Shown here piece after piece: positions 1-64,000 of a stretch of 64,000 nt of DNA (positions are counted from its first letter, which is position 1; each line of letters begins with the position of its first letter). This stretch comes from an uncultured Poribacteria bacterium (GTDB lineage: Bacteria; Poribacteria; WGA-4E; WGA-3G). Under the pieces are notes generated by a model, which saw nothing but the letters and a program-made list of their open reading frames with translations, was not told the DNA's origin and did not search any database. A program made the translations under genes and the position numbers. The stretch spans positions 1,550,001 to 1,614,000 of the forward strand of contig OX639973.1 of assembly GCA_951828385.1 (NCBI GenBank). The letters run 5' to 3'.

Positions 1-76
1 ACCCGATGCTAACAATAGAAAATAGTAGCGTCACTATCATGAACGAAAAGATTGATTTGGCAATAAATTTTAGCAT
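1..76 (-). CDS. N-terminus of a fourth LVIVD-type lipoprotein (partial)
   Basis: Only the first 25 codons lie in the window; the gene continues beyond position 1. The peptide starts MLKFIAKSIFSFMIVTLLFS and then reads IVSIG, which matches the signal peptides of the three complete lipoproteins further right (MPKVFAESIFAFLTVMLLLSVIHIGC). A good ribosome binding site (AGGAGAAAACC) precedes the ATG. The roughly 60-base spacer in front resembles the spacers between sigma-factor genes and lipoprotein genes upstream of 12562 and 7189, but here a DUF433 gene precedes it instead of a sigma-factor gene. Function unknown; assigned by paralogy only. Confidence 0.7.
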   Translation of the reverse strand, partial: MLKFIAKSIFSFMIVTLLFSIVSIG

Positions 77-174
77 GGTTTTCTCCTAATATCGACTACC
101 TCAGAAACCGCGCCTACGCCTACGGTCCATAAGAGTGCTTGAAGAATCTTAGGATGCGCATCTATTTTTCAACC

Positions 175-408
175 TTACCTGTCTGAACAAGGCGAAGGGT
201 TTCCGATGGCAACCGACGCCAATGCAATTTCTAAAAAAGCGATTGCCTGTTGCCGAGAAACAGAAGGGAAACCTTCGAGAAAATAGTCAAGGCTCTCGCC
301 AGCTTTGAGATGATCAATGAGACTTTTGACAGGCACACGGGTGCCTGCAAACACGGGCACGCCGCCGTGAATATCTGGGTCTTGGGTTATGATTTGCTCT
401 GTGGTCAT
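175..408 (-). CDS. DUF433 family small protein (antitoxin-like)
   Basis: A 77-residue protein starting MTTEQIITQDPDIHGG, with the DUF433 signature (DPxIxGGxPVFxGTRVPVxxLxDxLxxGxSxxxFLxxFPSVSxxQAxAxLE). DUF433 proteins are small winged-helix-like proteins often paired with PIN/DUF5615 toxins as VapB-like antitoxins. No such toxin gene is visible within the window next to it. The start at 408 is preferred over the longer open frame because AAGGAG lies ten bases upstream of the ATG, and the extra upstream residues do not look like this family. It interrupts the alternation of sigma-factor and lipoprotein genes seen to its right. Confidence 0.8.
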   Translation of the reverse strand: MTTEQIITQDPDIHGGVPVFAGTRVPVKSLIDHLKAGESLDYFLEGFPSVSRQQAIAFLEIALASVAIGNPSPCSDR

Positions 409-499
409 CTTTAAGTTGCTCCTTATCAGAGGTCTCGGTTTCCAGACGCTGATGTGAATTTCTTCCATTTTACCACAAATTCGGAGGACAGTCAATTTT

Positions 500-1903
500 T
501 TATCTTTTTGAATCTTCCGGATGAGATAACACATACGCATAATGTTCACCTTCACCGACCACCAGACTTATCGGGCGACTTGCCTGAAGCGGGGTGGCGG
601 ATAAAAACAGTGAGGCGGATAAAAACTCGCCTTTACCCCATTTACGCCATCTCTCTTTCATGATCTCTATATCTCTCATGTTCTCTATTATATAAGGATG
701 AACAATAGGCATAATAGAAAAGAACCCGTTTGCGGTGACGATGTAAAGTCGATCCCCGGAAATTTGAAAATCCGTGACAGGTCCCATTAATTGTTTTAAT
801 CGTTTGTCTTCAACGTCCATCGTCTCGCTCGATGATGGCTCTGGGGTGATTTCCTGCATCTTTCCGTTTGCGACTGCATACGCACGTACGGCGGGGCTGC
901 GAGTGAGGGTCTTTTGCCCTGTCGCGGTGAGATACTCGCGAAATTGCCATGCCAAGTCATGGTAACTTATATGTACTGTTGTCGTGGAAGGATCATCAAC
1001 GCGGCGGTATGCATCAAAACTCAACAGGTCGTATGTTGGGTCTCTCAGCCACTCCACTACCAGAAAAATAGACGATGCGCGGACTTTCTGATTTTTGCTG
1101 CTGCGGAGTTGTAAAAATCGGCGTTGAGACAGGAATGGGTCCCAGAGATCTCCGGGAAATGTATTTGAAGTCCACTGTGGGATCTGCTTCACTTCAGGAC
1201 TGCCAGCTTTCAGGCTTAGCAACCAGCAGCGTTTCTCCAGTTCAACAGCTTTGACAAGTTGCGCCCGTCCGCGAGGTGCGTGAAAAATGTAAAGATGGTC
1301 ATTTTCTCCCATAACGTAGAGATGATCATCAAGAACATCAAGGTCTTTGATTGGGTGTCGCTGTGGTAAATGCTCAGTAGATTCAAGTACTGGATGCGAT
1401 GGCTGTGAAACACCAACAATATAAAACTTTTTTCTACTTGCGACAACGAGATAGTCGCCAGCAGCAAGGACTTTGCCGATTTTATCCGAAAACGCGAGAG
1501 ATGTCAGATAAGATGGACGTTGCGGGATAGAAACATCAATAACATGCAAGTGCCTTTCGGTCGTGAGGTATGCGTGTCCGCCTGAGAGAATAACAGTATT
1601 GTTTGGACCGACACGGTAGGGTAGTTGGATAGAAGCAGCAAGGGTCGGATGTTCCAAATCTTCGAGTTCTATAACGGTGAAAATGCTCGTCTCTTTGGGT
1701 TTTGCAGAGGTAGCCGTCTTTTGGCTTTGCTCTGTGGCGTTTTTTTCTGACTGCTCAAGACTGTATGCGGGCGCGGATTCTTCGTAGTAGTGTTCAACTG
1801 GATTCTGCTCAAGATGCCTCGAACTGCAACCGATGTGAATAACAGAAAGTAGTAGCATCACTGTCAGAAACGCAAAGATTGATTCGGCAAAAACTTTTGG
1901 CAT
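500..1903 (-). CDS. LVIVD-repeat beta-propeller-like lipoprotein
   Basis: 467 residues. Residues 1-25 form a hydrophobic signal peptide ending in an IHIGC lipobox, so the mature protein should be lipidated on Cys26. The body has LVIVD-like repeats (HLHVIDVSIPQRPSYLTSL, then YLVVASRKKFYIVGVSQPSHPVL, then HLYVMGENDHLYIFHAP), a beta-propeller type found in surface proteins. It lies 46 bases downstream of the ECF/WD40 gene and probably shares its transcript. It has two complete paralogs (5798-7189, 11237-12562). It might be a partner or ligand-sensing subunit of the membrane-tethered sigma factor encoded before it; this is inference from gene pairing. No catalytic motif was recognised. Confidence 0.75.
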   Translation of the reverse strand: MPKVFAESIFAFLTVMLLLSVIHIGCSSRHLEQNPVEHYYEESAPAYSLEQSEKNATEQSQKTATSAKPKETSIFTVIELEDLEHPTLAASIQLPYRVGPNNTVILSGGHAYLTTERHLHVIDVSIPQRPSYLTSLAFSDKIGKVLAAGDYLVVASRKKFYIVGVSQPSHPVLESTEHLPQRHPIKDLDVLDDHLYVMGENDHLYIFHAPRGRAQLVKAVELEKRCWLLSLKAGSPEVKQIPQWTSNTFPGDLWDPFLSQRRFLQLRSSKNQKVRASSIFLVVEWLRDPTYDLLSFDAYRRVDDPSTTTVHISYHDLAWQFREYLTATGQKTLTRSPAVRAYAVANGKMQEITPEPSSSETMDVEDKRLKQLMGPVTDFQISGDRLYIVTANGFFSIMPIVHPYIIENMRDIEIMKERWRKWGKGEFLSASLFLSATPLQASRPISLVVGEGEHYAYVLSHPEDSKR

Positions 1904-1949
1904 CGTTTTCTCCTATGCTGTTCCCGTTGTTTTACGATACGGTCTAACC

Positions 1950-4900
1950 TTAGTGAGTTGCGTTAGGTGTAAGTTCCCATAAGAGCAGCGTGCCATCGTG
2001 GCTCCCACTTACCAGCGTCCTGCCATCCGGACTGAACGCCACACTCCAGACCCACCTCGTATGCCCTTCAAGGGTTCGGCGAACAGTGTATGTCTGGATA
2101 TCCCATAGATGAATGATTTTATCTTGGCTCGCTGCAAGCACTTTGCCATCTGGACTGAACGCCACGCACAAGACCTCGTGCTTCTGTGCTGGCAGCGTCC
2201 TACGGATTGTACCTGTTTCGACATCCCATAAACGGATGGTTTTATCCTGACTGCCACTAGCGTCCCTTGCGAATATGTTGCCACTGCCACTTGCAAGCAC
2301 TTTGCCATCCGGACTGAACGCTACACTATTAATGGCATCCTTATGTCCTGTGAAAGTTCTACGGAGTTCACCTGTCTGTGCGTCCCACAAACGAATAGTC
2401 ATATCGTTACTCGCGCTTGCCAGGGTGGTTCCGTCGGGGCTAAACGCCACACTATTCACCCAGTCGGTGTGTCCTATCAAGGTATTGCGGAGTTCACCGG
2501 TTTGTGTGTCCCACAGCTGAACGGTCTTATCCCAACTTGCGCTTGCCAGGGCAGTTCCATCTACACTGAAAACCACGCTTGCGACGGGTTCCTTATGTTG
2601 GCCGCCGAGGGTATTTTGGTGTTCACCCGTTTCGGCATGCCATAGGTGGACGACACTACCATAACCGCCACCTGCAAGCACCGTGCCATCGGGACTGAAT
2701 ATCACGCTCTTTATCTCGTGTGTTTGTGGATGTATTTTAAGCATCCGGCGAAGTGTGCCAGTTTGCGCGTCCCACAAACCGACGGTGTCATTCCCCATCG
2801 CACCTGCCAGCGTATTTCCATTCGGACTGAACGCTACATTTACGACCTCGCTGGTATATCCTGTGTGAGTATTACGGAGTTCGCCTGTCTCCGCATTCCA
2901 TAAACGGAGGGTGCCGTCATAACTCCCACTTGCGAGCATTTTGCCATCCGGACTGAATGCCACGCAAAAGACGTAGTACGTATGTCCTATGAGAATTCGG
3001 CTAAGTTCACCTGTCTGTATGTTCCACAGACGGATAGTGCCGTTGTTCATCGGACTCGCGAGTGTTGTGCTATCCGCGCTGAACGCCATACTGTTGACAA
3101 CATCCCTCGATTCTCTGCCATCCGGTGTAGCCGTTTCGCGGCGTTCGCCTGTCTCGACATCCCAAAGAAAGACAGAGCCCTCCCAACACCAAGTAGCCAG
3201 TGTCCTTCCATCCGGACTGAACGCCATTTCAAGGATGTCCTGTGGGTGCGTAAGGGGCAGTGTTTTGCGGAGCTCTCCTGACTGCGTATCCCACAAACGC
3301 ATGGTACTATCCGTACTTGCACTTGTCAGCACTTTGCCATCCGCACTGAACCGTACGCTCAAGACCGTTTCTGTATGTCCCGTAAGTGTTTTGAGGCGTG
3401 TGCCTGTTTCCATATTCCACAAACAGATCGTACTATCCGAACTCCCACTGGCAAGTATTTTTCCATCCGCACTAAATGCCACATTTGAGACTGCCCCCGT
3501 ATGTCCTATGAGCGTTTTGCGGAGTGTGCGTGTTTGCATATCCCATAGGCGAATGGTGTCGTCCTTGCTCCCACTTGCCAGCGTCCTACCATCCGGACTG
3601 AACGCCACGCTGCGTACCGAGGCAGTATGCCCTATAAGTAGGTCGATTTCTTGCCCAGTCTGTGCATCATGGATCCATATCCCAATAGAACTGGCAACTG
3701 CCAGAAGCGTGCCATTCGGGGAATACGCAATATGACGTGTCGTACCTCTACCAAGGCGAGCTTTAGCACCTTCGGGCAGATCCCATTGTAGTGAATCTTG
3801 GGGTGGCGGATTATTGACTTCCTTTTCAGATCCACTGTTCTGACTTGGCATATCAGCATTGCTGGGTTGGTGCTGGATATCTGGTTTGATTTCAAGGTCC
3901 CCCACTGTACGAAGGTGATTGACCGTGGTATCCCAAACAGGTGTATCAAGAGAAATATCTAAACGGAGCGATTCACTAACGGCTGTGTTGAGTCGACACT
4001 GTTTCGTGAGAAGAACGTTTAAAATAGGGTTCTTTACGCCTTCTTCTTCAAAGAGTTTCACTGGGATATTCCGTGATGTCTCAATTCTCTTAGGAAACCA
4101 GACATTCGTCAGGTATTCGTGATAATCAATTTCTCGAGTGCTAATATAAGTTACGCCGTCGTGGGTATGTGTGCTTTCCATTTTAACCGGACGGAAACCT
4201 ATGCTGTGGGAAATCCAGAGTTTAAGAGACCCATTCGTCCGACTCGGTATTATATTGACGCGAATAACAGATGTCATTTCCCCGTTCAGCACCTCGCTGC
4301 CGATAAGTTCGCTCTCATATTTTTCAAGCAACTGCCAAAGCGGTTCGGATAGATAGGAATCGTTTGAGGCATTGCTTGGAAAGGTGAGCCAAAACCGCGG
4401 ATCAAGGTCATTGTAAATAAAACCCGCGCGAACAGCATATCTAACATTGCCATCGTAAACCTCCAGCTTCGTTTCTCCGACTAACCGGGCAAAGTAGGTT
4501 TTATCTTCCTCAATGACCCTGAAACTATCGGAGAACGCGCCAGGAACAATGCGGGCATCGTCAGCAATGTCAATGCCTACCCGCTTGAATCCCTGTTGGA
4601 TCTTTTCAATGGCAGGACTTTCCTTGTCAGGTGCAACTTCAACCCCAAAGAGAAAATTATTAGGTCGGTATATTCCCCACTGCTGTTCACCATCCCAATA
4701 CTCGATAAGCGGTACATTTGAAGCACGCGGTTTTTTCCATTCAATCTGGACTTTTTCTCCTTTAAGCGTCAATGAATATTCATCTCTCTCGATTTCCGGG
4801 CCGCCGTGTCTCTCCATGACGAAATCACCGGTTACGGTGGTGACGGCATTATCGTAGTGCTTTATCTTCGTGATAATTGTTTCCAAGTCGAGCGGGGCAG

Positions 4901-5801
4901 CACTGTTCACTTGCGGGTCAGATCCATTGCTTCTACCCTGTGCGTTGGCATTTCCGAGTTGCGTCCGATCATCGGGTTCGGATTCAAGGTTCAGCACAAC
5001 AGGTGCATCAATCAGTTCAACCTTCATCTCTGACGCAGCACTGAAGCTGTAAGGCTTCTGGAAGCGCGACAAGTGCTGATGACTAAAACCGAGCATCAGC
5101 AACACTATCGCCACAGCCGAAACACCTATTGCCCACGGCACCAACGGTTTGCCACCAGACGGCGCAGCCGGTTTCAGACGCGCTATCTCCCGCATGATAT
5201 TTTCAGTGAGATTCGGTGTGATTTGGAAATTTTCTAAAGCCTCTCGTATCATCGGCTCCTCCTTCTTCAACCGTTGTCGAGCGCGGTAAATGCGGGTTTT
5301 CACCGTCCCTACCGATACGCCTAAAAACCTGCTAATTTCCTCATAATTCATTTCCCCGAGGTAATAGAGCGAGATAACTGTGCGTTCACTCTCTTGTAAC
5401 TTCGCAAGTAGTTTCTTGACGACCTCGCGCTGCGTTTCCATCGCAACTCGCTCGTTTTCCGCAACGATATAGCCAGAATACGTTGTTCTTTCCAATGCCG
5501 CGCTGTTCGTGTTTTCCAACGACTGTGTCCATAAGCGTTTCTTACGGTGCCACGTACTGCAGTAGTTTGCCGCTATCACATAGAGCCAACCTGCAAAGGA
5601 TTGTGGCTCCTTAAGCGTAGAGAGTTTCTGATACGCTTTTAGGAACGTCTCTTGTGTAATATCCTCGGCGATATGAAAATCTCCGATCTTCCGCCATGCC
5701 AGGGCGTGAACGGATTTCTGATATTTTCTCACAAGCACGGAGAATGCCGTATCATCACCTTCAAGCACGCGTTGGATAAGTTGAGCATCATCGTTTTTCA
5801 T
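1950..5801 (-). CDS. Membrane-tethered ECF sigma factor with LolA-like and 14 WD40 repeats
   Basis: 1283 residues in one frame. Residues about 8-90 are sigma-70 region 2 (DITQETFLKAYQKL, WLYVIAANYC). Residues about 130-182 are region 4 with a helix-turn-helix (EEISRFLGVSVGTVKTRIYRARQRL). Residues 221-238 are one transmembrane helix (VPWAIGVSAVAIVLLMLG). Residues about 305-640 form a module with LolA/RseB-like character (TGDFVME, then LWISHSIGFR, then HEYLTNVWFPKRIE). From about residue 690 there are 14 WD40 units, enough for two seven-bladed propellers, running to the C-terminus. The sensor part should lie outside the membrane and the sigma part inside. The start codon overlaps the stop of the upstream lipoprotein gene by four bases (ATGA), so translation is coupled; unlike its paralogs it has no ECF promoter of its own. 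The LolA-like assignment is tentative; sigma and WD40 are certain. Confidence 0.9.
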   Translation of the reverse strand: MKNDDAQLIQRVLEGDDTAFSVLVRKYQKSVHALAWRKIGDFHIAEDITQETFLKAYQKLSTLKEPQSFAGWLYVIAANYCSTWHRKKRLWTQSLENTNSAALERTTYSGYIVAENERVAMETQREVVKKLLAKLQESERTVISLYYLGEMNYEEISRFLGVSVGTVKTRIYRARQRLKKEEPMIREALENFQITPNLTENIMREIARLKPAAPSGGKPLVPWAIGVSAVAIVLLMLGFSHQHLSRFQKPYSFSAASEMKVELIDAPVVLNLESEPDDRTQLGNANAQGRSNGSDPQVNSAAPLDLETIITKIKHYDNAVTTVTGDFVMERHGGPEIERDEYSLTLKGEKVQIEWKKPRASNVPLIEYWDGEQQWGIYRPNNFLFGVEVAPDKESPAIEKIQQGFKRVGIDIADDARIVPGAFSDSFRVIEEDKTYFARLVGETKLEVYDGNVRYAVRAGFIYNDLDPRFWLTFPSNASNDSYLSEPLWQLLEKYESELIGSEVLNGEMTSVIRVNIIPSRTNGSLKLWISHSIGFRPVKMESTHTHDGVTYISTREIDYHEYLTNVWFPKRIETSRNIPVKLFEEEGVKNPILNVLLTKQCRLNTAVSESLRLDISLDTPVWDTTVNHLRTVGDLEIKPDIQHQPSNADMPSQNSGSEKEVNNPPPQDSLQWDLPEGAKARLGRGTTRHIAYSPNGTLLAVASSIGIWIHDAQTGQEIDLLIGHTASVRSVAFSPDGRTLASGSKDDTIRLWDMQTRTLRKTLIGHTGAVSNVAFSADGKILASGSSDSTICLWNMETGTRLKTLTGHTETVLSVRFSADGKVLTSASTDSTMRLWDTQSGELRKTLPLTHPQDILEMAFSPDGRTLATWCWEGSVFLWDVETGERRETATPDGRESRDVVNSMAFSADSTTLASPMNNGTIRLWNIQTGELSRILIGHTYYVFCVAFSPDGKMLASGSYDGTLRLWNAETGELRNTHTGYTSEVVNVAFSPNGNTLAGAMGNDTVGLWDAQTGTLRRMLKIHPQTHEIKSVIFSPDGTVLAGGGYGSVVHLWHAETGEHQNTLGGQHKEPVASVVFSVDGTALASASWDKTVQLWDTQTGELRNTLIGHTDWVNSVAFSPDGTTLASASNDMTIRLWDAQTGELRRTFTGHKDAINSVAFSPDGKVLASGSGNIFARDASGSQDKTIRLWDVETGTIRRTLPAQKHEVLCVAFSPDGKVLAASQDKIIHLWDIQTYTVRRTLEGHTRWVWSVAFSPDGRTLVSGSHDGTLLLWELTPNATH

Positions 5802-7189
5802 CGGACACCTCTAAAAAGGGAATGTTCAGTATTTTCTCGACCGGATAACACATACGCATAATGTCCGCCTTCATCAACCGCGAGACTTATCGGGCGGCCC
5901 GCCAGAAACGGTAAAAATCCTTCATTCTTTTCAATCCAATGAGGTTTCGCGCTCTCTTCACTATTGTAAAGCGTGAGAAGAAGATACTTGTGGATAACAG
6001 GTCGAATAAAAAAGAACCCGTTTGCGGTGACGATGTAAAGTTGATACCCGGAAACTTGAAAATCTGTGACAGGTCCTATTAATTCTTTTAACCGTTTGGC
6101 TTCAACATCCATCGTCTCGGTTACTGGCTCTGGGTGGATTTCCTGCATCTTTCCGTTTGCGACCGCATACGCACGCGCGGGGGTGCTGCGAGTGAGGGTC
6201 TTTTGCCCGGTCTCGGTGAGATGCGTGCGAAAGTCCAACGCCAGATTATGGTAGCCTGTCATTAGGCCTGAACGGAAAGGCTTACCAAGTATGCGGTATG
6301 AATCGTAACTGAACAGATCGTAAGATGGATCTATCCGCCACTCCATTACCAGAAAAACCGATGAGCGGACTTTCTCCTGTTTGCTGCTGCGGATTTGTAA
6401 ATACTGGCGTTCAGACCGGAGTGGGTCCCCGATTTCTATGTCTAAAGTTTCTGAAGTCGGGAACCGGCTCTGTTTCACTTCACGACTGCCGGGTTTCAGG
6501 CTTAGCAACCACCACCCTCTCTCCAGTTCAATAGATTTGACGAGTCGCGCCTGCCCGAAATCTATGGAAAAAACGTATAGGGTGTCATTCGCACCCAGAA
6601 CATAGAGGTGAGATTCCCTCACATCAAAGTCCTCAATGGTGTTCTGATCGGGTAAATGTGCCGTAGATCCAAGCACGGGGGACATGGGGTGCTCTATATT
6701 AACGAGATACAACTCTTTTTTTCCTGAGATAACCACGTAGTGTCCCGCGATCCGTGCCTTACCTATCACAGTATCGAACGGAAGGGATGTCAGATAGGAC
6801 GGACGTTGCGGGATAGAAACATCAATAACATGCAAGTGCCTTTCGGTCGTCACGTATGCGTGTTTTTCTGCAAGGCAGACCGTGTTGTTTGGGCGGACAC
6901 CAAAGGGGAGATGAATAGAAACCGGGTGTGTCGGATATTCGACATCTTCTATCTCTATCACACTGAAAATGCTGGTCTCTTTGGGTTTTGCGGAGGTAGC
7001 TGTCTTTTGACTTTGCGCTGTAGCATTTTTTTTAGACTGCTCAAGACTGTATGCGGGCGCGGATTCTTCGTAGTAGCGTTCAACTGGACTCTGCTCAAGA
7101 TGCCTCGAACTGCAACCGATATGAATAACAGAAAGTAGTAGCATTACTGTCAGAAAAGCATCTATTAATCGGACTGAATCGTTTAGCAT
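5798..7189 (-). CDS. LVIVD-repeat lipoprotein, paralog 2
   Basis: 463 residues, closely related to the proteins at 500-1903 and 11237-12562. The signal peptide ends in the same IHIGC lipobox and is followed by a low-complexity linker (YYEESAPAYSLEQSKK). Repeats of LVIVD type follow (HLHVIDVSIPQRPSYLTSLPF, ELYLVNIEHPMSPVL). It lies 64 bases after the sigma-factor gene 7254-10688. Its last residues (ENTEHSLFRGVR) are read from DNA that is homologous to the 5' untranslated region of the paralogous sigma-factor gene at 10688, so its C-terminus was created by a recombination joint. Start supported by AGGAG eight bases before the ATG. Confidence 0.75.
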   Translation of the reverse strand: MLNDSVRLIDAFLTVMLLLSVIHIGCSSRHLEQSPVERYYEESAPAYSLEQSKKNATAQSQKTATSAKPKETSIFSVIEIEDVEYPTHPVSIHLPFGVRPNNTVCLAEKHAYVTTERHLHVIDVSIPQRPSYLTSLPFDTVIGKARIAGHYVVISGKKELYLVNIEHPMSPVLGSTAHLPDQNTIEDFDVRESHLYVLGANDTLYVFSIDFGQARLVKSIELERGWWLLSLKPGSREVKQSRFPTSETLDIEIGDPLRSERQYLQIRSSKQEKVRSSVFLVMEWRIDPSYDLFSYDSYRILGKPFRSGLMTGYHNLALDFRTHLTETGQKTLTRSTPARAYAVANGKMQEIHPEPVTETMDVEAKRLKELIGPVTDFQVSGYQLYIVTANGFFFIRPVIHKYLLLTLYNSEESAKPHWIEKNEGFLPFLAGRPISLAVDEGGHYAYVLSGRENTEHSLFRGVR

Positions 7190-7253
7190 TGCTTGCTCCT
7201 AATATTTCCTGATCTCGAAAACCGTGTCTGCTGCTGCTGTCCATAACATTTTC

Positions 7254-10200
7254 TTACTCAAAACTATAAAAAATGCTGTTTTTCTCCAACAGTTCATAAA
7301 AATCTCCGCCCGGCTTAAAAGCTGAGAAATCCGTAGTTAATTGTATATATCGTGAAACTAAATAACTGATAGTAGAATTCTTCAGTCCATCTGTTTCATA
7401 TTCAACTTGATCCCTTAGTAAAGTAAGGTCTGGGTCTTTCCCGTAAGCCCCAGTCATTTCGTCATCTAATTTATCCAAGTCGAGGCGGTGTTTAAGGATA
7501 CGCGGGATTTCTTGCCGTAAATATGCGACTTTTTCCGCTACAGGTGTATCGTCTTCTGGTTTTAAACCGAAAACAGATGTATCAGGAGATAAGTTTAAAC
7601 GGAGTGATTCAACAACATCCGTGTTTAACCGACACTGTTTTGTGCGAATCACGGTCTTTAGGATGACCTGATCCTTGCGTGGCAGATCCGCTACTTCGAT
7701 CGGTGTAAAGTACCGTTCAATTTTCTTGGGAAACCAGACATCGGGTAGATATTCGTGATAATTTATTTCCCGCGTCTCTATATAGTTCACACCCGATTGG
7801 AAGTACTTCATTTCGATAAAATCTACCGGATTCTCAATCGGAAATGCTCTTTGCAGCTTAACCAGACGAAAACCCTTCTCATGAGAAATCCAGATCATAA
7901 CGGACTCATCAGGTAACTTTAGACGAATAACTGAAGTCTCCTCGCCGTTCAAAATTTCGCTGCCCAAGAGTTCGGTCTCGTGCTTCTCAAGGATCTGCCA
8001 AAGTGGTTCTGTGAGATAGGTCCTTCCACCTGCACTTGGATACGTGAGCCAATATCTCGGATCAAGATCAGAAAGCATATTCCACTGATATCGAAGAATA
8101 TTCTGGAAATTACGGTCAGAAACTTTCCTGCGAAAAGGATCGCGAACACCATATTCGGTATGTTGAGGGTCATAAACCTTCAGCGTTGTCTCTCCAACCC
8201 ACAAGATGAAGTAGGTCTTACCCGTCTGGTTCTCAATAAGTGTATAACTCTCCGGTTTCTCGCTCGCGGCGATGCGCACATCGTCAGCAAGTGCTATCTC
8301 TTGCTGTTTGAATGCCTGTTGAATTGTTTCAAGAACCGTCTGCTTCTTGTCAAGTGCGACCTCAACGCTAAAGAGGTGTTTTTTGTACTTATATATCTCC
8401 CAACGCCGTTCTTCATCGTCGAGTTCAACGGATGGAAAAACCTTTTCGACGAGCGGGAAATCCTTTGCCATGAGCGGGGAGCCCCATTCCCGTTCCACCC
8501 GAATTTTATCACCTTCAAACGTTAAGGCATACTCAGTTTTCGCGATCCCCGGCTTTATGTGGTGCTCAATGACGAAGTCGCCACTTGCTGAGACGGTAGA
8601 ACTATCAGCGTGCTTCATCTTCGTGACAAGCGTTTCTAAGTCAAATACAGCAGGATTATAGGCGTGTTGGTCAGGTTTATCGCTGCTACCCGGCATATCG
8701 GAACTTCCGAATAGTTTCCGAATATCGGGTTTGGACTCAGGATTTAACACATCCCCGACTGTGCTCGGTTTACCAGTTCCGTAATCGAAAATAAACGTAT
8801 CAAGCGGTAGACCTAAATCCAGCAACTCAGTAACATCGGTGTTTAGCCGACACTGCTTTGTGAGAAGAACGGTTTTGAGTACAGGTTCGCCTTTCTCTTC
8901 TTGTTCCGGTGATGTCTCAGGCGCAATAGAACTCTCTATTCTCTTAGGAAACCAGACATCCGGTAGATATTCGTGATACGCAATTTCTCGGCTTGTAATA
9001 TAGGTTACACCCGCTTTGAAGCCGAGCCCCGCTGACCGATTATCTATAGTATATGATTTTTCTGACTTAACCAGTCGGAAACCCTTCTCATGAGAAATCC
9101 AGAGTTTATAGGAGTCAGCAGGAACTTTGGAGTCTCCAATATTCAGACGAACAACGGATGTCTTTTCACCGTTCAATATCTCATTCCCGATAATTTCACT
9201 CTCATGTTTCTCAAGCAAGTGCCACAGGGGTTCGGATAAATAAGAATTATTTGAGGCAGGACAAAAGGTGAGCCAAAACCGCGGATCATTGTCAGAAGAG
9301 ATAGTGCCCCATTGAGGTCGAACCCCATATTCGAGATGATTAAGGTCATAAACGAACAGCGTGGTCTCTCCCTCCAACCAGAAATTGTATCTTTGATCTG
9401 TCTCGTTTTCAATAAGTGTGAAACTTTGCGGGTCGTCGTCATCAACGATGCGGACATCGTCGGCAAGGTCAATACCGTGTTCCTTGAATATTTGTCGAAT
9501 CGTCTCCGGTGTCTTAATATCCGCGTCAGGGACAATTTCATGTTCAAAGAGCAGCCTCATGTCTTGTCTTGCTTCCCATGTCCGTTCTCCATCGTAAAAC
9601 CCAACAAGCAGGTGCCCTTCTTCCTGTTCTACAAGGACTTTCTCTCCGTCAAACGTCAACGTATATTCAGCTTTGCCGGGTCCGAAACTGCCACTGCGTT
9701 CCATGACGAAATCACCGGTTACGGAGGTGACGGCACTATCATAGTGCTTTATCTTCGTGATAATTGTTTCCAAGTCGAGCGGGGCAGCACTGTTCACTTG
9801 CGGGTCAGATCCATTGCTTCTACCCTGTGCGTTGGCATTTCCGAGTTGCGTCCGATTATCGGGTTCGGATTCAAGGTTCAGCACAACGGGTGCATCAATC
9901 AGTTCAACCTTCATCTCTGACGCAGCATTGAAACTGTAAGGTTTTTGGAAACGCGACAAGTGCTGATGACTAAAACCGAGCATCAGCAACACTATCGCCA
10001 CAGCCGAAACACCTATTGCCCACGGCACCAACGGTTTGCCACCAGGCGGTGCAACCGGTTTCAGACGCGAAATCTCCCGCATGATATTTTTAGTGAGATT
10101 CGGTGTGATTTGGAAATTCTCTAAAGCCTCTCTAATCATCGGTTCCTCCTTCTTCAACCGTTGTCGAGCGCGGTAAATGCGGGTTTTCACCGTCCCTACC

Positions 10201-10688
10201 GATACGCCTAAAAACTTGCTAATTTCCTCATAATTCATTTCCCCGAGGTAGTAGAGCGAGATAACTGTGCGTTCACTCTCTTGTAACTTCGCAAGTAGTT
10301 TCTTGACAACCTCGCGCTGCGTTTCCATCGCAACTCGCTCGTTTTCCGCAACGATATAGCCAGAATACGTTGTTCTTTCCAATGCCGCGCTGTTCGTGTT
10401 TTCCAACGACTGTGTCCATAAGCCTTTCTTACGGTGCCACGTACTGCAGTAGTTTGCCGCTATCACATAGAGCCAACCTGCGAAGGACTGTGGCTCCTTA
10501 AGCGTAGAGAGTTTCTGATACGCTTTTAGGAACGTCTCTTGTGTAATATCCTCGGCGATATGAAAATCTCCGATCTTACGCCATGCCAGGGCGTGAACGG
10601 ATTTCTGATATTTTCTCACAAGCACGGAGAATGCCGTATCATCACCTTCAAGCACGCGTTGGATAAGTTGAGCATCATCGTTTTTCAT
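7254..10688 (-). CDS. Membrane-tethered ECF sigma factor with two LolA-like modules
   Basis: 1144 residues. The first about 320 residues are nearly identical to the gene at 1950-5801: sigma region 2, region 4 (EEISKFLGVSVGTVKTRIYRARQRL), then a transmembrane helix near 221-238. The outer part holds two tandem copies of the same module, beginning PLDLETIITKIKHYDSAVTSVTGDFVMER and VFDLETLVTKMKHADSSTVSASGDFVIEH. Each has the later landmarks DPRFWLTF/DPRYWLTY, LWISHEKGFR and YHEYLPDVWFPK. There are no WD40 repeats; the C-terminus is a short helical region. The modules look like the LolA/LolB fold used by RseB to sense envelope stress, but this is inference. It is first in a likely operon with 5798-7189, 1950-5801 and 500-1903, with an ECF-type promoter 48 bases upstream of the start codon. 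Confidence 0.88.
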   Translation of the reverse strand: MKNDDAQLIQRVLEGDDTAFSVLVRKYQKSVHALAWRKIGDFHIAEDITQETFLKAYQKLSTLKEPQSFAGWLYVIAANYCSTWHRKKGLWTQSLENTNSAALERTTYSGYIVAENERVAMETQREVVKKLLAKLQESERTVISLYYLGEMNYEEISKFLGVSVGTVKTRIYRARQRLKKEEPMIREALENFQITPNLTKNIMREISRLKPVAPPGGKPLVPWAIGVSAVAIVLLMLGFSHQHLSRFQKPYSFNAASEMKVELIDAPVVLNLESEPDNRTQLGNANAQGRSNGSDPQVNSAAPLDLETIITKIKHYDSAVTSVTGDFVMERSGSFGPGKAEYTLTFDGEKVLVEQEEGHLLVGFYDGERTWEARQDMRLLFEHEIVPDADIKTPETIRQIFKEHGIDLADDVRIVDDDDPQSFTLIENETDQRYNFWLEGETTLFVYDLNHLEYGVRPQWGTISSDNDPRFWLTFCPASNNSYLSEPLWHLLEKHESEIIGNEILNGEKTSVVRLNIGDSKVPADSYKLWISHEKGFRLVKSEKSYTIDNRSAGLGFKAGVTYITSREIAYHEYLPDVWFPKRIESSIAPETSPEQEEKGEPVLKTVLLTKQCRLNTDVTELLDLGLPLDTFIFDYGTGKPSTVGDVLNPESKPDIRKLFGSSDMPGSSDKPDQHAYNPAVFDLETLVTKMKHADSSTVSASGDFVIEHHIKPGIAKTEYALTFEGDKIRVEREWGSPLMAKDFPLVEKVFPSVELDDEERRWEIYKYKKHLFSVEVALDKKQTVLETIQQAFKQQEIALADDVRIAASEKPESYTLIENQTGKTYFILWVGETTLKVYDPQHTEYGVRDPFRRKVSDRNFQNILRYQWNMLSDLDPRYWLTYPSAGGRTYLTEPLWQILEKHETELLGSEILNGEETSVIRLKLPDESVMIWISHEKGFRLVKLQRAFPIENPVDFIEMKYFQSGVNYIETREINYHEYLPDVWFPKKIERYFTPIEVADLPRKDQVILKTVIRTKQCRLNTDVVESLRLNLSPDTSVFGLKPEDDTPVAEKVAYLRQEIPRILKHRLDLDKLDDEMTGAYGKDPDLTLLRDQVEYETDGLKNSTISYLVSRYIQLTTDFSAFKPGGDFYELLEKNSIFYSFE

Positions 10689-10735
10689 CGGATACCTCTA
10701 ATAAGGGAATGTTTCAGTATTTATCTCAACATATA

Positions 10736-10770
10736 GTGACGCTATTTGAGATGAAAAAGTCACACAATTC
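10736..10770 (-). promoter_or_regulatory. ECF-type promoter, class A
   Basis: Read on the minus strand: GAATTGTGTGAC, 16 bases, GCGTCAC. The same arrangement stands before the other sigma-factor genes (16127-16160, 19987-20022, 23193-23228). It fits an ECF promoter with a -35 around TGTGAC and a -10 around GCGTC, giving a leader of about 40 bases. Likely target of the sigma factor encoded immediately downstream. Confidence 0.6.
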
Positions 10771-10885
10771 TGCAAACAAAAAAGCAGATTCATGTAAAGG
10801 AGGTTTGAGATACTATTCTATTGATTACGGCAGGTGAGGAGTGATTGTAATTGTACTGCCCGTCTTGTCTTTTCCCATGAGCAGA

Positions 10886-10913
10886 ATTATAGCACAAATT
10901 CAACTATAGTAAA
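10886..10913 (-). promoter_or_regulatory. Possible housekeeping promoter upstream of sigma gene 10688
   Basis: Minus strand TTTACT, 16 bases, TATAAT. A similar block (AGTTGRATTTRTGSTATAAT) occurs at the equivalent distance upstream of the gene at 16077 (TATAAT at 16295-16300), suggesting a second, sigma-70-type promoter about 200 bases upstream of each. Shared upstream sequence around TAAAGGAGGTT is also seen in both. Confidence 0.4.
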
Positions 10914-11032
10914 ACATACAACCACGGGTGTGTCAGGGCTATTTATAGCGAAGTCCATAAATAAGTGGACATCTTTGTAGCATGATGCACTTCGCATCTG
11001 GGCGAGTACGCCGCAAAACTTCCAGTTTGTGC

Positions 11033-11065
11033 CAGTCTGAATGCCTGTTATAGGCATTCAGACTG
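11033..11065. repeat. Perfect 13-bp inverted repeat
   Basis: CAGTCTGAATGCC, a seven-base loop TGTTATA, then the exact reverse complement. The preceding sequence (AAACTTCCAGTTTGTG) is also found in similar form near 49605, so this may be part of a dispersed intergenic element. It has no T-run and is unlikely to be a terminator. Confidence 0.6.
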
Positions 11066-11111
11066 TTTGAGAGTGCCCAATTAATTATAGGTTTTACTAT
11101 AGTTTTCAAAT

Positions 11112-11142
11112 AAAAAGGAGAAAAAGTCCCCTGATAAGGGGA
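11112..11142 (-). terminator. Rho-independent terminator after lipoprotein 11237
   Basis: On the minus strand TCCCCT-TATC-AGGGGA is followed by CTTTTTCTCCTTTTT. It lies about 95 bases beyond the stop codon at 11237 and would end the transcript 16077 to 11237 before the next sigma-factor operon. Confidence 0.6.
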
Positions 11143-11196
11143 TTTAGGGGGGTAAAAACGAAAAATCACGCACACCATGTGAAACCAGCAATTGAC

Positions 11197-11220
11197 GAGA
11201 TTACAAATCTCAACAGCGAA
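11197..11220. repeat. Short palindromic repeat (GAG..CTC-AACAGCGA family)
   Basis: GAGATT-ACA-AATCTC followed by AACAGCGAA. The same design, palindrome plus ATCAGCGA tail, occurs at 26671-26700. Part of a small family of intergenic palindromes in this window. Confidence 0.5.
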
Positions 11221-11236
11221 GAAGGGTTTATCATTT

Positions 11237-12562
11237 TCAATCTTTCGTGGCCAACACGCACGCAAAACCTTCCCCAACCACCAGACTCATCGGGCGACTC
11301 GCCTGAAGCGGTATGACAGATAAAAATTGGTCGTACCTATAGGTATCTCGTTCAGGTTTATGAAGGCGTTTTACAGAAAAAAATCCTTTTGCGTTGACGA
11401 CGTAAAGCAGATCCCCCGACATTTGAAAATCTGTGACAGGTCCGGTTAATCGCCTGTTCTCAATATTTATCATCTCGCTCGACGGATCTTGGGCAATTTG
11501 CTGCATCTTTCCGGCATCAACGATATATGTAATTGTCGGTTTTCCGCGAGTGAGTGTCGTATCCCCTGTTGCGGAGAGATGGTCGTGACATTGCCTCCCC
11601 ACATTATAGAAGCCCATGTAGCCATTATAGAAACCCACGTCGTAGTCTATGTTTGGTAATGTTATGCTTGGTAATGCCCGAGGATCATTCTCTCTGTGTA
11701 CATGAAAAGTCAGCAGATCGCACGTTGGGTCTCTCAAACTCTCTAAAACCAGAAACTCGGAAGAGGCGCGGACTTTCTCCTGTCTACTGCTGCTAAGTTG
11801 TAAAAACCCACGTTGAGACGCGAGCGGTTCCGAAAGAACGCTCGGAAAAGGGCTTGTGGTTGATAGCGGAATCTGTTTCACATCGGGACTCACGGCTTTC
11901 AGGCTTAGCAACCACCACCGTTTCTCCAGTTCAACAGTTTTGACGAGGCGCGCCTGCCCGCGATGTAAAGAAAAAATGGACACGGCGTTATTCGCGCCGA
12001 TAACATAGAGGTGAGCGTCCTTAACATCAAAGTCTTTGATCGCGTCTCGCTCGGGCAAATACACGGTAGATTGCAGCACCGGGACTGATGGCTGTGAAAC
12101 ATTGACGAGATGAAACTTTTTTCGGCTTGCGACAACGAGAAAGTCGTCAGCGGCAAGGACTTTGCCGATTTTATCAGGAAACTCAAAAGATATTAGATAG
12201 GAAGGACGTTGCGGGATAGAAACATCAATGACGTGCAGGTGTCGTTCAGTTGTGAGGTACGCGTGTTTTCCCGCAAGAACGACAGTGTTGTTTGGACCGA
12301 CACGAAACGGTAGACGAATAGAAGCCGCAAGGGTCGGATGTTCCAAATCTTCAAGTTCTATCACGGTGAAAATGCTCGTTCTTTTCGGTTTTGCAGAGGT
12401 AACCGTCTTTTGACGCTGCTCAGATACATTTTCTTCAAGCTGCTCAAGAACGTTTTGCTGATTTTGCTCAAGATGCCTCGAACTGCACCCGATGTGAATA
12501 ACGGAAACCAATAGTATCACTATAATAAAAGCATATATCAATCGGACTAAATCTTTGGGCAT
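11237..12562 (-). CDS. LVIVD-repeat lipoprotein, paralog 3
   Basis: 441 residues with signal peptide and lipobox VIHIGC, a short glutamine/glutamate-rich linker (NQQNVLEQLEENVSEQRQK), then LVIVD-type repeats (HLHVIDVSIPQRPSYLISFEF, KFHLVNVSQPSVPVL, HLYVIGANNAVSIFS). It lies 65 bases downstream of the sigma-factor gene 12628-16077, in the same arrangement as the pair 7254/5798. The spacer between the two genes resembles those of the other pair and the one at position 77-150, indicating duplication of the whole pair. A terminator hairpin follows. No enzymatic motif seen. Confidence 0.75.
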   Translation of the reverse strand: MPKDLVRLIYAFIIVILLVSVIHIGCSSRHLEQNQQNVLEQLEENVSEQRQKTVTSAKPKRTSIFTVIELEDLEHPTLAASIRLPFRVGPNNTVVLAGKHAYLTTERHLHVIDVSIPQRPSYLISFEFPDKIGKVLAADDFLVVASRKKFHLVNVSQPSVPVLQSTVYLPERDAIKDFDVKDAHLYVIGANNAVSIFSLHRGQARLVKTVELEKRWWLLSLKAVSPDVKQIPLSTTSPFPSVLSEPLASQRGFLQLSSSRQEKVRASSEFLVLESLRDPTCDLLTFHVHRENDPRALPSITLPNIDYDVGFYNGYMGFYNVGRQCHDHLSATGDTTLTRGKPTITYIVDAGKMQQIAQDPSSEMINIENRRLTGPVTDFQMSGDLLYVVNAKGFFSVKRLHKPERDTYRYDQFLSVIPLQASRPMSLVVGEGFACVLATKD

Positions 12563-12627
12563 CGCTTTCCCCTAATATCCACTGACCTCGGAAACCGCCG
12601 CCTGTCGCTACGGTCCATAAGAGTTTC

Positions 12628-15600
12628 TTACTCAAAACTGTAGGAAATGTTGTTTTTCTTCAACAGTTCATAAAAATCTCCACCCGGCTTAAAAACTGAG
12701 GAATCCATAGTAAATCGCATGTATTGTGAAACTAAATGACCGATAGTATCGTGCCTCAGTCTATTCACTTCGTATGTGACTTGATTCATTAGTAAAGCAA
12801 GGTCCGGGAGTAAAGCAAGGTCCGGGGCTTCCCCGTAAAACTCAGCAAGTTCGTTACGTAGTTTCTCTAAGTCGAGGCGGTGTTTAAGGATACGCGGGAT
12901 TTCTTGCCGTAAATATGCCACTTTTTCCGCTGCTGGCTTATCGTCTCCTGGTTTTAAACCGAAAACAGATGTATCGGGATGCAGGTTTAAACGGAGTGAT
13001 TCAGCAACATCCGTGTTTAACCGACACTGCTTCGTGTGAATCACGGTCTTTAGGATGACCTCATTCTTTTCCATCGGTGTAAAGTACCGTTCAATTTTCT
13101 TGGGAAACCAGACATCGGGTAGGTATGTGTGATACGTAATTTTCCGCGTCTCAATGTAGTTGACACCCGCTTGAAAGTATTCCCAAAGACCCCTTGGATT
13201 TTCAATTGGAAATGCCCTTTGCAGCTGAACCAAACGGAAACCTTTGTCGTGAGAAATCCAGATGATAAGAGATTCATCAGGTAACTTTAGACGAATGACA
13301 GAAGTCTCCTCGCCGTCCAAAATTTCGCTGCCCAAGAGTTCGCTCTCGTGCTTCTCAAGGCGCTGCCAAAGCGGTTCAGTGAGATAGGTCCTTCCACCTG
13401 CACTTGGATACGTGAGCCAATATCTTGGGTCAAGATCAGAAAACATGTTCCACTGATGTCGATGAATATTCTGGAAATGACGGTCAGAAACTCTGCGGCG
13501 AAAAGGATCGCGAACACCATATTCGATATACTGAGGATCATAAACTTTCAGCGATGTCTCTCCGACCCACAATATAGCGTAGGTTTTACCGGTCTGGTTC
13601 TCAATAAGCGTGTAACTATCGGGCTGCTCGCTCGCGGTAATGCTCACATCGTCAGCAAGTGCCAGTGCTTGTTGTTTGAATGCCTGTCGAATTGCTTCAA
13701 GCATCGTAGCCGCTTTGTCGCGTGTAACTTCAAGGCTAAAGAGGTGTTTTTTGTACTTATATATCTCCCAACGCCGTTCTTCATCGTCGAGTTCAACGGA
13801 TGGAAAAACCTTTCCGACGAGCGGGAAATCCTTTGCCATGAGCGGGGAGCCCCATTCCCGTTCCACCCGAATTTTATCACCTTCAAACATCAAGGCATAC
13901 TCAGTTTTCGCGATTCCCCGCTTTCTATGGTGCTCAATGACAAAGTCACCGCTTACAGAAACCACGGCACTATCAGCATGCTTCATCTTCATGATAATCG
14001 TTCCTAAGTCAAACACAGCAGGATTATAGGCGTGTTGATCGGATCCATCGCTTTTACCCGGTATAGTGGAACTTCCGAATAGTTTCCGAATATCCGGTTT
14101 GGACTCAGGATTTAACACATCCCCGACTGTGCTCGGTTTACCAGTTCCGTAATCGAAAATAGATGTATTAAGGGGTACACCTAAACCGAACAACTCAGTA
14201 ACATCGGTATTTAACCGACACTGCTTCGTGAGAAGAACGGTTTTGGAAATGAAATCCTCACCTTTCTCTTGTTGCTCCGGTGATCTCTCAGGGACGATGG
14301 ACAATTCAATTCTCTTAGGAAACCAGATATCCGGTAGGTATTCGTGATACGTAATTTCCCGACTTGAAATATAGGTTACACCCGCTTTGAAGCCGTGTCC
14401 TTCTGAGCGGTTATCTATAGTATATGCTCTTTCTAACCTAACCAAACGAAAACCTTTTTCAGGGGAGATCCAGAGCTTAAGAGATTTAGCGGGGACTTTG
14501 AAATCCCCCTCCCCCCAAGCAGGTATATTTAGACGAATAACAGTTGTCCTTTCTCCGTTCAGGACCTCGCTACCAATAATTTTACTCTCATGTTTTTCAA
14601 GCAATTGCCAAAGCGGTTCGGATAGATAGGAATTGTCTGACCCAAGTTTTGGAAAAGTGAGCCAGAACCGTGGATCAAGGTCAGAAGGAACAATGGTCCA
14701 CCCAGGTCGAACATCATATTTGAGATGATTAAGGTCATAAACCATCAGCGTTGTCTCTCCCTCCAACCAAAAATTGTATCTTTTATTTGTCTCGTTTTCA
14801 ATAAGTGTGAAACTTTGCGGGTCGTCGTCATTAACGATGCGGACATCGTCGGCAAGGTCAATACCGTGTTCCTTGAATATTTGCTGAATCTTCTCTGGTG
14901 TCTTAATGTCCGCGTCAGGTGCAATTTCACGTTCAAAGAGAAGCACCATGTCCGCGGTTCCCTCCAAGGTACGTTCTCCATCGTAAAATCCCACCCGAAC
15001 GTACCCTTCTTCCTGTTCTAAAAGGACTTTTTCCCGTTCAAACGTCAATGTATATTCAGTTTTGCTGGATCCGGAAAGCCTATGACGTTCCATAACGAAA
15101 TCACCGGTTACGGTGGTGACGGCATTATCGTAGTGCTTTATCTTCGTGATAATTGTTTCCATGTCAAGCGGGGCGGCACTGTTCACTTGCGGGTCAGATC
15201 CATTGCTTCTACCTTGTGCGTTGGCATTTCCGAGTTGCGTTCGATTATCCGGCTCGGATTCAAGGTTCAGCACAACAGGTGCATCAATCAGTTCAACCTT
15301 CATCTCTGAAGCAGCGTTGAAACTGTAAGGCTTCTGGAAACGCGATAAGTGCTGATGACTAAAACCCAGCATCAGCAACACTATCGTCACAGCCGAAATA
15401 CCTATTGCCCACGGCACCAACGGCTTGCCACCAGACGGCACAGCCGGTTTCAGACGCGAAATCTCGCGCATAATGTTTTCAGTGAAATTTGGTGTGATTT
15501 GGTAATTCCCTAATGCTTTTCGTATCATCGGTTCCTCCTTCTTCAAACGACGACGCGCACGATAGAGACGATTTTTTATGGATGCTACCGACACACCTAA

Positions 15601-16077
15601 AAACTCGCTGATCTCCTCGTATGTCATTTCTCCGAGGTAATAGAGCGTAATGATTGTCCGGTCACTCTCTTGTAATTTTGCGAGGAGTTTCTTGACGACT
15701 TCGCGTTGTGTCTCCACTGCCACCTGTTCGTTTTCCGCAATGACGTACCCAGAATATGCCGTTTTTTCTAATTCCGCGTTGTCTGTGTTTTCCAAAGATT
15801 GTGTTGATAAACGTTTCTTACGCACCCACATCTTGCAGTAGTTTGCCGCTATCACATAAAGCCAACTTGCAAACTTCTGCGGTTCCTTCAGCGTCGAAAG
15901 GTTCTGATACGCTTTCAGAAAGGTATCTTGCGTAATCTCTTCGGCGACATGAAAATCTCCAGTTTTCCGCCACGCGAGTGCATGCACCGGTTTTTGGTGT
16001 TTTTTTACAAGTGTGGAGAACGCAGTATCATCACCGTCAAGGACGCGTTGGATGAGTTCAGCATCGTCGTGTTTCAT
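12628..16077 (-). CDS. Membrane-tethered ECF sigma factor with two LolA-like modules, paralog
   Basis: 1149 residues with the same plan as 7254-10688: sigma region 2 (EEITQDTFLKAYQNL), region 4 with a distinct recognition helix (EEISEFLGVSVASIKNRLYRARRRL), transmembrane helix (VPWAIGISAVTIVLLMLG), then two LolA-like modules. Long stretches of the second module are almost base-for-base identical with the paralog (for example 13771-13890 against 8401-8520), a sign of recent duplication or gene conversion. A nine-residue PDLALLPDLALL duplication occurs near the C-terminus. An ECF-type promoter stands about 50 bases upstream. Followed by lipoprotein 11237-12562. Confidence 0.88.
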   Translation of the reverse strand: MKHDDAELIQRVLDGDDTAFSTLVKKHQKPVHALAWRKTGDFHVAEEITQDTFLKAYQNLSTLKEPQKFASWLYVIAANYCKMWVRKKRLSTQSLENTDNAELEKTAYSGYVIAENEQVAVETQREVVKKLLAKLQESDRTIITLYYLGEMTYEEISEFLGVSVASIKNRLYRARRRLKKEEPMIRKALGNYQITPNFTENIMREISRLKPAVPSGGKPLVPWAIGISAVTIVLLMLGFSHQHLSRFQKPYSFNAASEMKVELIDAPVVLNLESEPDNRTQLGNANAQGRSNGSDPQVNSAAPLDMETIITKIKHYDNAVTTVTGDFVMERHRLSGSSKTEYTLTFEREKVLLEQEEGYVRVGFYDGERTLEGTADMVLLFEREIAPDADIKTPEKIQQIFKEHGIDLADDVRIVNDDDPQSFTLIENETNKRYNFWLEGETTLMVYDLNHLKYDVRPGWTIVPSDLDPRFWLTFPKLGSDNSYLSEPLWQLLEKHESKIIGSEVLNGERTTVIRLNIPAWGEGDFKVPAKSLKLWISPEKGFRLVRLERAYTIDNRSEGHGFKAGVTYISSREITYHEYLPDIWFPKRIELSIVPERSPEQQEKGEDFISKTVLLTKQCRLNTDVTELFGLGVPLNTSIFDYGTGKPSTVGDVLNPESKPDIRKLFGSSTIPGKSDGSDQHAYNPAVFDLGTIIMKMKHADSAVVSVSGDFVIEHHRKRGIAKTEYALMFEGDKIRVEREWGSPLMAKDFPLVGKVFPSVELDDEERRWEIYKYKKHLFSLEVTRDKAATMLEAIRQAFKQQALALADDVSITASEQPDSYTLIENQTGKTYAILWVGETSLKVYDPQYIEYGVRDPFRRRVSDRHFQNIHRHQWNMFSDLDPRYWLTYPSAGGRTYLTEPLWQRLEKHESELLGSEILDGEETSVIRLKLPDESLIIWISHDKGFRLVQLQRAFPIENPRGLWEYFQAGVNYIETRKITYHTYLPDVWFPKKIERYFTPMEKNEVILKTVIHTKQCRLNTDVAESLRLNLHPDTSVFGLKPGDDKPAAEKVAYLRQEIPRILKHRLDLEKLRNELAEFYGEAPDLALLPDLALLMNQVTYEVNRLRHDTIGHLVSQYMRFTMDSSVFKPGGDFYELLKKNNISYSFE

Positions 16078-16126
16078 CAGACACCTCTGGAATAAGGAAT
16101 GTTCACAGTTTCATCTCTATAATTAA

Positions 16127-16160
16127 TGATGCGACTTGCAATAAAAAAGTCTCACAATTC
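16127..16160 (-). promoter_or_regulatory. ECF-type promoter, class A
   Basis: Minus strand GAATTGTGAGAC, 16 bases, GCATCA. Same spacing and same TGNGACTTTTT -35 region as the promoter at 10736-10770. It precedes the sigma gene starting at 16077. Confidence 0.55.
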
Positions 16161-16347
16161 CGTAAGGTTTTGATTGCAAACTTCGCCGATAGATCCGTGA
16201 ACACGTAAAGGAGGTTGAAATTCTATTTCACAGATAATGAGAGGGAAGCGGATTATATCCGTGTTGATGGATCTGTTCTCTTTCTGTTGGTGGGATTATA
16301 CCATAAATCCAACTCATAGTGTTCAATCAACTTTGACTTCGAGGGTC

Positions 16348-16418
16348 GGTTCGTAGTCGTGCGATTTATCGCATGTCCCCGCTCGAAGAACGGGCAATAA
16401 ATTGCCCTACTACAAACG
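16348..16418. repeat. Inverted pair of short palindromic units with CTACTAC(G/A)AAC tails
   Basis: Two palindromes, TGCGAT-TT-ATCGCA (16360-16373) and GGGCAAT-AA-ATTGCCC (16392-16407), each with a tail reading outward as ACTACGAACC or CTACTACAAACG. A third unit (GTGCGAT-GA-ATCGCAC plus CTACTACGAACC) is at 50653-50679. The palindrome sequence differs but the tail is shared. The rest of the stretch between 16161 and 16533 shows no gene. Confidence 0.6.
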
Positions 16419-16533
16419 AATGGATACCGATAATTTTGAACTTGACGAAGCAATAGTGTATATGTTTTGAGTTGTTAGTATGCGGTTATGGTTCGCTTTA
16501 GGTAGCGTAGCGACAAAGAGGGTATACTTCAAT

Positions 16534-16567
16534 CTAAAAAACAAAGGCGAGGCACAGAGACCTCGCC
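16534..16567 (-). terminator. Rho-independent terminator after sigma gene 16607
   Basis: On the minus strand GGCGAGG, an eight-base loop, CCTCGCC, followed by TTTGTTTTTTAG. It lies 40 bases after the stop codon at 16607, so this sigma gene forms its own transcription unit without a lipoprotein gene. Confidence 0.8.
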
Positions 16568-16606
16568 AAACAAATCATCGCGCTTCTCGGATTCAGTGTT
16601 ATTCCG

Positions 16607-19600
16607 CTATTCTCCTCTGGAGATACCGATACCGTTTTGCTTCATGAGGTCGTGAAATTCGCCGCCTGACTCGAAAGCCGCGTCATCATTAGTTAATTGA
16701 GTATAACGATGACACAAATCAAAGATAGTCCTCATGAGTGTCCCTGATTCATCATAGATTTGACCCCTTAGCAAAGAGATGTCTGGATCTTTGGCGTGAA
16801 ATTCGGCAAGTTCCTCACCCAATTTGAATATGTCAAGACGGAGATTCAGAGTTCGAGGGATTTCTTGACGTAAAAATGCGACTTTTTCCGCTTTTGGCGC
16901 ATCAGGTTCCGGCTTTAAACCGATCACAGGTGTATCAGGTGGTAGGTCTAAACGGAGTAACTCAGCGACATCCGTGTTTAACTGACATTGCTGCGTGTGG
17001 ACCACAGTCTTCTTTAGAATGACTTGATCCTTGCGTTGCGGATCCGGATCTGTCAGTGGGGCATAGTACCTTTCAATTTTCTTGGGAAACCAGACATCCG
17101 GCAGATATTCGTGATGCTCTATTTTTCGTGTCTCTAAATAAATATCGCCGACTGTGAAGTGCATCGATTCCGCCGGATTCTTAGCGATAAATGCTCTTTC
17201 CAACTGAACCAACCGGAAACCTTTGTCGTGAGAAATCCAGAGTTTAAGGGATTGCTTAGGTAAATTCAATCGGATAACAGAAGTTTCTTCGCCGTTCAGT
17301 GATTCACTACCGAGAAGTTTACTTTCATGCTTTTCAAGGAGTTGCCAAAGCGGTTCGGTGAGATAAGCACTTTCACCTTCGCCGGGATAAGTGAGCCAAT
17401 ATCTCGGATCGAGGTCAGAAAGAATATTCCTTTTATACCAAACACCATATTCGAGATGATGGAGGTCATAAACCTTCAGGGCTGTATCTGCTTCCCATAA
17501 GATAAAATAGGATTTACCTGTCTGGTTCTCAACAAGCGTGTAACTATCCGGCTGTTCACTTGCAACAATGCGAACATCGTCAGCAAGTTTAGTACCTTGT
17601 TGTTTGAACGCCTGTCGAATTGTCTCAATGACCGTCCTTTCTTCGTCAGGTGTAACCTCAACACTAAAGAGCAGTTTTTTGTATTTATAGATTTCCCATT
17701 GCTGTTCTCCGTCGTAAATCTTCACGAGCGGCAACAGCCTTTTTATCAGCGGCACATCCTTATCCAACGTCGGAAAATCCCTTTTTTGTTCTACCCGGAT
17801 CTTCTTGCCTTTGAACGTCAATGCGTATTGCGTTTTCGCGATCCCTGCATCCCTATGGTGCTCAATAACGAAGTCGCCACTTGCTGAGACGATAGCACTA
17901 TCATAGTGCTTCATCTTAGCGATAACCGTTTGTAAATCATGTGGCGCAGGATCATAGACTTGCGCATCAGACTCATATTGCATCAGAATATCCGGTTTGG
18001 GTTTAGGGTTTAGCACATTGTCTACGAAACTCGGTTGACCCTCCACGTAATCGAAAACAGGTGTATCAGGCGGTAAACGCTGACTGAGGAACGCTGTAAC
18101 ATCCGTGTTTATCCGACACTGCTTCGTGAGAAGGACATTTTTGTAAAGGAAATCTGCTTCACCTTGTTGTTCCGGTGATGCTTTTAGCACAGTAGATCTC
18201 TCAATTCTCTTAGGAAACCAGATATCCGGTAGGTATTCGTGATACGCAATTTTCCGGGTCGAAATGTAGGTCACACCTGCTTTGTAAGAGCTCCATTCTG
18301 TCGGGTTCTCTACGGTAAACGCTTGTTCTGACTTAACCAGTCGAAAACCTTTATCACGAGAAATCCAGAGTTTATAGGACTTAGCAGGCATTGTAAAGTT
18401 TTCCGTGGACCAAGCAGGGATATTTAGACGAATCACGGATGTCTTTTCCCCGTTCAGGACCTCGCTCCCAATAATTTCACTCTCATGTTTCTCAAGCAAG
18501 TGCCACAGCGGTTCAGATAGATAGGAATTGTTTGAACCGAGGCTCGGAAAGGTAAGCCAAAATCTCGGATCATAGTCAGAAGGAATCAACCACTGAGAAC
18601 GAACACTATATTCAAGATGATAATCATAAACCAACAGCGTCGTCTCTCCCTCCAACCAGAAAAAATAGTTTGTACCCGTCTCATTCTCAACAAGTGTGAA
18701 ACTCTCTGGTTCGTCCCCATCAACGATGCGTACATCGTCGGCAAGGTCAATACCTTGTTGCTTGAATGCCTGTCGGATCGGTTCAAGCTCAGTTTTCTCC
18801 TTGCCGGGCGCAATTTCAAATTCAAAGATCATCCTTCTGTTTTTTTCTCCCTCCCAGGAGCGTTCACCATCCCAATACCCTATGATCGGCCATCCCTCTT
18901 CCTGCTCCATTTGGACTTTCTCACCATCAAACATCAGCCTATATTCATTTTTCCCGATTCCGCCCTGATCTTGCTGACGTTCCATAACGAAATCGCCAGT
19001 TACGGAGGTGACAGCATTATCGTATTGCTTGATCTTAGCAATAATCGTTCCTAAGTCAAGCGGGGCAGCGTCATCGACTTGGTTACCAATGCCATTGTTC
19101 TTATCTTGTGCGTTGGCATTTCCGAGTTGCGTTCGGTTATCTGGCTCAAATTCGAGGTTTAGCACAACGGGTGCCTCAATCAACTCAATTTTTATCTCTG
19201 ACGCAGCGTTGAAACTGTAGGGTTTTTGGAAGCGCGATAAGGATTGATGGTTTGCGATACCCAGCATCAAAAGGACGACTGCTAAGGCGGAAATACCGAT
19301 TGCCCATGGCACAAACGGTTTACCACCAGATGGCGCAGCGGGTTTCAGACGTGCTATCTCGCGCATGATGTTTTCAGTGAAATTTGGTGTGATTTGGAAA
19401 TTTTCTAAAGCCTCTCTTATCATCGGTTCCTCCCTCTTTAAACGTTGCTGCGCGCGGCGTAAACGACTCCTCACCGTGTTTGCCGATACCCCTAAAAACG
19501 CGCCAATCTCTGCACTCGACATCTCACCGAAGTAGTGCAATGTGATAACCGTGCGCTCACTCTCTTGAAGTTTGGCGAGCAACTTTTTGACGACTTCGCG

Positions 19601-19963
19601 TTGTGCCTCTGCTTCTGTCCGCTCGTTTTCCGCAACGACATACCCAGAATAGGTCGCCTTTTGGAGTCGCGCATCTTCAAGCGGCTCTGTCCGTAAACGC
19701 TTCTTACGTAGCCACGTACTACAGTTGTTTGCAGCAATCACATAGAGCCAGCTTGAAAAACTCTGCGGTTTCTTCAGCGTCGCTAATTCCTGATATGCCT
19801 TCAGGAACGTATCCTGCGTAATCTCTTCGGCGATATGGAAATCCCCGATCTTCCGCCACACAAGTGCGTGAACCGGTTTTTGATATTTTTTTACAAGCAC
19901 CGTGAAGGCAGTATCATCGCCATCAAGAACGCGGTGGATGAGCTCAACATCAGTGGTTTTCAT
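16607..19963 (-). CDS. Membrane-tethered ECF sigma factor with two LolA-like modules, class B
   Basis: 1118 residues. Region 2 (EEITQDTFLKAYQEL) and region 4 (SSAEIGAFLGVSANTVRSRLRRAQQRL) are followed by a transmembrane helix (VPWAIGISALAVVLLMLGIA) and two LolA-like modules (TGDFVMERQQ; SGDFVIEHHR) with the family landmarks LWISRDKGFR and YHEYLPDIWFPKR. The recognition helix differs from those of 5801, 10688 and 16077 but matches that of 23145, and the two also share promoter class. No lipoprotein gene follows; a terminator stands directly downstream. Likely regulates envelope functions in response to an outside signal, by analogy with RseB-type sensors; this is inference. Confidence 0.88.
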   Translation of the reverse strand: MKTTDVELIHRVLDGDDTAFTVLVKKYQKPVHALVWRKIGDFHIAEEITQDTFLKAYQELATLKKPQSFSSWLYVIAANNCSTWLRKKRLRTEPLEDARLQKATYSGYVVAENERTEAEAQREVVKKLLAKLQESERTVITLHYFGEMSSAEIGAFLGVSANTVRSRLRRAQQRLKREEPMIREALENFQITPNFTENIMREIARLKPAAPSGGKPFVPWAIGISALAVVLLMLGIANHQSLSRFQKPYSFNAASEIKIELIEAPVVLNLEFEPDNRTQLGNANAQDKNNGIGNQVDDAAPLDLGTIIAKIKQYDNAVTSVTGDFVMERQQDQGGIGKNEYRLMFDGEKVQMEQEEGWPIIGYWDGERSWEGEKNRRMIFEFEIAPGKEKTELEPIRQAFKQQGIDLADDVRIVDGDEPESFTLVENETGTNYFFWLEGETTLLVYDYHLEYSVRSQWLIPSDYDPRFWLTFPSLGSNNSYLSEPLWHLLEKHESEIIGSEVLNGEKTSVIRLNIPAWSTENFTMPAKSYKLWISRDKGFRLVKSEQAFTVENPTEWSSYKAGVTYISTRKIAYHEYLPDIWFPKRIERSTVLKASPEQQGEADFLYKNVLLTKQCRINTDVTAFLSQRLPPDTPVFDYVEGQPSFVDNVLNPKPKPDILMQYESDAQVYDPAPHDLQTVIAKMKHYDSAIVSASGDFVIEHHRDAGIAKTQYALTFKGKKIRVEQKRDFPTLDKDVPLIKRLLPLVKIYDGEQQWEIYKYKKLLFSVEVTPDEERTVIETIRQAFKQQGTKLADDVRIVASEQPDSYTLVENQTGKSYFILWEADTALKVYDLHHLEYGVWYKRNILSDLDPRYWLTYPGEGESAYLTEPLWQLLEKHESKLLGSESLNGEETSVIRLNLPKQSLKLWISHDKGFRLVQLERAFIAKNPAESMHFTVGDIYLETRKIEHHEYLPDVWFPKKIERYYAPLTDPDPQRKDQVILKKTVVHTQQCQLNTDVAELLRLDLPPDTPVIGLKPEPDAPKAEKVAFLRQEIPRTLNLRLDIFKLGEELAEFHAKDPDISLLRGQIYDESGTLMRTIFDLCHRYTQLTNDDAAFESGGEFHDLMKQNGIGISRGE

Positions 19964-19986
19964 GAATACCCTCCAATAGCACTATA

Positions 19987-20022
19987 GTGACGCTTTTTAA
20001 GGGTCAAACTGGTGCATAATTC
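19987..20022 (-). promoter_or_regulatory. ECF-type promoter, class B
   Basis: Minus strand GAATTATGCACC, 17 bases, GCGTCAC. The -35 half is identical to that at 23193-23228 over at least 12 bases and differs from class A at 10736 and 16127. The sigma gene starts 24 bases further down. Confidence 0.6.
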
Positions 20023-20276
20023 TGCAATTAGCCGTCAGCGGTTGGTAGCCAGTGCGTGTCGCGACCGGACTCTTTCCGTTCCGTAATAGGTGGGATTCCG
20101 GCCGCGCCTACAAGAAGGCGTTTGAAATTGGAGAGTCGAAATTGTGGAAGAAGCGAATAGTTTTATCGTCTAAGGTAGGATATATTGATTTCTACTATTT
20201 GTCAAGGTTGGAACCAAAAACTATCACGGACATTTAGTTCTCTGGTAAACGTAAACGCTAAATTATCCCATCTCTC

Positions 20277-20376
20277 TGTAGGAGCGAGTGTTTTTGCTTG
20301 GGTATTTCTGCGTATTGATAGGGGTCTTTGATAGGGTGTTTCTGCGGATTTCTGCGTATTTCTTGTCGCTCGCGAT
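20277..20376. repeat. Dispersed repeat TGTAGGAGCGAG...TCGCTCGCGAT, expanded copy
   Basis: Starts TGTAGGAGCGAGTGTTTTTG and ends CTTGTCGCTCGCGAT, ends that can pair (GAGCG with CGCTC). Other copies are at 50385-50430 and 59092-59246. This copy is about 100 bases because the middle carries extra iterations of TTTCTGCG. The remainder of 20030-20406 contains no gene. Confidence 0.65.
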
Positions 20377-20406
20377 CTCTTGTTCTGGTGTTTTTCTCTT
20401 GTGAGC

Positions 20407-23145
20407 TTAATGATCAACAATCCGTTTGGGGTCCCATAGTAGGACCGTCCCATCCTGAGACCCAGAAGCAAGTGTTTTCCCATCCGGTGAGAAATTGACA
20501 GAAAAAACAATACCGGTATGCCCTTTTAGCGTAGCGATATTTTCTCCCGTTGCGACATCCCAGAATTTAATTATTCCAAACCCCTGTCCTGAGACGAGGG
20601 TTGTGCCATCGGGTGAGAATGTGAGATCGAAAACGGCACCAGCCTTCCCACGGAGTGTCATAATATCCGTCTGTGTTTCGAGGTCCCAGAGTTTAATCTC
20701 CTGAACCCCTCCCGCTGAGGCAAGCATTTTTCCGTTGGGGGCAAACACTACAGGTCCACCTGCGCCTTCCAGTGTGGCGATATTCGCGCCTGTCTCAGTA
20801 TCCCAGAGTTTGACGGTTCCGAATCTGACACTTGAGGCGAGTACTTTTCCATCGGGCGAAAACGCCACTGAACGGACTTCGTCCGTATGGCCTTTCAGTG
20901 TAATGGTGTTTCGACCCATAAAACCGAATAAAGATTTGGTGGCATGTTTTCGCAGTTTGACCTGATCTCCGGTTCCCCAAGCAAGCACTTGACTATCCGG
21001 TGAAAATGCTAAAGCCGTGGACGTAGTGAGCTGTTCACGACTTATTGAAATGGTAGAGGTCCTTTTACGCGTGGCAACTTCCCAGAGTTTAATATCCTTC
21101 CAACTCCGCGCAGCAAGCGTTTTCCCATCGGGCGAAAACGCTACGGCGTAACCGCCACCGCGATAGGTATGGATATTTTCCCCAGTTTTAGCATTCCAGA
21201 GTTTCACCGTTCCATCTCTCAACCCAGAAGCGACGGTGGTGCCATCGGGTGAAAACGCCACAGCCGGAATTCTTTCTGTATGCCCAGGCAGTGTAGCAAG
21301 CTCCTTTCCTGTCTCTATATCCCAGAGCGTAACCGCCCCAGATGTCCCCCCAAAGCGATCTACTCCTGCAGAGGCAAACGTTGCACCATCCGGTGAAAAC
21401 GCTATAGATCCGGATCTAACTGTTGTTCCGCCTTTAAGCCTGACCTCTTCGCCTGTCTCAATATTCCAGAGTTTAATTCCGCGCCATGCTCCACCAGCAA
21501 CGACCTTGCCATCCGGCGAAAACGCTACTGAGAAAACTCGCTCTCTGTGTTTGAATGTATGGAGGTCTTGTCCTGTTTCAACATGCCAGAGTTTAACCGT
21601 ATCATCTTGTGAACCCGACGCAAGTATTTTTCCATCCGGCGAAAACGCCACTGAGAAAATTATATCCTCATGCCCAAGGAGTGTGGCAATATTCTGTTTT
21701 GTTGCAACATCCCAGAGTTTGATTGTATTGTCCGATCCACCGGAGGCGATCGTTTGCCCGTCAGATGAGAACGCTACTGAGAAAACCCGGGGTGCTTCTC
21801 CCTTAAAAGTAGCAAGATTTTGTCCATTTTCTATGTCCCATAGCTTGACGGGACCCCCTTCTGTTCCGGCAGCGAGCATTTTGCCATTTCGGGAGAATGC
21901 TACCGATTCAACACCGATCGCATTCCTTACAAATGTAGCGATATTTTCGCCAGTTTCTATGTTCCACAATTTGACGGTAGCATCTCGCGCGCCAGAAGTG
22001 AGCGTTTTTCCATCCGGTGAAAAGGCAACCGCCCGGACGACTCCTGTATGCCCAGTTAGCAGTGCCATTTCACGATACGTCTGTGCATCGTAGATCCAGA
22101 TACCGGCACCGGTTGCGACAGCGAAACGCGTTCCATCCGGTGAAAAAGCAACCGCTCGGTCCGAGCCACCCATAACACCCTTACCGAAACGGGCAATTGC
22201 GTTTTCGGGTAAATTCCACGTTTGGCTATTTTGAAATACTCGGGTATCATTGGGTTGCTTTTCAGAAGCAGTGTCCTCATCCGATGCTGTAGCACCTCCG
22301 AGTTGCGTCCGAATATCCGGTTTGGCTTCAAGGTTTAGTACCACGGGTGCCTCAATAATCTCTACCGTCATTTCTGAAGTCGCATCGAAACTATAAGGTT
22401 TCTGGAAACGCGACAAGTGCTGATTGCCGATACCTAACATCAAAAGGACGACTGCTACTGTGGAAACACCTACTGCCCACGGCACAAACGGTTTACTGCC
22501 AGACGGTGCAGCAGGTTTCAGACGCGATATCTCGCGCATGATGTTTTCTCTGAGATTCGGTGTGATTTGGAAGTGTTCTAAAGCCTCTCGTATCATGGGT
22601 TCCTCCTTCTTTAGACGTTCTTGTGCGCGGCGGAGCCGACTCCGAACCGTATTTGCGGATATCCCTAAAAACTCGCCGATCTCCGCACTCGACATCTCGC
22701 CAAAGTAACGTAGTGTCACAATTGTGCGTTCGCTCTCCTGAAGCTGCGCAAGCAACTTTTTGACGACTTCGCGTTGCCTTTCTATCGCTGTTTGCTCGTT
22801 TTCCGAGATAACATATCCCGAATAGGTCGCTTTTTCTAACGCCATACTCTCTGTGTTTTCCAACGACTCTGTCCGCAAACGTTTTTTCCGAAGCCACGCC
22901 TTACAGTGGTTCGTCGCAATCACATACAGCCAACTCAAAAAACGTTGTGGCTCCTTGAGCATCGCCAATTTCTGGTATGCTTTCAAAAAGGTGTCCTGCG
23001 TAATCTCCTCAGCGATGTGGAAATCTCCAATTTTCCGCCACGCAAGGGCGTGAACCGGCTTTTGGTACTTTCTCACAAGCACGGAGAACGCAGTATCATC
23101 GCCCGCGAGGACGCGTTGGATGAGTTGAGCATCGTCGTTTTTCAT
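20407..23145 (-). CDS. Membrane-tethered ECF sigma factor with 14 WD40 repeats
   Basis: 912 residues. Sigma region 2 (EEITQDTFLKAYQKL), region 4 (SSAEIGEFLGISANTVRSRLRRAQERL), transmembrane helix (VPWAVGVSTVAVVLLMLG), linker of about 100 residues, and then 14 WD40 repeats (AFSPDGKxLASGSxDxTVKLWDxETG) to the end, enough for two propellers. It lacks the LolA-like module, so the outer domain has been exchanged relative to its neighbours. ECF proteins fused to WD40 domains are known from Planctomycetes (ECF01-Gob group). The promoter at 23193-23228 is class B. An IS200/IS605 element lies directly upstream. Confidence 0.9.
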   Translation of the reverse strand: MKNDDAQLIQRVLAGDDTAFSVLVRKYQKPVHALAWRKIGDFHIAEEITQDTFLKAYQKLAMLKEPQRFLSWLYVIATNHCKAWLRKKRLRTESLENTESMALEKATYSGYVISENEQTAIERQREVVKKLLAQLQESERTIVTLRYFGEMSSAEIGEFLGISANTVRSRLRRAQERLKKEEPMIREALEHFQITPNLRENIMREISRLKPAAPSGSKPFVPWAVGVSTVAVVLLMLGIGNQHLSRFQKPYSFDATSEMTVEIIEAPVVLNLEAKPDIRTQLGGATASDEDTASEKQPNDTRVFQNSQTWNLPENAIARFGKGVMGGSDRAVAFSPDGTRFAVATGAGIWIYDAQTYREMALLTGHTGVVRAVAFSPDGKTLTSGARDATVKLWNIETGENIATFVRNAIGVESVAFSRNGKMLAAGTEGGPVKLWDIENGQNLATFKGEAPRVFSVAFSSDGQTIASGGSDNTIKLWDVATKQNIATLLGHEDIIFSVAFSPDGKILASGSQDDTVKLWHVETGQDLHTFKHRERVFSVAFSPDGKVVAGGAWRGIKLWNIETGEEVRLKGGTTVRSGSIAFSPDGATFASAGVDRFGGTSGAVTLWDIETGKELATLPGHTERIPAVAFSPDGTTVASGLRDGTVKLWNAKTGENIHTYRGGGYAVAFSPDGKTLAARSWKDIKLWEVATRKRTSTISISREQLTTSTALAFSPDSQVLAWGTGDQVKLRKHATKSLFGFMGRNTITLKGHTDEVRSVAFSPDGKVLASSVRFGTVKLWDTETGANIATLEGAGGPVVFAPNGKMLASAGGVQEIKLWDLETQTDIMTLRGKAGAVFDLTFSPDGTTLVSGQGFGIIKFWDVATGENIATLKGHTGIVFSVNFSPDGKTLASGSQDGTVLLWDPKRIVDH

Positions 23146-23192
23146 CAGTTATCCCATGGGAAAGGAATGTTGATCGTTTCGGATTAATACCA

Positions 23193-23228
23193 GTGACGCG
23201 CCTTAAGGGGCAAACTGGTGCATAATTC
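23193..23228 (-). promoter_or_regulatory. ECF-type promoter, class B
   Basis: Minus strand GAATTATGCACC, 17 bases, GCGTCAC, about 50 bases before the start codon at 23145. It has the same sequence class as the promoter of the gene at 19963. The end of the IS element is only about 50 bases further upstream. Confidence 0.6.
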
Positions 23229-23279
23229 CGCAAGCCGAACTCACATGAGTAGATTGGACAATAGACATTCTGACATACT

Positions 23280-23345
23280 CTGCCGAATGAATTACGGCAG
23301 GTTCTTTTGTTCCTTTTAGGAACATTCCTCGTGTCTAAGACGAGG
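23280..23345 (-). ncRNA. Right-end hairpins, probable omega-RNA (reRNA) 3' part
   Basis: Three consecutive stem-loops on the minus strand overlapping the 3' end of tnpB: CCTCGT/ACGAGG (23327-23345), GTTCC/GGAAC (23309-23323) and CTGCCG/CGGCAG (23280-23300). In TnpB systems the guide RNA is made from this region, its scaffold ending at the right end of the element and the guide lying in flanking DNA. The guide would then be read from the sequence below 23280, toward the sigma-gene promoter. The last hairpin is probably the TnpA-recognised right-end hairpin. Confidence 0.55.
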
Positions 23346-24573
23346 CAACAGGGACTTCCAAACGAAAGCCCAAGGGCGGTGTCATGCGGGCAGAACCCAT
23401 TTCCGCCACTACGGGGACACCGAAGTGACCCAGATACTTTTCTCGGATGTTGATCGCACCTACACCGTCGCGGTGATATTTGAAACCACATTTGCAGGTA
23501 TAGTTGCGATTGTTCGGTTTCTTTCGGTTGCCACATTTCGGGCAAGTTTGAGAGGTATAGGATTCGTCAATGACTTTGACTTTGATACCTAACGCTTTCG
23601 CTTTATAGGTTATCAACTCGGCAATCTTGCCGAAAGCCCACTGGTGAAGTTTCTGGTTCGCACGTTTGCCGTAGTCTATGTTGTTTCGGATACCTGTCAG
23701 GTCTCCAAGCACAATCGTGCCGATACCTTTCACTTGGCAGTATTTGACGAACTTAGTCGTCTGTTTGTGGAGTGCATCTTTGATTTGGTTATCAATCTTT
23801 CTGATACGCTTCCACTTACGTCGGGTGAGTCTCCACCAGCGTTTTGAATGGCGTTTGCACTGACTTATCGCCTGACTGAACTCGGCAAGCACTTTGTTTC
23901 TATAGCGGTATAGTGAGCGGATATACCGTCCATTGTAGATACGCGTGTCTTGTCCGTCGTGAGAGACAATCGGGTGTATTTCGCCTATATCAACGCCTAC
24001 GACTTCTTTACCTGTTTCGGTTGTTTCGGTTTCGTATTTATACGAGAAATGGAGTGTCCATTGTCCGTAGTTATAGCACAAATCAATCGTTGCGATATGT
24101 TCCGCTTTCGACATATCAAAGTTTTTCGGCAAAGGTATGTCTATTTTCGGTTGACCTTCTGCCATAGAAAGTTCGACACGTTTACCAAAAAGGCTGCCTT
24201 CTACAAATCGGATAGCAGACTTTTTCCAACGGGTCGTCAGATAGTTTTTTCGTTTGTTAGGAGGTTTCGGTTTTTGAATACCACCCCTCTTTTTCAAGGC
24301 GGAGTAGGATTTCCAAGACTTGAAGTAACGTTCCCGAACCGCTTGCCGACTTTGTGAATGCAAGAGGGGATTAGAGAGTTTTCGGTCTATCCACCCTTCA
24401 CAGTCTTTACCGAAATAGAAGTCTCTGTGAGCATGAGGATAGCCACGCTGCCACTGGTACATATCCATTTGGTCACAACAGCCATTCCAAACACCAGCAG
24501 ACGCAGCATTGGCTTCAGAGAATATCGGTTGTTCTTCTATTTTCAGGGTTTGCGTGCGGTAGAAACTTGGCAT
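23335..24573 (-). CDS. tnpB: TnpB-type RNA-guided nuclease of IS605 element
   Basis: 412 residues. RuvC-I motif VVGVDIGEIHP (Asp195), RuvC-II region TIVLGDLTGIRNN (residues 286-298), zinc ribbon CPKC...CKC (Cys344, 347, 360, 362) and RuvC-III YHRDGVGAINI (Asp369). The usual RuvC-II glutamate (ExDL) is replaced by Gly290; a glutamate at 337 (VIDESYTSQTC) may stand in for it. TnpB cuts DNA guided by an RNA from the element's right end and helps the element persist. The ATG directly follows the tnpA stop codon, so the two are co-translated. Full length, no disruption seen. Confidence 0.9.
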   Translation of the reverse strand: MPSFYRTQTLKIEEQPIFSEANAASAGVWNGCCDQMDMYQWQRGYPHAHRDFYFGKDCEGWIDRKLSNPLLHSQSRQAVRERYFKSWKSYSALKKRGGIQKPKPPNKRKNYLTTRWKKSAIRFVEGSLFGKRVELSMAEGQPKIDIPLPKNFDMSKAEHIATIDLCYNYGQWTLHFSYKYETETTETGKEVVGVDIGEIHPIVSHDGQDTRIYNGRYIRSLYRYRNKVLAEFSQAISQCKRHSKRWWRLTRRKWKRIRKIDNQIKDALHKQTTKFVKYCQVKGIGTIVLGDLTGIRNNIDYGKRANQKLHQWAFGKIAELITYKAKALGIKVKVIDESYTSQTCPKCGNRKKPNNRNYTCKCGFKYHRDGVGAINIREKYLGHFGVPVVAEMGSARMTPPLGFRLEVPVASS

Positions 24574-24993
24574 TTAGACACCTTTTTGGTCCTCAATGTA
24601 TCTCTTAAGTGTTTCAAGTGTAACACCACCTGTTGTCGCAACAAACTTACCGCGTGTCCACAAGGTAGGTAGCCGTTTCTCTAATTCTGGGAACTCTTGA
24701 CGAAGTAATCTTGAGGTTACACCTTTCATATATTTTATGGCTTGAGCAACAGATTTAGTTGGCGGTATTGATACCAAAACGTGGACATGGTCAGGCATAA
24801 CCTCTAAAGCACGGACAACGTAAATATCAGGTGTTTGGGAATCTAACAGTATCTCTTTAAGACGTTCCTGCATTTTAGGTGATAGCACAGAGCGTCTATA
24901 TTTGACACACCAAACTATGTGATATTCACAACCGAAAACTGTTTTACCATTAGAAATATACTTGTGTTCAGGAATATCTAATTTGATTTCCAT
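24574..24993 (-). CDS. tnpA: IS200-type Y1 transposase TnpA
   Basis: 139 residues, the normal size for this family. HUH motif HVHVLV (His69, His71) and catalytic Tyr132 (LKRYIEDQ) are present, as is LWTRGKFVATTGGVTLETLKRYI, a typical C-terminal block. It excises and inserts the element as single-stranded circles. Appears intact. GGAGTTAGGAA precedes the ATG. Confidence 0.93.
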   Translation of the reverse strand: MEIKLDIPEHKYISNGKTVFGCEYHIVWCVKYRRSVLSPKMQERLKEILLDSQTPDIYVVRALEVMPDHVHVLVSIPPTKSVAQAIKYMKGVTSRLLRQEFPELEKRLPTLWTRGKFVATTGGVTLETLKRYIEDQKGV

Positions 24994-25024
24994 TTCCTAA
25001 CTCCATTGTTAAGTTTCTAATAGT

Positions 25025-25054
25025 ATTATACCACATTTTGATAGGTTTGTTAAA
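25025..25054 (-). promoter_or_regulatory. Promoter of tnpA-tnpB
   Basis: Minus strand TTTAAC, 18 bases, TATAAT, about 30 bases before the tnpA start. Confidence 0.45.
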
Positions 25055-25093
25055 TCTTTTTTCAACATAGACCTATGGTCTAATTCAATAAGG

Positions 25094-25136
25094 CGGTGTC
25101 TACATCCCCCAAATGAATTCAGGGGTTTTGACACCG
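25094..25136. other. IS605-type left-end hairpin
   Basis: A 7-bp outer stem CGGTGTC/GACACCG enclosing an inner CCCC/GGGG stem with the loop AAATGAATTCA. Subterminal hairpins of this kind are bound by TnpA. Nothing gene-like lies between it and the promoter at 25203. Confidence 0.65.
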
Positions 25137-25202
25137 AAATACGATAACGATTTAAGACGGTGTTGTGTAAATTAACTTTTAGGGTATCCGTTTAAAGTAT
25201 TC

Positions 25203-25230
25203 TTGACAAAACAGAAAATATACATAGAAT
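25203..25230 (+). promoter_or_regulatory. Promoter of the GH32 gene
   Basis: TTGACA, 16 bases, TAGAAT; the start codon follows 65 bases later with AAAGG nine bases before it. Confidence 0.6.
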
Positions 25231-25295
25231 ACCTGCAAAACAGACAGAATCGCGCGTATCTCTTTGCAACGTTCAAAACGGAAAGGAAATAATTC

Positions 25296-26642
25296 ATGAT
25301 TCAGACAGCTTACAAGGAAACGTATCGTCCACAGTTCCATTTTACACCGAAAACTAACTGGACCAATGACCCGAACGGGTTAATCCACTACAAAGGCGAA
25401 TATCACCTCTTCTTTCAACACAACCCATCCGGCATCAATTGGGGCAATATGACGTGGGGACACGCTGTCAGTCAAGACCTCGTTCATTGGAAGCAACTGC
25501 CGCACGCCATCCATCCTGATGAACTCGGCACAATCTTTTCTGGCTCCGGTGTCGTGGATTGGAAAAATACCGGTGGTTTTCAGACCAGTGATGAGGCGGT
25601 GCTTGTCAACTTTTATACATCTGCGGGGAACCATGCCCCAGAACCTGTCCCGTTTACGCAGAGTATCGCCTATAGCAACGACCGCGGGCGGAGTTGGATA
25701 AAATATGAAGGCAACCCTGTCATTGAGCATATCGTCGCAAGCAATCGTGACCCGAAGGTAATTTGGCACGAACCTACGCAGAAATGGGTGATGGCACTCT
25801 ATCTTGATAAGAATGATTACACCCTGTTCGGTTCAACAAATCTTAAGGAGTGGACGCGGTTATCTGACCTGGAGATTCCCGATACAGAATGCCCTGACAT
25901 TTTTGAACTTGCTGTCGATGGTGATCCGGATAATATGAAGTGGGTCTTTTGGGGGGCAGCAGGAAAGTATTACGTTGGCAACTTCGACGGAACCACCTTT
26001 ACGCCGGAAGGCGATGCGCATCGTGCTGACTATGGTGCCAATTTTTACGCAGCACAGACATGGAGCGACGTGCCAGAATCCGATGGCAGACGCATTCAAA
26101 TCGCTTGGATGAGCGGTAGCAATCCGCCAGACATGCCATTCAACCAACAGATGAGCTTTCCATGTAACTTAACCCTTCGGACAACTGCAGAAGGTATCCG
26201 TCTTCATCGAGAACCGGTCGCGGAAATTGAAAACATCCATACCTATACGCACGCGTGGAGCGATCTAACGCTTACACCGGGGGAAGATCCACTGGCTGGT
26301 TTGACGGGTGAATTGTTTGACATTCGCGCTGAAATAGCACTCAACGATGCCAGTGCTGTCGGCTTCAAAATTCGCGGACAAGACGTGCGTTATGATGTCA
26401 CCGAACAACAACTGACCTTCCTTGAGAGAAGTGGGCCGTTGTCGCTACAAGATGGAAATATCCGTCTGCAAATTCTGGTGGATCGCATCTCTATCGAGGC
26501 GTTTGGTAACGACGGTGAATTGTCAATGACTTCGTATTTCCTTCCAGATGTGGATAACGCGGATATTGGCGTTTACGCCGAGGGTGCGGACGCGACTTTG
26601 GTATCACTGAAGGTGCATGAGTTGAAATCGTCGTGGGTGTGA
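25296..26642 (+). CDS. Glycoside hydrolase family 32 beta-fructosidase
   Basis: 448 residues. All three GH32 signatures are present: WTNDPNG with nucleophile Asp25, NRDPKV with stabiliser Asp152, and ECPDIF with acid/base Glu198. The five-bladed propeller is followed by a C-terminal beta-sandwich (from about residue 320, ending TSYFLPDVDN). The family hydrolyses sucrose, levan or inulin. There is no signal peptide, so it probably acts in the cytoplasm on sucrose or short fructans. The gene stands alone, with no transporter or fructokinase beside it. It was chosen from the first ATG, just before MIQTAYKETYRPQFHFTP, which is the normal N-terminus of the family. Confidence 0.93.
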   Translation: MIQTAYKETYRPQFHFTPKTNWTNDPNGLIHYKGEYHLFFQHNPSGINWGNMTWGHAVSQDLVHWKQLPHAIHPDELGTIFSGSGVVDWKNTGGFQTSDEAVLVNFYTSAGNHAPEPVPFTQSIAYSNDRGRSWIKYEGNPVIEHIVASNRDPKVIWHEPTQKWVMALYLDKNDYTLFGSTNLKEWTRLSDLEIPDTECPDIFELAVDGDPDNMKWVFWGAAGKYYVGNFDGTTFTPEGDAHRADYGANFYAAQTWSDVPESDGRRIQIAWMSGSNPPDMPFNQQMSFPCNLTLRTTAEGIRLHREPVAEIENIHTYTHAWSDLTLTPGEDPLAGLTGELFDIRAEIALNDASAVGFKIRGQDVRYDVTEQQLTFLERSGPLSLQDGNIRLQILVDRISIEAFGNDGELSMTSYFLPDVDNADIGVYAEGADATLVSLKVHELKSSWV

Positions 26643-26670
26643 TTTGGCTGTCAGTAGTCAGTCGTCAATA

Positions 26671-26738
26671 GATGAGGTTTCAAACCTCATCAGCGAGGAT
26701 GGAATAGCAGATAATAGCGGGGTTTGAAACCCCGCTAT
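26671..26738. terminator. Two palindromes between convergent genes, likely bidirectional terminator
   Basis: GATGAGGTTT-C-AAACCTCATC (26671-26691) is followed by TAGCGGGGTTT-G-AAACCCCGCTA (26715-26737). Both share the GGTTTNAAACC core, and the first carries the same CAGCGA tail as the palindrome at 11197. They lie between the stop codons of the GH32 gene and the opposing Fe-S carrier gene. They may be repeat elements used as terminators. Confidence 0.5.
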
Positions 26739-26759
26739 ATTGAAGTCGGGAAAGATGCA

Positions 26760-27089
26760 TTAAACGCTAAAGGATTCGCCGCAACCGCATGTGTTTTTAG
26801 CACTCGGATTGGTTATTTTAAAGCCGGAATCCATTAACCCGTCGTTATAGTCGAGTTCGGAGCCAGCGAGATAGAGTGTGCTACGCGGATCAATGAAAAC
26901 TTTTAATCCGTGGAATTCAAACACTTTATCGGTATCCTTAGCGGGACCAAATTCGAGGTTATATTGGAAACCGGAGCATCCACCACCGACAACTTGCATC
27001 CGCAAGCCGAGTTCGGATTCAGCTGGAGCTTCACTATTACTAATAAGTGTGATTGCTTTTTGTGCGGCAGATTCTGTGACACTAATCAT
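26760..27089 (-). CDS. A-type Fe-S cluster carrier (IscA/ErpA/HesB family)
   Basis: 109 residues, the normal size. The three cluster-binding cysteines are present: Cys38 in GGGCSGFQY and Cys101/Cys103 in NTCGCGESF. These proteins take Fe-S clusters from a scaffold and pass them to target enzymes. It starts 14 bases after the scaffold-like gene at 27104-27466 and should be co-transcribed with it. No cysteine desulfurase gene is in the window. Which subfamily (IscA, ErpA or SufA) cannot be settled from this sequence alone. Confidence 0.9.
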   Translation of the reverse strand: MISVTESAAQKAITLISNSEAPAESELGLRMQVVGGGCSGFQYNLEFGPAKDTDKVFEFHGLKVFIDPRSTLYLAGSELDYNDGLMDSGFKITNPSAKNTCGCGESFSV

Positions 27090-27103
27090 GGGGGTTACAC
27101 CTC

Positions 27104-27466
27104 CTATTTAGACAGAAAATCAGCGATGGCGTTTTTGAGAACATTCTCAGCAGCGTGCGCGTAACGGAATTTATCTGCTGGCAGTCCTCCTAACGCTTCA
27201 GAGAGCTGCACAGCGTTAATTTCTTGTGCTTCTGGAATCTGTGTGCCTGTAACCAGTTCGGTGAGGGCAGAAGCACTTGCAATGGCAGTCGGGCATCCGA
27301 ACGCTCGAAACTTCGCCACAACAATGACATTATCGACGATCTTGAGCGTTAATTTTACCATCTCACCGCTGGCAGGAGAACCGACAGTAGCAGTGCCACT
27401 GGCATCTGCAATAGTCCCGACATTGCGGGGGTTTTCGTAATGATCGCTTACCTGCGGCGTATGCAT
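27104..27466 (-). CDS. IscU/NifU-like scaffold homolog lacking two cysteines
   Basis: 120 residues aligning throughout with IscU/NifU N-terminal domains (VSDHYENPRNVG; AKFRAFGCPTAIASAS; LPADKFRYAHAAENVLKNAIADF). Of the three cluster-ligating cysteines only the middle one, Cys58 in FGCPTAIAS, is kept. The PxCGD motif reads PASGE (Ser33), and the usual HCS in the third motif reads RYA (Arg101, Tyr102). It may therefore be a reduced or non-canonical scaffold. It forms an operon with the carrier gene at 26760. A sigma-70 promoter and a 7-1-7 palindrome stand in front. Confidence 0.8.
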   Translation of the reverse strand: MHTPQVSDHYENPRNVGTIADASGTATVGSPASGEMVKLTLKIVDNVIVVAKFRAFGCPTAIASASALTELVTGTQIPEAQEINAVQLSEALGGLPADKFRYAHAAENVLKNAIADFLSK

Positions 27467-27503
27467 CTGACGTTACAAATCGGCCTGATGATTTATGAGA
27501 TAA

Positions 27504-27518
27504 ATTGTAGTCTACAAT
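27504..27518. promoter_or_regulatory. 7-1-7 palindrome, Fur/PerR-type operator candidate
   Basis: ATTGTAG-T-CTACAAT is a perfect 15-base inverted repeat with the 7-1-7 layout of Fur-family boxes. It lies in the leader of the Fe-S operon, about 20-34 bases after the predicted transcription start and 38 bases before the start codon. A Fur-family gene is encoded 1.6 kb away. It could instead be an RNA hairpin. Confidence 0.45.
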
Positions 27519-27544
27519 CTCATGATTAAAGAAGTCTTTCCTGA

Positions 27545-27573
27545 ATTATACGATATTTCCAGACGCATGTCAA
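27545..27573 (-). promoter_or_regulatory. Sigma-70 consensus promoter of Fe-S operon
   Basis: Minus strand TTGACA, 17 bases, TATAAT: perfect consensus hexamers and spacing. It drives 27466 to 26760. Confidence 0.8.
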
Positions 27574-27583
27574 GTTTTTAATG

Positions 27584-27612
27584 TTGCAACTTAACTACAA
27601 TTCCTTTAAAAT
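27584..27612 (+). promoter_or_regulatory. Promoter of secreted protein gene 27642
   Basis: TTGCAA, 17 bases, TAAAAT, 30 bases before the start codon. It is divergent from the Fe-S operon promoter. Confidence 0.45.
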
Positions 27613-27641
27613 AGTTCCTAAATCAATGAAGGAGAATTATC

Positions 27642-28334
27642 ATGCTTCAAAAATGTCAGTTGATTTTGGGTTTAGCGTTTAGCTTTCTGCTGATACAACC
27701 CATCACGGGTTTTGCTGTAGAAGAATTCAAAGTCTCTGAGTATGGAAAAGGTGAACAGGTTTGGTTTGAGGCGGAAGCCTTTGATGAAAGGGATTCCGAG
27801 GATGTCTATAAATTGGGTAAAGGCGAAGGGGCGGTAGATCCCGCTGATGGTGCGTTCGGCGATATTGTCACGAATGCCGGTGGACAAGGTTGGTTACTCT
27901 ACAGGTTTGACATCAGTCGTGCCGGTGGAAAAGCAGGGGACTGGCGGTTTATCGGACGGCTCATAAATCCGAGCAATCACTCAGACTGGTTGTGGGTCTT
28001 AGGCGACGATGGTGCTAAGATTCCAGAGGTGGCTCCTGCTTTTGTCCGTCCTGATGATATTATCTTTGAAGAAAACGTTCCAGAATGGGCATGGATGCGG
28101 ACAGGTGATTTTGGACAGGATGCTGGCACGATTAATGAATTGCAAGACGGCGAAAACGTCATGATGATATGGACGCGGCAGAGTTCGATCCAGGTCCAAT
28201 ACGATGTTTTCTGCTGGTCCAGCGATTTGGAATATGAACCCACGGATGAAGACTACGAAAAGGCGGAAGCGAAAACACTGCCGGTAGAACCTGATGGGCT
28301 ACTCACCACAACATGGGGGCGGCTTAAGCAGTAA
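27642..28334 (+). CDS. Secreted protein with C-terminal TTWGRLK tail, tandem copy 1
   Basis: 230 residues. Signal peptide MLQKCQLILGLAFSFLLIQPITGFA, then a beta-rich domain (WFEAEAFDERDSEDVYKLG, GGQGWLLYRFDIS, GDWRFIGRLINPSNHSDWLWVLGDDG, WAWMRTGDFG, QDGENVMMIW) that resembles a carbohydrate-binding jelly-roll layout, though I cannot assign a family. It ends in EPDGLLTTTWGRLKQ, a tail shared with four other secreted proteins in this window. The start has AAGGAG seven bases upstream. The next gene is a same-length tandem duplicate. Confidence 0.8.
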   Translation: MLQKCQLILGLAFSFLLIQPITGFAVEEFKVSEYGKGEQVWFEAEAFDERDSEDVYKLGKGEGAVDPADGAFGDIVTNAGGQGWLLYRFDISRAGGKAGDWRFIGRLINPSNHSDWLWVLGDDGAKIPEVAPAFVRPDDIIFEENVPEWAWMRTGDFGQDAGTINELQDGENVMMIWTRQSSIQVQYDVFCWSSDLEYEPTDEDYEKAEAKTLPVEPDGLLTTTWGRLKQ

Positions 28335-28374
28335 CTTCTGTGATAGCACCAAAATACGATCAAGGAGAATTATG

Positions 28375-29067
28375 ATGCTTCAAAAATGTCAGTTAACCTT
28401 TGGCTTAATTGTATGTTTCCTGTTGATACAACCGCTTACAGGCTTTGCCGTGGAAGGATTTAAAGTCTCTAAATACGGGAGCGGCGAACAGATTTGGTTT
28501 GAGGCGGAAGCCTTTGATGAAAGGGATTCCGAGGATGTCTATAAATTGGGCAAAGCTGAAGGCGCACTCGAACCAACGGAAGGTGCCTTCGGGGATATTG
28601 TCACGAATGTCGGTGGACAAGGATGGTTACTCTATAGGTTTGACATCAGTGCCGCTGGTGGAAAAGCAGGCGATTGGCGGTTTATCACGCACGTTATTAA
28701 TCCGAGCAACCATTCGGATTGGTTGTGGGTTTTAGGCGACGATGGCGACGAAATTCCAACCGAAGCTCCCGCCTTTGTGCGTCCGGATCACATCATCCTT
28801 GAAGAAAACGTCCCTGAATGGGCATGGCTGCGAACAGGCGATTTTGGAAGCGATGGTGGCACAGTCAATGCATTACAAGACGGCGAAAACGTCATGATGA
28901 TCTGGACACGACAGAGCTCGAACCAGACCCAGTACGACGTTTTCTGCTGGTCCAGCGACTTAGAATACGAACCTACAAACGAAGACTACGAGAATGCTGA
29001 AGCCGGGGTTACGGACGTTAATCCCGAAGGGCTGCTCACGACAACGTGGGCACGGCTTAAGCAGTAG
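28375..29067 (+). CDS. Secreted protein with C-terminal TTWARLK tail, tandem copy 2
   Basis: 230 residues, the same length as the gene at 27642 and very similar throughout, including signal peptide (MLQKCQLTFGLIVCFLLIQPLTGFA), the DWLWVLGDDG and MIWTRQSS motifs, and the tail NPEGLLTTTWARLKQ. The start was placed at the second of two adjacent ATGs because it matches the paralog's start and its spacing to AAGGAG. It begins 40 bases after the first copy, so the two likely form one unit. Its 3' end overlaps the end of the opposing Fur-family gene by 11 bases. Confidence 0.8.
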   Translation: MLQKCQLTFGLIVCFLLIQPLTGFAVEGFKVSKYGSGEQIWFEAEAFDERDSEDVYKLGKAEGALEPTEGAFGDIVTNVGGQGWLLYRFDISAAGGKAGDWRFITHVINPSNHSDWLWVLGDDGDEIPTEAPAFVRPDHIILEENVPEWAWLRTGDFGSDGGTVNALQDGENVMMIWTRQSSNQTQYDVFCWSSDLEYEPTNEDYENAEAGVTDVNPEGLLTTTWARLKQ

Positions 29068-29557
29068 GTTCGTCGTCTTCATCAGACGTTTTAGGTTCTA
29101 TCTCTGCTTGACATTCCGCACAATAACCGATGATCTCATTACGGAAGCGTACGGCTTTAAAGCCGTGCGCTTCACACACCGCCTTTTGTAAGTCATCAAT
29201 CCCCGGCTCTTTAAACTCAACAATCTGATTACACCGTAGACAAATAAGGTGGGCATGCTCGCGAAGCGAATGAATACTTTCGTAGCGGGTGTTTTTTTGT
29301 GCGTCAATAAACTCTGTTAGCAACCCGCTCTTCACGAGTAAAGGAAGTGTTCGATAGATGGTCGGGCGCGACACGAGGTAACCGTTTCGGCGCATCTGCA
29401 CCAAGAGATCTTCCGTTTGGAAATGGCCAGGATACTCGAAGACTTGGTTTAGGACATCCAATCGTTTTTGCGTCAAACGGAGTCCACAACTTTTGAGATA
29501 GTCTTCAAACTGCTTTTCAAACTCAACTGGGTTCGTGGATTTCTCAGCAGTATCCAT
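29057..29557 (-). CDS. Fur-family metal or peroxide-responsive repressor
   Basis: 166 residues from the ATG at 29557, which has GGGGTGG upstream. Winged-helix DNA-binding domain (LKSCGLRLTQKRLDVLNQVFE, RPTIYRTLPLLVKSGLL), then a dimerisation domain with HAHLICLRCN (CxxC 106-109) and YCAECQ (CxxC 146-149), the structural zinc site of the family. Which metal or oxidant it senses (Fur, PerR or Zur) cannot be decided here. It follows mqnA by 13 bases and is probably part of the mqnE-mqnA transcript. Candidate regulator of the palindrome at 27504. Confidence 0.9.
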   Translation of the reverse strand: MDTAEKSTNPVEFEKQFEDYLKSCGLRLTQKRLDVLNQVFEYPGHFQTEDLLVQMRRNGYLVSRPTIYRTLPLLVKSGLLTEFIDAQKNTRYESIHSLREHAHLICLRCNQIVEFKEPGIDDLQKAVCEAHGFKAVRFRNEIIGYCAECQAEIEPKTSDEDDEPTA

Positions 29558-29570
29558 TTTCCACCCCTTT

Positions 29571-30410
29571 TCAACTGGATGCAAAAGTTAGTGAGCGGCA
29601 CGTAGGTGCGAGGTTATGCTTCACAGCATACTTATAAAAAAGTTCAATGCCAGCGATTGCAGATTCGTCAAGATCATATTTGATCCGATTTCGCAAATAG
29701 TCGAGACAGAGTGTTTCCGGTAGACCCAGCTTCTGTGCCTCAATTTGCGCGATTTCTGGGATTTGTGCGATACCACGCGCTTTCGATTGAAGGAGTACCT
29801 GCGGTAAGTTGCCAAGGCACGCTTCTTCTCTCGCGACCCAACAGGCATAGACGAACGGCAATCCTGTCAACTTATACCACAACTCGCCGAGGTCAACACT
29901 ATATTCTGTTGAATCGAGATGTCTAAGGGCTGGATCCCCAATCAAGAGGACCGCCTCAAACGGCGGGTACTGACGGTTTTGAAGTGCAGTGCTTGGAATT
30001 ACTGTCGGCGCGCACGTTGTAAATGCTGGTGAAATCCCATATCTTTCAGCGAGTAAGACTTTCAGTAAGGCGACGGAGGTACGGGAACTCGTATCAAGTG
30101 CGATGCGTCGAATTTCCCGAATCGGTACGCGACTGAACAGTTGGATGCTTTTCACACTTCCGTGAGATGCGATTGATATATCTGGTAGAATACAAAAATT
30201 CGTACCCGAAGGCTTCGCTCGAAAATATTCGATAATCGGGATCAACCCCACATCAAGTTGACCTTCGCTTAAAAACGTCGCAACGCGGCTTGGCACATCA
30301 ACACTGAGCGCAATATCCGTCTCGATTTCTGCGTTCAAAAGGGGATAAATGAGCGGTTTCGTGTTCAAAAACGAAACCGCACCTACCCTCAAGCGGCTTT
30401 TCTGTACCAC
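29571..30410 (-). CDS. mqnA: Chorismate dehydratase MqnA
   Basis: 279 residues of the MqnA/MqnD periplasmic-binding-protein fold, with RVGAVSFLNTKPLIYPL at the N-terminus, DVGLIPIIEYFR and ALDTSSRTSVALLKVLL. MqnA removes water from chorismate to give 3-enolpyruvyl-benzoate, the first step of the futalosine route to menaquinone. The start is a GTG that lies inside the end of mqnE (22-base overlap), with GAGGGG five bases before it, so the two are translationally coupled. Cytoplasmic; no signal peptide. Confidence 0.9.
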   Translation of the reverse strand: MVQKSRLRVGAVSFLNTKPLIYPLLNAEIETDIALSVDVPSRVATFLSEGQLDVGLIPIIEYFRAKPSGTNFCILPDISIASHGSVKSIQLFSRVPIREIRRIALDTSSRTSVALLKVLLAERYGISPAFTTCAPTVIPSTALQNRQYPPFEAVLLIGDPALRHLDSTEYSVDLGELWYKLTGLPFVYACWVAREEACLGNLPQVLLQSKARGIAQIPEIAQIEAQKLGLPETLCLDYLRNRIKYDLDESAIAGIELFYKYAVKHNLAPTCRSLTFASS

Positions 30411-31525
30411 TGATTCCCCTCTCGAATAATTTCATTGTAAAGCGTATCACGTTCCACTGGGACAAAGCCAGCTTCTTCAATGAGGTGTATTAGCGACGAG
30501 ACAGAGACCGCCTCCGGCGTATCCGCACCTGCCATGTGTGTAATTTTTTCCTCGGTTACAGTTCCATCAATATCATCAGCACCGAAACGGAGCGCAACCT
30601 GCGCCGTTTTCAAGCCCGTCATAATCCAGTAAACCTTAATATGCGGGACATTATCAAGCATGAGGCGTGCGACTGCGATGTTGCGGAGATCTGTTAACCC
30701 TGTTGTTGAAGGCAGATATGCCATCCGGGTATTAAGAGGGTGGAAAGCGAGCGGAATAAAGGTTACAAAACCGCCGGATTTATCTTGCTGCTCCCGCAAT
30801 CGAATGAGATGGTCTACCCGGTCCTCGTTTGTTTCAAGGTGTCCATACAGCATCGTCGCATTTGTGGAAATACCGAGACCATGTGCGATGTCGTGAATTT
30901 CTAACCATCCGTCCGCACTGAGTTTCCCCGGGCAAATTTTTTCGCGCGTCTCCTCAGCAAAAATTTCAGCACCCCCACCGGGTAAGGAATCTAAACCCGC
31001 CTCGCGCAACGCCGTTAAAACTTCTTCTATAGACATTTTGAAGATACGAGAGAAATGGTGGATTTCAACAGCGGTAAAGAATTTAAGGTGGACTTGTGGC
31101 ATCCGTTCTTTGAGTCCACGGATAATATCGAGGTAATAATCAAACGGCAGTTTAGGGTGCAATCCGCCGACACTGTGAATCTCGGTGCATCCGTGCTCCA
31201 TAGAATACATCGCCTTGTCCAAAAATTCATCAACGCTCATTTCCCACGCACCTTCGGTTTGCATGTTTTTTCGGGCAAATGCACAAAAGTGGCACCGGGC
31301 GTGGAGAATACAGACATTTGAATAGTCAATGTGCTGATTAATATTATAATAGGCAACGTTCCCATTTACACGTTCGCGAACATGATTAGCAATGAACCCA
31401 ACCCCGGTAATATCCGGGCTTTCGTAAAGTGCGACCCCTTCTTCAAAGGAGAGCCGCTGCTCTGCCTTGACTTTCTCGTAGATGGTAGGCAATTTCGGGT
31501 CCGTAAAACGACTATAGTTCTCCAT
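30389..31525 (-). CDS. mqnE: Aminofutalosine synthase MqnE (radical SAM)
   Basis: 378 residues from MENYSRF; this ATG has AGGA nine bases upstream and gives the normal family length. HIDYSNVC...CHFCAF holds the iron-sulfur cysteines, GGLHPKLPFDYYLDIIRGLK and LPGGGAEIF are typical of MqnE, and FVTFIPLAFHPLNT matches the family C-terminal half. It joins 3-enolpyruvyl-benzoate to SAM to give aminofutalosine, the second step after MqnA. The cysteine spacing reads C-x5-C-x2-C, whereas I would expect C-x3-C-x2-C; the rest is well conserved. Confidence 0.9.
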   Translation of the reverse strand: MENYSRFTDPKLPTIYEKVKAEQRLSFEEGVALYESPDITGVGFIANHVRERVNGNVAYYNINQHIDYSNVCILHARCHFCAFARKNMQTEGAWEMSVDEFLDKAMYSMEHGCTEIHSVGGLHPKLPFDYYLDIIRGLKERMPQVHLKFFTAVEIHHFSRIFKMSIEEVLTALREAGLDSLPGGGAEIFAEETREKICPGKLSADGWLEIHDIAHGLGISTNATMLYGHLETNEDRVDHLIRLREQQDKSGGFVTFIPLAFHPLNTRMAYLPSTTGLTDLRNIAVARLMLDNVPHIKVYWIMTGLKTAQVALRFGADDIDGTVTEEKITHMAGADTPEAVSVSSLIHLIEEAGFVPVERDTLYNEIIREGNQWYRKAA

Positions 31526-31604
31526 TATTTTATATCCTGATCTGTTATCAATTTCATGCAAAACTCGCAAGCCAAAACCGATTACAATAAAGTGAAAAAA
31601 TTGC

Positions 31605-31634
31605 TTGACACTTGTCTCTGACTAAAGGTATTAT
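31605..31634 (+). promoter_or_regulatory. Sigma-70 promoter upstream of TIM-barrel gene
   Basis: TTGACA, 18 bases, TATTAT. The leader to the start codon is about 180 bases and includes the repetitive TCAGCTGTCGGCTGTCAG stretch typical of intergenic repeats. Confidence 0.5.
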
Positions 31635-31821
31635 AGCACAACAACTCTAAAGATGCAAGTCTTTTTTCAGGTATCAGTTGTCAGCTGTCGGCTGTCAGCA
31701 CAGATCGTTCAGCAATTACAGTAGATTTTACAATTAACCACACACTATTGACCTACGCGTTTCCAAAGTACGTCTACCAATAGACGGCTATATAGTTCCG
31801 CAAAGAGGAGTGAATATATTC

Positions 31822-32622
31822 ATGTCAAAATTAGGACTTATTCATTACAACTACGCCAGCAGCTCGCTTGATGATTTTCTGAAATTTACGAGCGAAACAG
31901 GTTTCAACTACGTTGAACTCCAGATCGGCGATGTATGGAATTCGGAGACTGCCGATCCTGAAAAGAACGCCGAAGCCGTGAGAAAACAGGTTCAAGGTTA
32001 CGGGTTGCAAGTCTCAGCACTTGCAGCAGGGAACGACTTTGTTTTGCTCGAAGAAGAGATGATCCGTTCCCAAATTGACCGGATGGAACGCATCGCCGGA
32101 CTCGCGAAACGGCTCGGCACCTCAGTCCTCCGAACAGAAGGCGGTTCCGCGAAAGATGCTGTCCCAGAAAACCGATGGGTTGAAGCGATGGCGGGTTGTC
32201 TAAAACGATGCCTCGAATTCGCCGAACGCGATGAGGTCTACTTGGCGGTGGACAACCACGGGATCGTTACAAACGATGGCGATTTGCAGGTAGAACTCTT
32301 TGAAAAGGTCGGTTCCAAGTATGTCGGCGCGAATATGGATACGATGAATTACCGCTGGGCGGGCCACGACTTAGAGACGGTAGGCAGATACTATGAAATC
32401 GTCGCACCGTATACATTACACACACACCTGAAAGACGGCACAGGTTCACGTGGCAATTATCGCGGCGAGGCACTCGGTGAAGGTGAAATAGATCTCGCGA
32501 AGGCAATCCGCTGCTTGAGAGAAGCAGGCTACGACGGGGTCTGGTGCTGTGAGTATGAGGGTAGAGAAAACGACGGTACGGGCCAACGGAAAAGCTTTGC
32601 TTGGATGCGAGAAAATCTATAA
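31822..32622 (+). CDS. Sugar phosphate isomerase/epimerase-like TIM barrel
   Basis: 266 residues of the xylose isomerase-like/AP-endonuclease-2 fold (KLGLIHYNYASSSLDDFLKFTSETGFNYVELQIGD, VDNHGIVTNDGDLQVELFEKVGSKYVGANMDTMN, HTHLKDGTG, GVWCCEYEGREN). The conserved His, Glu and Asp residues of the metal site are visible. Members isomerise or epimerise sugars and inositols; the substrate cannot be told. A GTG four codons earlier is possible, but the ATG gives the usual N-terminus. The SAM hydrolase-like gene follows within a few bases. Confidence 0.85.
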   Translation: MSKLGLIHYNYASSSLDDFLKFTSETGFNYVELQIGDVWNSETADPEKNAEAVRKQVQGYGLQVSALAAGNDFVLLEEEMIRSQIDRMERIAGLAKRLGTSVLRTEGGSAKDAVPENRWVEAMAGCLKRCLEFAERDEVYLAVDNHGIVTNDGDLQVELFEKVGSKYVGANMDTMNYRWAGHDLETVGRYYEIVAPYTLHTHLKDGTGSRGNYRGEALGEGEIDLAKAIRCLREAGYDGVWCCEYEGRENDGTGQRKSFAWMRENL

Positions 32623-32628
32623 TTGATA

Positions 32629-33438
32629 ATGAACCAATCAACCCGCATCATCACACTAACAACCGACTTCGGCACAAGCGATACTTATGTCGGGATCATG
32701 AAGGGAGTCATCCTCGGTATCAACCCAGATGTACAGGTGGTCGATCTCACACATGCCATCCCACCACAGGATATCCACGATGCTGCACTTTCAATCCATT
32801 CTGCTCATCGCTATTTCCCAGAAGGCACGATCCACGCTATCGTCGTCGATCCGGGTGTAGGCAGCGACCGACGGGCAGTGATTTGCCAAACAGACCGTGC
32901 CTTTTTTGTCTGTCCTGACAATGGAATATTGACCTATCTCCTACACGAGATTGAGAACGCTGACGGACAATCAATAAATACAGTGGCAATTCAGAACAAG
33001 GCTTACTATCTACCAGAAGTGAGCAACACCTTCCACGGTAGAGATGTTTTCGCACCTGTTGCAGCACACTTATCACTCGGTGTACCACTTGCGAACATCG
33101 GTCCACCGGTGGAAGATCTCGTCCAACTTCCGATCCCGAACCATCAGGTCTCTGGAAACACGATCATCGGGCAAATTGTCAAAATTGACAGATTTGGGAA
33201 CGCGATAACAAATCTATCGGAAAGCGTGCTTGCTGGTATTGGGTCTACTTACGAAATTAGGGTCGGAAGTACGCGACTCATGCGGCTCAACCGTGCTTAC
33301 GCTGAATCTGGCATCGGTAAGCCTCTGGCAATTATCGGCAGCTTCGGGTTGTTAGAAATCGCTATTAATGGCGGAAGTGCCGAAGTCAGTTTAGGGGTAA
33401 AGTGGGGCGATGTCGTTGAAATTCAGAGGTACGATTGA
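32629..33438 (+). CDS. SAM hydroxide adenosyltransferase (DUF62 family)
   Basis: 269 residues related to fluorinase/chlorinase but of the hydrolase type: IITLTTDFGTSDTYVGIMKGVI at the N-terminus, VVDPGVGSDRR, CPDNGIL and the HGRDVFAP motif that marks the hydroxide-using members. These enzymes split S-adenosylmethionine to adenosine and methionine. A TTG two codons earlier could also serve as start. It begins seven bases after the preceding stop codon, so the two are probably one unit; a fresh promoter for trpS overlaps its stop codon. Confidence 0.9.
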   Translation: MNQSTRIITLTTDFGTSDTYVGIMKGVILGINPDVQVVDLTHAIPPQDIHDAALSIHSAHRYFPEGTIHAIVVDPGVGSDRRAVICQTDRAFFVCPDNGILTYLLHEIENADGQSINTVAIQNKAYYLPEVSNTFHGRDVFAPVAAHLSLGVPLANIGPPVEDLVQLPIPNHQVSGNTIIGQIVKIDRFGNAITNLSESVLAGIGSTYEIRVGSTRLMRLNRAYAESGIGKPLAIIGSFGLLEIAINGGSAEVSLGVKWGDVVEIQRYD

Positions 33439-33463
33439 CATATAAGCCCCAACAGCGTATAAT
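33435..33463 (+). promoter_or_regulatory. Sigma-70 consensus promoter of trpS
   Basis: TTGACA, 17 bases, TATAAT, perfect consensus, overlapping the stop codon of the previous gene and 34 bases before the trpS start. Confidence 0.8.
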
Positions 33464-33496
33464 AAAGTCAGAAACAAAAAGGAGGATGAAAAAAAA

Positions 33497-34498
33497 TTGA
33501 AACAGATTGCTTTAACAGGACTCAAACCGACAGGTCCCCCACATATCGGCAACTATCTCGGCATGCTCAAACCATCGCTGGAACTCGCAGAAAAGTATCA
33601 GGCTCTCTACTTTATACCGGACTACCATGCCCTGACGACAGTCCGAGACGGAAAGGAGTTGGCTAACCTCACCTATCAAGCAACGGCGACGTGGATAGCA
33701 TTAGGATTAAATCCAGATGAGGTGATTATCTACCGCCAATCGGATATCCCAGAGGTGTTTGAATTGGCGTGGGTATTGTCCTGTTTCACAGCAAAAGGCT
33801 TGCTGAACCGATCACATGCCTACAAAGCTATCGTTGATGACAACGTTGCCGCAGGTCGAGAAGACGATAAAAACATTAACATCGGGCTATTTACCTATCC
33901 TGTTTTGATGGCAGCAGATATCCTGCTCTTCGGCACACACGTTGTACCCGTAGGGCTTGACCAACAGCAACACCTCGAAATCACGCGCGATGTCGCGCTT
34001 ACCTTCAACAATACCTACGGCAACGTCTTGACAATCCCGGAAGCCGTCATTCGGAAAGAGGTCATGACTATTCCGGGCATTGATGGCAGAAAGATGAGCA
34101 AAAGCTATAACAATGTTATTCCAATCTTCGCACCATCGAACGAAGTACTCAAACCCGTCAAGCGTATCGTAACAGATTCTCTACGTCCCGAAGAGCCGAA
34201 GGACCCGGAGGCGTGTAATATTTTTACGATCTATCGTCATTTCGCGGATGCGGATACCGTTGCTGCGAAGCGGAAACTCTATCTTGAGGGCGGGCTTGCC
34301 TACGGTGCGATGAAGCAGGAACTGTTTGAATTACTCGAATCTACATTTGCCACGAAACGCGATCGGTATAATGACTTGATGAATAACACCGATGAATTAG
34401 ATAAAATACTTGAAAACGGCGCGGAAAAAGCACGCGCCATCGCAGCACCGATCATGGCAAAAGCCCGTAAAGCCGTTGGTGTGAGTGCGACTCGGTGA
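33497..34498 (+). CDS. trpS: Tryptophan-tRNA ligase
   Basis: 333 residues. Class I aminoacyl-tRNA synthetase with the HIGH-type motif PPHIGNYLG near residue 13 and the GRKMSKSYNN motif near residue 194; VPVGLDQQQHLEITRDVA is characteristic of TrpS. It charges tRNA-Trp. The start is a TTG, with GGAGGA 11 bases upstream and the family N-terminus (KQIALTGLKPTG) directly after it. Complete, single copy in the window. Confidence 0.97.
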   Translation: MKQIALTGLKPTGPPHIGNYLGMLKPSLELAEKYQALYFIPDYHALTTVRDGKELANLTYQATATWIALGLNPDEVIIYRQSDIPEVFELAWVLSCFTAKGLLNRSHAYKAIVDDNVAAGREDDKNINIGLFTYPVLMAADILLFGTHVVPVGLDQQQHLEITRDVALTFNNTYGNVLTIPEAVIRKEVMTIPGIDGRKMSKSYNNVIPIFAPSNEVLKPVKRIVTDSLRPEEPKDPEACNIFTIYRHFADADTVAAKRKLYLEGGLAYGAMKQELFELLESTFATKRDRYNDLMNNTDELDKILENGAEKARAIAAPIMAKARKAVGVSATR

Positions 34499-34580
34499 AG
34501 CAGACGCTTTATCGCTAAAGCAATCCATATTGAACCATCGTTGGTGATTTTGAAATATCAACAGCAAATGTAGTGCGTTC

Positions 34581-34592
34581 GCGTAAGTCCTA
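34581..34592. repeat. Dispersed tag TAGGACTTACGC (reverse orientation)
   Basis: GCGTAAGTCCTA here and TAGGACTTACGC at 49573-49584 are exact complements; a similar ATAGTGCTTACGCA is at 61769. Such a sequence is known as the end of several small transposable elements. The copy here lies in the gene-free stretch 34499-34865, which otherwise holds only the promoter at 34634. Confidence 0.4.
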
Positions 34593-34633
34593 AGATTTCG
34601 GTCTCACAAACTATAGCATTAATTTAATTTGTT

Positions 34634-34663
34634 TTGAAAATTAGTAGAGAAATGTGTTATAAT
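34634..34663 (+). promoter_or_regulatory. Promoter of LamG-like gene
   Basis: TTGAAA, 18 bases, TATAAT. The leader to the start codon at 34866 is about 195 bases; no riboswitch was recognised in it. Confidence 0.55.
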
Positions 34664-34865
34664 TATTTAAAATAGCGTCCCCAGAAAAAAAAACTTGCAT
34701 TTTTATGCAAAATATGTGAAAATGTGTATATCTCCTATTTTTTAACGTTGCGGGGAACATCAGTCAATCTAACGCGCACTGATAGTCTTACAAAAGCGGA
34801 TTAGGCAACGAAACAGATCCGCGCTGCGTCGCGGTAAATCTCTAAAGAAAGTGAGAGGAATAAAA

Positions 34866-35642
34866 ATGAAATTTAATGCTTTAACAGTTGTCCTGTTCAG
34901 TCTGGGACTGATGGCTTTGAGCCTCATCGCTGTGAATAGCAGTGATGCCGAAATTGACCCGAGTAGTGTTGTCGGCATTTGGCTGTTCGATGATGGAGTA
35001 GGAAGCGTGGCGATGGACTCGTCAGGAAATAATAATCACGGGACGATTGTCAACGCCCCGATTTGGGTTGATGGTCGATTTGGCGGTGCCTTAGGCTTTG
35101 ATGGCTCAGGCAACTGCGTGAATACCAACGCGAGACTCCTCAACGGGGTGCGTGAATTTACAGTCGTTGCTTGGGTGAAACCTGGGAATATCACCACCAA
35201 TCGTGTTGGGGTGATAGGTCAGAACGACTCCCCAGAATTCGGTTTTATTAACCCGACGACCGTCATGCTATGGACACCTACAGCCGGTGGTAACGAAAAT
35301 CCTTACGAACATCCATCGGGGGAGTGGCACCATGTCGCTGCTGTCGGGACCCGAACATTCACGAAGGTTTACGTTGATGGGAATCCAACGACGAAAGAGG
35401 GGAGCTGGATTAATCACGGCAGGTCCGATTTCAACGTAAATATCGGTGGATGCGGCGTTTGGGACGGTAGTGGTAACTGGTTCACAGGAACAATGGACGA
35501 GGTCGGCCTTTTCCATGCACCTTTGACCGATGATGATATCGTTGACCTCATGAATAACGGCTTGACCGCTTTAGGTGTCGCGGTAGAACCCGCCGGTAAA
35601 CTTGCTGTAACTTGGGGTTCTCTCAAGCGAAAAGCCTATTAG
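34866..35642 (+). CDS. Secreted LamG-like (concanavalin A-like) protein with TWGSLK tail
   Basis: 258 residues. Signal peptide MKFNALTVVLFSLGLMALSLIAVNSSDA, then a LamG/laminin-G-3 type domain (GIWLFDDGVGSVAMDSSGNNNHGTIVNAP, GALGFDGSGNCVNTN, FTVVAWVKPGN, EWHHVAAVG, KVYVDGNPT, GTMDEVGLFHAPLTDDDI). It is likely a carbohydrate- or surface-binding protein outside the cell. The end, VEPAGKLAVTWGSLKRK, belongs to the tail family described for 27642. Start chosen at the ATG with GAGAGG seven bases upstream. Confidence 0.85.
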   Translation: MKFNALTVVLFSLGLMALSLIAVNSSDAEIDPSSVVGIWLFDDGVGSVAMDSSGNNNHGTIVNAPIWVDGRFGGALGFDGSGNCVNTNARLLNGVREFTVVAWVKPGNITTNRVGVIGQNDSPEFGFINPTTVMLWTPTAGGNENPYEHPSGEWHHVAAVGTRTFTKVYVDGNPTTKEGSWINHGRSDFNVNIGGCGVWDGSGNWFTGTMDEVGLFHAPLTDDDIVDLMNNGLTALGVAVEPAGKLAVTWGSLKRKAY

Positions 35643-35720
35643 ACAACTTTGAGCTGCGGACGGAATGTCGGGAAATGGTACTCGGTACCGCTTTCCGACT
35701 CTGTCCTCTCTGTACAAGTA

Positions 35721-35767
35721 AGCCCCGGTTCGAGACCGATTTAATAAAACAGGTCCCAAGACCGGGG
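35721..35767. repeat. Long imperfect hairpin GCCCCGGT...ACCGGGGC
   Basis: An 8-bp outer stem with an inner GACC/GGTC stem, lying 80 bases after the LamG-like gene. Possible repeat element. Confidence 0.45.
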
Positions 35768-35780
35768 CAAAACTTATGGG

Positions 35781-35805
35781 TCGCAAAAGATGTTACATCC
35801 TTTGC
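35781..35805 (+). terminator. Probable terminator after LamG-like gene
   Basis: CGCAAA-a-GATG-TTA-CATC-c-TTTGCG hairpin followed by GCGTTTTCTTTCC on the plus strand, 140 bases beyond the stop codon. Confidence 0.45.
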
Positions 35806-35872
35806 GGCGTTTTCTTTCCTACTTCAGAGATTCATGCAAGCGCAGTAGCACCGAAGCCAACAGGAAACAAGC

Positions 35873-36169
35873 CTACATTTCCATGTCGCCGTTTCTGTCG
35901 TCGTATCGACGAGGCTCGCGGCGTTCTGTGCGAGGGCGCGCGGGGTTGACTTTCAGGGGACGTCCCATCATATCTTGACCATCCAACGCTTCTATTGCTC
36001 GCTCGCCATCCTCTTGGTTTTCCATTTCAACGAATCCAAACCCTTTGGAGCGACCGTCATACCGGTCACGGATAATCGTAGCGGTAGCAACTGCCCCATA
36101 CTCACCAAAAAGCGTTTCGAGGTCTTCTTCCGTGGCGGCGTAAGGCACGTTGCCAACGTAGATATTCAT
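35873..36169 (-). CDS. RRM RNA-binding protein (RNP type)
   Basis: 98 residues: a single RRM with RNP2 IYVGNVP at residues 3-9 and RNP1 KGFGFVEM in the 40s, followed by an Arg-rich tail (PARPRTERREPRRYDDRNGD). Proteins of this layout are abundant single-strand RNA-binding proteins, cold-induced in cyanobacteria. The start is preferred over the longer frame because AAGGAG stands seven bases upstream and the RRM begins immediately. Its promoter is about 350 bases upstream, leaving a long leader. Confidence 0.92.
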   Translation of the reverse strand: MNIYVGNVPYAATEEDLETLFGEYGAVATATIIRDRYDGRSKGFGFVEMENQEDGERAIEALDGQDMMGRPLKVNPARPRTERREPRRYDDRNGDMEM

Positions 36170-36522
36170 CTCGTTTCTCCTTTTAGAAATTATATGTACC
36201 CTAACCGACACCATAAAGACATACGGTACACAGCGAGGACACACAATGCATCCACGCGAACCGATTTTTTCCAGTACACCGGCATAGGGTAATGAAAATA
36301 CGGGAAAATGAGAAAACTGAGCACTGTCAGCATTTTCAAAGGCAGAAATTTGGCAGCAAGCGTAGGAAAGATTGCAAAATTAGTCATCATCAATCTCTTG
36401 TCGGAAGCCTTATCCCCTCTCACAAAAGAGAGCGGTTTTGGTCCCAAACCATAAAACTGTCAAAACACTACTCGTAACTTTGCCAGCGGACACTATCACA
36501 TTTTCCTTAAAATCTGCAATAA

Positions 36523-36551
36523 ATTATATCACAACTTTTAGCATTTGTCAA
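36523..36551 (-). promoter_or_regulatory. Sigma-70 consensus promoter with long leader to RRM gene
   Basis: Minus strand TTGACA, 17 bases, TATAAT, perfect consensus. The next start codon in that direction is 36169, so the 5' untranslated region would be about 345 bases. No gene was seen in 36170-36622. Confidence 0.75.
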
Positions 36552-36622
36552 TAAAATTTTATTAATAGCAAAAATATTGCGTTTTTTCTCATGAGCCGTC
36601 AGCAATCAGCGATGGAAAAAAT

Positions 36623-39496
36623 TTACTTTGCGGTCATCCAATTATCCCCGATCCCTGCCTCTGTCCGAAGCGGTACGAGCAGCGACATCGCATTTTCCAT
36701 CTCCTCACAAACAATCTCAGCCTGCTCCGCCGCGAGTGCTTCCGGTGTCTCAAGCACCAATTCATCGTGAATCTGCAGTAGCATTTTTAACGGCAATTTA
36801 TCCGCATCAATGCGATGTTGGACATGTACCATCGCTGCCTTCATCAGATCCGCAGCGGACCCTTGCACGACGGTATTGATTGCCAACCGTTCGCCGAGGC
36901 TGCGCCGACTTCGGTTCGTAGCATAGATTTCATGAATTTCCCGTCGCCTGCCAGTGAGTGTACGCACATACCCGTGATCCGAGGCTTGCTGGACACATTG
37001 CTGCAGAAAACGATCTATTCCCGGAAAACGCGTTTTGTAATCGTCAATGAGGGTGGCTGCTTCCTTTACAGTCATCCCCTTAATCCGACGTGAGAGTCCA
37101 GTTGGAGAAACCCCGTAGATGATACCAAAATTGATCGTCTTTGCCTTATCACGAAGCTCCCGCGTAACCAATTCAGTCGGCACCTCAAACACCTGCGAGG
37201 CAACCGCCGTATGGATGTCTAAATCTTGGGTGAATGTCTCAAGTAGGCTTTCATCTTCGCTAAAGTGCGCCAAGATACGGAGTTCAATCTGCGAATAATC
37301 CGCACAGATTAACTTATGCCCCTCTGGTGCCCTAAAGGCACGCCGTAACTGTCTACCAATCTCTGTACGCACAGGAATATTCTGTAGATTCGGACCATCG
37401 GACTTCAAACGACCTGTTGCCGTCGTTAATTGATAGAGATGTGTATGGATACGGTCTGTTCTTTCATCAATCGCACTCTGAAGTTGTGCCAGATAGGTAC
37501 TCTGTAACTTACGATATTGGCGATAATCAATAATTAAACGCGGTACACTCGTTTTCGGATCGTTGACATCCTCTCTTAGAGAAAGTGCCTCTAACACAGT
37601 AACATCCGTGGAGATTTTGCCGCCGCGTGTACGTTTTACCGGTTTGAAACCGAGTTCCTCAAACAGCACTTGCACCAGTTGGTTTGGTGAATCAATATTA
37701 AACGGGTACCCGACTATTTCGTGAATCTCTTTCTGCCGAGCATCAACAAGCTTTTCAATGACACCACTTTGACGTTTGAGTTCCGCCCTATCGCAAACGA
37801 TGCCGTTATATTCCATCTCAGCGAGAATAGGTGCAAGCGGCGATTCTATCTCACGCACCAATTCTGTAATACCCAATTCCTCGAGTTTCGGGGTAAGGAA
37901 GTGATAGAGACGCAGCGTGATATCGGCATCTTCGGCAGCATAAACTGTGGCTTGTTCCAAAGGGACTTGATCAATCGTCTTCTGCCGTGTGTTTTCTGCT
38001 TCAAACAAACCACCTTGCTCCGCCGCTGCGTCGGTAGGTATTGCAGTACTTGGATCTGCCGTTAACTCCTCAAACGAGATCATTTTATGCTCTAAGTGGA
38101 GCAATGCCAACGTATCAAGGTTGTGCGACGGTGTCCGAGCATCGACCAATTGGCTTGCAAGCAGCGTATCGAAAACGACCCCTTGAAGTTTAACACCATT
38201 TCTAATAAGAATACCTGTATCAAACTTCAGATTATGCCCACATTTCGGTAGCGCGGGATCCTCAAGAATCGGTTTGAGTGCCGCAAGCACAGTGTCTGCA
38301 TCTAAATGACTTTCAGGCTGCGGCGAACGCACCGGTACATAAACACCTTGTTTCGGTTTCCAAGAGAAACTTAACCCGCAAAGTCCCGCTTCACGATCCA
38401 AACCATCTGTCTCGGTATCAAAACTGATGATTTCTTGTGCCGACAGCGTTTTAACAAGCCTGTTCAGTTCATCAAGCGTAGCAATCGCTGAATAGTCGCC
38501 TGTTTCGGCGGTGTCGTAGGTCCCCTTGTCCAAAATAGCATCCGTTTTCTGCGCTAATTCCGCAACCCGTTCCTTGCGCGTCGCAGGGGCGGCTACGGAC
38601 GCAGTATCTCCGCCTGCAAGCTTTGTTACAACCTGTTCATAACGTTTGAGTTCCAATTCCTGAAGCAGCGGGCGGATTTTCTGGAGATCAAGCGGTTTAA
38701 CGCGGGCTTGTTCTAAGGAAAAGTCCAAATCAGCGTCTCGTATCAAAGTTACCAGTTGTTTTGAAAGCGGAAGCTGCGAGCGCGCCTTCTCTAAATTCTC
38801 GCGACGTTTCCCTTTAATTTTAGCAATATTTTCAAAAATACCGTCAATAGAACCGTACTCCTGAATCAATTGTGCAGCGGTTTTCAAGCCTATTTTTTCG
38901 ACACCCGGTACATTATCAGAAGTATCACCCATCAACGCGAGCGCATCAATGACCTGGTCCGGTTTTATACCTTTCGTCTCCCACAACGATCGCTCATCAA
39001 TAATTTTATCGTTGTGAAGGTCCAACATCGTCACCCGATCACACAGAAGCTGCTCAAGGTCTTTGTCTCTGGAAATGATAGAAACATCAACATCTTCTGC
39101 GTTTGGATCATTAAGTATCGCTTGTGTAACAGAAGCGATGATGTCGTCTGCTTCTAATTCCGGTTTACCGAGCGTCAAGATACCAAACGCCTCAAGCAAT
39201 TGGAGGATGCGATGAATCTGGGTCACAAGGTCATCAGGCGCAGGCGAACGATTCGCCTTGTATCCTGAATAGAGTTCATTGCGAAACGTGTCGCCGGGTG
39301 TATCAATCGCAGCGACAATATACTTTGCCTCAAGTTCCATTAAAATTCTAATAAGCGTCCCGGCAAATCCGAAGACAGCATGTGTCGCCTCACCGGTGAC
39401 GCTACTTGTCAATCCGTTGCGGATCGCGTAATAAGCACGAAATATTTCGGCGTGCGTATCAATAATATAGACAGTATCTTTTTGCTCGTTCTGCAT
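36623..39496 (-). CDS. polA: DNA polymerase I
   Basis: 957 residues with all three domains. The 5'-3' exonuclease (residues 1-300) has ELEADDIIASV and ALMGDTSDNVPGVEKIG. The 3'-5' proofreading domain (about 345-530) has an intact DxE motif (ISFDTETDGL), GHNLKFDTGIL and YAAEDADITLRLY. The polymerase domain (about 570-957) has DYSQIELRILAHFS, RDKAKTINFGIIYG and QIHDELVLE. It fills gaps and removes RNA primers. It lies 18 bases after the flavoprotein gene at 39515 on the same strand, so it may share the transcript. Confidence 0.98.
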   Translation of the reverse strand: MQNEQKDTVYIIDTHAEIFRAYYAIRNGLTSSVTGEATHAVFGFAGTLIRILMELEAKYIVAAIDTPGDTFRNELYSGYKANRSPAPDDLVTQIHRILQLLEAFGILTLGKPELEADDIIASVTQAILNDPNAEDVDVSIISRDKDLEQLLCDRVTMLDLHNDKIIDERSLWETKGIKPDQVIDALALMGDTSDNVPGVEKIGLKTAAQLIQEYGSIDGIFENIAKIKGKRRENLEKARSQLPLSKQLVTLIRDADLDFSLEQARVKPLDLQKIRPLLQELELKRYEQVVTKLAGGDTASVAAPATRKERVAELAQKTDAILDKGTYDTAETGDYSAIATLDELNRLVKTLSAQEIISFDTETDGLDREAGLCGLSFSWKPKQGVYVPVRSPQPESHLDADTVLAALKPILEDPALPKCGHNLKFDTGILIRNGVKLQGVVFDTLLASQLVDARTPSHNLDTLALLHLEHKMISFEELTADPSTAIPTDAAAEQGGLFEAENTRQKTIDQVPLEQATVYAAEDADITLRLYHFLTPKLEELGITELVREIESPLAPILAEMEYNGIVCDRAELKRQSGVIEKLVDARQKEIHEIVGYPFNIDSPNQLVQVLFEELGFKPVKRTRGGKISTDVTVLEALSLREDVNDPKTSVPRLIIDYRQYRKLQSTYLAQLQSAIDERTDRIHTHLYQLTTATGRLKSDGPNLQNIPVRTEIGRQLRRAFRAPEGHKLICADYSQIELRILAHFSEDESLLETFTQDLDIHTAVASQVFEVPTELVTRELRDKAKTINFGIIYGVSPTGLSRRIKGMTVKEAATLIDDYKTRFPGIDRFLQQCVQQASDHGYVRTLTGRRREIHEIYATNRSRRSLGERLAINTVVQGSAADLMKAAMVHVQHRIDADKLPLKMLLQIHDELVLETPEALAAEQAEIVCEEMENAMSLLVPLRTEAGIGDNWMTAK

Positions 39497-39514
39497 TACT
39501 TCTATGGATGCCTC

Positions 39515-40585
39515 CTAATGCGGGAAATGCCAGCGGCGCAAGGAGTCTGATGCTGATAAACCCGCCTCTTGTCCAAGTGCGAACGCCGTTGCAATGAGGT
39601 TTCGTTCACCGGATATAATATCGCCTGCGGCAAAAAGTCCAGGAATCGGCTCCCCATTGCTATCCAACATCTGCATATCTTCGTTTGCGATAATCAAACC
39701 TTCCTCGTCTTTCTGGTAATCCCAGCCGTCAAGAAACTTCGTATTCGGGATTAACCCTTCATCAACGAGGAAGCCGTGGAAAAACAGTTCAGTGCCATCA
39801 ACCATCTCGAACCCCAAAAGGTCGGTTTTCTCACCAATGTGCCGTTTAATCTTTGTCTCAATGATATTAATTTTACGGGCTTTCACCTGTTCCAACACAG
39901 GTGGCGACATCCCGTGAGGTCTGCCGTTTGTCAGGATTGTGATTTTATCTGTAAAGTCTTGGGCACCGATCGCTGCCTCATAGATATAGTCGCCGACACC
40001 GAGGAGTGCTAAATGTTCGTTCACGTGAAGATGCCCATCGCAACGGATGCAGACGTGCCACCCTTTTTTATTACCAGCGTAACGGAAGACAGTCGCATAC
40101 TGTTTATATAACCGTTGCGCATCGGCTTCAAATTCTATATCGGGCCATTTGTCATCAAACCCGGCAGCAACGACAACGGTGCGCGCTTTAAAATATACCA
40201 CCTCTAAAGGTGTATTTTGTTTCAGTGCTTTTGTAGATGCTTCGATTTCAAAGATGTCGCCATTCTTCGTGAATTTTTGCACCAATCCATCGCGGATATC
40301 AATGCCGGTTTTCCGTTTCTCAGATCCGAGCATGAAATCCACAACCGGTCGGCTCTCCAGCCACTTCATGAGTTCTTTCGCAAAATGGGGTCCGATGATA
40401 CCGGGAAAAACGGGAGCATCTTCAATCTCCACCGACTTTGACCAGTAAGCACGCCCACGACTAAAACTTACTTTTCCAGAATGTAATACCAAAACATGTC
40501 GCATTTGATGGCTCGCTGAGACTGCGGCTTGCGTGCCAGCAGGTCCCGCCCCAATGACTGCAACATCGTAAATCGTTTCTTTCAT
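39515..40585 (-). CDS. Thioredoxin reductase-like FAD/NAD(P) oxidoreductase
   Basis: 356 residues. FAD-binding GAGPAGTQAAV at the N-terminus, the redox pair CIRCDG in the middle (equivalent to CATCDG of thioredoxin reductase), a second nucleotide-binding segment (LALLGVGDYIYEAAIGA) and a C-terminal FAD motif (GLFAAGDIISGERNLIATAFALGQEAG). It should pass electrons from NADPH to a disulfide partner; the protein is longer than standard TrxB and its partner is unknown. Located between ubiD-like and polA genes on the same strand. Confidence 0.85.
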   Translation of the reverse strand: MKETIYDVAVIGAGPAGTQAAVSASHQMRHVLVLHSGKVSFSRGRAYWSKSVEIEDAPVFPGIIGPHFAKELMKWLESRPVVDFMLGSEKRKTGIDIRDGLVQKFTKNGDIFEIEASTKALKQNTPLEVVYFKARTVVVAAGFDDKWPDIEFEADAQRLYKQYATVFRYAGNKKGWHVCIRCDGHLHVNEHLALLGVGDYIYEAAIGAQDFTDKITILTNGRPHGMSPPVLEQVKARKINIIETKIKRHIGEKTDLLGFEMVDGTELFFHGFLVDEGLIPNTKFLDGWDYQKDEEGLIIANEDMQMLDSNGEPIPGLFAAGDIISGERNLIATAFALGQEAGLSASDSLRRWHFPH

Positions 40586-40652
40586 TGTTCTGCTCCTAAC
40601 GGCTCATTGTAGGAAGGGTTGGGAACCCCGATGCCTATCTAAATCCTATTTC

Positions 40653-42098
40653 TCAAAACCCGTACTTTTTCCACTTTTCATCAACTAACGCAATCACGTC
40701 GTCAGACATCCGAATCTCCTCGGGCCACTCGCGTTGATAGCCTTCCTCCGCCCACTTCGTTGTCGCATCAATGCCCATCTTAGAACCGGCACCCATAAGC
40801 GGTGAAGCATGGTCCAGCACATCAACAGGTCCCTCGATGATTGTCACATCCCGTTTCGGATCAACATTGCTTCCGACATAGAAAAGCACCTCTTCGACAT
40901 TCTGAACATCAACATCTTTATCAACAACGATGATGATTTTGCTGAACATCAGCTGCCCGAGTCCCCAGAAACTGTGCATCATCTTTTTCGCCTGATAAGG
41001 GTAGCGTTTGTCGATAGAAATCAGTGCGAAATTGTGGAATACACCGAACAAAGGAAGATTCATATCCACCAGTTCCGGGAGTTGCGTCTTAATCAACGGC
41101 ATAAAGATCCGCTCAGTCGCCTTCCCCATGTAGCAATCCTCCATCGGCGGTTTACCGACAATAATCGTCTGATAAATCGGGTTTTTACGATGCGTAATCG
41201 CCGTGATGTGCATCAGTGGGTACGTATCTGCTAACGAATAAAACCCCGTATGATCGCCAAACGGGCCTTCTATACAGGTTTCGTCTGGCTCAATATACCC
41301 CTCAATCACGATGTCGGCATCTGCCGGGACAAGCATATCAATCGTCTTCGCAGGCACCATTTCGACATTCGATTTACGGAGAAACCCTGCAAATAGAAGC
41401 TCATCAATGCCAGAAGGCAGCGGTGCCGTACCGATATAAGACATCACCGGATCGCCGCCGAGTGCGATAGCCACAGGCATCTGTTGTCCCGCTTGACGGT
41501 ATTCGCGATGATGCGCGGCACCATCGTGATGAATCTGCCAATGCATCGCTAACGCGTGTGGGTTTATCTTTTGCAAACGATAAGTACCGACATTTCGTTG
41601 ACCTGTTTTGAGGCTATGCGTAAAAACTTGGGGTAAGGTGATATATCGGTCAGCATCAAGGGGCCAGCATTTAATAAGCGGCAGGACATCTAAGGACGCA
41701 TCCTCACCAGTAAGCACGACCTCTTGACACGCGCCTTTTTTGACGGTCTTTGGTGGAAAGTTCGTCAGTTGGGACAGCATCCGGAGGATCCTCACTTTAT
41801 CGAGGAGGGTATCAGGCGCATCCAATTTAATCATACTCTCAATTTCCGATGCGACCTGTCCGAGATCGTCAACACCGAGAGCCATCGCCATCCGCCGAAA
41901 AGAACCGTAGGTATTAATCAGGAGCGGCATCCGGCTGCCTTCAACCTTTTCAAACAGAAGCGCGGGGCCCTCTGATTTACTCACGCGATCGGTGATTTCG
42001 GCAATTTCGAGGTCCGGAGATACAGTCGTTTTAATGCGTTTGAGTTCGCCTGCCCGATCCAAGGCTTTCACAAACTCTGCAAGGCTATCGTATGCCAT
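40653..42098 (-). CDS. UbiD-family decarboxylase
   Basis: 481 residues aligning along their whole length with UbiD-like decarboxylases (AGELKRIKTTVSPDLEIAEITDRV, GPALLFEKVEG, NVGTYRLQKINPHALAMHWQIHHDGA, CIEGPFGDHTGFYS, KIIIVVDKDVDVQNVEEVLFYVGSNVDPKRD). These use prenylated FMN to remove a carboxyl group from aromatic or enoic acids. With mqnA and mqnE nearby, a role as the futalosine-pathway decarboxylase is plausible but not shown. No UbiX-like flavin prenyltransferase is in the window. Confidence 0.9.
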   Translation of the reverse strand: MAYDSLAEFVKALDRAGELKRIKTTVSPDLEIAEITDRVSKSEGPALLFEKVEGSRMPLLINTYGSFRRMAMALGVDDLGQVASEIESMIKLDAPDTLLDKVRILRMLSQLTNFPPKTVKKGACQEVVLTGEDASLDVLPLIKCWPLDADRYITLPQVFTHSLKTGQRNVGTYRLQKINPHALAMHWQIHHDGAAHHREYRQAGQQMPVAIALGGDPVMSYIGTAPLPSGIDELLFAGFLRKSNVEMVPAKTIDMLVPADADIVIEGYIEPDETCIEGPFGDHTGFYSLADTYPLMHITAITHRKNPIYQTIIVGKPPMEDCYMGKATERIFMPLIKTQLPELVDMNLPLFGVFHNFALISIDKRYPYQAKKMMHSFWGLGQLMFSKIIIVVDKDVDVQNVEEVLFYVGSNVDPKRDVTIIEGPVDVLDHASPLMGAGSKMGIDATTKWAEEGYQREWPEEIRMSDDVIALVDEKWKKYGF

Positions 42099-42281
42099 GA
42101 AAATCCTTTCAATTTTAATTAGCGGTCAGTAATCGGCAATATCAGTGTAGATAATCTATCATTTCCGTTCTATCCCTACAAAACTCTGTGGCATTTGACA
42201 GAGTGTTGGCGGACCGATTGCACACAACAGTATTGAGAAAAATAGAATATGCTTCATTGTGTGTTTCCTTCGTGTATAGTA

Positions 42282-42351
42282 CATCACATTTGCTTGAGGG
42301 TGTCAACCACAAAAATGTGATGCCCGATTCCAGAGGTTGGCAATCGGGCAT
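42282..42351. other. Two overlapping 10-bp stem-loops
   Basis: CATCACATTT (42282-42291) pairs with AAATGTGATG (42313-42322), and ATGCCCGATT (42320-42329) pairs with AATCGGGCAT (42342-42351). The stems share three bases, so the full structures compete. On the minus strand the second hairpin is followed by CACATTTTTG, so it could terminate the TPR transcript. The rest of 42099-42429 shows no gene. Confidence 0.55.
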
Positions 42352-42429
42352 GTTAAAGGTTATGGTATTATAGCCTCCGAGTGTGAACTCGAGGAAAAAG
42401 GGACTGTCCAAAGGTGGACGGTCTATGCT

Positions 42430-44280
42430 TCAATCCGCTGCCAATTTACCAGAAATCTGTTTTAACCCTTGCTGATAGTTACGATTTTTCGGTTCAAGTG
42501 CTAATGCCTTTCGGATCGCTTGTTCGGCTTGCCGATAATCGCCACGCCGGAAATCAATGAGTGCAAGCGTATTGTAGTAACTGGCGACATTCGGATCCAG
42601 ATGAATCGCCTCCTGTGCGTAACGCCGCGCCGTCTCTAAACCGCTTTTGGGATCCGCTTTATCGCCGCTGGCAACCTTCGCGCTTAACTGTGCCAAAGCA
42701 TGATAAGCCTTCGGTAAACCAGACGATAGGTACGCCTTCTCTGCCGCACCAAAATCGCCTTGCCCCGCCTGAAGCTCACCGATAAGATAATAGGTTTCTG
42801 TCAAAAACGGTGGCTGAACGGATGATCGCTCCGCCGGTTGCAAATCACCCGTAGCGGATACCGAGAGGTTAACAGCCTTTTCAAGTGCTGTGAGTGCTGC
42901 AGTGGTCAAATCCTGATCGGGTTCTTGACGAATATCACCTTCCGCCTTCGCCAGATACGCGTAACATAAACCGAGGTTGTGATACGCTTCTGCATCGTCC
43001 GGCTTCAGGGAGATAATCGTTAGATACGCGTCAGTTGCCGCCGCATAACGCTTCTGATTCAGCAAAATCATCGCAATTTTTAGATGTGCCTCTAAAAACT
43101 GGGGGTCCAACGTAACCGCTTGTCGGTAATGTTTTAAAGAGAGCTCCGTCTTATTCTGCCTGAAATACGCCAACCCGATGCCTGCGTGCGCCTTCGCGAA
43201 GTCCGGTTGAAGTTCCAATGCCTTCTGTTGTGCAGCGACCGCCTCGTCGTATTTCTCAAGCATTGTATAGGCGACACCGATACCATTATAAGCAGCAACC
43301 GATTGTGGATCCATGCCGAGTGCTTTCTGGTACTCCCAGACGGCTTTCTCATAGTGTCCGTCTTTGAGGTAAAGCCTACCGATATTGACGAGAACCTGCG
43401 CGCGTTCGGCTGCACCTTGTGTCCGCTGCAATGCACCACGCAACTGATGGAGCGGCGTGAGCACAGCTTTTCGTTCCTGAAACAACGCCATCTGTTCGCG
43501 TGCGGCCGCTGCATCTCCTGCGCGGAGATACGCCTGTGCAAGATTATAGAGTGCCTCAACAAGTGCTGGATCGTTCTGATATGCGGTACGATACGCACTG
43601 ATAGCATCAGTCCACCGCTTTTCGTGCGCGTAGAGCAGCCCTAACTGATAGTGCGCAGCTGCGAATTGCGGTGCAATAGCAATCGCGCGGCGTTGATGTC
43701 GGATCGCTGCTGCGCGTTCCCCGCGCTTACTATAGACATTCCCGATTTGATGATGAATCATCTCATCGTCCGAATCTAACGCAACCGCCACCTTGTAAGC
43801 GTCAAGTGCCTCGGCATACCGGTGTGTGCTCGCGTAAGCACTTCCTAAAGCCGCGTGTGTATACGCCCAATCAGGCGCATAAGCAATCGCGCGCTGATAT
43901 GCGGCAACGGCATCCTCAAACTTTTCAAGTCCGGTATACGCCAAACCCAAACCGTAGTAAGCCGCCGGAATATCCGAATCGGATGAAGTTACTGTGGTTC
44001 CCGGAACTCCGTTTGGCGCTGTAGCAGCTATGACTTGCTGGTACTCGTCAACCGCTTCGGCATAAGCCTCAATTTGGAGGTACACTTTAGCGAGTTTCAA
44101 ACGGACTTCATTCTGAGTACCATCTGCAGCGAGCTGTGTTCTGTACGCGCGAATCTGCGCGGTGATGTCCGAGGTACCTGTAACCTCTTGGCAGAACGCG
44201 TCTGGAAGCTGATAGAGGGTAAGGTGGCACCCTAAGAGTGCCACCCATACAACTGTATAATAGGAAAGTTTTGGTCGCAC
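42430..44280 (-). CDS. Secreted TPR-repeat protein
   Basis: 616 residues. N-terminal signal peptide or anchor (LSYYTVVWVALLGCHLTLYQLPDAFC) with a possible lipobox-like cysteine, then about ten or more tetratricopeptide repeats (AYYGLGLAYTGLEKFEDAVAAYQRAIAYAPDW, and so on) in two blocks, ending in AEQAIRKALALEPKNRNYQQGLKQISGK. TPR domains act as scaffolds for protein contacts; no partner can be named. It lies 34 bases after the DUF1080-like gene at 44315 on the same strand. A helix-rich gap with PAERSSVQPPFL breaks the repeats near residue 480. Confidence 0.88.
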   Translation of the reverse strand: MRPKLSYYTVVWVALLGCHLTLYQLPDAFCQEVTGTSDITAQIRAYRTQLAADGTQNEVRLKLAKVYLQIEAYAEAVDEYQQVIAATAPNGVPGTTVTSSDSDIPAAYYGLGLAYTGLEKFEDAVAAYQRAIAYAPDWAYTHAALGSAYASTHRYAEALDAYKVAVALDSDDEMIHHQIGNVYSKRGERAAAIRHQRRAIAIAPQFAAAHYQLGLLYAHEKRWTDAISAYRTAYQNDPALVEALYNLAQAYLRAGDAAAAREQMALFQERKAVLTPLHQLRGALQRTQGAAERAQVLVNIGRLYLKDGHYEKAVWEYQKALGMDPQSVAAYNGIGVAYTMLEKYDEAVAAQQKALELQPDFAKAHAGIGLAYFRQNKTELSLKHYRQAVTLDPQFLEAHLKIAMILLNQKRYAAATDAYLTIISLKPDDAEAYHNLGLCYAYLAKAEGDIRQEPDQDLTTAALTALEKAVNLSVSATGDLQPAERSSVQPPFLTETYYLIGELQAGQGDFGAAEKAYLSSGLPKAYHALAQLSAKVASGDKADPKSGLETARRYAQEAIHLDPNVASYYNTLALIDFRRGDYRQAEQAIRKALALEPKNRNYQQGLKQISGKLAAD

Positions 44281-44314
44281 TTGTTACCGTCCGTATGGCG
44301 AATGGGAACACCAC

Positions 44315-44983
44315 CTAAAGACGTTGTTTGATGCGTCCCCATGTCGTCGCTAATTTATCCTGCGGTTCGACTGGCGTCTCACCGCCAACAATCTCATCAC
44401 CAGAGACTTTGACATCATCAAAACTCGCGGCGGTCTCCCATGCCCAGACACCGGCTTGACCTGCGGCGTATCCTGCATCGGTTTCATCGGCGAGTTCACC
44501 TTGGTCTTCACCGTTAATCCAGAGTTTCATCGAAATGCCTTCCACAGTGACCCGCATGTCAAACCATTCGCCGTTCGCGATAGTGACGTTAGTCCCGGCA
44601 AGTTCGCCGACCTTGTCGCGAGCGTCCCATGCGCCTTCCTTATGTCGCCAAAGCTCCGTCTTGTTATCCGGGACGTTGAGGTAGTAGACATAGTACTCCA
44701 TCTCACTTTGCGCACGAAAGACAACGCCTGCCCAGTTTCCCTCATCAAGTCGAACTTTCGCCTCAACCGTGTAATCTTCCCATCCAACCTCACCGACGAG
44801 GGAATGCTCTGCTCTACCGCCTTTAGCGAGTTTATAAGTGCCGTCCTCAACACTCCAAGCACCGTTAGCCGGTGTCCAATCGGCTGCATCCGCTTCAAAT
44901 GACCAAGACTGCTCGCCTGCATAAGCGAAAGATGCTACAAGTATGAGGCAACAACTTATAACAGTTGAAAACAGATATTTCAT
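44315..44983 (-). CDS. Secreted DUF1080/LamG-like protein with TTWGRIK tail, copy 2
   Basis: 222 residues. Signal peptide MKYLFSTVISCCLILVASFAYA, then a concanavalin-like domain of DUF1080 type (WSFEADAADWTPANGAWSVEDGTYKL, YTVEAKVRLDEGNWAGVVFRAQSEMEYYVYYLNV, ELWRHKEGAW, MRVTVEGISMKLWING, AGQAGVWAWETAASFDDVKV). It ends EPQDKLATTWGRIKQRL, the shared tail. Start supported by AAGGAG eight bases upstream. Paralog of the neighbouring gene 45180-45860, which it follows by about 200 bases. Likely binds glycans outside the cell; no activity is evident. Confidence 0.85.
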   Translation of the reverse strand: MKYLFSTVISCCLILVASFAYAGEQSWSFEADAADWTPANGAWSVEDGTYKLAKGGRAEHSLVGEVGWEDYTVEAKVRLDEGNWAGVVFRAQSEMEYYVYYLNVPDNKTELWRHKEGAWDARDKVGELAGTNVTIANGEWFDMRVTVEGISMKLWINGEDQGELADETDAGYAAGQAGVWAWETAASFDDVKVSGDEIVGGETPVEPQDKLATTWGRIKQRL

Positions 44984-45179
44984 GAATATTGCTCCTTTTA
45001 TAGGAAATTTTAGAATTAACGAACCATTGTTGATTGGCGCACTTACAAAGCGCGCCAACGCATCAATGTCTATATATCAAAACGTTCAAACGCGATTACA
45101 GGTACATATTAAAGTTGCTTCAAAAGTTTTCAACAAGGTTCTCACGCAGAAAACTTCTGAGGCTAAACCTTACACAAAA

Positions 45180-45860
45180 TTAGTAAACCCGTTTGAGACG
45201 ACCCCATGTGGTCGCTAACTTGCGCTGCGGGTCAACAGCAAGAGTATGTTTGATATTATCACCGCTAACAGTGAAATCATCAAAACTCGCCTCAGTTTCC
45301 CATGCCCACACGCCGACTTGACCGGTTTTGTAGGCATCATCTTTATCCTCAGACTGAAGTTTACCATTGAGGTACACTTCAAATTCGCTTCCATCAACGA
45401 CGACCTTCATATCGAGCCATGCGCCGTTTTCTATCTTGGCACCTTGAACAGGAGCGGTTTTCACGATATTGTCACGGGCAGTCCAGTCACCTTTTTTGTG
45501 CCGCCAGAGTTCTATTATATTATCGGGCACGTTGAGGTAATAGACGTAGTACTCCATTTCGCTTTGCGCTCGAAAAACAATACCTGCCCAATTGTGATCA
45601 TCCAATCGGACTTTTGCTTCAATGGTGTAATCGTCCCAGTCCTCTTCACCAACGAGAGAGTGCTCAGCTCTTCCGCCCTTCTCAACATGGTAGACACCAC
45701 CTTTGATCTCCCACTTTCCGTTGGCAACTTTCCAGTCATCGTGCTTTTCCTCAAAGTCCCATAGTTGGGTCCCTGCGTACGTGGGTAGCGAAAGTGCCAC
45801 ACCGAAAAGCACAACAAGACTTAATGCCGCTAATTTCGGCACTGTGATAACTGTTCTCAT
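45180..45860 (-). CDS. Secreted DUF1080/LamG-like protein with TTWGRLK tail, copy 1
   Basis: 226 residues, paralog of 44315-44983 with identical cores (RAEHSLVGE, WAGIVFRAQSEMEYYVYYLNVPDN, GQVGVWAWETEASFDDF). Signal peptide MRTVITVPKLAALSLVVLFGVALSLPTYA. The tail is VDPQRKLATTWGRLKRVY. GGAGGAGAG precedes the ATG. Between the domain and tail there is a short non-conserved stretch in both copies, while the tail itself is conserved, which suggests independent selection on the tail. Confidence 0.85.
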   Translation of the reverse strand: MRTVITVPKLAALSLVVLFGVALSLPTYAGTQLWDFEEKHDDWKVANGKWEIKGGVYHVEKGGRAEHSLVGEEDWDDYTIEAKVRLDDHNWAGIVFRAQSEMEYYVYYLNVPDNIIELWRHKKGDWTARDNIVKTAPVQGAKIENGAWLDMKVVVDGSEFEVYLNGKLQSEDKDDAYKTGQVGVWAWETEASFDDFTVSGDNIKHTLAVDPQRKLATTWGRLKRVY

Positions 45861-45915
45861 AGTCTCTCCTCCATTTTTGTCAATAGAATATAGACATTCG
45901 ACAATCCATTCCTCG

Positions 45916-45945
45916 CTATTACAGCAACAGCGGGAATTTTGTCAA
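45916..45945 (-). promoter_or_regulatory. Promoter of secreted protein gene 45860
   Basis: Minus strand TTGACA, 18 bases, TAATAG. A second TTGACA within an identical 15-base stretch (TATTCTATTGACAAA) lies closer to the gene. Confidence 0.5.
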
Positions 45946-46019
45946 TAGAATACCTTTAAAAAACAAAAAAGTCAACAAGAATAAAAAAAATCAACAGGAA
46001 CTTCAAGAAGTAATAACAC

Positions 46020-46048
46020 TTGCATTTGAAGCTGCTATGATATATGAT
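46020..46048 (+). promoter_or_regulatory. Promoter of BMP-ABC operon
   Basis: TTGCAT, 17 bases, TATGAT, 64 bases before the GTG start at 46112. Confidence 0.5.
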
Positions 46049-46111
46049 AGATAGTATTGAGCCACAGCCTTCCCTATTTATCAAAAATTACTGGATGGAA
46101 AGGAAAATATT

Positions 46112-47086
46112 GTGTACATAAGGATTTTAGTTACAGTTTTTATCGCCTGTTTTGCTGTGATAGAGACAGCCCCGGCAGCACTGAAAGTCGGTCTTATCTA
46201 CGATGTCACCGGACGCGGGGATCTCTCATTTTGTGATGCCGCCTACGCTGGCGCGAAAAAAGCGGAGGACGAATGGGGATTTAAACTGACAGAGGTTACC
46301 CCAAGCCAAAGCACTGATACCGAACTGACACTTCGCAGATTGGCGAAACTGAAATATGATCTTATTATCGGTGTCGGATTCCTTTTTCAAGAACCGATGA
46401 AACGGGTCGCCAGTGAATTTCCTGATGTTAAGTTCGCACTGATTGATGCTGTGATAGAACAACCGAATGTCGCATCGCTCACTTACCGGGCACACGAAGG
46501 AACGTTCCTTGCCGGTGTCATCGCAGCTTTGAAAACAGAGACAAAACAGATCGGGTTTATCGGAGGCATGAAGGTACCGCTGGTCGAGGCGTTTGAAATC
46601 GGTTTCCGTGCTGGTATTAAGGCGACGAATCCTGACGTTGAACTGACAGCGGATTACGTCGGTGTCACGCCGCAAGCGTTCAACGACCCGGCAAAAGCCA
46701 AAGAACTTGCCTTGGCACAATATAATCGGGGGATAGATATTATCCTCGCTGCTGCAGGTGCAAGTGGACTCGGTGTGCTTGAAGCCGCGAAAGCCAAAGA
46801 AAAATCGATTATATGGGTTGACTCCAACGGTAACAACCTCGCTCCCGGCTTAGTGCTTACGAGTGTCATCAAAGGTGTGGAAATATCTGTTTATGAAACG
46901 ATAAAGAGTGTCCAAAAAGGCAATTTCTCTGGTGGCCTCAAAGATTACGGACTCAAAGAAGGCGGCGTTGAGTATATCGTTGACGATGTGAACAGCGAAC
47001 TTCTTCCAGACGAGATTTTGAAGCAGGTCGAGGCGTTCAAAGCGAAAATTATCGCGGGCGACATCGTCGTTCCGCATCAACGGTAG
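46112..47086 (+). CDS. BMP-family ABC substrate-binding protein
   Basis: 324 residues. Signal peptide MYIRILVTVFIACFAVIETAPAA without a lipobox, then a BMP (basic membrane protein/Med) periplasmic-binding domain: KVGLIYDVTGRGDLSFCDAAYAGAKKA, DLIIGVGFLFQEPMKRVA, GFIGGMKVPLVEAFEIGFRAG, IILAAAGASGLGVLEAAK, WVDSNGNNLAPGLVLTSVIKG. The family binds nucleosides or related compounds for uptake. GTG start with GGAAAGG upstream. The ATPase follows after five bases. Confidence 0.92.
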   Translation: MYIRILVTVFIACFAVIETAPAALKVGLIYDVTGRGDLSFCDAAYAGAKKAEDEWGFKLTEVTPSQSTDTELTLRRLAKLKYDLIIGVGFLFQEPMKRVASEFPDVKFALIDAVIEQPNVASLTYRAHEGTFLAGVIAALKTETKQIGFIGGMKVPLVEAFEIGFRAGIKATNPDVELTADYVGVTPQAFNDPAKAKELALAQYNRGIDIILAAAGASGLGVLEAAKAKEKSIIWVDSNGNNLAPGLVLTSVIKGVEISVYETIKSVQKGNFSGGLKDYGLKEGGVEYIVDDVNSELLPDEILKQVEAFKAKIIAGDIVVPHQR

Positions 47087-47091
47087 TAGCA

Positions 47092-48648
47092 ATGGCACAC
47101 GCATCCATCATCGAGATGCACGGCATCAGCAAACAGTTTGGACACGTACAAGCGAACGACTCGGTGGATTTCACGCTTCAACGCGGCGAGATTCATGCGA
47201 TCGTTGGCGAAAACGGTGCAGGTAAATCTACGTTGATGAAGATCCTATACGGACTGTATCAGCCCGATGCAGGCGAGATTTTCGTTAACGGAACCCGCGT
47301 AAATATACCTTCGCCGCGGCGTGCGATGCGGCTCGGTTTGGGAATGGTGCAGCAACACTTCACGCTCATACCGGTGTTCACAGCACTTCAAAACATCGTC
47401 CTCGCCAAAGAACCTCGCAAATTCGGTGCCTTCCTTGATTATCAGCAGGCAGAAAAAAGGATCACAGCACTTTCGGCGCAGCTTGGGTTCGATGTGCCAC
47501 TGAACACACCTATTGAATCTCTTCCGATTGGTACGCAGCAGCACACCGAAATTTTGAAAGTTCTCTACCACGGCGCAGACATTCTCATTATGGACGAACC
47601 GACGGCAGTGCTGGCACCACAAGAGGTCGAAGGGCTTTTCAATTGCATGCACAGCCTCAAAAGTGAACGGAAGAGTCTCATTATCATCACACACAAACTC
47701 GATGAAGTGATGGAAATCGCTGACACTGTCACAGTGATGCGACGCGGGCAATCTGTCCACAGCTGTCCTATCGCCGATACCGATCCGGCAATGTTGGCAG
47801 AAATGATGCTTGGTGAACCTATCATTCCAACCGCTGTAACACGCCAACAGACACAGGAGACAACGCCAATGGTCCGGATGGAGGGCGTTACGCTCTCTGG
47901 AAGTTCGGAGCTCCTAAGAAAGCATAAATGGAAAAAAGTCTTGTCAAATAGAGACCCCAGCAAACGGCACCTCAATGACATCAATCTTGAAGTGTTTCCG
48001 GGTGAAATCGTCGGCATAGCAGGCGTAGAAGGCAACGGACAGACAGAACTGGTTCAGGTACTAACGGGTCTACGACAGATTGATAGCGGAACGCTTACGC
48101 TAAACGGCGAACGGGTTGCGCACATACCTGCTGATAGACACAGACACGGCATTAGTTTGAACGATCGCATTGATGATAACTTTATCATCGGTCACCACAA
48201 AAAGAGACGGTTTTGTCGTAACGGGCTGCTCCAGCGAAAATCAATTCAGCGGTCTGCTTTGAACGCACTTGATAAATATCAAATTCGGGTAGGGAATATC
48301 ACGCATCCGATTAGAACGCTCTCTGGCGGCAATCAACAGAAAGTCGTTGTTGCGCGGGAGTTAGAAGCAAACCCTGAAGTTATTATTGCGGCGCATCCGA
48401 CGCGAGGATTGGACATTCACGCGGCGGAATTTGTTCATACGCGCCTGATTTATGCCCGTAACCGCGGCAAAGCGGTATTACTTGTATCCTCTGAATTAGA
48501 TGAATTGCTTCATCTTAGTGACAGGATCGCAGTCATGTATGATGGCAAGATCGTCGGAACTGTGAAACCTACCGAGACCAATAAACAAGAATTAGGTGCC
48601 TTGATGCTCGGACTGAATGAATCGGAGTTGGAAACCCAACGGAGATAA
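47092..48648 (+). CDS. Double ABC-ATPase of BMP/nucleoside-type transporter
   Basis: 518 residues with two ABC domains. First: GENGAGKST Walker A, LPIGTQQHTEILKVLYHGADILIMDEPTAVL. Second: degenerate Walker A GVEGNGQTEL, LSGGNQQKVVVAREL signature and IIAAHPTRGLDIHAAE, the pattern usual for the sugar/nucleoside (RbsA/NupO-like) class. It powers uptake by the binding protein encoded upstream. The two permease genes that normally follow are absent; an amidohydrolase gene comes next. No disruption seen in the ATPase itself. Confidence 0.93.
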   Translation: MAHASIIEMHGISKQFGHVQANDSVDFTLQRGEIHAIVGENGAGKSTLMKILYGLYQPDAGEIFVNGTRVNIPSPRRAMRLGLGMVQQHFTLIPVFTALQNIVLAKEPRKFGAFLDYQQAEKRITALSAQLGFDVPLNTPIESLPIGTQQHTEILKVLYHGADILIMDEPTAVLAPQEVEGLFNCMHSLKSERKSLIIITHKLDEVMEIADTVTVMRRGQSVHSCPIADTDPAMLAEMMLGEPIIPTAVTRQQTQETTPMVRMEGVTLSGSSELLRKHKWKKVLSNRDPSKRHLNDINLEVFPGEIVGIAGVEGNGQTELVQVLTGLRQIDSGTLTLNGERVAHIPADRHRHGISLNDRIDDNFIIGHHKKRRFCRNGLLQRKSIQRSALNALDKYQIRVGNITHPIRTLSGGNQQKVVVARELEANPEVIIAAHPTRGLDIHAAEFVHTRLIYARNRGKAVLLVSSELDELLHLSDRIAVMYDGKIVGTVKPTETNKQELGALMLGLNESELETQRR

Positions 48649-48650
48649 AA

Positions 48651-49499
48651 ATGATAATTGATTCACACACACACGCATGGCCCCGGTGGCCCTATCAACC
48701 CCCTGTCCCTGATGACGAAAGCCGTGGCAAAATTGAACAACTCCTCCACGAAATGGATTTGCATAACGTGGACAAAGCAGTGCTTGTCTGCGCACGCATT
48801 GACAGAAATCCTGACAATAACGATTATATCGCAGCGTGCGTTAAACGTTACCCCGAACGGTTGATTCAATTCGCTGATGTCGATTGCTCATGGACAGACA
48901 CGTATCATACAGATGGCGCAGCTGACCGGTTGAAAACGGCAGCAGAAACATACAACCTCAAAGGCTATACGCACTATCTCAGAGGCGACGACGATGGGAG
49001 TTGGTTCTTCTCGGAAGAGGGCGAACGCTTCTTTCACACAACATCCGAAATGGGACTGATCGCCAGCATCGCTATGGGGAGCCATCAACATGAGGCACTC
49101 CGTAAAATCGCGGCAGAGTTTCCGAGCATTCCATTTCTGTGCCATCACATGGGCGGTGCCCGGGCAGGCGAAGAACACCCGTATCCGCAACTCAAGCAGG
49201 TACTCGCTTCAGCGAATGTCCCGAATATCCATATCAAGATGTCAGGTTTCGCTTATGTCTCGCAAGTCTCGTGGGATTATCCGCACTCGGATACACACTG
49301 GATTGTGCGCGCCCTTTATGAACATTTCGGTCCCGGTCGTCTCTGTTGGGGATCCGACTATCCGGTTGTTCGCAACTTTATGACCTATCAGCACGCGCTT
49401 GAAGCGTTTCGGACACACTGCTCTTTTATTCCAGAAACCGACAAAGCGGAGATTTTAGGCGGAACCCTTCAACGTCTGTTAGCGGACGCTGGAAAATAA
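48651..49499 (+). CDS. Amidohydrolase-2 family metal-dependent hydrolase
   Basis: 282 residues of the amidohydrolase-related TIM barrel: metal motif DSHTHAW at the N-terminus, FLCHHMGGARAGEEHP in the middle and LCWGSDYPVVRNF near the end. Members hydrolyse or decarboxylate small aromatic or lactone compounds; the substrate cannot be told. It begins two bases after the ATPase stop codon, so it belongs to the BMP operon and may act on the imported compound. Confidence 0.9.
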   Translation: MIIDSHTHAWPRWPYQPPVPDDESRGKIEQLLHEMDLHNVDKAVLVCARIDRNPDNNDYIAACVKRYPERLIQFADVDCSWTDTYHTDGAADRLKTAAETYNLKGYTHYLRGDDDGSWFFSEEGERFFHTTSEMGLIASIAMGSHQHEALRKIAAEFPSIPFLCHHMGGARAGEEHPYPQLKQVLASANVPNIHIKMSGFAYVSQVSWDYPHSDTHWIVRALYEHFGPGRLCWGSDYPVVRNFMTYQHALEAFRTHCSFIPETDKAEILGGTLQRLLADAGK

Positions 49500-49572
49500 C
49501 AGAAGCGTTCAACCGTAATCAGCTTTCGGTGAGATGCAGGTTGATAAAAATAAGGAGAATAGTAACAGATAG

Positions 49573-49584
49573 TAGGACTTACGC
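49573..49584. repeat. Dispersed tag TAGGACTTACGC
   Basis: Exact complement of the copy at 34581-34592. It is followed by CACAAACTTCCCAGTTTGTG, a small palindrome also related to the sequence near 11022. The tag lies in the leader of the gene at 49724. Confidence 0.4.
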
Positions 49585-49723
49585 ATACTGCTCTTTTGTA
49601 GCACAAACTTCCCAGTTTGTGTCACCAGAACGCTGTGTTTTCCGAAAATTCTCATCTAACAGAACGGACTGCAGTCAACATTGCGTCCGTCCTAAGATAG
49701 ATTATTCAAGGGAGGATAATCCG

Positions 49724-50176
49724 ATGATGCGTTTAAGTGTAGTGTTAATGTTGATTGGCTGTGTCTTTATGTCTACAAGTACCACCTTTGCACAAGACGA
49801 CCTCACACAACAGGGCGGAACTATCCGTGGACAGATTGTTGACACAACCGAAATGCAAGTCCCGATTGAAGGCGTTGAGGTCAGGATCGTTGGTACAACT
49901 GGAGAGGAATATATAACAACAACTGATGCCAACGGCGATTACAAGAAATCAGGTATCCCCGCAGGTCGTTATCTCATCAGTATCTATAGAGACGGATACG
50001 GCGATCGGCTTGGAAAACCTGTAAGCGTCATTAATGGCGGTGATCATTACGTCCCCCTCAAGATGACCAAAAAGGATAACATCATTACCTTTTTCCAAAG
50101 CTCTGTTCCCATGTATTGGGGGCTGATCCTTTGCGTTATTATTGTGATTTTAATTTTCGCACGCACAAATAGATGA
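49724..50176 (+). CDS. Secreted carboxypeptidase-regulatory-like domain protein with C-terminal TM
   Basis: 150 residues from MMRLSVVL (GGAGGA lies eight bases upstream). Signal peptide to about residue 23 (TTFAQ), then a carboxypeptidase-regulatory-like/SpaA-type beta-sandwich (GTIRGQIVDTTEMQVPIEGVEVRIVGTTGEEYITTTDANGDYKKSGIPAGRYLISIYRDGY) and a C-terminal transmembrane helix (YWGLILCVIIVILIFARTNR). The folded domain should face outward, held by the C-terminal helix. Function unknown. It stands alone. Confidence 0.8.
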   Translation: MMRLSVVLMLIGCVFMSTSTTFAQDDLTQQGGTIRGQIVDTTEMQVPIEGVEVRIVGTTGEEYITTTDANGDYKKSGIPAGRYLISIYRDGYGDRLGKPVSVINGGDHYVPLKMTKKDNIITFFQSSVPMYWGLILCVIIVILIFARTNR

Positions 50177-50384
50177 CAGCCCCAAAGAGGCGTAGATCCA
50201 ATGCAATTGAAAACCATCACATTACCGTTCGGATATTTAGTATTAATCACCCTCTAAGTGTTACAATGCCCTTGGACGTTTTACTTGACAAAAAAGTCCG
50301 GGCAGTGGCGTATTCATCAAATTGATGGATCAAAATACTTTACAGATAATCAGCATAAGGTCCCATGATGGAATTCAGATTATC

Positions 50385-50430
50385 TGTAGGAGCAAGTGTT
50401 TTTACTTGGGTATTTCTTGTCGCTCGCGAT
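50385..50430. repeat. Dispersed repeat TGTAGGAGCAAG...TCGCTCGCGAT
   Basis: 46-base copy of the family described at 20277 and 59092. Confidence 0.7.
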
Positions 50431-50446
50431 TTTGGCGGGAAAAAAG

Positions 50447-50475
50447 TTGACATCCTAAACGCGTCACGGTATAAT
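50447..50475 (+). promoter_or_regulatory. Perfect sigma-70 promoter with no gene after it
   Basis: TTGACA, 17 bases, TATAAT. The next coding start on this strand is 51300, more than 800 bases away. This suggests a non-coding transcript. Confidence 0.7.
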
Positions 50476-50652
50476 AACAGTAACCCAAGTTGCTACTAAC
50501 GGATTTTTGAGCGTTTCAACACAGTTTTCAGACACTTTCCCCACCCCAGAGGGGTGAAATTGCTTCGCAGTGAGAATAGAAATAAGGTATATCAACGTCT
50601 TGCACTCCAGATGAGGTTTAACAAATAAATTGGGTAATTGTGGCTACGCAAC

Positions 50653-50679
50653 GTGCGATGAATCGCACTACTACGAACC
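50653..50679. repeat. Palindromic unit with CTACTACGAACC tail
   Basis: GTGCGAT-GA-ATCGCAC followed by TACTACGAACC; the same family as the pair at 16348-16418. Confidence 0.6.
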
Positions 50680-50784
50680 GATCTACTTGTTATCCCACGT
50701 CTCAGAATTACCCGATTAAATTCTTAATCTTCATGCGGAGTGCCATGTAAGTAAATAGGTGGCAACTTGCGTTAACAGTAAACA

Positions 50785-51236
50785 GTGTAGTATTCTGTTC
50801 GCGACCCGTAACGCGAACCCGATTTGCAAACTACACCCCACTAAAGCAAAGTGTAAGGAGTAGTTCCTAAACAGTTCTTTTTCTGTGTTTTTCTTGATTT
50901 TTCTGTGTTAAACGGTAAACGATAGGCGTTTCTGTGGGGTTCGATTCCGCACTACTGTATTGCGTAGTGTTGTGCAATAACCAAGCACAAGAGACAAAAA
51001 CCACGTCTTTGCTACGCAAAAGGTTCATACGCGAGTGAGACGAACCTTAACATTGTGAGGACACTCGGAAATGATAAGGCGTCAGTCTTTTGGGACTGAC
51101 TTTGAGGGTTACTCCACGTAGTGCGTTTCCTTTGCTACGTGCGAATCGCCTGCTATCTTCTATGACGTGCATAGACGACACTGGATGCGGGCAGGTTAGA
51201 CACGACGGTGTCTACAAAGGGACTTAAGGAATCCCG
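50785..51236 (+). ncRNA. Candidate structured non-coding RNA
   Basis: This stretch holds no open reading frame of note but a chain of perfect stem-loops: GTGTAG/CTACAC (50785-50836) enclosing GTTCGCG/CGCGAAC (50797-50818), CACTAC/GTAGTG (50950-50969), TTGTGC/GCACAA (50970-50990), AAGGTTC/GAACCTT (51020-51048), GTCAGTC/GACTGAC (51081-51100), CACGTAG/CTACGTG (51115-51141), CTATG/CATAG (51160-51174), TAGACAC/GTGTCTA (51197-51214). A T-loop-like GGTTCGATTCC occurs at 50938. I could not match it to tmRNA, RNase P, 6S, group I or II intron landmarks. The strand is inferred from the promoter at 50447. It could instead be a decayed IS605-like end. Confidence 0.4.
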
Positions 51237-51299
51237 TAGAGAACTGTGTTTTTCAGATGGACATAGATTAACATAGTTTTTTACTAACAGGAACAGTGC

Positions 51300-51953
51300 A
51301 TGAAAGGTATACTTGTTTTGACAACACTCGCCCTGACACTCGTAGCAGGGTTCGTTTTCGCGACTGAAACCCCAACAGTGCAAGGCGAATATATTGAAGC
51401 CCGGTCAGCGAGCGTGTATGTCGGCGCGTGCCACTTCGGTGCCGAATATGTGGAAGGCGGCAGAGAGGCAACAGCCGTCTGGAACATCCATGAAGGAAAT
51501 TGGAACGGTGTTTCACTGAACGACTTAACGGTCGTCGCCGTTATCAGCGCGAAAAACAACTTGGCAACGGATTCCAAAACTCGCAAGAGTGTGTTATATA
51601 TGGACGCAGGCACCACGCCAGAACAGCGTGCAGCACTCAAGGATCTGCTAACAACGAAACGTGCTGACGTTTTAGGCGAAGTCGTCGCAACCGAAACGGC
51701 TTCCGTTACCTTCACGAAAAAAGGGACTAAATACGATGTAACGGTTGGTGACACCCTCGCACTCTCTGCGAACCGCTATCCGTGCGCCGGCTGCACACAG
51801 CCACATCAGATTTGGTATAAACCGCTGACAACGATTCAGAACGCCATCGTCGGTAAGTCTGAAATCTATCGTTATAAAGACACTCATCTCCCGGTGACGT
51901 GGCAGCAAAGCGGTACCGAGAACAACGTCTTTGTCGGCGATTTCTCGATGTAA
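51300..51953 (+). CDS. Secreted DUF1326-like protein
   Basis: 217 residues. Signal peptide MKGILVLTTLALTLVAGFVFA, then a domain beginning GEYIEARSASVYVGACHFGAEY, the hallmark of DUF1326-type proteins of Planctomycetes and Acidobacteria, continuing with TAVWNIHEGNWNGVSLNDLTVVAVISA and a CAGC pair near residue 160 (RYPCAGCTQPHQIWYKPL). Two cysteines in that pair could bind metal or form a disulfide. Function unknown. It follows the structured intergenic region; AACAGGAAC precedes the ATG. Confidence 0.75.
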   Translation: MKGILVLTTLALTLVAGFVFATETPTVQGEYIEARSASVYVGACHFGAEYVEGGREATAVWNIHEGNWNGVSLNDLTVVAVISAKNNLATDSKTRKSVLYMDAGTTPEQRAALKDLLTTKRADVLGEVVATETASVTFTKKGTKYDVTVGDTLALSANRYPCAGCTQPHQIWYKPLTTIQNAIVGKSEIYRYKDTHLPVTWQQSGTENNVFVGDFSM

Positions 51954-52154
51954 CGTATTGATGTCTGTAGTTGCCCCATAGTTGGCGGCGGCTACAGACA
52001 CTGCTCACGCGCATCAGAATCGCGGTTTTATAAATTATCCCCGATTTCATTTTATTTTCCTCCCCTTCTATTTCAACATGGTACTATTTTTGCAAACCAG
52101 GATACTCCGTCGTAATAAAACATGACCGCATAAAATTTATTAATAGGAACATTA

Positions 52155-53012
52155 ATGGACACAAATACAACCCCCGCAGAACGAAAATTTAGACTGACAC
52201 CTGAAGAACGAACCTCTTGGGACGAGAACGGATACTTTGTCCGTTACGACGTTTTCACAAAAGAAGAAAACGACATCTTAGCACAAATCGCTGATGACAT
52301 TGTTGATGGCAAACGTCCCTTCCCAGACTATCATATCTTTGAAAACGCTTTAGTCAGAGACGGTAAAATCGAAGCACAAGGTATCCACGCGATGCACAAT
52401 ATCCAATATGTGAGTTGTAATTGTTCAGAGTTCCTTGCGCGTACGCGCGATCCGCGTCTCACCGATCCTGCTGTTGATATCCTCGGTCCAGATCTCCTCG
52501 GTCTCAACAATCTCTATATTTGGAAACCGCCAAAAATCGGTTTAGGGTTCCCATGGCATCAAGATAAGTGGTATTTTAACCATCAATATAAAACTGGGAC
52601 GACAGTCGCAACATGGTCTGCAATTGATGCCGCAGATAAAGAAAACGGGTGTCTATACGTTATCCCCGGCAGCCATAAGGACGGCGTTCGTGAACATAAG
52701 GAACTTGGAGGCTCACAACAAGGGGAGTTTAAACAGGCAGAAGGTGCCCGTGATGAAGATGGTGTTGCGGTAGAAGTCCCTGCGGGTGCGGTCATCTGGT
52801 TTAATAGCCAAGTCCTCCATAAAAGCACAGATAACCACAGCGAACGTTTCCGACGTGCAAACATCGCACATTATATCAGTGCTAAAGCAGAATGGACACG
52901 TCCTGAGGCTATAAATAAAAAACGACCACCCATGTGGATTCGGGGTCAAACCTACCCCGGTATGGGAGATGAAGTTCAACGTGACGTTATACCAATTCTA
53001 TCATCCGATTGA
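52155..53012 (+). CDS. Phytanoyl-CoA dioxygenase (PhyH) family oxygenase, copy 1
   Basis: 285 residues. Fe(II)/2-oxoglutarate dioxygenase of the PhyH family: the HxD motif in FPWHQDKWYFN and the distal His in LHKSTDNHSERFRR that binds iron, with the Arg for 2-oxoglutarate after it. N-terminus MDTNTTPAERKFRLTPEERTSWDENGYFVRYDVFTKEENDIL is shared with two paralogs at 54089 and 54952. The family hydroxylates lipids, ectoine and many natural products; the substrate is unknown here. First gene of a tight seven-gene set. Confidence 0.92.
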   Translation: MDTNTTPAERKFRLTPEERTSWDENGYFVRYDVFTKEENDILAQIADDIVDGKRPFPDYHIFENALVRDGKIEAQGIHAMHNIQYVSCNCSEFLARTRDPRLTDPAVDILGPDLLGLNNLYIWKPPKIGLGFPWHQDKWYFNHQYKTGTTVATWSAIDAADKENGCLYVIPGSHKDGVREHKELGGSQQGEFKQAEGARDEDGVAVEVPAGAVIWFNSQVLHKSTDNHSERFRRANIAHYISAKAEWTRPEAINKKRPPMWIRGQTYPGMGDEVQRDVIPILSSD

Positions 53013-53034
53013 CTCCTAACGAAAGGACACTCTC

Positions 53035-54081
53035 ATGAAACTACGATTTACGACCATCTATATCTTGCTTCTTTTGCTGCTGTCATCTTCCGATGCAAAC
53101 GTTCCTTCCAAATACGCGAAGCAATCCGTTGAATGGTTCCAGAGCGAGGAAGGTCGCCGTATTGCCGACAACGTCCTCACCTGGCAGACCGCGGTCGGCG
53201 GTTGGCCCAAAATTAGAGACACGGGGTCTGAGCCGTATGATGGTAAAATTGAGGACCTGCATGCAACGTTCGACAACGGTGCGACCATTGACGAACTACG
53301 GTTTCTTGCCCGGGCGTTTCGTGCGACAAACGCGCCACACTACGAACAAGCATTTCTCGAAGGGCTTTCTCATATCCTTGAAGCGCAATACCCGAATGGC
53401 GGGTGGCCACAGTTTTATCCACTAAGCAAAGGTTACCGGCGTCACATCACGTTCAATGACGATGTTATGTCCCGCATTCTCGGACTTCTCCGAGATGTCT
53501 CTGAATCTTCCGACTATCGGTTCCTGAAAACGGAAGACCGCACGAAGGTTGAAGCTGCTTTAACCAAGGGCATTGACTGCATCCTGCGCACGCAAATCAA
53601 GCAGGATGGCAAACTCACAGCCTGGTGCGCACAGCATGATGAGAAAACGCTTGAGCCTGCGTGGGCACGTTCCTATGAGCCGCCGTCGCTCTCTGGTGCC
53701 GAAAGTGCCCGTGTCGTGCGATTCCTGATGTCACTCGAAGAACCCACCCCAGAGATTATCGCCGCTGTCGAAGGATCCGTTGAGTGGTTCAGGAACGTCG
53801 CTATCCACGGCATGCGTTTTGACGAGTTCACCGATGCAGACGGGCAGGACGATACGCGGATCGTAGCGGATCCCGATGCCGGACCGCTCTGGGCGCGTTT
53901 CTACGAACTCGGCAGCAACCGTCCAATCTTTCTCGACCGCGACTCGGTGGTCCGCTACTCGTTATCCGAGATCGGGCAGGAACGCCGCGGTGGATACGAC
54001 TACTACGGGAGCTGGGCCGCCAGGCTCCTTGCAGATGAGTACCCACAGTGGAGAGAAAAGCACAAGTTACCAAAGGAATGA
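53035..54081 (+). CDS. Family 10 pectate lyase (PelA type)
   Basis: 348 residues. Signal peptide MKLRFTTIYILLLLLLSSSDA, then a pectic acid lyase domain of alpha-alpha toroid type: WQTAVGGWPKI, TFDNGATIDELRFLARAFRAT, LEAQYPNGGWPQFYPLSKGYRRHITFNDDVMSRILGLL, LTAWCAQHDEKTLEPAWARSYEPPSLSGAESARVVRFLM and the C-terminal DRDSVVRYSLSEIGQERRGGYDYYGSWAARLL. It cleaves polygalacturonate by beta-elimination outside the cell or in the periplasm. It sits between two PhyH paralogs, seven bases before the next start codon. Confidence 0.92.
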   Translation: MKLRFTTIYILLLLLLSSSDANVPSKYAKQSVEWFQSEEGRRIADNVLTWQTAVGGWPKIRDTGSEPYDGKIEDLHATFDNGATIDELRFLARAFRATNAPHYEQAFLEGLSHILEAQYPNGGWPQFYPLSKGYRRHITFNDDVMSRILGLLRDVSESSDYRFLKTEDRTKVEAALTKGIDCILRTQIKQDGKLTAWCAQHDEKTLEPAWARSYEPPSLSGAESARVVRFLMSLEEPTPEIIAAVEGSVEWFRNVAIHGMRFDEFTDADGQDDTRIVADPDAGPLWARFYELGSNRPIFLDRDSVVRYSLSEIGQERRGGYDYYGSWAARLLADEYPQWREKHKLPKE

Positions 54082-54088
54082 CCGACTA

Positions 54089-54952
54089 ATGGACACAAAT
54101 ACAACTCCCGAAAAACGCGAATTCAGCTTGACACCTGAAGAGCGAGTCTCTTGGGACGAAAACGGCTACTTCGTTCGTTACGACGTTTTCAGTAAAGAAG
54201 AAAACGACTTTCTGGCACAGATCGCGGATGACATCGCCACCGGAAAACGTCCGTTCCGTGCGCAAAATATCCACCAAAATGCTTTTGTTAGAGACGGAAA
54301 AACTGAAGCATCGGGTACTTACGCGATGCACTGTATTCATCATATAAATAATTACGCGCCTGAATTCCTTGAACGCACACGTGATCCGCGCCTAACCGAC
54401 CCCGTTGTTGACTTAATCGGTCCAAATATCCTCGGTCTCAACAATCTGTATATCTGGAAACCACCAAAAATCGGTCTCGGTTTTCCGTGGCATCAAGATA
54501 GATGGTATTTTAATAGACAATATAAGACAGAAAAGACAGTCGGCACATGGACGGCTATTGATGCCGCTGATTTAGGGAATGGGTGTCTGTACGTCATCCC
54601 CGGTAGCCACAAGGACGGCGTTCTTGATCATGAGGATCTTGAAGGGGCACAACAGAATGAGTTTAAACAAGCACTCGGTGCCAAGGACGAAGACGGTGTC
54701 GCTGTTGAAGTGCCACCCGGAAGTGTTATCTTTTTTGACAACCGACTCCTTCATAAAAGCACTGATAACCACAGTGACCGCTTTCGCAGATGTAGCGTTG
54801 CGCATTATATCAGCGCGGATTCAGAACGTTTGCCGTATAAGCACATAAATCATATCAAACCGGTGATGTGGGTTCGGGGGGATACATACTCAGAGAAGAT
54901 GGAACCCGTCTATCGTGACGCTTTGCCGATCCCAGAAGAACAGGAGAATTAA
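54089..54952 (+). CDS. PhyH-family oxygenase, copy 2
   Basis: 287 residues, highly similar to 52155-53012 and 54952-55812 (same MDTNT start; FPWHQDRWYFN, VIFFDNRLLHKSTDNHSDRFRR). The metal-binding HxD...H set is complete. The open frame extends upstream into pelA, but the ATG at 54089 gives the same N-terminus as the paralogs. Its stop codon overlaps the next start (TAATG), so the two copies are translationally coupled. Confidence 0.92.
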   Translation: MDTNTTPEKREFSLTPEERVSWDENGYFVRYDVFSKEENDFLAQIADDIATGKRPFRAQNIHQNAFVRDGKTEASGTYAMHCIHHINNYAPEFLERTRDPRLTDPVVDLIGPNILGLNNLYIWKPPKIGLGFPWHQDRWYFNRQYKTEKTVGTWTAIDAADLGNGCLYVIPGSHKDGVLDHEDLEGAQQNEFKQALGAKDEDGVAVEVPPGSVIFFDNRLLHKSTDNHSDRFRRCSVAHYISADSERLPYKHINHIKPVMWVRGDTYSEKMEPVYRDALPIPEEQEN

Positions 54953-55812
54953 TGGACACAAATACAGCACTACTGGAACGGAAATTCGCCATAACACCCG
55001 ATGAACTCTCTTTCTGGGAGGAAAACGGATACTTTGTCCGCCTAAACGTTTTCACGGAGAAAGAAAACGACATCTTACGACACATCGCTGACGATATTGC
55101 CGTAGGAAAACGGCTGTTCCCGAAAACGAATATCAATCAAAACGCATTGGTGAGAGACGGAAAAGTTGAAGCATTGGGGATCCAGGCAATGCACAAAGTC
55201 CACCATGTGAGTTGTTACATCCCTGAATTCCTTGCTCGTGTCCGGGACCCGCGCCTAACGGATCCGATCGTTGACTTACTCGGTCCAAACATACTCGGTC
55301 TCAACAATCTGTATATCTGGAAATCACCGAAGATTGGCTTAGGGTTCCCGTGGCATCAAGATAAATGGTATTTCAACCATCAGTATAAAACAGACAAGAC
55401 GGTCGGAACGTGGACGGCTATTGATGCTGCAGACAAAGAGAACGGGTGTCTATACGTTATCCCCGGTAGCCACAAATATGGCATTCTTAAGCATGAGGAC
55501 CTTGAAGGCTCACAACAGAACGAGTTTAAGATAGCGCGCGATGCCAAAGACGAAGATGGCGTTGCCGTTGAAGTGCCACCCGGAAGTGTCATCTTTTTCG
55601 ACAACCGACTCCTCCATAAAAGCACGGATAATCACAGTGAACGCTTTCGGCGTTGTAATGTCGCACACTATATCAGTGGAGATGCAGAACGTATACCTAA
55701 ACGGGCGGGGCAAACTATCCGTCCTGTGATATGGGTTCGAGGGGATACATACTCGGAAAAGATGGAACCCGTTCATCGAGACGTTTTACCGATGGAGGAG
55801 GGTCCAAATTAG
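54952..55812 (+). CDS. PhyH-family oxygenase, copy 3
   Basis: 286 residues. Same family as the two before, with FPWHQDKWYFN and HKSTDNHSERFRR intact. AGGAG six bases before the ATG lies inside the end of copy 2. The metallophosphoesterase start codon follows its stop directly. Differences are concentrated in the N-terminal third (ITPDELSFWEENGYFVRLNVFTEKE), suggesting separate substrates or partners. Confidence 0.92.
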   Translation: MDTNTALLERKFAITPDELSFWEENGYFVRLNVFTEKENDILRHIADDIAVGKRLFPKTNINQNALVRDGKVEALGIQAMHKVHHVSCYIPEFLARVRDPRLTDPIVDLLGPNILGLNNLYIWKSPKIGLGFPWHQDKWYFNHQYKTDKTVGTWTAIDAADKENGCLYVIPGSHKYGILKHEDLEGSQQNEFKIARDAKDEDGVAVEVPPGSVIFFDNRLLHKSTDNHSERFRRCNVAHYISGDAERIPKRAGQTIRPVIWVRGDTYSEKMEPVHRDVLPMEEGPN

Positions 55813-57609
55813 ATGTCCTACACATATAAACAGATAGTACAATTTTGGAAACTGGTAAATCTTCACAAGATTGCAGCAGGACTTGTCTTATGCCTCGCTA
55901 TTACCACTACAGGCACCGCTCAGACTCCAAATTTTCCAGAACGGATGCCAATTGTTGAACGTCCCTTTTCGGACGACGCCGACAAGTTCAGTTTCGCGAT
56001 TATCGGCGATAAAACCGGCGGCGGTTTAGATAAGTGGCCAGTATTCGACCGCTCGATTGATGAAATCAATACACTGAAACCTGATTTTGCCATCATGGTC
56101 GGCGATTTAATACAAGGCGACACAAGAGACCTCGAACAACTCGCAGCGGAATGGAAAGAATTTTGGCAACACGAATCCGATCTCATCGTCCCATTTCTGC
56201 CCTTACCGGGTAACCACGACATTACCAACCCAGTGATGTTTGAATATTGGAAAGAACACCTCGGACGTACCTATTCGGCGTTTACATACAAAAATTGCCT
56301 GTTTATAATGCTGAATACCGAGGAATGGCATCATCCTGCACACGCAGAAGAATGGGATTGGGAAAAAGGCTGGTTTGGAGAAGAGCAGACGCAATATGTG
56401 GAAGATCAATTGGCAAAACACCCGGATGTGCGGCATACGTTTGTCTTGTTGCACAGACCGCTATGGCTTCAGGAACACTCCGGTTGGGAAAAAATTGAAG
56501 CCGCACTCGGCGAACGCGCATACACAGTCTTCGCAGGGCACTATCATAATCTAACCCTTCATACACGCAACGACCATCGATACTTCGTTCTCGGTGCTAC
56601 CGGTGGCGGATTTACACCGCAGGAGGTACGAGAATACGGCGCATTTGACCATTATAGTATCGTAACCGTAGATGACGAAGATGTTCATATCGCGATTATT
56701 GAACCCGGAAATATCCATCCCGCGGATATCTCAACGGCAGCGTTCAAAGCTCGACTTGCGAACCTGCTCACTTTTAAACCGCAATTCAATCTCAATAGAG
56801 ATCAGCTACTTTCCAGCGGAAACCTTGAAATAACCCTCGAAAACACGCTTGAAAAACTGCTGAAACTTGAAATAGTTTTCAATTCAAATGAGAATTGGCA
56901 GATCTCCCCAAATCAACTATCCCTTCAAGCCAAACCGGGGCAAACTACAAAAACAACTATCACCCTTTCAAGCCCATCGGATGACTTCCTTCCACTGCCT
57001 ACCTACAATTATTCAGCACTATATGGTGGTGAACAATTGTTAAACAGCCGGAAATTGTTTCACCCGATCGACAGAGAAGATATGCATATCCTCAAAGATT
57101 GGATGCTCCTCGGCCCCTTTGCCCTCGGTGTGACAGAGGCACCCGCAGACCGGAACGATGTCCCCCACAGTTTTCTTGAAATACCATTACCGGAACCCGA
57201 TCTTGACAAGACTTATCAAGGCCAATCAGGAGAAATCACTTGGCAAGAGCATCGTTCAGAATCGGAACGTGTCAATTTAAATGATACTTTTGGGAACGCT
57301 GAGTTGGCGTATGGTTTCGGTACTTCCTATATCAAGAGTCCTGACGCACGACGTGTTTTTGCACAAATCGGATGGGGCAGTAATCTCGGAAAACTCTATC
57401 TTAACGGCGTTGAAATTCCCGGTGCTGCTATTCCGGGCAAACATCTATTTTCTTCGTGGGCACATTTTGAATTACCGCTGAAACAGGGGTGGAACACCTT
57501 GACGATTTTATCTCGAGATTATAATGGATGGTGGGATTATCGGATGGAAGTTGCAGACGCTACAAACGCGTTGCAGTTCAGCGCGAAACCCACCGATCCC
57601 CAAGATTAA
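55813..57609 (+). CDS. Secreted calcineurin-like metallophosphoesterase
   Basis: 598 residues. A hydrophobic N-terminal segment (IAAGLVLCLAITTTGTAQ) acts as signal peptide or anchor. The metal motifs are in order: FAIIGDKTGGG, MVGDLIQGD, LPGNHD, LLHRPLW and FAGHYHNLTLH (residues about 55-260). The C-terminal half is beta-rich and ends with a domain (GWGSNLGKLYLNGVEIPGA, WNTLTILSRDYNGWWDYRMEV) typical of glycan- or surface-binding modules. It cleaves a phosphate ester or diester outside the cytoplasm; the substrate is unknown. It begins immediately after the third PhyH gene. Confidence 0.9.
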   Translation: MSYTYKQIVQFWKLVNLHKIAAGLVLCLAITTTGTAQTPNFPERMPIVERPFSDDADKFSFAIIGDKTGGGLDKWPVFDRSIDEINTLKPDFAIMVGDLIQGDTRDLEQLAAEWKEFWQHESDLIVPFLPLPGNHDITNPVMFEYWKEHLGRTYSAFTYKNCLFIMLNTEEWHHPAHAEEWDWEKGWFGEEQTQYVEDQLAKHPDVRHTFVLLHRPLWLQEHSGWEKIEAALGERAYTVFAGHYHNLTLHTRNDHRYFVLGATGGGFTPQEVREYGAFDHYSIVTVDDEDVHIAIIEPGNIHPADISTAAFKARLANLLTFKPQFNLNRDQLLSSGNLEITLENTLEKLLKLEIVFNSNENWQISPNQLSLQAKPGQTTKTTITLSSPSDDFLPLPTYNYSALYGGEQLLNSRKLFHPIDREDMHILKDWMLLGPFALGVTEAPADRNDVPHSFLEIPLPEPDLDKTYQGQSGEITWQEHRSESERVNLNDTFGNAELAYGFGTSYIKSPDARRVFAQIGWGSNLGKLYLNGVEIPGAAIPGKHLFSSWAHFELPLKQGWNTLTILSRDYNGWWDYRMEVADATNALQFSAKPTDPQD

Positions 57610-57700
57610 GAGGCTGACCGGAGCCACTCTCCAAAATTTGACAAAAGGACTTCTACACGCTATACTTGAGGCAAAAGAATTATCCGCAAGGAAAAGAGTT

Positions 57701-58492
57701 ATGTCTTACCTGAATCCGGAACTTCACAGAGACTGGAAAACGAACGGCTATCTGAAAATCCCGCGCTTTTTCTCCGCCGAAGAGGTGGAGGATCTACAAG
57801 CATGGGTCTCTGAAATCTCAGATTGGGAACCGACATCCGACAAGTGGATGCATCACTACGAATCCACGCTGGATGGACCACGACTCTCCCGCTCAGAAAA
57901 TTTCGTGCCGTATCACACCAATATGAGAGCCACCGTGACAAGCGGCAAAGTGTTAGCAGCTGTCTCCGAGTTGATGGAAGAACCTGCAGTCCTTTACAAA
58001 GAGAAAATCAACTACAAATACCCCGGCGGCGGTGGTTACGCTGCGCATCAAGACGCGCCTGCCTATGAGTTTGTTGATTACCACATCACGTGTCTGATTT
58101 CAGTAGATTCAGCGACAACAAAAAGCGGATGCCTCTATTTTTCACCGGGGCGGCATCAGGAAGGATTTATCGCGTTGGACGAAAACGGCTGTGTCGCGCC
58201 CGAAACCGCTTCGGCAATGGAGTGGGTCGCCGTACCGACAGATCCTGGGGACATTCTCCTTTTCGGCTCCTATATCCCACATAAAAGTCCGGAAAATCGT
58301 TCAGAGCAACCGAGACGTATCATCTATCTCACTTACAACGCCATCTCACAAGGCGACTGGCGCGAGAAGTATTATGCCGACAAACGGGAAGCATTCTCCG
58401 AATATGAGAAAGATGGTTCAAATCGAGACAAACAGATTAGCAAAATCGCACATTTTCAAGGAAAAACAGTAAACCATGCAAAATTACGTTGA
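57701..58492 (+). CDS. phnY: PhnY-like 2-oxoglutarate dioxygenase
   Basis: 263 residues from MSYLNPELHRDWKTNGYLKIPRFFSAEEVEDLQAWV. PhyH fold with the HxD motif in YAAHQDAPAYEF and the distal His in SYIPHKSPENRSEQPRR. KINYKYPGGGGYAAHQDAPAY is characteristic of PhnY and TmpA. PhnY hydroxylates 2-aminoethylphosphonate at C1 so that PhnZ can cleave the C-P bond. The gene overlaps the HD-domain PhnZ-like gene by 17 bases, which strongly supports the pairing. The long frame upstream of 57701 overlaps the phosphoesterase and is not used. Confidence 0.85.
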   Translation: MSYLNPELHRDWKTNGYLKIPRFFSAEEVEDLQAWVSEISDWEPTSDKWMHHYESTLDGPRLSRSENFVPYHTNMRATVTSGKVLAAVSELMEEPAVLYKEKINYKYPGGGGYAAHQDAPAYEFVDYHITCLISVDSATTKSGCLYFSPGRHQEGFIALDENGCVAPETASAMEWVAVPTDPGDILLFGSYIPHKSPENRSEQPRRIIYLTYNAISQGDWREKYYADKREAFSEYEKDGSNRDKQISKIAHFQGKTVNHAKLR

Positions 58493-59072
58493 TGGAAGTC
58501 TTGCGCAGGAAATGAGAAGCGCGACAGCAGAGCAGAAAGTTGATGCCCTATTCAACTACATGGAGGAACGCGGACAGTCGTTTTACGATGAGGTCGTAAC
58601 GCAGTTGGAACACGCACTCCAATGCGCAGCCCTCGCACGACAAAACGATGCGAGTCCCACACTCATCACAAGTGCTTTATTGCACGATCTCGGACACTTT
58701 ATCTTAGACGAACACAATGCGGATACAGCCTTCCTTGCCATGGATCTGAATCATGAGGAGATCGGTGCGGAGTATCTGGCACCGTTTTTCCCAGAAATCG
58801 TCACAACACCGATCCGCCTACATGTCCCTGCGAAGCGGTATCTATGTGCAACCGATGCCGCCTACCATGACGGGTTATCCGAGGCATCGAAAAAGAGTCT
58901 CATAGTTCAGGGAGGCGTGATGTCAGGCGAGGAACGGGAAACGTTTGAACAAATCCCACATTTCCAAGACGCGCTCACCCTACGACAATGGGACGATCTC
59001 GCAAAAGTGAAAGGGTTAGAAATGGCAGAATTAGAAACCTATCGAAACGTTGTGCAACAGTGCTTGTCATAG
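58476..59072 (+). CDS. phnZ: PhnZ-like HD-domain mixed-valence diiron oxygenase
   Basis: 198 residues. HD domain with LEHALQCAALA, ALLHDLGHF, NHEEIGAEYL and RLHVPAKRYLCATDAAYHDGLSEASKKSL. These are the motifs of PhnZ/TmpB, which oxidatively split hydroxy-phosphonates into an amino acid and phosphate. The glutamate of the substrate-gating loop (FYDEVVTQLEH) is present, while the tyrosine I recall at that loop in PhnZ appears as Phe. Overlaps phnY. Gives the cell phosphate from 2-aminoethylphosphonate or a methylated relative. Confidence 0.82.
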   Translation: MQNYVDGSLAQEMRSATAEQKVDALFNYMEERGQSFYDEVVTQLEHALQCAALARQNDASPTLITSALLHDLGHFILDEHNADTAFLAMDLNHEEIGAEYLAPFFPEIVTTPIRLHVPAKRYLCATDAAYHDGLSEASKKSLIVQGGVMSGEERETFEQIPHFQDALTLRQWDDLAKVKGLEMAELETYRNVVQQCLS

Positions 59073-59091
59073 TTAGAGAATGCGTCTTCCC

Positions 59092-59246
59092 TGTAGGAGC
59101 AAGCTCTGCTCGCGATACCGTTAGAGATCACATCTTCTTTGTAGGAGCGAGTGTTTTTGCTTGGGTATTTCTTGTCGCTCGCGATCTTATGAAACTTCCT
59201 TGTAGGAGTGAGTGTTTTTGCTTAGGTATTTCTTGTCGCTCGCGAT
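59092..59246. repeat. Three tandem copies of the TGTAGGAGCGAG...TCGCTCGCGAT repeat
   Basis: A short copy (59092-59116) and two 46-base copies (59140-59185 and 59201-59246) follow one another between phnZ and the next gene. Each has pairable ends (GAGCG/CGCTC). Same family as 20277 and 50385. Confidence 0.75.
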
Positions 59247-59272
59247 ACTTATAAAAATCATAGAGGTAAAAA

Positions 59273-59950
59273 ATGAGTTATGAAACAATAGAATCTAAGT
59301 TTATCGCAACGCCAGAAAAAGGCGAAGTCTCCTCAATCCTAATGCGTCCAGACGACGCGAAATGGCTACTCGTCCTCGGACACGGTTCAAGCACAAACAT
59401 GCGAAGTTCAACGCTCCAGACGATTGCGGAACGGTTAGCAGATATTGGCATCGCAACGTTCCGTTACCAGTTCCCATACATGGAACGCGGTGGCGGTGGT
59501 AGGGAATCGGAAGCGGTAGCACTCCAAACTGTCAAATCTGCTGCGGCTGCTGCATACGAAGCCGCAAACGATTTATCCATTCTCGTCGGCGGACACTCCT
59601 ATAGCGGACGTATGTCCTCAATGTCCGCAGCGAAGGAACCGATTGAACATGTCAAAGGTCTTGTGTTTTTCGCATTTCCGCTGCACCCCTCTGGCAAAGA
59701 AGGCATAGAGCGCGCCGAACACCTCGCTGATGTCACAATTCCGATGCTATTCCTCTCTGGCACCCGCGACAAGTTAGCAGTGCTTGACCTCTTAGAACCC
59801 GTCTGCGAAAAGTTAGGCGACAAGGCGACATTACATCTGTTAGACACGGCAGATCACGGGTTCAAAGTGCTCAAACGCCGTAAAACGGAAGAAGACGTTT
59901 TCGTAGAAATGGCGCGGGTTCTCAGCGAATGGACTGAAACACTGCGTTGA
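59273..59950 (+). CDS. Alpha/beta hydrolase (KANL3/Tex30-like, dienelactone hydrolase type)
   Basis: 225 residues. Catalytic set visible: nucleophile Ser in GGHSYSGRM, Asp in FLSGTRDKLA, His in DTADHGFKVL. LVLGHGSSTNMRSSTLQTIAERLADIGIATFRYQFPYME is the oxyanion/N-terminal motif of the family. No signal peptide, so cytoplasmic; the substrate is unknown. Preceded by GAGG ten bases before the ATG. Confidence 0.87.
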   Translation: MSYETIESKFIATPEKGEVSSILMRPDDAKWLLVLGHGSSTNMRSSTLQTIAERLADIGIATFRYQFPYMERGGGGRESEAVALQTVKSAAAAAYEAANDLSILVGGHSYSGRMSSMSAAKEPIEHVKGLVFFAFPLHPSGKEGIERAEHLADVTIPMLFLSGTRDKLAVLDLLEPVCEKLGDKATLHLLDTADHGFKVLKRRKTEEDVFVEMARVLSEWTETLR

Positions 59951-59959
59951 TAATTGACC

Positions 59960-59988
59960 TTGAAACTTCCGCAGATTAATGGTATACT
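59960..59988 (+). promoter_or_regulatory. Promoter of hicB-hicA-like pair
   Basis: TTGAAA, 17 bases, TATACT, 45 bases before the antitoxin start. Confidence 0.6.
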
Positions 59989-60032
59989 CATTCTAATATA
60001 TTGAGTTAAAATAAAGGTGGAGGCTAAAGATC

Positions 60033-60455
60033 ATGAAAATAAAAGCAACATACAGAAACGGTGTGATTGAACCGCTGCATAAGATCAACCTGCCCGAAGG
60101 ACAAGAACTTGAAGTCGAATTCAGAGTTCTGCCAAAAACGTCTCATGAACTTTCCGAGAAAAAAAAAGAGGCAACGCAGACCTATACGGCTCTTATCCGA
60201 GAGAGTGAGGGATGGTGGATCGGCTGGATATTGGAAGTCCGAGGTGTTACATGCCAAGAACGAACGAAGAATGAATTATTAGATACCTTGCAAATCACGC
60301 TTCGCGAAATCTTAGAAGATGAAACGCTTGAAGTATCTCGTCGAACGGAAAGTGAATCTGAAGCAGTAAAAGCTTCCGATATTTTGGAATTCGGTGTACC
60401 GGGAGCATTGCATCAAACAGAAGGTGCGTTTGAGGTAGTAAGTATTGATGTATGA
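60033..60455 (+). CDS. Fused DUF104-HicB-type antitoxin
   Basis: 140 residues. Residues 1-36 (MKIKATYRNGVIEPL then HKINLPEGQELEVEF) match the AF2212-like/DUF104 antitoxin strand; residues about 50-100 (YTALIRESEGWWIGWILEVRGVTCQERTKNELLDTLQITLREIL) form a HicB-like domain. The rest is acidic and variable. Such a fusion of two antitoxin-type modules is uncommon. It neutralises the HicA-like toxin encoded next and probably binds the promoter. GGAGG nine bases upstream of the ATG; the stop overlaps the toxin start by four bases (ATGA). Confidence 0.8.
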   Translation: MKIKATYRNGVIEPLHKINLPEGQELEVEFRVLPKTSHELSEKKKEATQTYTALIRESEGWWIGWILEVRGVTCQERTKNELLDTLQITLREILEDETLEVSRRTESESEAVKASDILEFGVPGALHQTEGAFEVVSIDV

Positions 60456-60637
60456 AACTCAGGCAGTTGACTAAGCATCTTGAAAAACATGGATGCGAAT
60501 TTCTTAAAGAAGGTAGCAGACATTCGCGATGGTGGAATCCTGAGCGGAATCTTCGCGCCTCAGTGCCCAGACACACCGAAATTGATAATAATCTCGCTCG
60601 GAAAATCTGTAAGGAATTAGAAATCCCGCGCATATAA
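60452..60637 (+). CDS. HicA-like mRNA interferase toxin
   Basis: 61 residues, typical for HicA: MKLRQLTKHLEKHGCEFLKEG, SRHSRWWNPERN, SVPRHTEIDNNLARKICKELEIP. The conserved active-site histidine is present in the GSRHS segment. HicA degrades mRNA when its antitoxin is lost. It is coupled to the upstream antitoxin gene by a four-base overlap. Confidence 0.85.
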   Translation: MKLRQLTKHLEKHGCEFLKEGSRHSRWWNPERNLRASVPRHTEIDNNLARKICKELEIPRI

Positions 60638-60792
60638 TCCACTACCGCAGATAATGGTGTAGCCAGCGTTTTATAAAGGAAGTCATATTGAGTAAAACAT
60701 AGAAATGTAGTAAAATAGTGAAATAAAAGGCGATACTTTATGTCCCTTTATTTTCACTTTTGATACCTATTTCCTTTATGAAAGGTGCTCTT

Positions 60793-61215
60793 ATGACAAC
60801 TGAATCTGGAAAGTCTCCGAGATACAACGGTATTCCGAAGCAAGTTTCGCGTAAAGATTTTAATCGTTATATCTTGCCACATCTGAAGAAACGCATTAAA
60901 GGTCCAAAGCCGAAACTTTCTTTTTACAAGATATTCAACTATATCCTTTATGTTTTACATACCGGTATTCAATGGGATCAACTCCGAACACGGCGGAATG
61001 AACTCCATTGGTCGAACGTCTATAAATGGCATAATCGCTGGTCTAAAGATGGTTCCTATGAGAACCTTTTTCAAGCATCCGTCATCCACTTACTTGATAC
61101 CGACGCACTTGACACGACGTGCCTTCATGGAGATGGTTCAAACACCGTCGTGAAAAAGGGGGCGACGGTATCGGGTACTCCGGACACAAACATCAGAAAG
61201 GTGAAAAAGAGTTGA
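60793..61215 (+). CDS. IS5-family transposase, N-terminal part (orfA)
   Basis: 140 residues from MTTESGKSPRYNG (AAAGGTG five bases upstream). DNA-binding N-terminus typical of the DUF4096 region (HLKKRIKGPKPKLSFYKIFNYILYVLHTGIQWDQLR) and the first catalytic Asp in LHGDGSN. The frame ends shortly after, while the rest of the enzyme continues in the -1 frame from 61162. A slippery heptamer A AAG GGG lies at 61155-61161. Confidence 0.82.
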   Translation: MTTESGKSPRYNGIPKQVSRKDFNRYILPHLKKRIKGPKPKLSFYKIFNYILYVLHTGIQWDQLRTRRNELHWSNVYKWHNRWSKDGSYENLFQASVIHLLDTDALDTTCLHGDGSNTVVKKGATVSGTPDTNIRKVKKS

Positions 61216-61661
61216 CGATCACCGATAATCACGGGTTCATCATAGGTCCGATAACGATGAAACCCGTCAACGCCCATGATACAACGATTTTGCCGGAAGC
61301 CTTCAGCGATATAATCGCCTTTAGTCAACGCATGGGTATGGATCTTTCGGGTTCTGCTCTCACGCTTGATTCGGCGTTTGATTCTAAGGCGAATCATCAG
61401 TTGATTAGAGAACAGGGGTTGATCCCGGTGATCTATCCGAACCGTCGGAATGCTAAAGAACCTATCGTCATTGCACGTAAGTTTCGCTGGTTTGACAAAG
61501 AGATATACAAAGACCGATATAAAGTCGAGCGAACTTTCGGCTGGCAAGACACTTATCGGAGACTTGCCCTGAGCTACGATAAACTCAAAGAGACGCGTTT
61601 AGGGTTTCGTCATCTCGCATATTCTATGATTAACTTTCGTATAACTTTCAACGATTCATAA
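61119..61661 (+). CDS. IS5-family transposase, C-terminal part (orfB, -1 frame)
   Basis: 180-residue frame carrying the remainder of the DDE domain: GGDGIGYSGHKHQKGEKEL, ALTLDSAFDSKANHQLIREQG with the second Asp, and the YKVERTFGWQDTYRRLALSYD block with the catalytic Glu. It has no convincing start of its own. It is most likely read as a fusion with orfA by programmed -1 frameshifting, as in the IS427 group. An accidental frameshift mutation is the alternative. Confidence 0.8.
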   Translation: MPSWRWFKHRREKGGDGIGYSGHKHQKGEKELTITDNHGFIIGPITMKPVNAHDTTILPEAFSDIIAFSQRMGMDLSGSALTLDSAFDSKANHQLIREQGLIPVIYPNRRNAKEPIVIARKFRWFDKEIYKDRYKVERTFGWQDTYRRLALSYDKLKETRLGFRHLAYSMINFRITFNDS

Positions 61662-61775
61662 CGCGTACTCGCTATGAGTTCAAGAAAAAACACATCTACA
61701 CCCACCAGTTCACCGTCGCCCACCGTCCACTCGAACCTGATGAAAACCGCTCCTGAAATTCAACCAATATAGTGC

Positions 61776-61804
61776 TTACGCATTTTCTGTTTTCGTGTTA
61801 TAAT
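61776..61804 (+). promoter_or_regulatory. Possible promoter of AlbA_2 gene
   Basis: TTACGC, 17 bases, TATAAT; the -35 is weak and part of the CTTACGCA tag. Confidence 0.35.
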
Positions 61805-61911
61805 AGCGCATGCTGAAGCCAACAGAATCAAAACCTTTCTAACGAAGAACCGCCTTGTGATTGGTTTGATCTAATTTTACAGAGTTAACCACGGTTACTG
61901 GGAAATTAGCG

Positions 61912-63129
61912 ATGTTTGACAGTCTAACCGAACTCATTGAAAAAATACATCTCGGTGAAGATACGACGATTGAATTCAAAAGAGAACTGCCGCGCAGAAG
62001 CAGTCTTGCTGACCAGATCGCTGCCTTTGCGAATGCCAGAGGTGGTGTGATACTCATCGGTGTGGATGATAATGGCGAAGTCGTTGGTATTGACAGACTG
62101 GCATTGGATAGGGCGGAGCGAACAGTCGTTGAAATATGTCAGGACAGCATTGATCCGATAGTCCTCATCTTTACAGAAAAACTGCGGATTGATGATAAAA
62201 ACCTGTTAAAAATAGAGGTCCCGAGAAGCCTGTTTGTTCATAAGACCTCTAACGGATACTTCATTCGTCAAGGGAGTAGCAAAAGAGAGATGCCCACGGA
62301 GCAGTTAGCACGATTGTTCCAAACCCGTTCACAAGCACGCATCATCGCATTTGACGAACAGTTTGTACCGAATACGGATAAAGACACATTAAGAAAAGAT
62401 CTCTATACACGATTTATTACAGAAGGTGCCACAGAAGATGAAATAGACGACCTACTGCTTAAACGGCATTTGCTCGTCAAGGAGGGTAATCAGAACCGCG
62501 CCTCTGTTGCTGGAGTGTTGATGTGCCATGAGAACCCCGATGATTACCTCTATAACAGTTTCATTCAAGCGGTTGTGTATCGCGGCAAAGAAAAAGATGC
62601 TAACCACCAGATTGATGCCCAAGACTTTACGGGACCATTAGATCAGCAGATCATCCAAACAATGAGATTCGCCAAAAGATATAACGCGGTTGCAGCACGA
62701 AAAGACATTGGCAGAGTAGACTTACCACAATACAGCATGCGCGCCATTTTTGAAGCAATAGTTAACGCAGTTGTGCATAGAGACTATTCAAAAACGAGTT
62801 CAAAAATTCGCCTGTTTATGTTTGACGATCGGATTGAACTTTATTCGCCGGGAGCATTAGCGAATACCGTGACAGTAGACAACCTACGCTACAGCCAAGC
62901 CACGCGAAATGAACTTCTCGCTCGACTGCTCTCGGAAATTACATTGGACGATGATATGAGCAGACAGGTGGTTCGCCGACACTTTTTAGAACGTAGAGGT
63001 GAAGGTGTTGGTATCATTCTGAACGAAAGTGAAGAATTGAGTGGAAAGGCACCTATCTATGAAGTCTTTGACGAAGAATTGCGTCTGACAATTTTTGCGT
63101 CAAGGTCTATTTGGGAAGTCCCAGAATAG
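61912..63129 (+). CDS. Schlafen/AlbA_2 domain ATP-binding protein (COG2865)
   Basis: 405 residues. Residues about 15-115 form an AlbA_2 (divergent AAA-4, Schlafen) domain: EDTTIEFKRELP, QIAAFANARGGVILIGVDDNGEVVGID, VPRSLFVHKTSNGYFIRQGSSKREM. The middle and C-terminal part match HATPase_c_4-type regions (MRAIFEAIVNAVVHRDYSKTSSKIRLFMFDDRIELYSPG). Members are often called transcriptional regulators or RecG-related; they occur in defence islands and beside mobile elements. Function here is not known. It stands next to the IS5 element. Confidence 0.87.
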   Translation: MFDSLTELIEKIHLGEDTTIEFKRELPRRSSLADQIAAFANARGGVILIGVDDNGEVVGIDRLALDRAERTVVEICQDSIDPIVLIFTEKLRIDDKNLLKIEVPRSLFVHKTSNGYFIRQGSSKREMPTEQLARLFQTRSQARIIAFDEQFVPNTDKDTLRKDLYTRFITEGATEDEIDDLLLKRHLLVKEGNQNRASVAGVLMCHENPDDYLYNSFIQAVVYRGKEKDANHQIDAQDFTGPLDQQIIQTMRFAKRYNAVAARKDIGRVDLPQYSMRAIFEAIVNAVVHRDYSKTSSKIRLFMFDDRIELYSPGALANTVTVDNLRYSQATRNELLARLLSEITLDDDMSRQVVRRHFLERRGEGVGIILNESEELSGKAPIYEVFDEELRLTIFASRSIWEVPE

Positions 63130-63136
63130 AGAAACA

Positions 63137-64000
63137 ATGTCTACACCGACCTTCAAAATCACAACCCTTGAAAGCCAACGCTACGAATGGGACAAGCCGC
63201 CTATCTGGAACGGCATGCACGTCTACGATAAAGGCAGGCTGCACCTAATAAAGGTGACTGCCAAAAACGGAACAGAAGAGATCGTCGGATACGGTTTCAA
63301 CGGCGGCACCGCTGCGACCCGTCCGCTCTCTATATTCCCAAAGTTTGTAGACCTGTTTCGTCCCATTTTGATCGGACGCGATGTAACAGATACGGCTTAT
63401 GTCTCACAGTTAGCCGAGAACTACAAAATCTATGGACCGGGTGGCTATCACACGCAAGTCATCGCGGCGATAAACCAAGCGTGCTGGGATATCCGCGGGA
63501 AAATAGCAGAGAAGTCTGTTCACACCTTACTCGGTGGTACGCAGCAACGCATCCGCACCTATATCGCCGGTGGTTACTATGGTCGAGAGAAGGGGTTTGA
63601 TGAACTTCGTGAAGAGATGGCGCGGAATATAAATGCGTTTAACGCCACAGCGGTTAAGATGAAGATTGGAGACCCCGATGCTGGACTTGAAACAGACATC
63701 AAACGGATTGAGGTGGTTCGCGAAACGGTCGGCTCCGATATTACCGTCATGGTAGATGCGAATTGTGCATTGTCGATTGAAGAGGCGCGCGCGTTTTTAC
63801 CCACACTTCAGGCGAACAATATCTTCTGGTTTGAAGAGCCGATTCATAGCCACGATTATCGAGGGCATAAGACGCTGCGTGCAATCGCGCAGGACTACGG
63901 CATCCAAATCGCGACGGGAGAAAACGGATACGGATTACACTATTTCCAAACACTGATTGATTACGACGGCGCGGATGTCTTCAACTTGGATGTCGCGATC
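63137..64000 (+). CDS. Mandelate racemase/muconate lactonizing enzyme (partial, cut by window end)
   Basis: Open from ATG at 63137 through position 64000 (288 codons), so the C-terminus is missing. It is an enolase-superfamily enzyme: N-terminal capping domain, then the barrel with VKMKIGDPD (KxK catalytic lysine), VMVDANC (metal Asp), FWFEEPI (metal Glu), and ATGEN near the end (third metal Glu). The family abstracts a proton from an acid sugar or related carboxylate. The substrate is not evident. It begins eight bases after the stop codon of the AlbA_2 gene. Confidence 0.88.
   Translation, partial: MSTPTFKITTLESQRYEWDKPPIWNGMHVYDKGRLHLIKVTAKNGTEEIVGYGFNGGTAATRPLSIFPKFVDLFRPILIGRDVTDTAYVSQLAENYKIYGPGGYHTQVIAAINQACWDIRGKIAEKSVHTLLGGTQQRIRTYIAGGYYGREKGFDELREEMARNINAFNATAVKMKIGDPDAGLETDIKRIEVVRETVGSDITVMVDANCALSIEEARAFLPTLQANNIFWFEEPIHSHDYRGHKTLRAIAQDYGIQIATGENGYGLHYFQTLIDYDGADVFNLDVAI

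Follow-up and report, generated by a model that had tools for sequence, protein, structure and literature searches.

Analysis of a 64,000-nucleotide stretch of a Candidatus Poribacteria genome (hereafter the window; the genome is a single contig of 6.66 Mb, 95% complete) uncovered two overlapping genes encoding a PhnY/PhnZ-type oxidative phosphonate pair, an assignment well supported by sequence, predicted HD fold, adjacency, and co-occurrence. We propose, with a probability of about 0.6, that these enzymes are a PhnY*/PhnZ-type pair acting on methylphosphonate and giving phosphate and formate. The observations behind this reading are the genes and their overlap, the metal-ligand positions, the lid loop and predicted fold of the HD protein, the pairing across genomes, and the closeness of both proteins to models of methylphosphonate enzymes. 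Two-gene oxidative pathways are an already known kind of system, phnY and phnZ from Poribacteria were published in 2014, and we do not claim to be first with the methylphosphonate reading of the poribacterial pair; the result is ordinary in kind and useful as a re-annotation.

The first gene (57701..58492, plus strand) encodes a 263 aa PhnY-like Fe(II)/2-oxoglutarate oxygenase of the PhyH family, a probable methylphosphonate hydroxylase, and the second (58476..59072, plus strand) a 198 aa PhnZ1-like HD-domain oxygenase that probably converts hydroxymethylphosphonate to phosphate and formate. A preliminary description of the window had reported a PhnY-like dioxygenase overlapping a PhnZ-type HD oxygenase by 17 bases, and both the open reading frames and the overlap (58476..58492, plus strand) were confirmed. 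An AAGGAAA stretch lies 5′ of each start codon. Among 50 loci taken from a scan of genome contigs, 36 Poribacteria loci with both genes were read (L002-L037), and the two frames overlap in every one of them, by 17, 11, or 8 nt. This recurrence is more than chance, and the two genes are likely translationally coupled. The same description spoke of a dioxygenase-rich operon: three further PhyH genes, the first and second separated by a pectate-lyase gene, do precede the pair on the same strand, but the PhnY model gives them 39–43 bits, compared with 351 for the PhnY-like protein, and they are ruled out as pathway members, so that the phrase holds for the neighbourhood and not for a pathway.

The PhnY-like protein matches Pfam PhyH at 105.6 bits and the NCBIfam model for methylphosphonate hydroxylase (NF052437) at 351 bits, below the curated cut-off of 500; the next-best PhyH gene of the same genome reaches 66.8 bits on the latter. 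H116-x-D118, H194, and R205/R206 are invariant in all 13 aligned rows. The AlphaFold model of this protein has a mean pLDDT of 38.4 and is unusable for fold comparison.

The HD protein scores 264.2 bits on the hydroxymethylphosphonate dioxygenase model NF052439 (curated cut-off 300) and 212.8 bits on TIGR03276 (curated cut-off 214.6), missing both. The TIGR03276 cut-off is also missed by the chain stretches of PhnZ (190.6) and TmpB (198.3) themselves, so the shortfall of the HD protein does not exclude function. Control sequences score apart on NF052439: the solved PhnZ reaches 125.5 bits, TmpB 142.5, two betaproteobacterial HD proteins 147–150, a divergent poribacterial HD protein 217, and a Gemmatimonadota HD protein 280. 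The model thus separates kinds of enzyme and places the HD protein with the methylphosphonate kind, outside the curated core. Because the NF052437 and NF052439 cut-offs (500 and 300) are missed, as they are in all 40 genomes searched, the proteins are not filed as Gimesia equivalogs but only with the nearest known kind. PhnY*/PhnZ1 of Gimesia maris (NF052437/NF052439), compared here via these models, is the best match for both proteins and shares the two-gene logic and the loop [F/Y]-Y-D-E, but differs in that the poribacterial pair falls below the curated cut-offs and that no transporter was seen beside its genes. On sequence grounds, the pair is probably most like the methylphosphonate branch of Gimesia maris and Prochlorococcus, the former described in 2019 as cited in PMC6581173.

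The AlphaFold model of the HD protein (pLDDT 89.5) predicts a PhnZ-type HD-domain fold. Comparison with VIA-align gave Z 24.1 to PhnZ (4n6w/4mln) and 23.7 to TmpB (6npa), with a range of 23.1–24.1 across PhnZ and TmpB entries, and 11.1 for the next family, MIOX. Searches with phmmer recovered PhnZ at 2.5e-33 and TmpB at 2e-32, and identity to PhnZ is 40% over 183 columns. The metal motif of PhnZ-type HD oxygenases, given as H...HD...H...H...D in PMC8177086, is represented by H46, H70-D71, H93, H116, and D173/D174, invariant in 17 of 17 HD rows, and the protein would be expected to hold a mixed-valent di-iron centre. Poribacteria carry tens of PhyH paralogues, mostly of unknown function (30–49 matches in most of 40 genomes, among the candidates scored), which would suit oxygenases of a common fold acting on a non-phosphonate substrate. 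Such a reading is very improbable, given that K120, R121, Q145, and R170 are likewise invariant in 17 of 17 HD rows and that MIOX, a non-phosphonate HD oxygenase, is distant in fold (Z 11.1 vs 24).

In PhnZ and TmpB, the Tyr of a YxxE loop sits on iron 2 until the substrate binds, and the Glu then meets its amino group, according to the account in PMC8177086. The preliminary description held that the loop tyrosine appears as Phe in the poribacterial protein. Pairwise phmmer does set a gap before the loop, so that F36 faces PhnZ Y24; in a MAFFT alignment of 76 HD rows, however, the Tyr column is Y and the Glu column is E in every row (six rows are duplicates; the split HD fragments L045 and L046, and L001, which is the window itself, were left out). 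The apparent Phe probably reflects gap placement and was rejected as a substrate clue, and since TmpB itself has the loop Tyr, even a genuine Phe would not indicate TmpB. The loop reads Y37-D38-E39 (codons at 58584..58592, plus strand), one residue fewer than Y-I-G-E in PhnZ and Y-L-G-E in TmpB. Measured against the YxxE lid, Tyr and Glu are kept and the spacing is YxE, here and in the 60/76 rows that read Y-D-E; gap placement in any single pair is ambiguous. Across the 76 rows the Tyr-to-Glu stretch is YDE in 60, YEGGE in 6, YGAE in 3, YLGE and YSGE in 2 each, and YIGE, YGE, and YAGE in 1 each. Phe precedes the loop Tyr in 58 of the 76 rows, and the actinobacterial pairs have Arg at this place (R-Y-D-E), so the residue need not be aromatic. 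Substitutions scored on NF052439 agree with this assignment: at position 36, F and Y are equivalent (264.2 and 264.3), with A at 260.2; the top-scoring residue is Y at position 37 (F 261.9, I 260.0, A 259.5), D at position 38 (E 261.8, 260.7 for both A and G), and E at position 39 (Q 261.9, A 261.2). Probed in this way, the model has the loop [F/Y]-Y-D-E, which matches that of the HD protein.

Phylogenetic analysis placed the HD proteins with this shortened loop together. In a 24-row tree the Y-D-E rows lie on one side of a branch with support of 79/95, or 99/99 without the long-branched PhnZ row, apart from TmpB, betaproteobacterial, and second-type HD rows, and in a 70-row tree the 54 Y-D-E rows form a group with support of 99/98. 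The large tree was built without six duplicate rows and both small trees without L074, one also without PhnZ; PhnZ, represented by one row with a very long branch, in one tree attaches weakly to the Y-D-E side. None of the trees includes Gimesia or Prochlorococcus sequences, likeness to these being judged via the NCBIfam models. Members of the Y-D-E group come from Poribacteria, Latescibacterota, Gemmatimonadota, and Actinomycetota and are 46–88% identical to the HD protein.

These data bear on the suggestion, made in the preliminary description, of a TmpA/TmpB-type pair, which would use trimethyl-aminoethylphosphonate. TmpA/TmpB of Leisingera caerulea (PDB 6npa) shares the HD fold and metal motif, and the phmmer match to TmpB is strong in E-value, but on the TmpB model, whose cut-off is 300, the HD protein scores 158.8 bits, compared with 334 for TmpB itself and 351 for a plasmid-borne TmpB adjacent to a TauD-type gene. 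The TmpA class is of the TauD/gamma-butyrobetaine hydroxylase type, whereas the partner here is a PhyH protein, and the loops differ. With the Phe argument gone, and with model score and partner family both against it, TmpA/TmpB identity was rejected, and use of this substrate is extremely unlikely. Nor does the phylogeny group the HD protein with TmpB, as TmpB and its plasmid relative lie far from the Y-D-E rows, in trees for which the tree tool issued a long-branch warning.

A different substrate was assigned to Poribacteria in 2014, when phnY/phnZ of two single-cell genomes, SAGs 3G and 4E, were read from 40% PhnY identity as acting on 2-aminoethylphosphonate (2-AEP) to give glycine and phosphate (Kamke 2014, PMC3909097). 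Judged by their description in that paper rather than by sequence, those genes, adjacent to one another, accompanied by a further phosphohydrolase, and from the same phylum, are very likely the same locus type as the pair here, the difference being that they were taken for 2-AEP genes and we favour methylphosphonate. The 2-AEP pair of uncultured HF130_AEPn_1 (PDB 4n6w, 4mlm, 4mln, 4n71) has the same HD fold, metal motif, loop Tyr and Glu, and pairing with a hydroxylase, and the 40% identity to PhnZ also fits 2-AEP use. The retained loop Glu speaks for 2-AEP and against methylphosphonate, as this residue contacts the amino group in PhnZ and methylphosphonate has none. In PMC10574752, GmPhnY* is described as specific for methylphosphonate, while GmPhnZ takes both hydroxymethylphosphonate and (R)-HAEP, so a Gimesia-type HD enzyme also accepts a compound of the 2-AEP route. 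Against these points, the loop of the poribacterial protein is one residue shorter, PhnZ stands at 125 bits on NF052439 where the HD protein has 264, and later work, as given in PMC8316502, distinguishes phnZ clades for 2AEP, methylphosphonate, and trimethyl-AEP and restricts 2-AEP use to the original clade. We consider 2-AEP use by the poribacterial pair unlikely. Growth of Prochlorococcus MIT9301 is reported in PMC6581173 on MPn and HMPn and not on 2-AEP.

On the favoured methylphosphonate reading, the PhyH-type enzyme would use Fe(II), O2, and 2-oxoglutarate to convert methylphosphonate to hydroxymethylphosphonate, and the HD enzyme, with its putative mixed-valent di-iron centre and Tyr/Glu lid loop, would convert hydroxymethylphosphonate and O2 to phosphate and formate. 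The role of the pair would be phosphorus supply with production of formate and not methane. We infer the substrate, products, and di-iron chemistry, as well as co-translation and phosphorus supply, as what would be expected from the named families and the literature. Full-length PhnJ was found in none of the 40 genomes, which yielded two broken fragments, so methane-yielding C-P lyase is not the likely route for these relatives. PEP mutase was not found in the pair's own genome, which thus gives no sign of phosphonate synthesis. Matches to phosphonate-binding proteins are weak at best in the 24 genomes of the window's genus (30 bits in the own genome), which, for want of an evident uptake protein, counts against the reading; 12 other members of the order have matches of 185–226 bits.

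If correct, this reading would replace 2-aminoethylphosphonate by methylphosphonate in the annotation published for a dominant sponge symbiont, and would add a formate-yielding, methane-free methylphosphonate sink in sponges. The study of sponge methylphosphonate turnover in PMC9999580 used phnJ, a marker of methane-yielding C-P lyase, and the word phnZ is absent from its text. Being compact and conserved, the pair lends itself to simple substrate tests.

The two genes occur together across related genomes. A PhnY at 334–365 bits is present in 30 of 40 genomes (own included), and PhnZ adjoins it on the same contig in 30/30; the best other PhyH match on the PhnY model in the 40 genomes is 95 bits, among the candidates scored. 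PhnZ of this type is present in 32 of the 40 (split over two contigs in one, G002). Two of these 32, the Poribacteria G025 (217 bits) and G028 (249), have no PhnY found at 334–365 bits, and in G034 and G035 the sole HD type is a second one with lower scores (156–158 bits). Outside these genomes, Dietzia and Rhodococcus plasmids carry PhnY (42–43% identity; 261/258 bits) directly before PhnZ (50%; 203/207 bits) in the same order and with the loop Y-D-E. Viral contigs yielded no relative of the PhnY-like or the HD protein.

HD genes of this type are also found without PhnY. Six Latescibacterota/Gemmatimonadota loci encode an HD protein of ~60% identity with no PhnY alongside, and in five of the six genomes (all but that of L039) the best PhnY match is at background level (82–87 bits). 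Absence of PhnY from the orphan-HD genomes is likely, only part of the PhyH candidates having been scored in most genomes (49/147 in G025, 49/175 in G028, 120/147 in G045). In all, PhnZ1-like HD enzymes without PhnY were noted at L038-L043, L044/L066, and L067, covering Latescibacterota, Gemmatimonadota, and some Poribacteria. In the three of these loci that were read (L038, L040, and L041), the orphan HD gene has beside it a divergent gene of phosphoesterase-like character whose start resembles a signal peptide; that at L040 is no more than a weak relative (28% over 117 residues, E 1.8e-5).

The occurrence of the same HD type without PhnY in Latescibacterota/Gemmatimonadota, G025, and G028 indicates that this enzyme does not invariably go with methylphosphonate hydroxylation. 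It fits the possibility that the substrate of the pair is some other small phosphonate (hydroxymethyl-, ethyl-, or hydroxyethylphosphonate, or one made in the sponge) and that Y-D-E marks a broader, multi-substrate clade, as do the two missed curated cut-offs and the spread of the group over four phyla. We regard this as unlikely, as the methylphosphonate pair is the best model match for both proteins. More speculatively, and improbable as a whole, the Y-D-E group might be a distinct shortened-lid HD branch serving sponge symbionts of several phyla, in part stand-alone on hydroxymethylphosphonate and in part acting on methylphosphonate together with PhnY; in Poribacteria and Latescibacterota the adjacent secreted phosphoesterase might strip these phosphonates from polysaccharide esters, the holobiont regaining phosphate without methane.

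The phosphoesterase in the window (55813..57609, plus strand) is of the calcineurin-like type (Pfam Metallophos, 33.4 bits), one of 11 Metallophos matches in the genome, with an N-terminus that by eye resembles a signal peptide; it had no match to PDB sequences at E 0.01. Its stop codon lies 91 nt upstream of the PhnY-like start, so the earlier placement of a secreted phosphoesterase in the same run of genes stands for the window, but the link recurs upstream of PhnY in only 16 of the 31 loci with >3 kb of upstream sequence. The other loci have an unrelated gene there, sometimes on the opposite strand (L008, L011), which indicates that the PhnY/PhnZ pair can stand alone and weakens the phosphoesterase as an obligatory partner. 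A helper role in freeing phosphonate or phosphate from esters is possible but unproven. On the other side, an alpha/beta hydrolase gene (59273..59950, plus strand; Pfam Abhydrolase_11, 129.6 bits) begins 200 nt downstream of the HD gene, and such a neighbour is present in 31 of 32 loci with >1.5 kb of downstream sequence.

Two further arrangements of HD oxygenases were noted. In one Poribacteria genus, L060-L065 (e.g. L060:5470-8666) encode a second HD oxygenase with the loop Y-E-G-G-E (TIGR03276 211.6, TmpB 183, PhnZ1 160 bits), whose neighbours in the same run of genes are a Gfo/Idh/MocA-like dehydrogenase, a PhyH gene distinct from PhnY (24.5 bits), and a gene resembling glyoxalase (these last names assigned by eye); this is possibly another oxidative route. 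A Nostoc plasmid (L076) has an HD oxygenase (TIGR03276 250.6 bits) flanked by a PhnM-like gene and PhnJ inside a C-P lyase operon; a fosfomycin thiol transferase is annotated close by.

Several other features of the window were recorded. Two near-identical copies of a 46-nt repeat occupy 59134-59246, in the gap that separates the HD gene from the alpha/beta hydrolase gene, and a third, with 2 mismatches, lies at 50385-50430; shuffling gives an expectation of 0, and the exact form occurs three times in the whole genome, on one strand only. Two overlapping ORFs at 60760-61661 together resemble, by eye, a frameshift-split IS transposase. Finally, five long minus-strand ORFs at 1950-23145 have ECF sigma factor-like starts and long C-terminal extensions, some with WD40-like repeats, and appear from inspection of their translations to be a tandem family of sigma-factor fusions.
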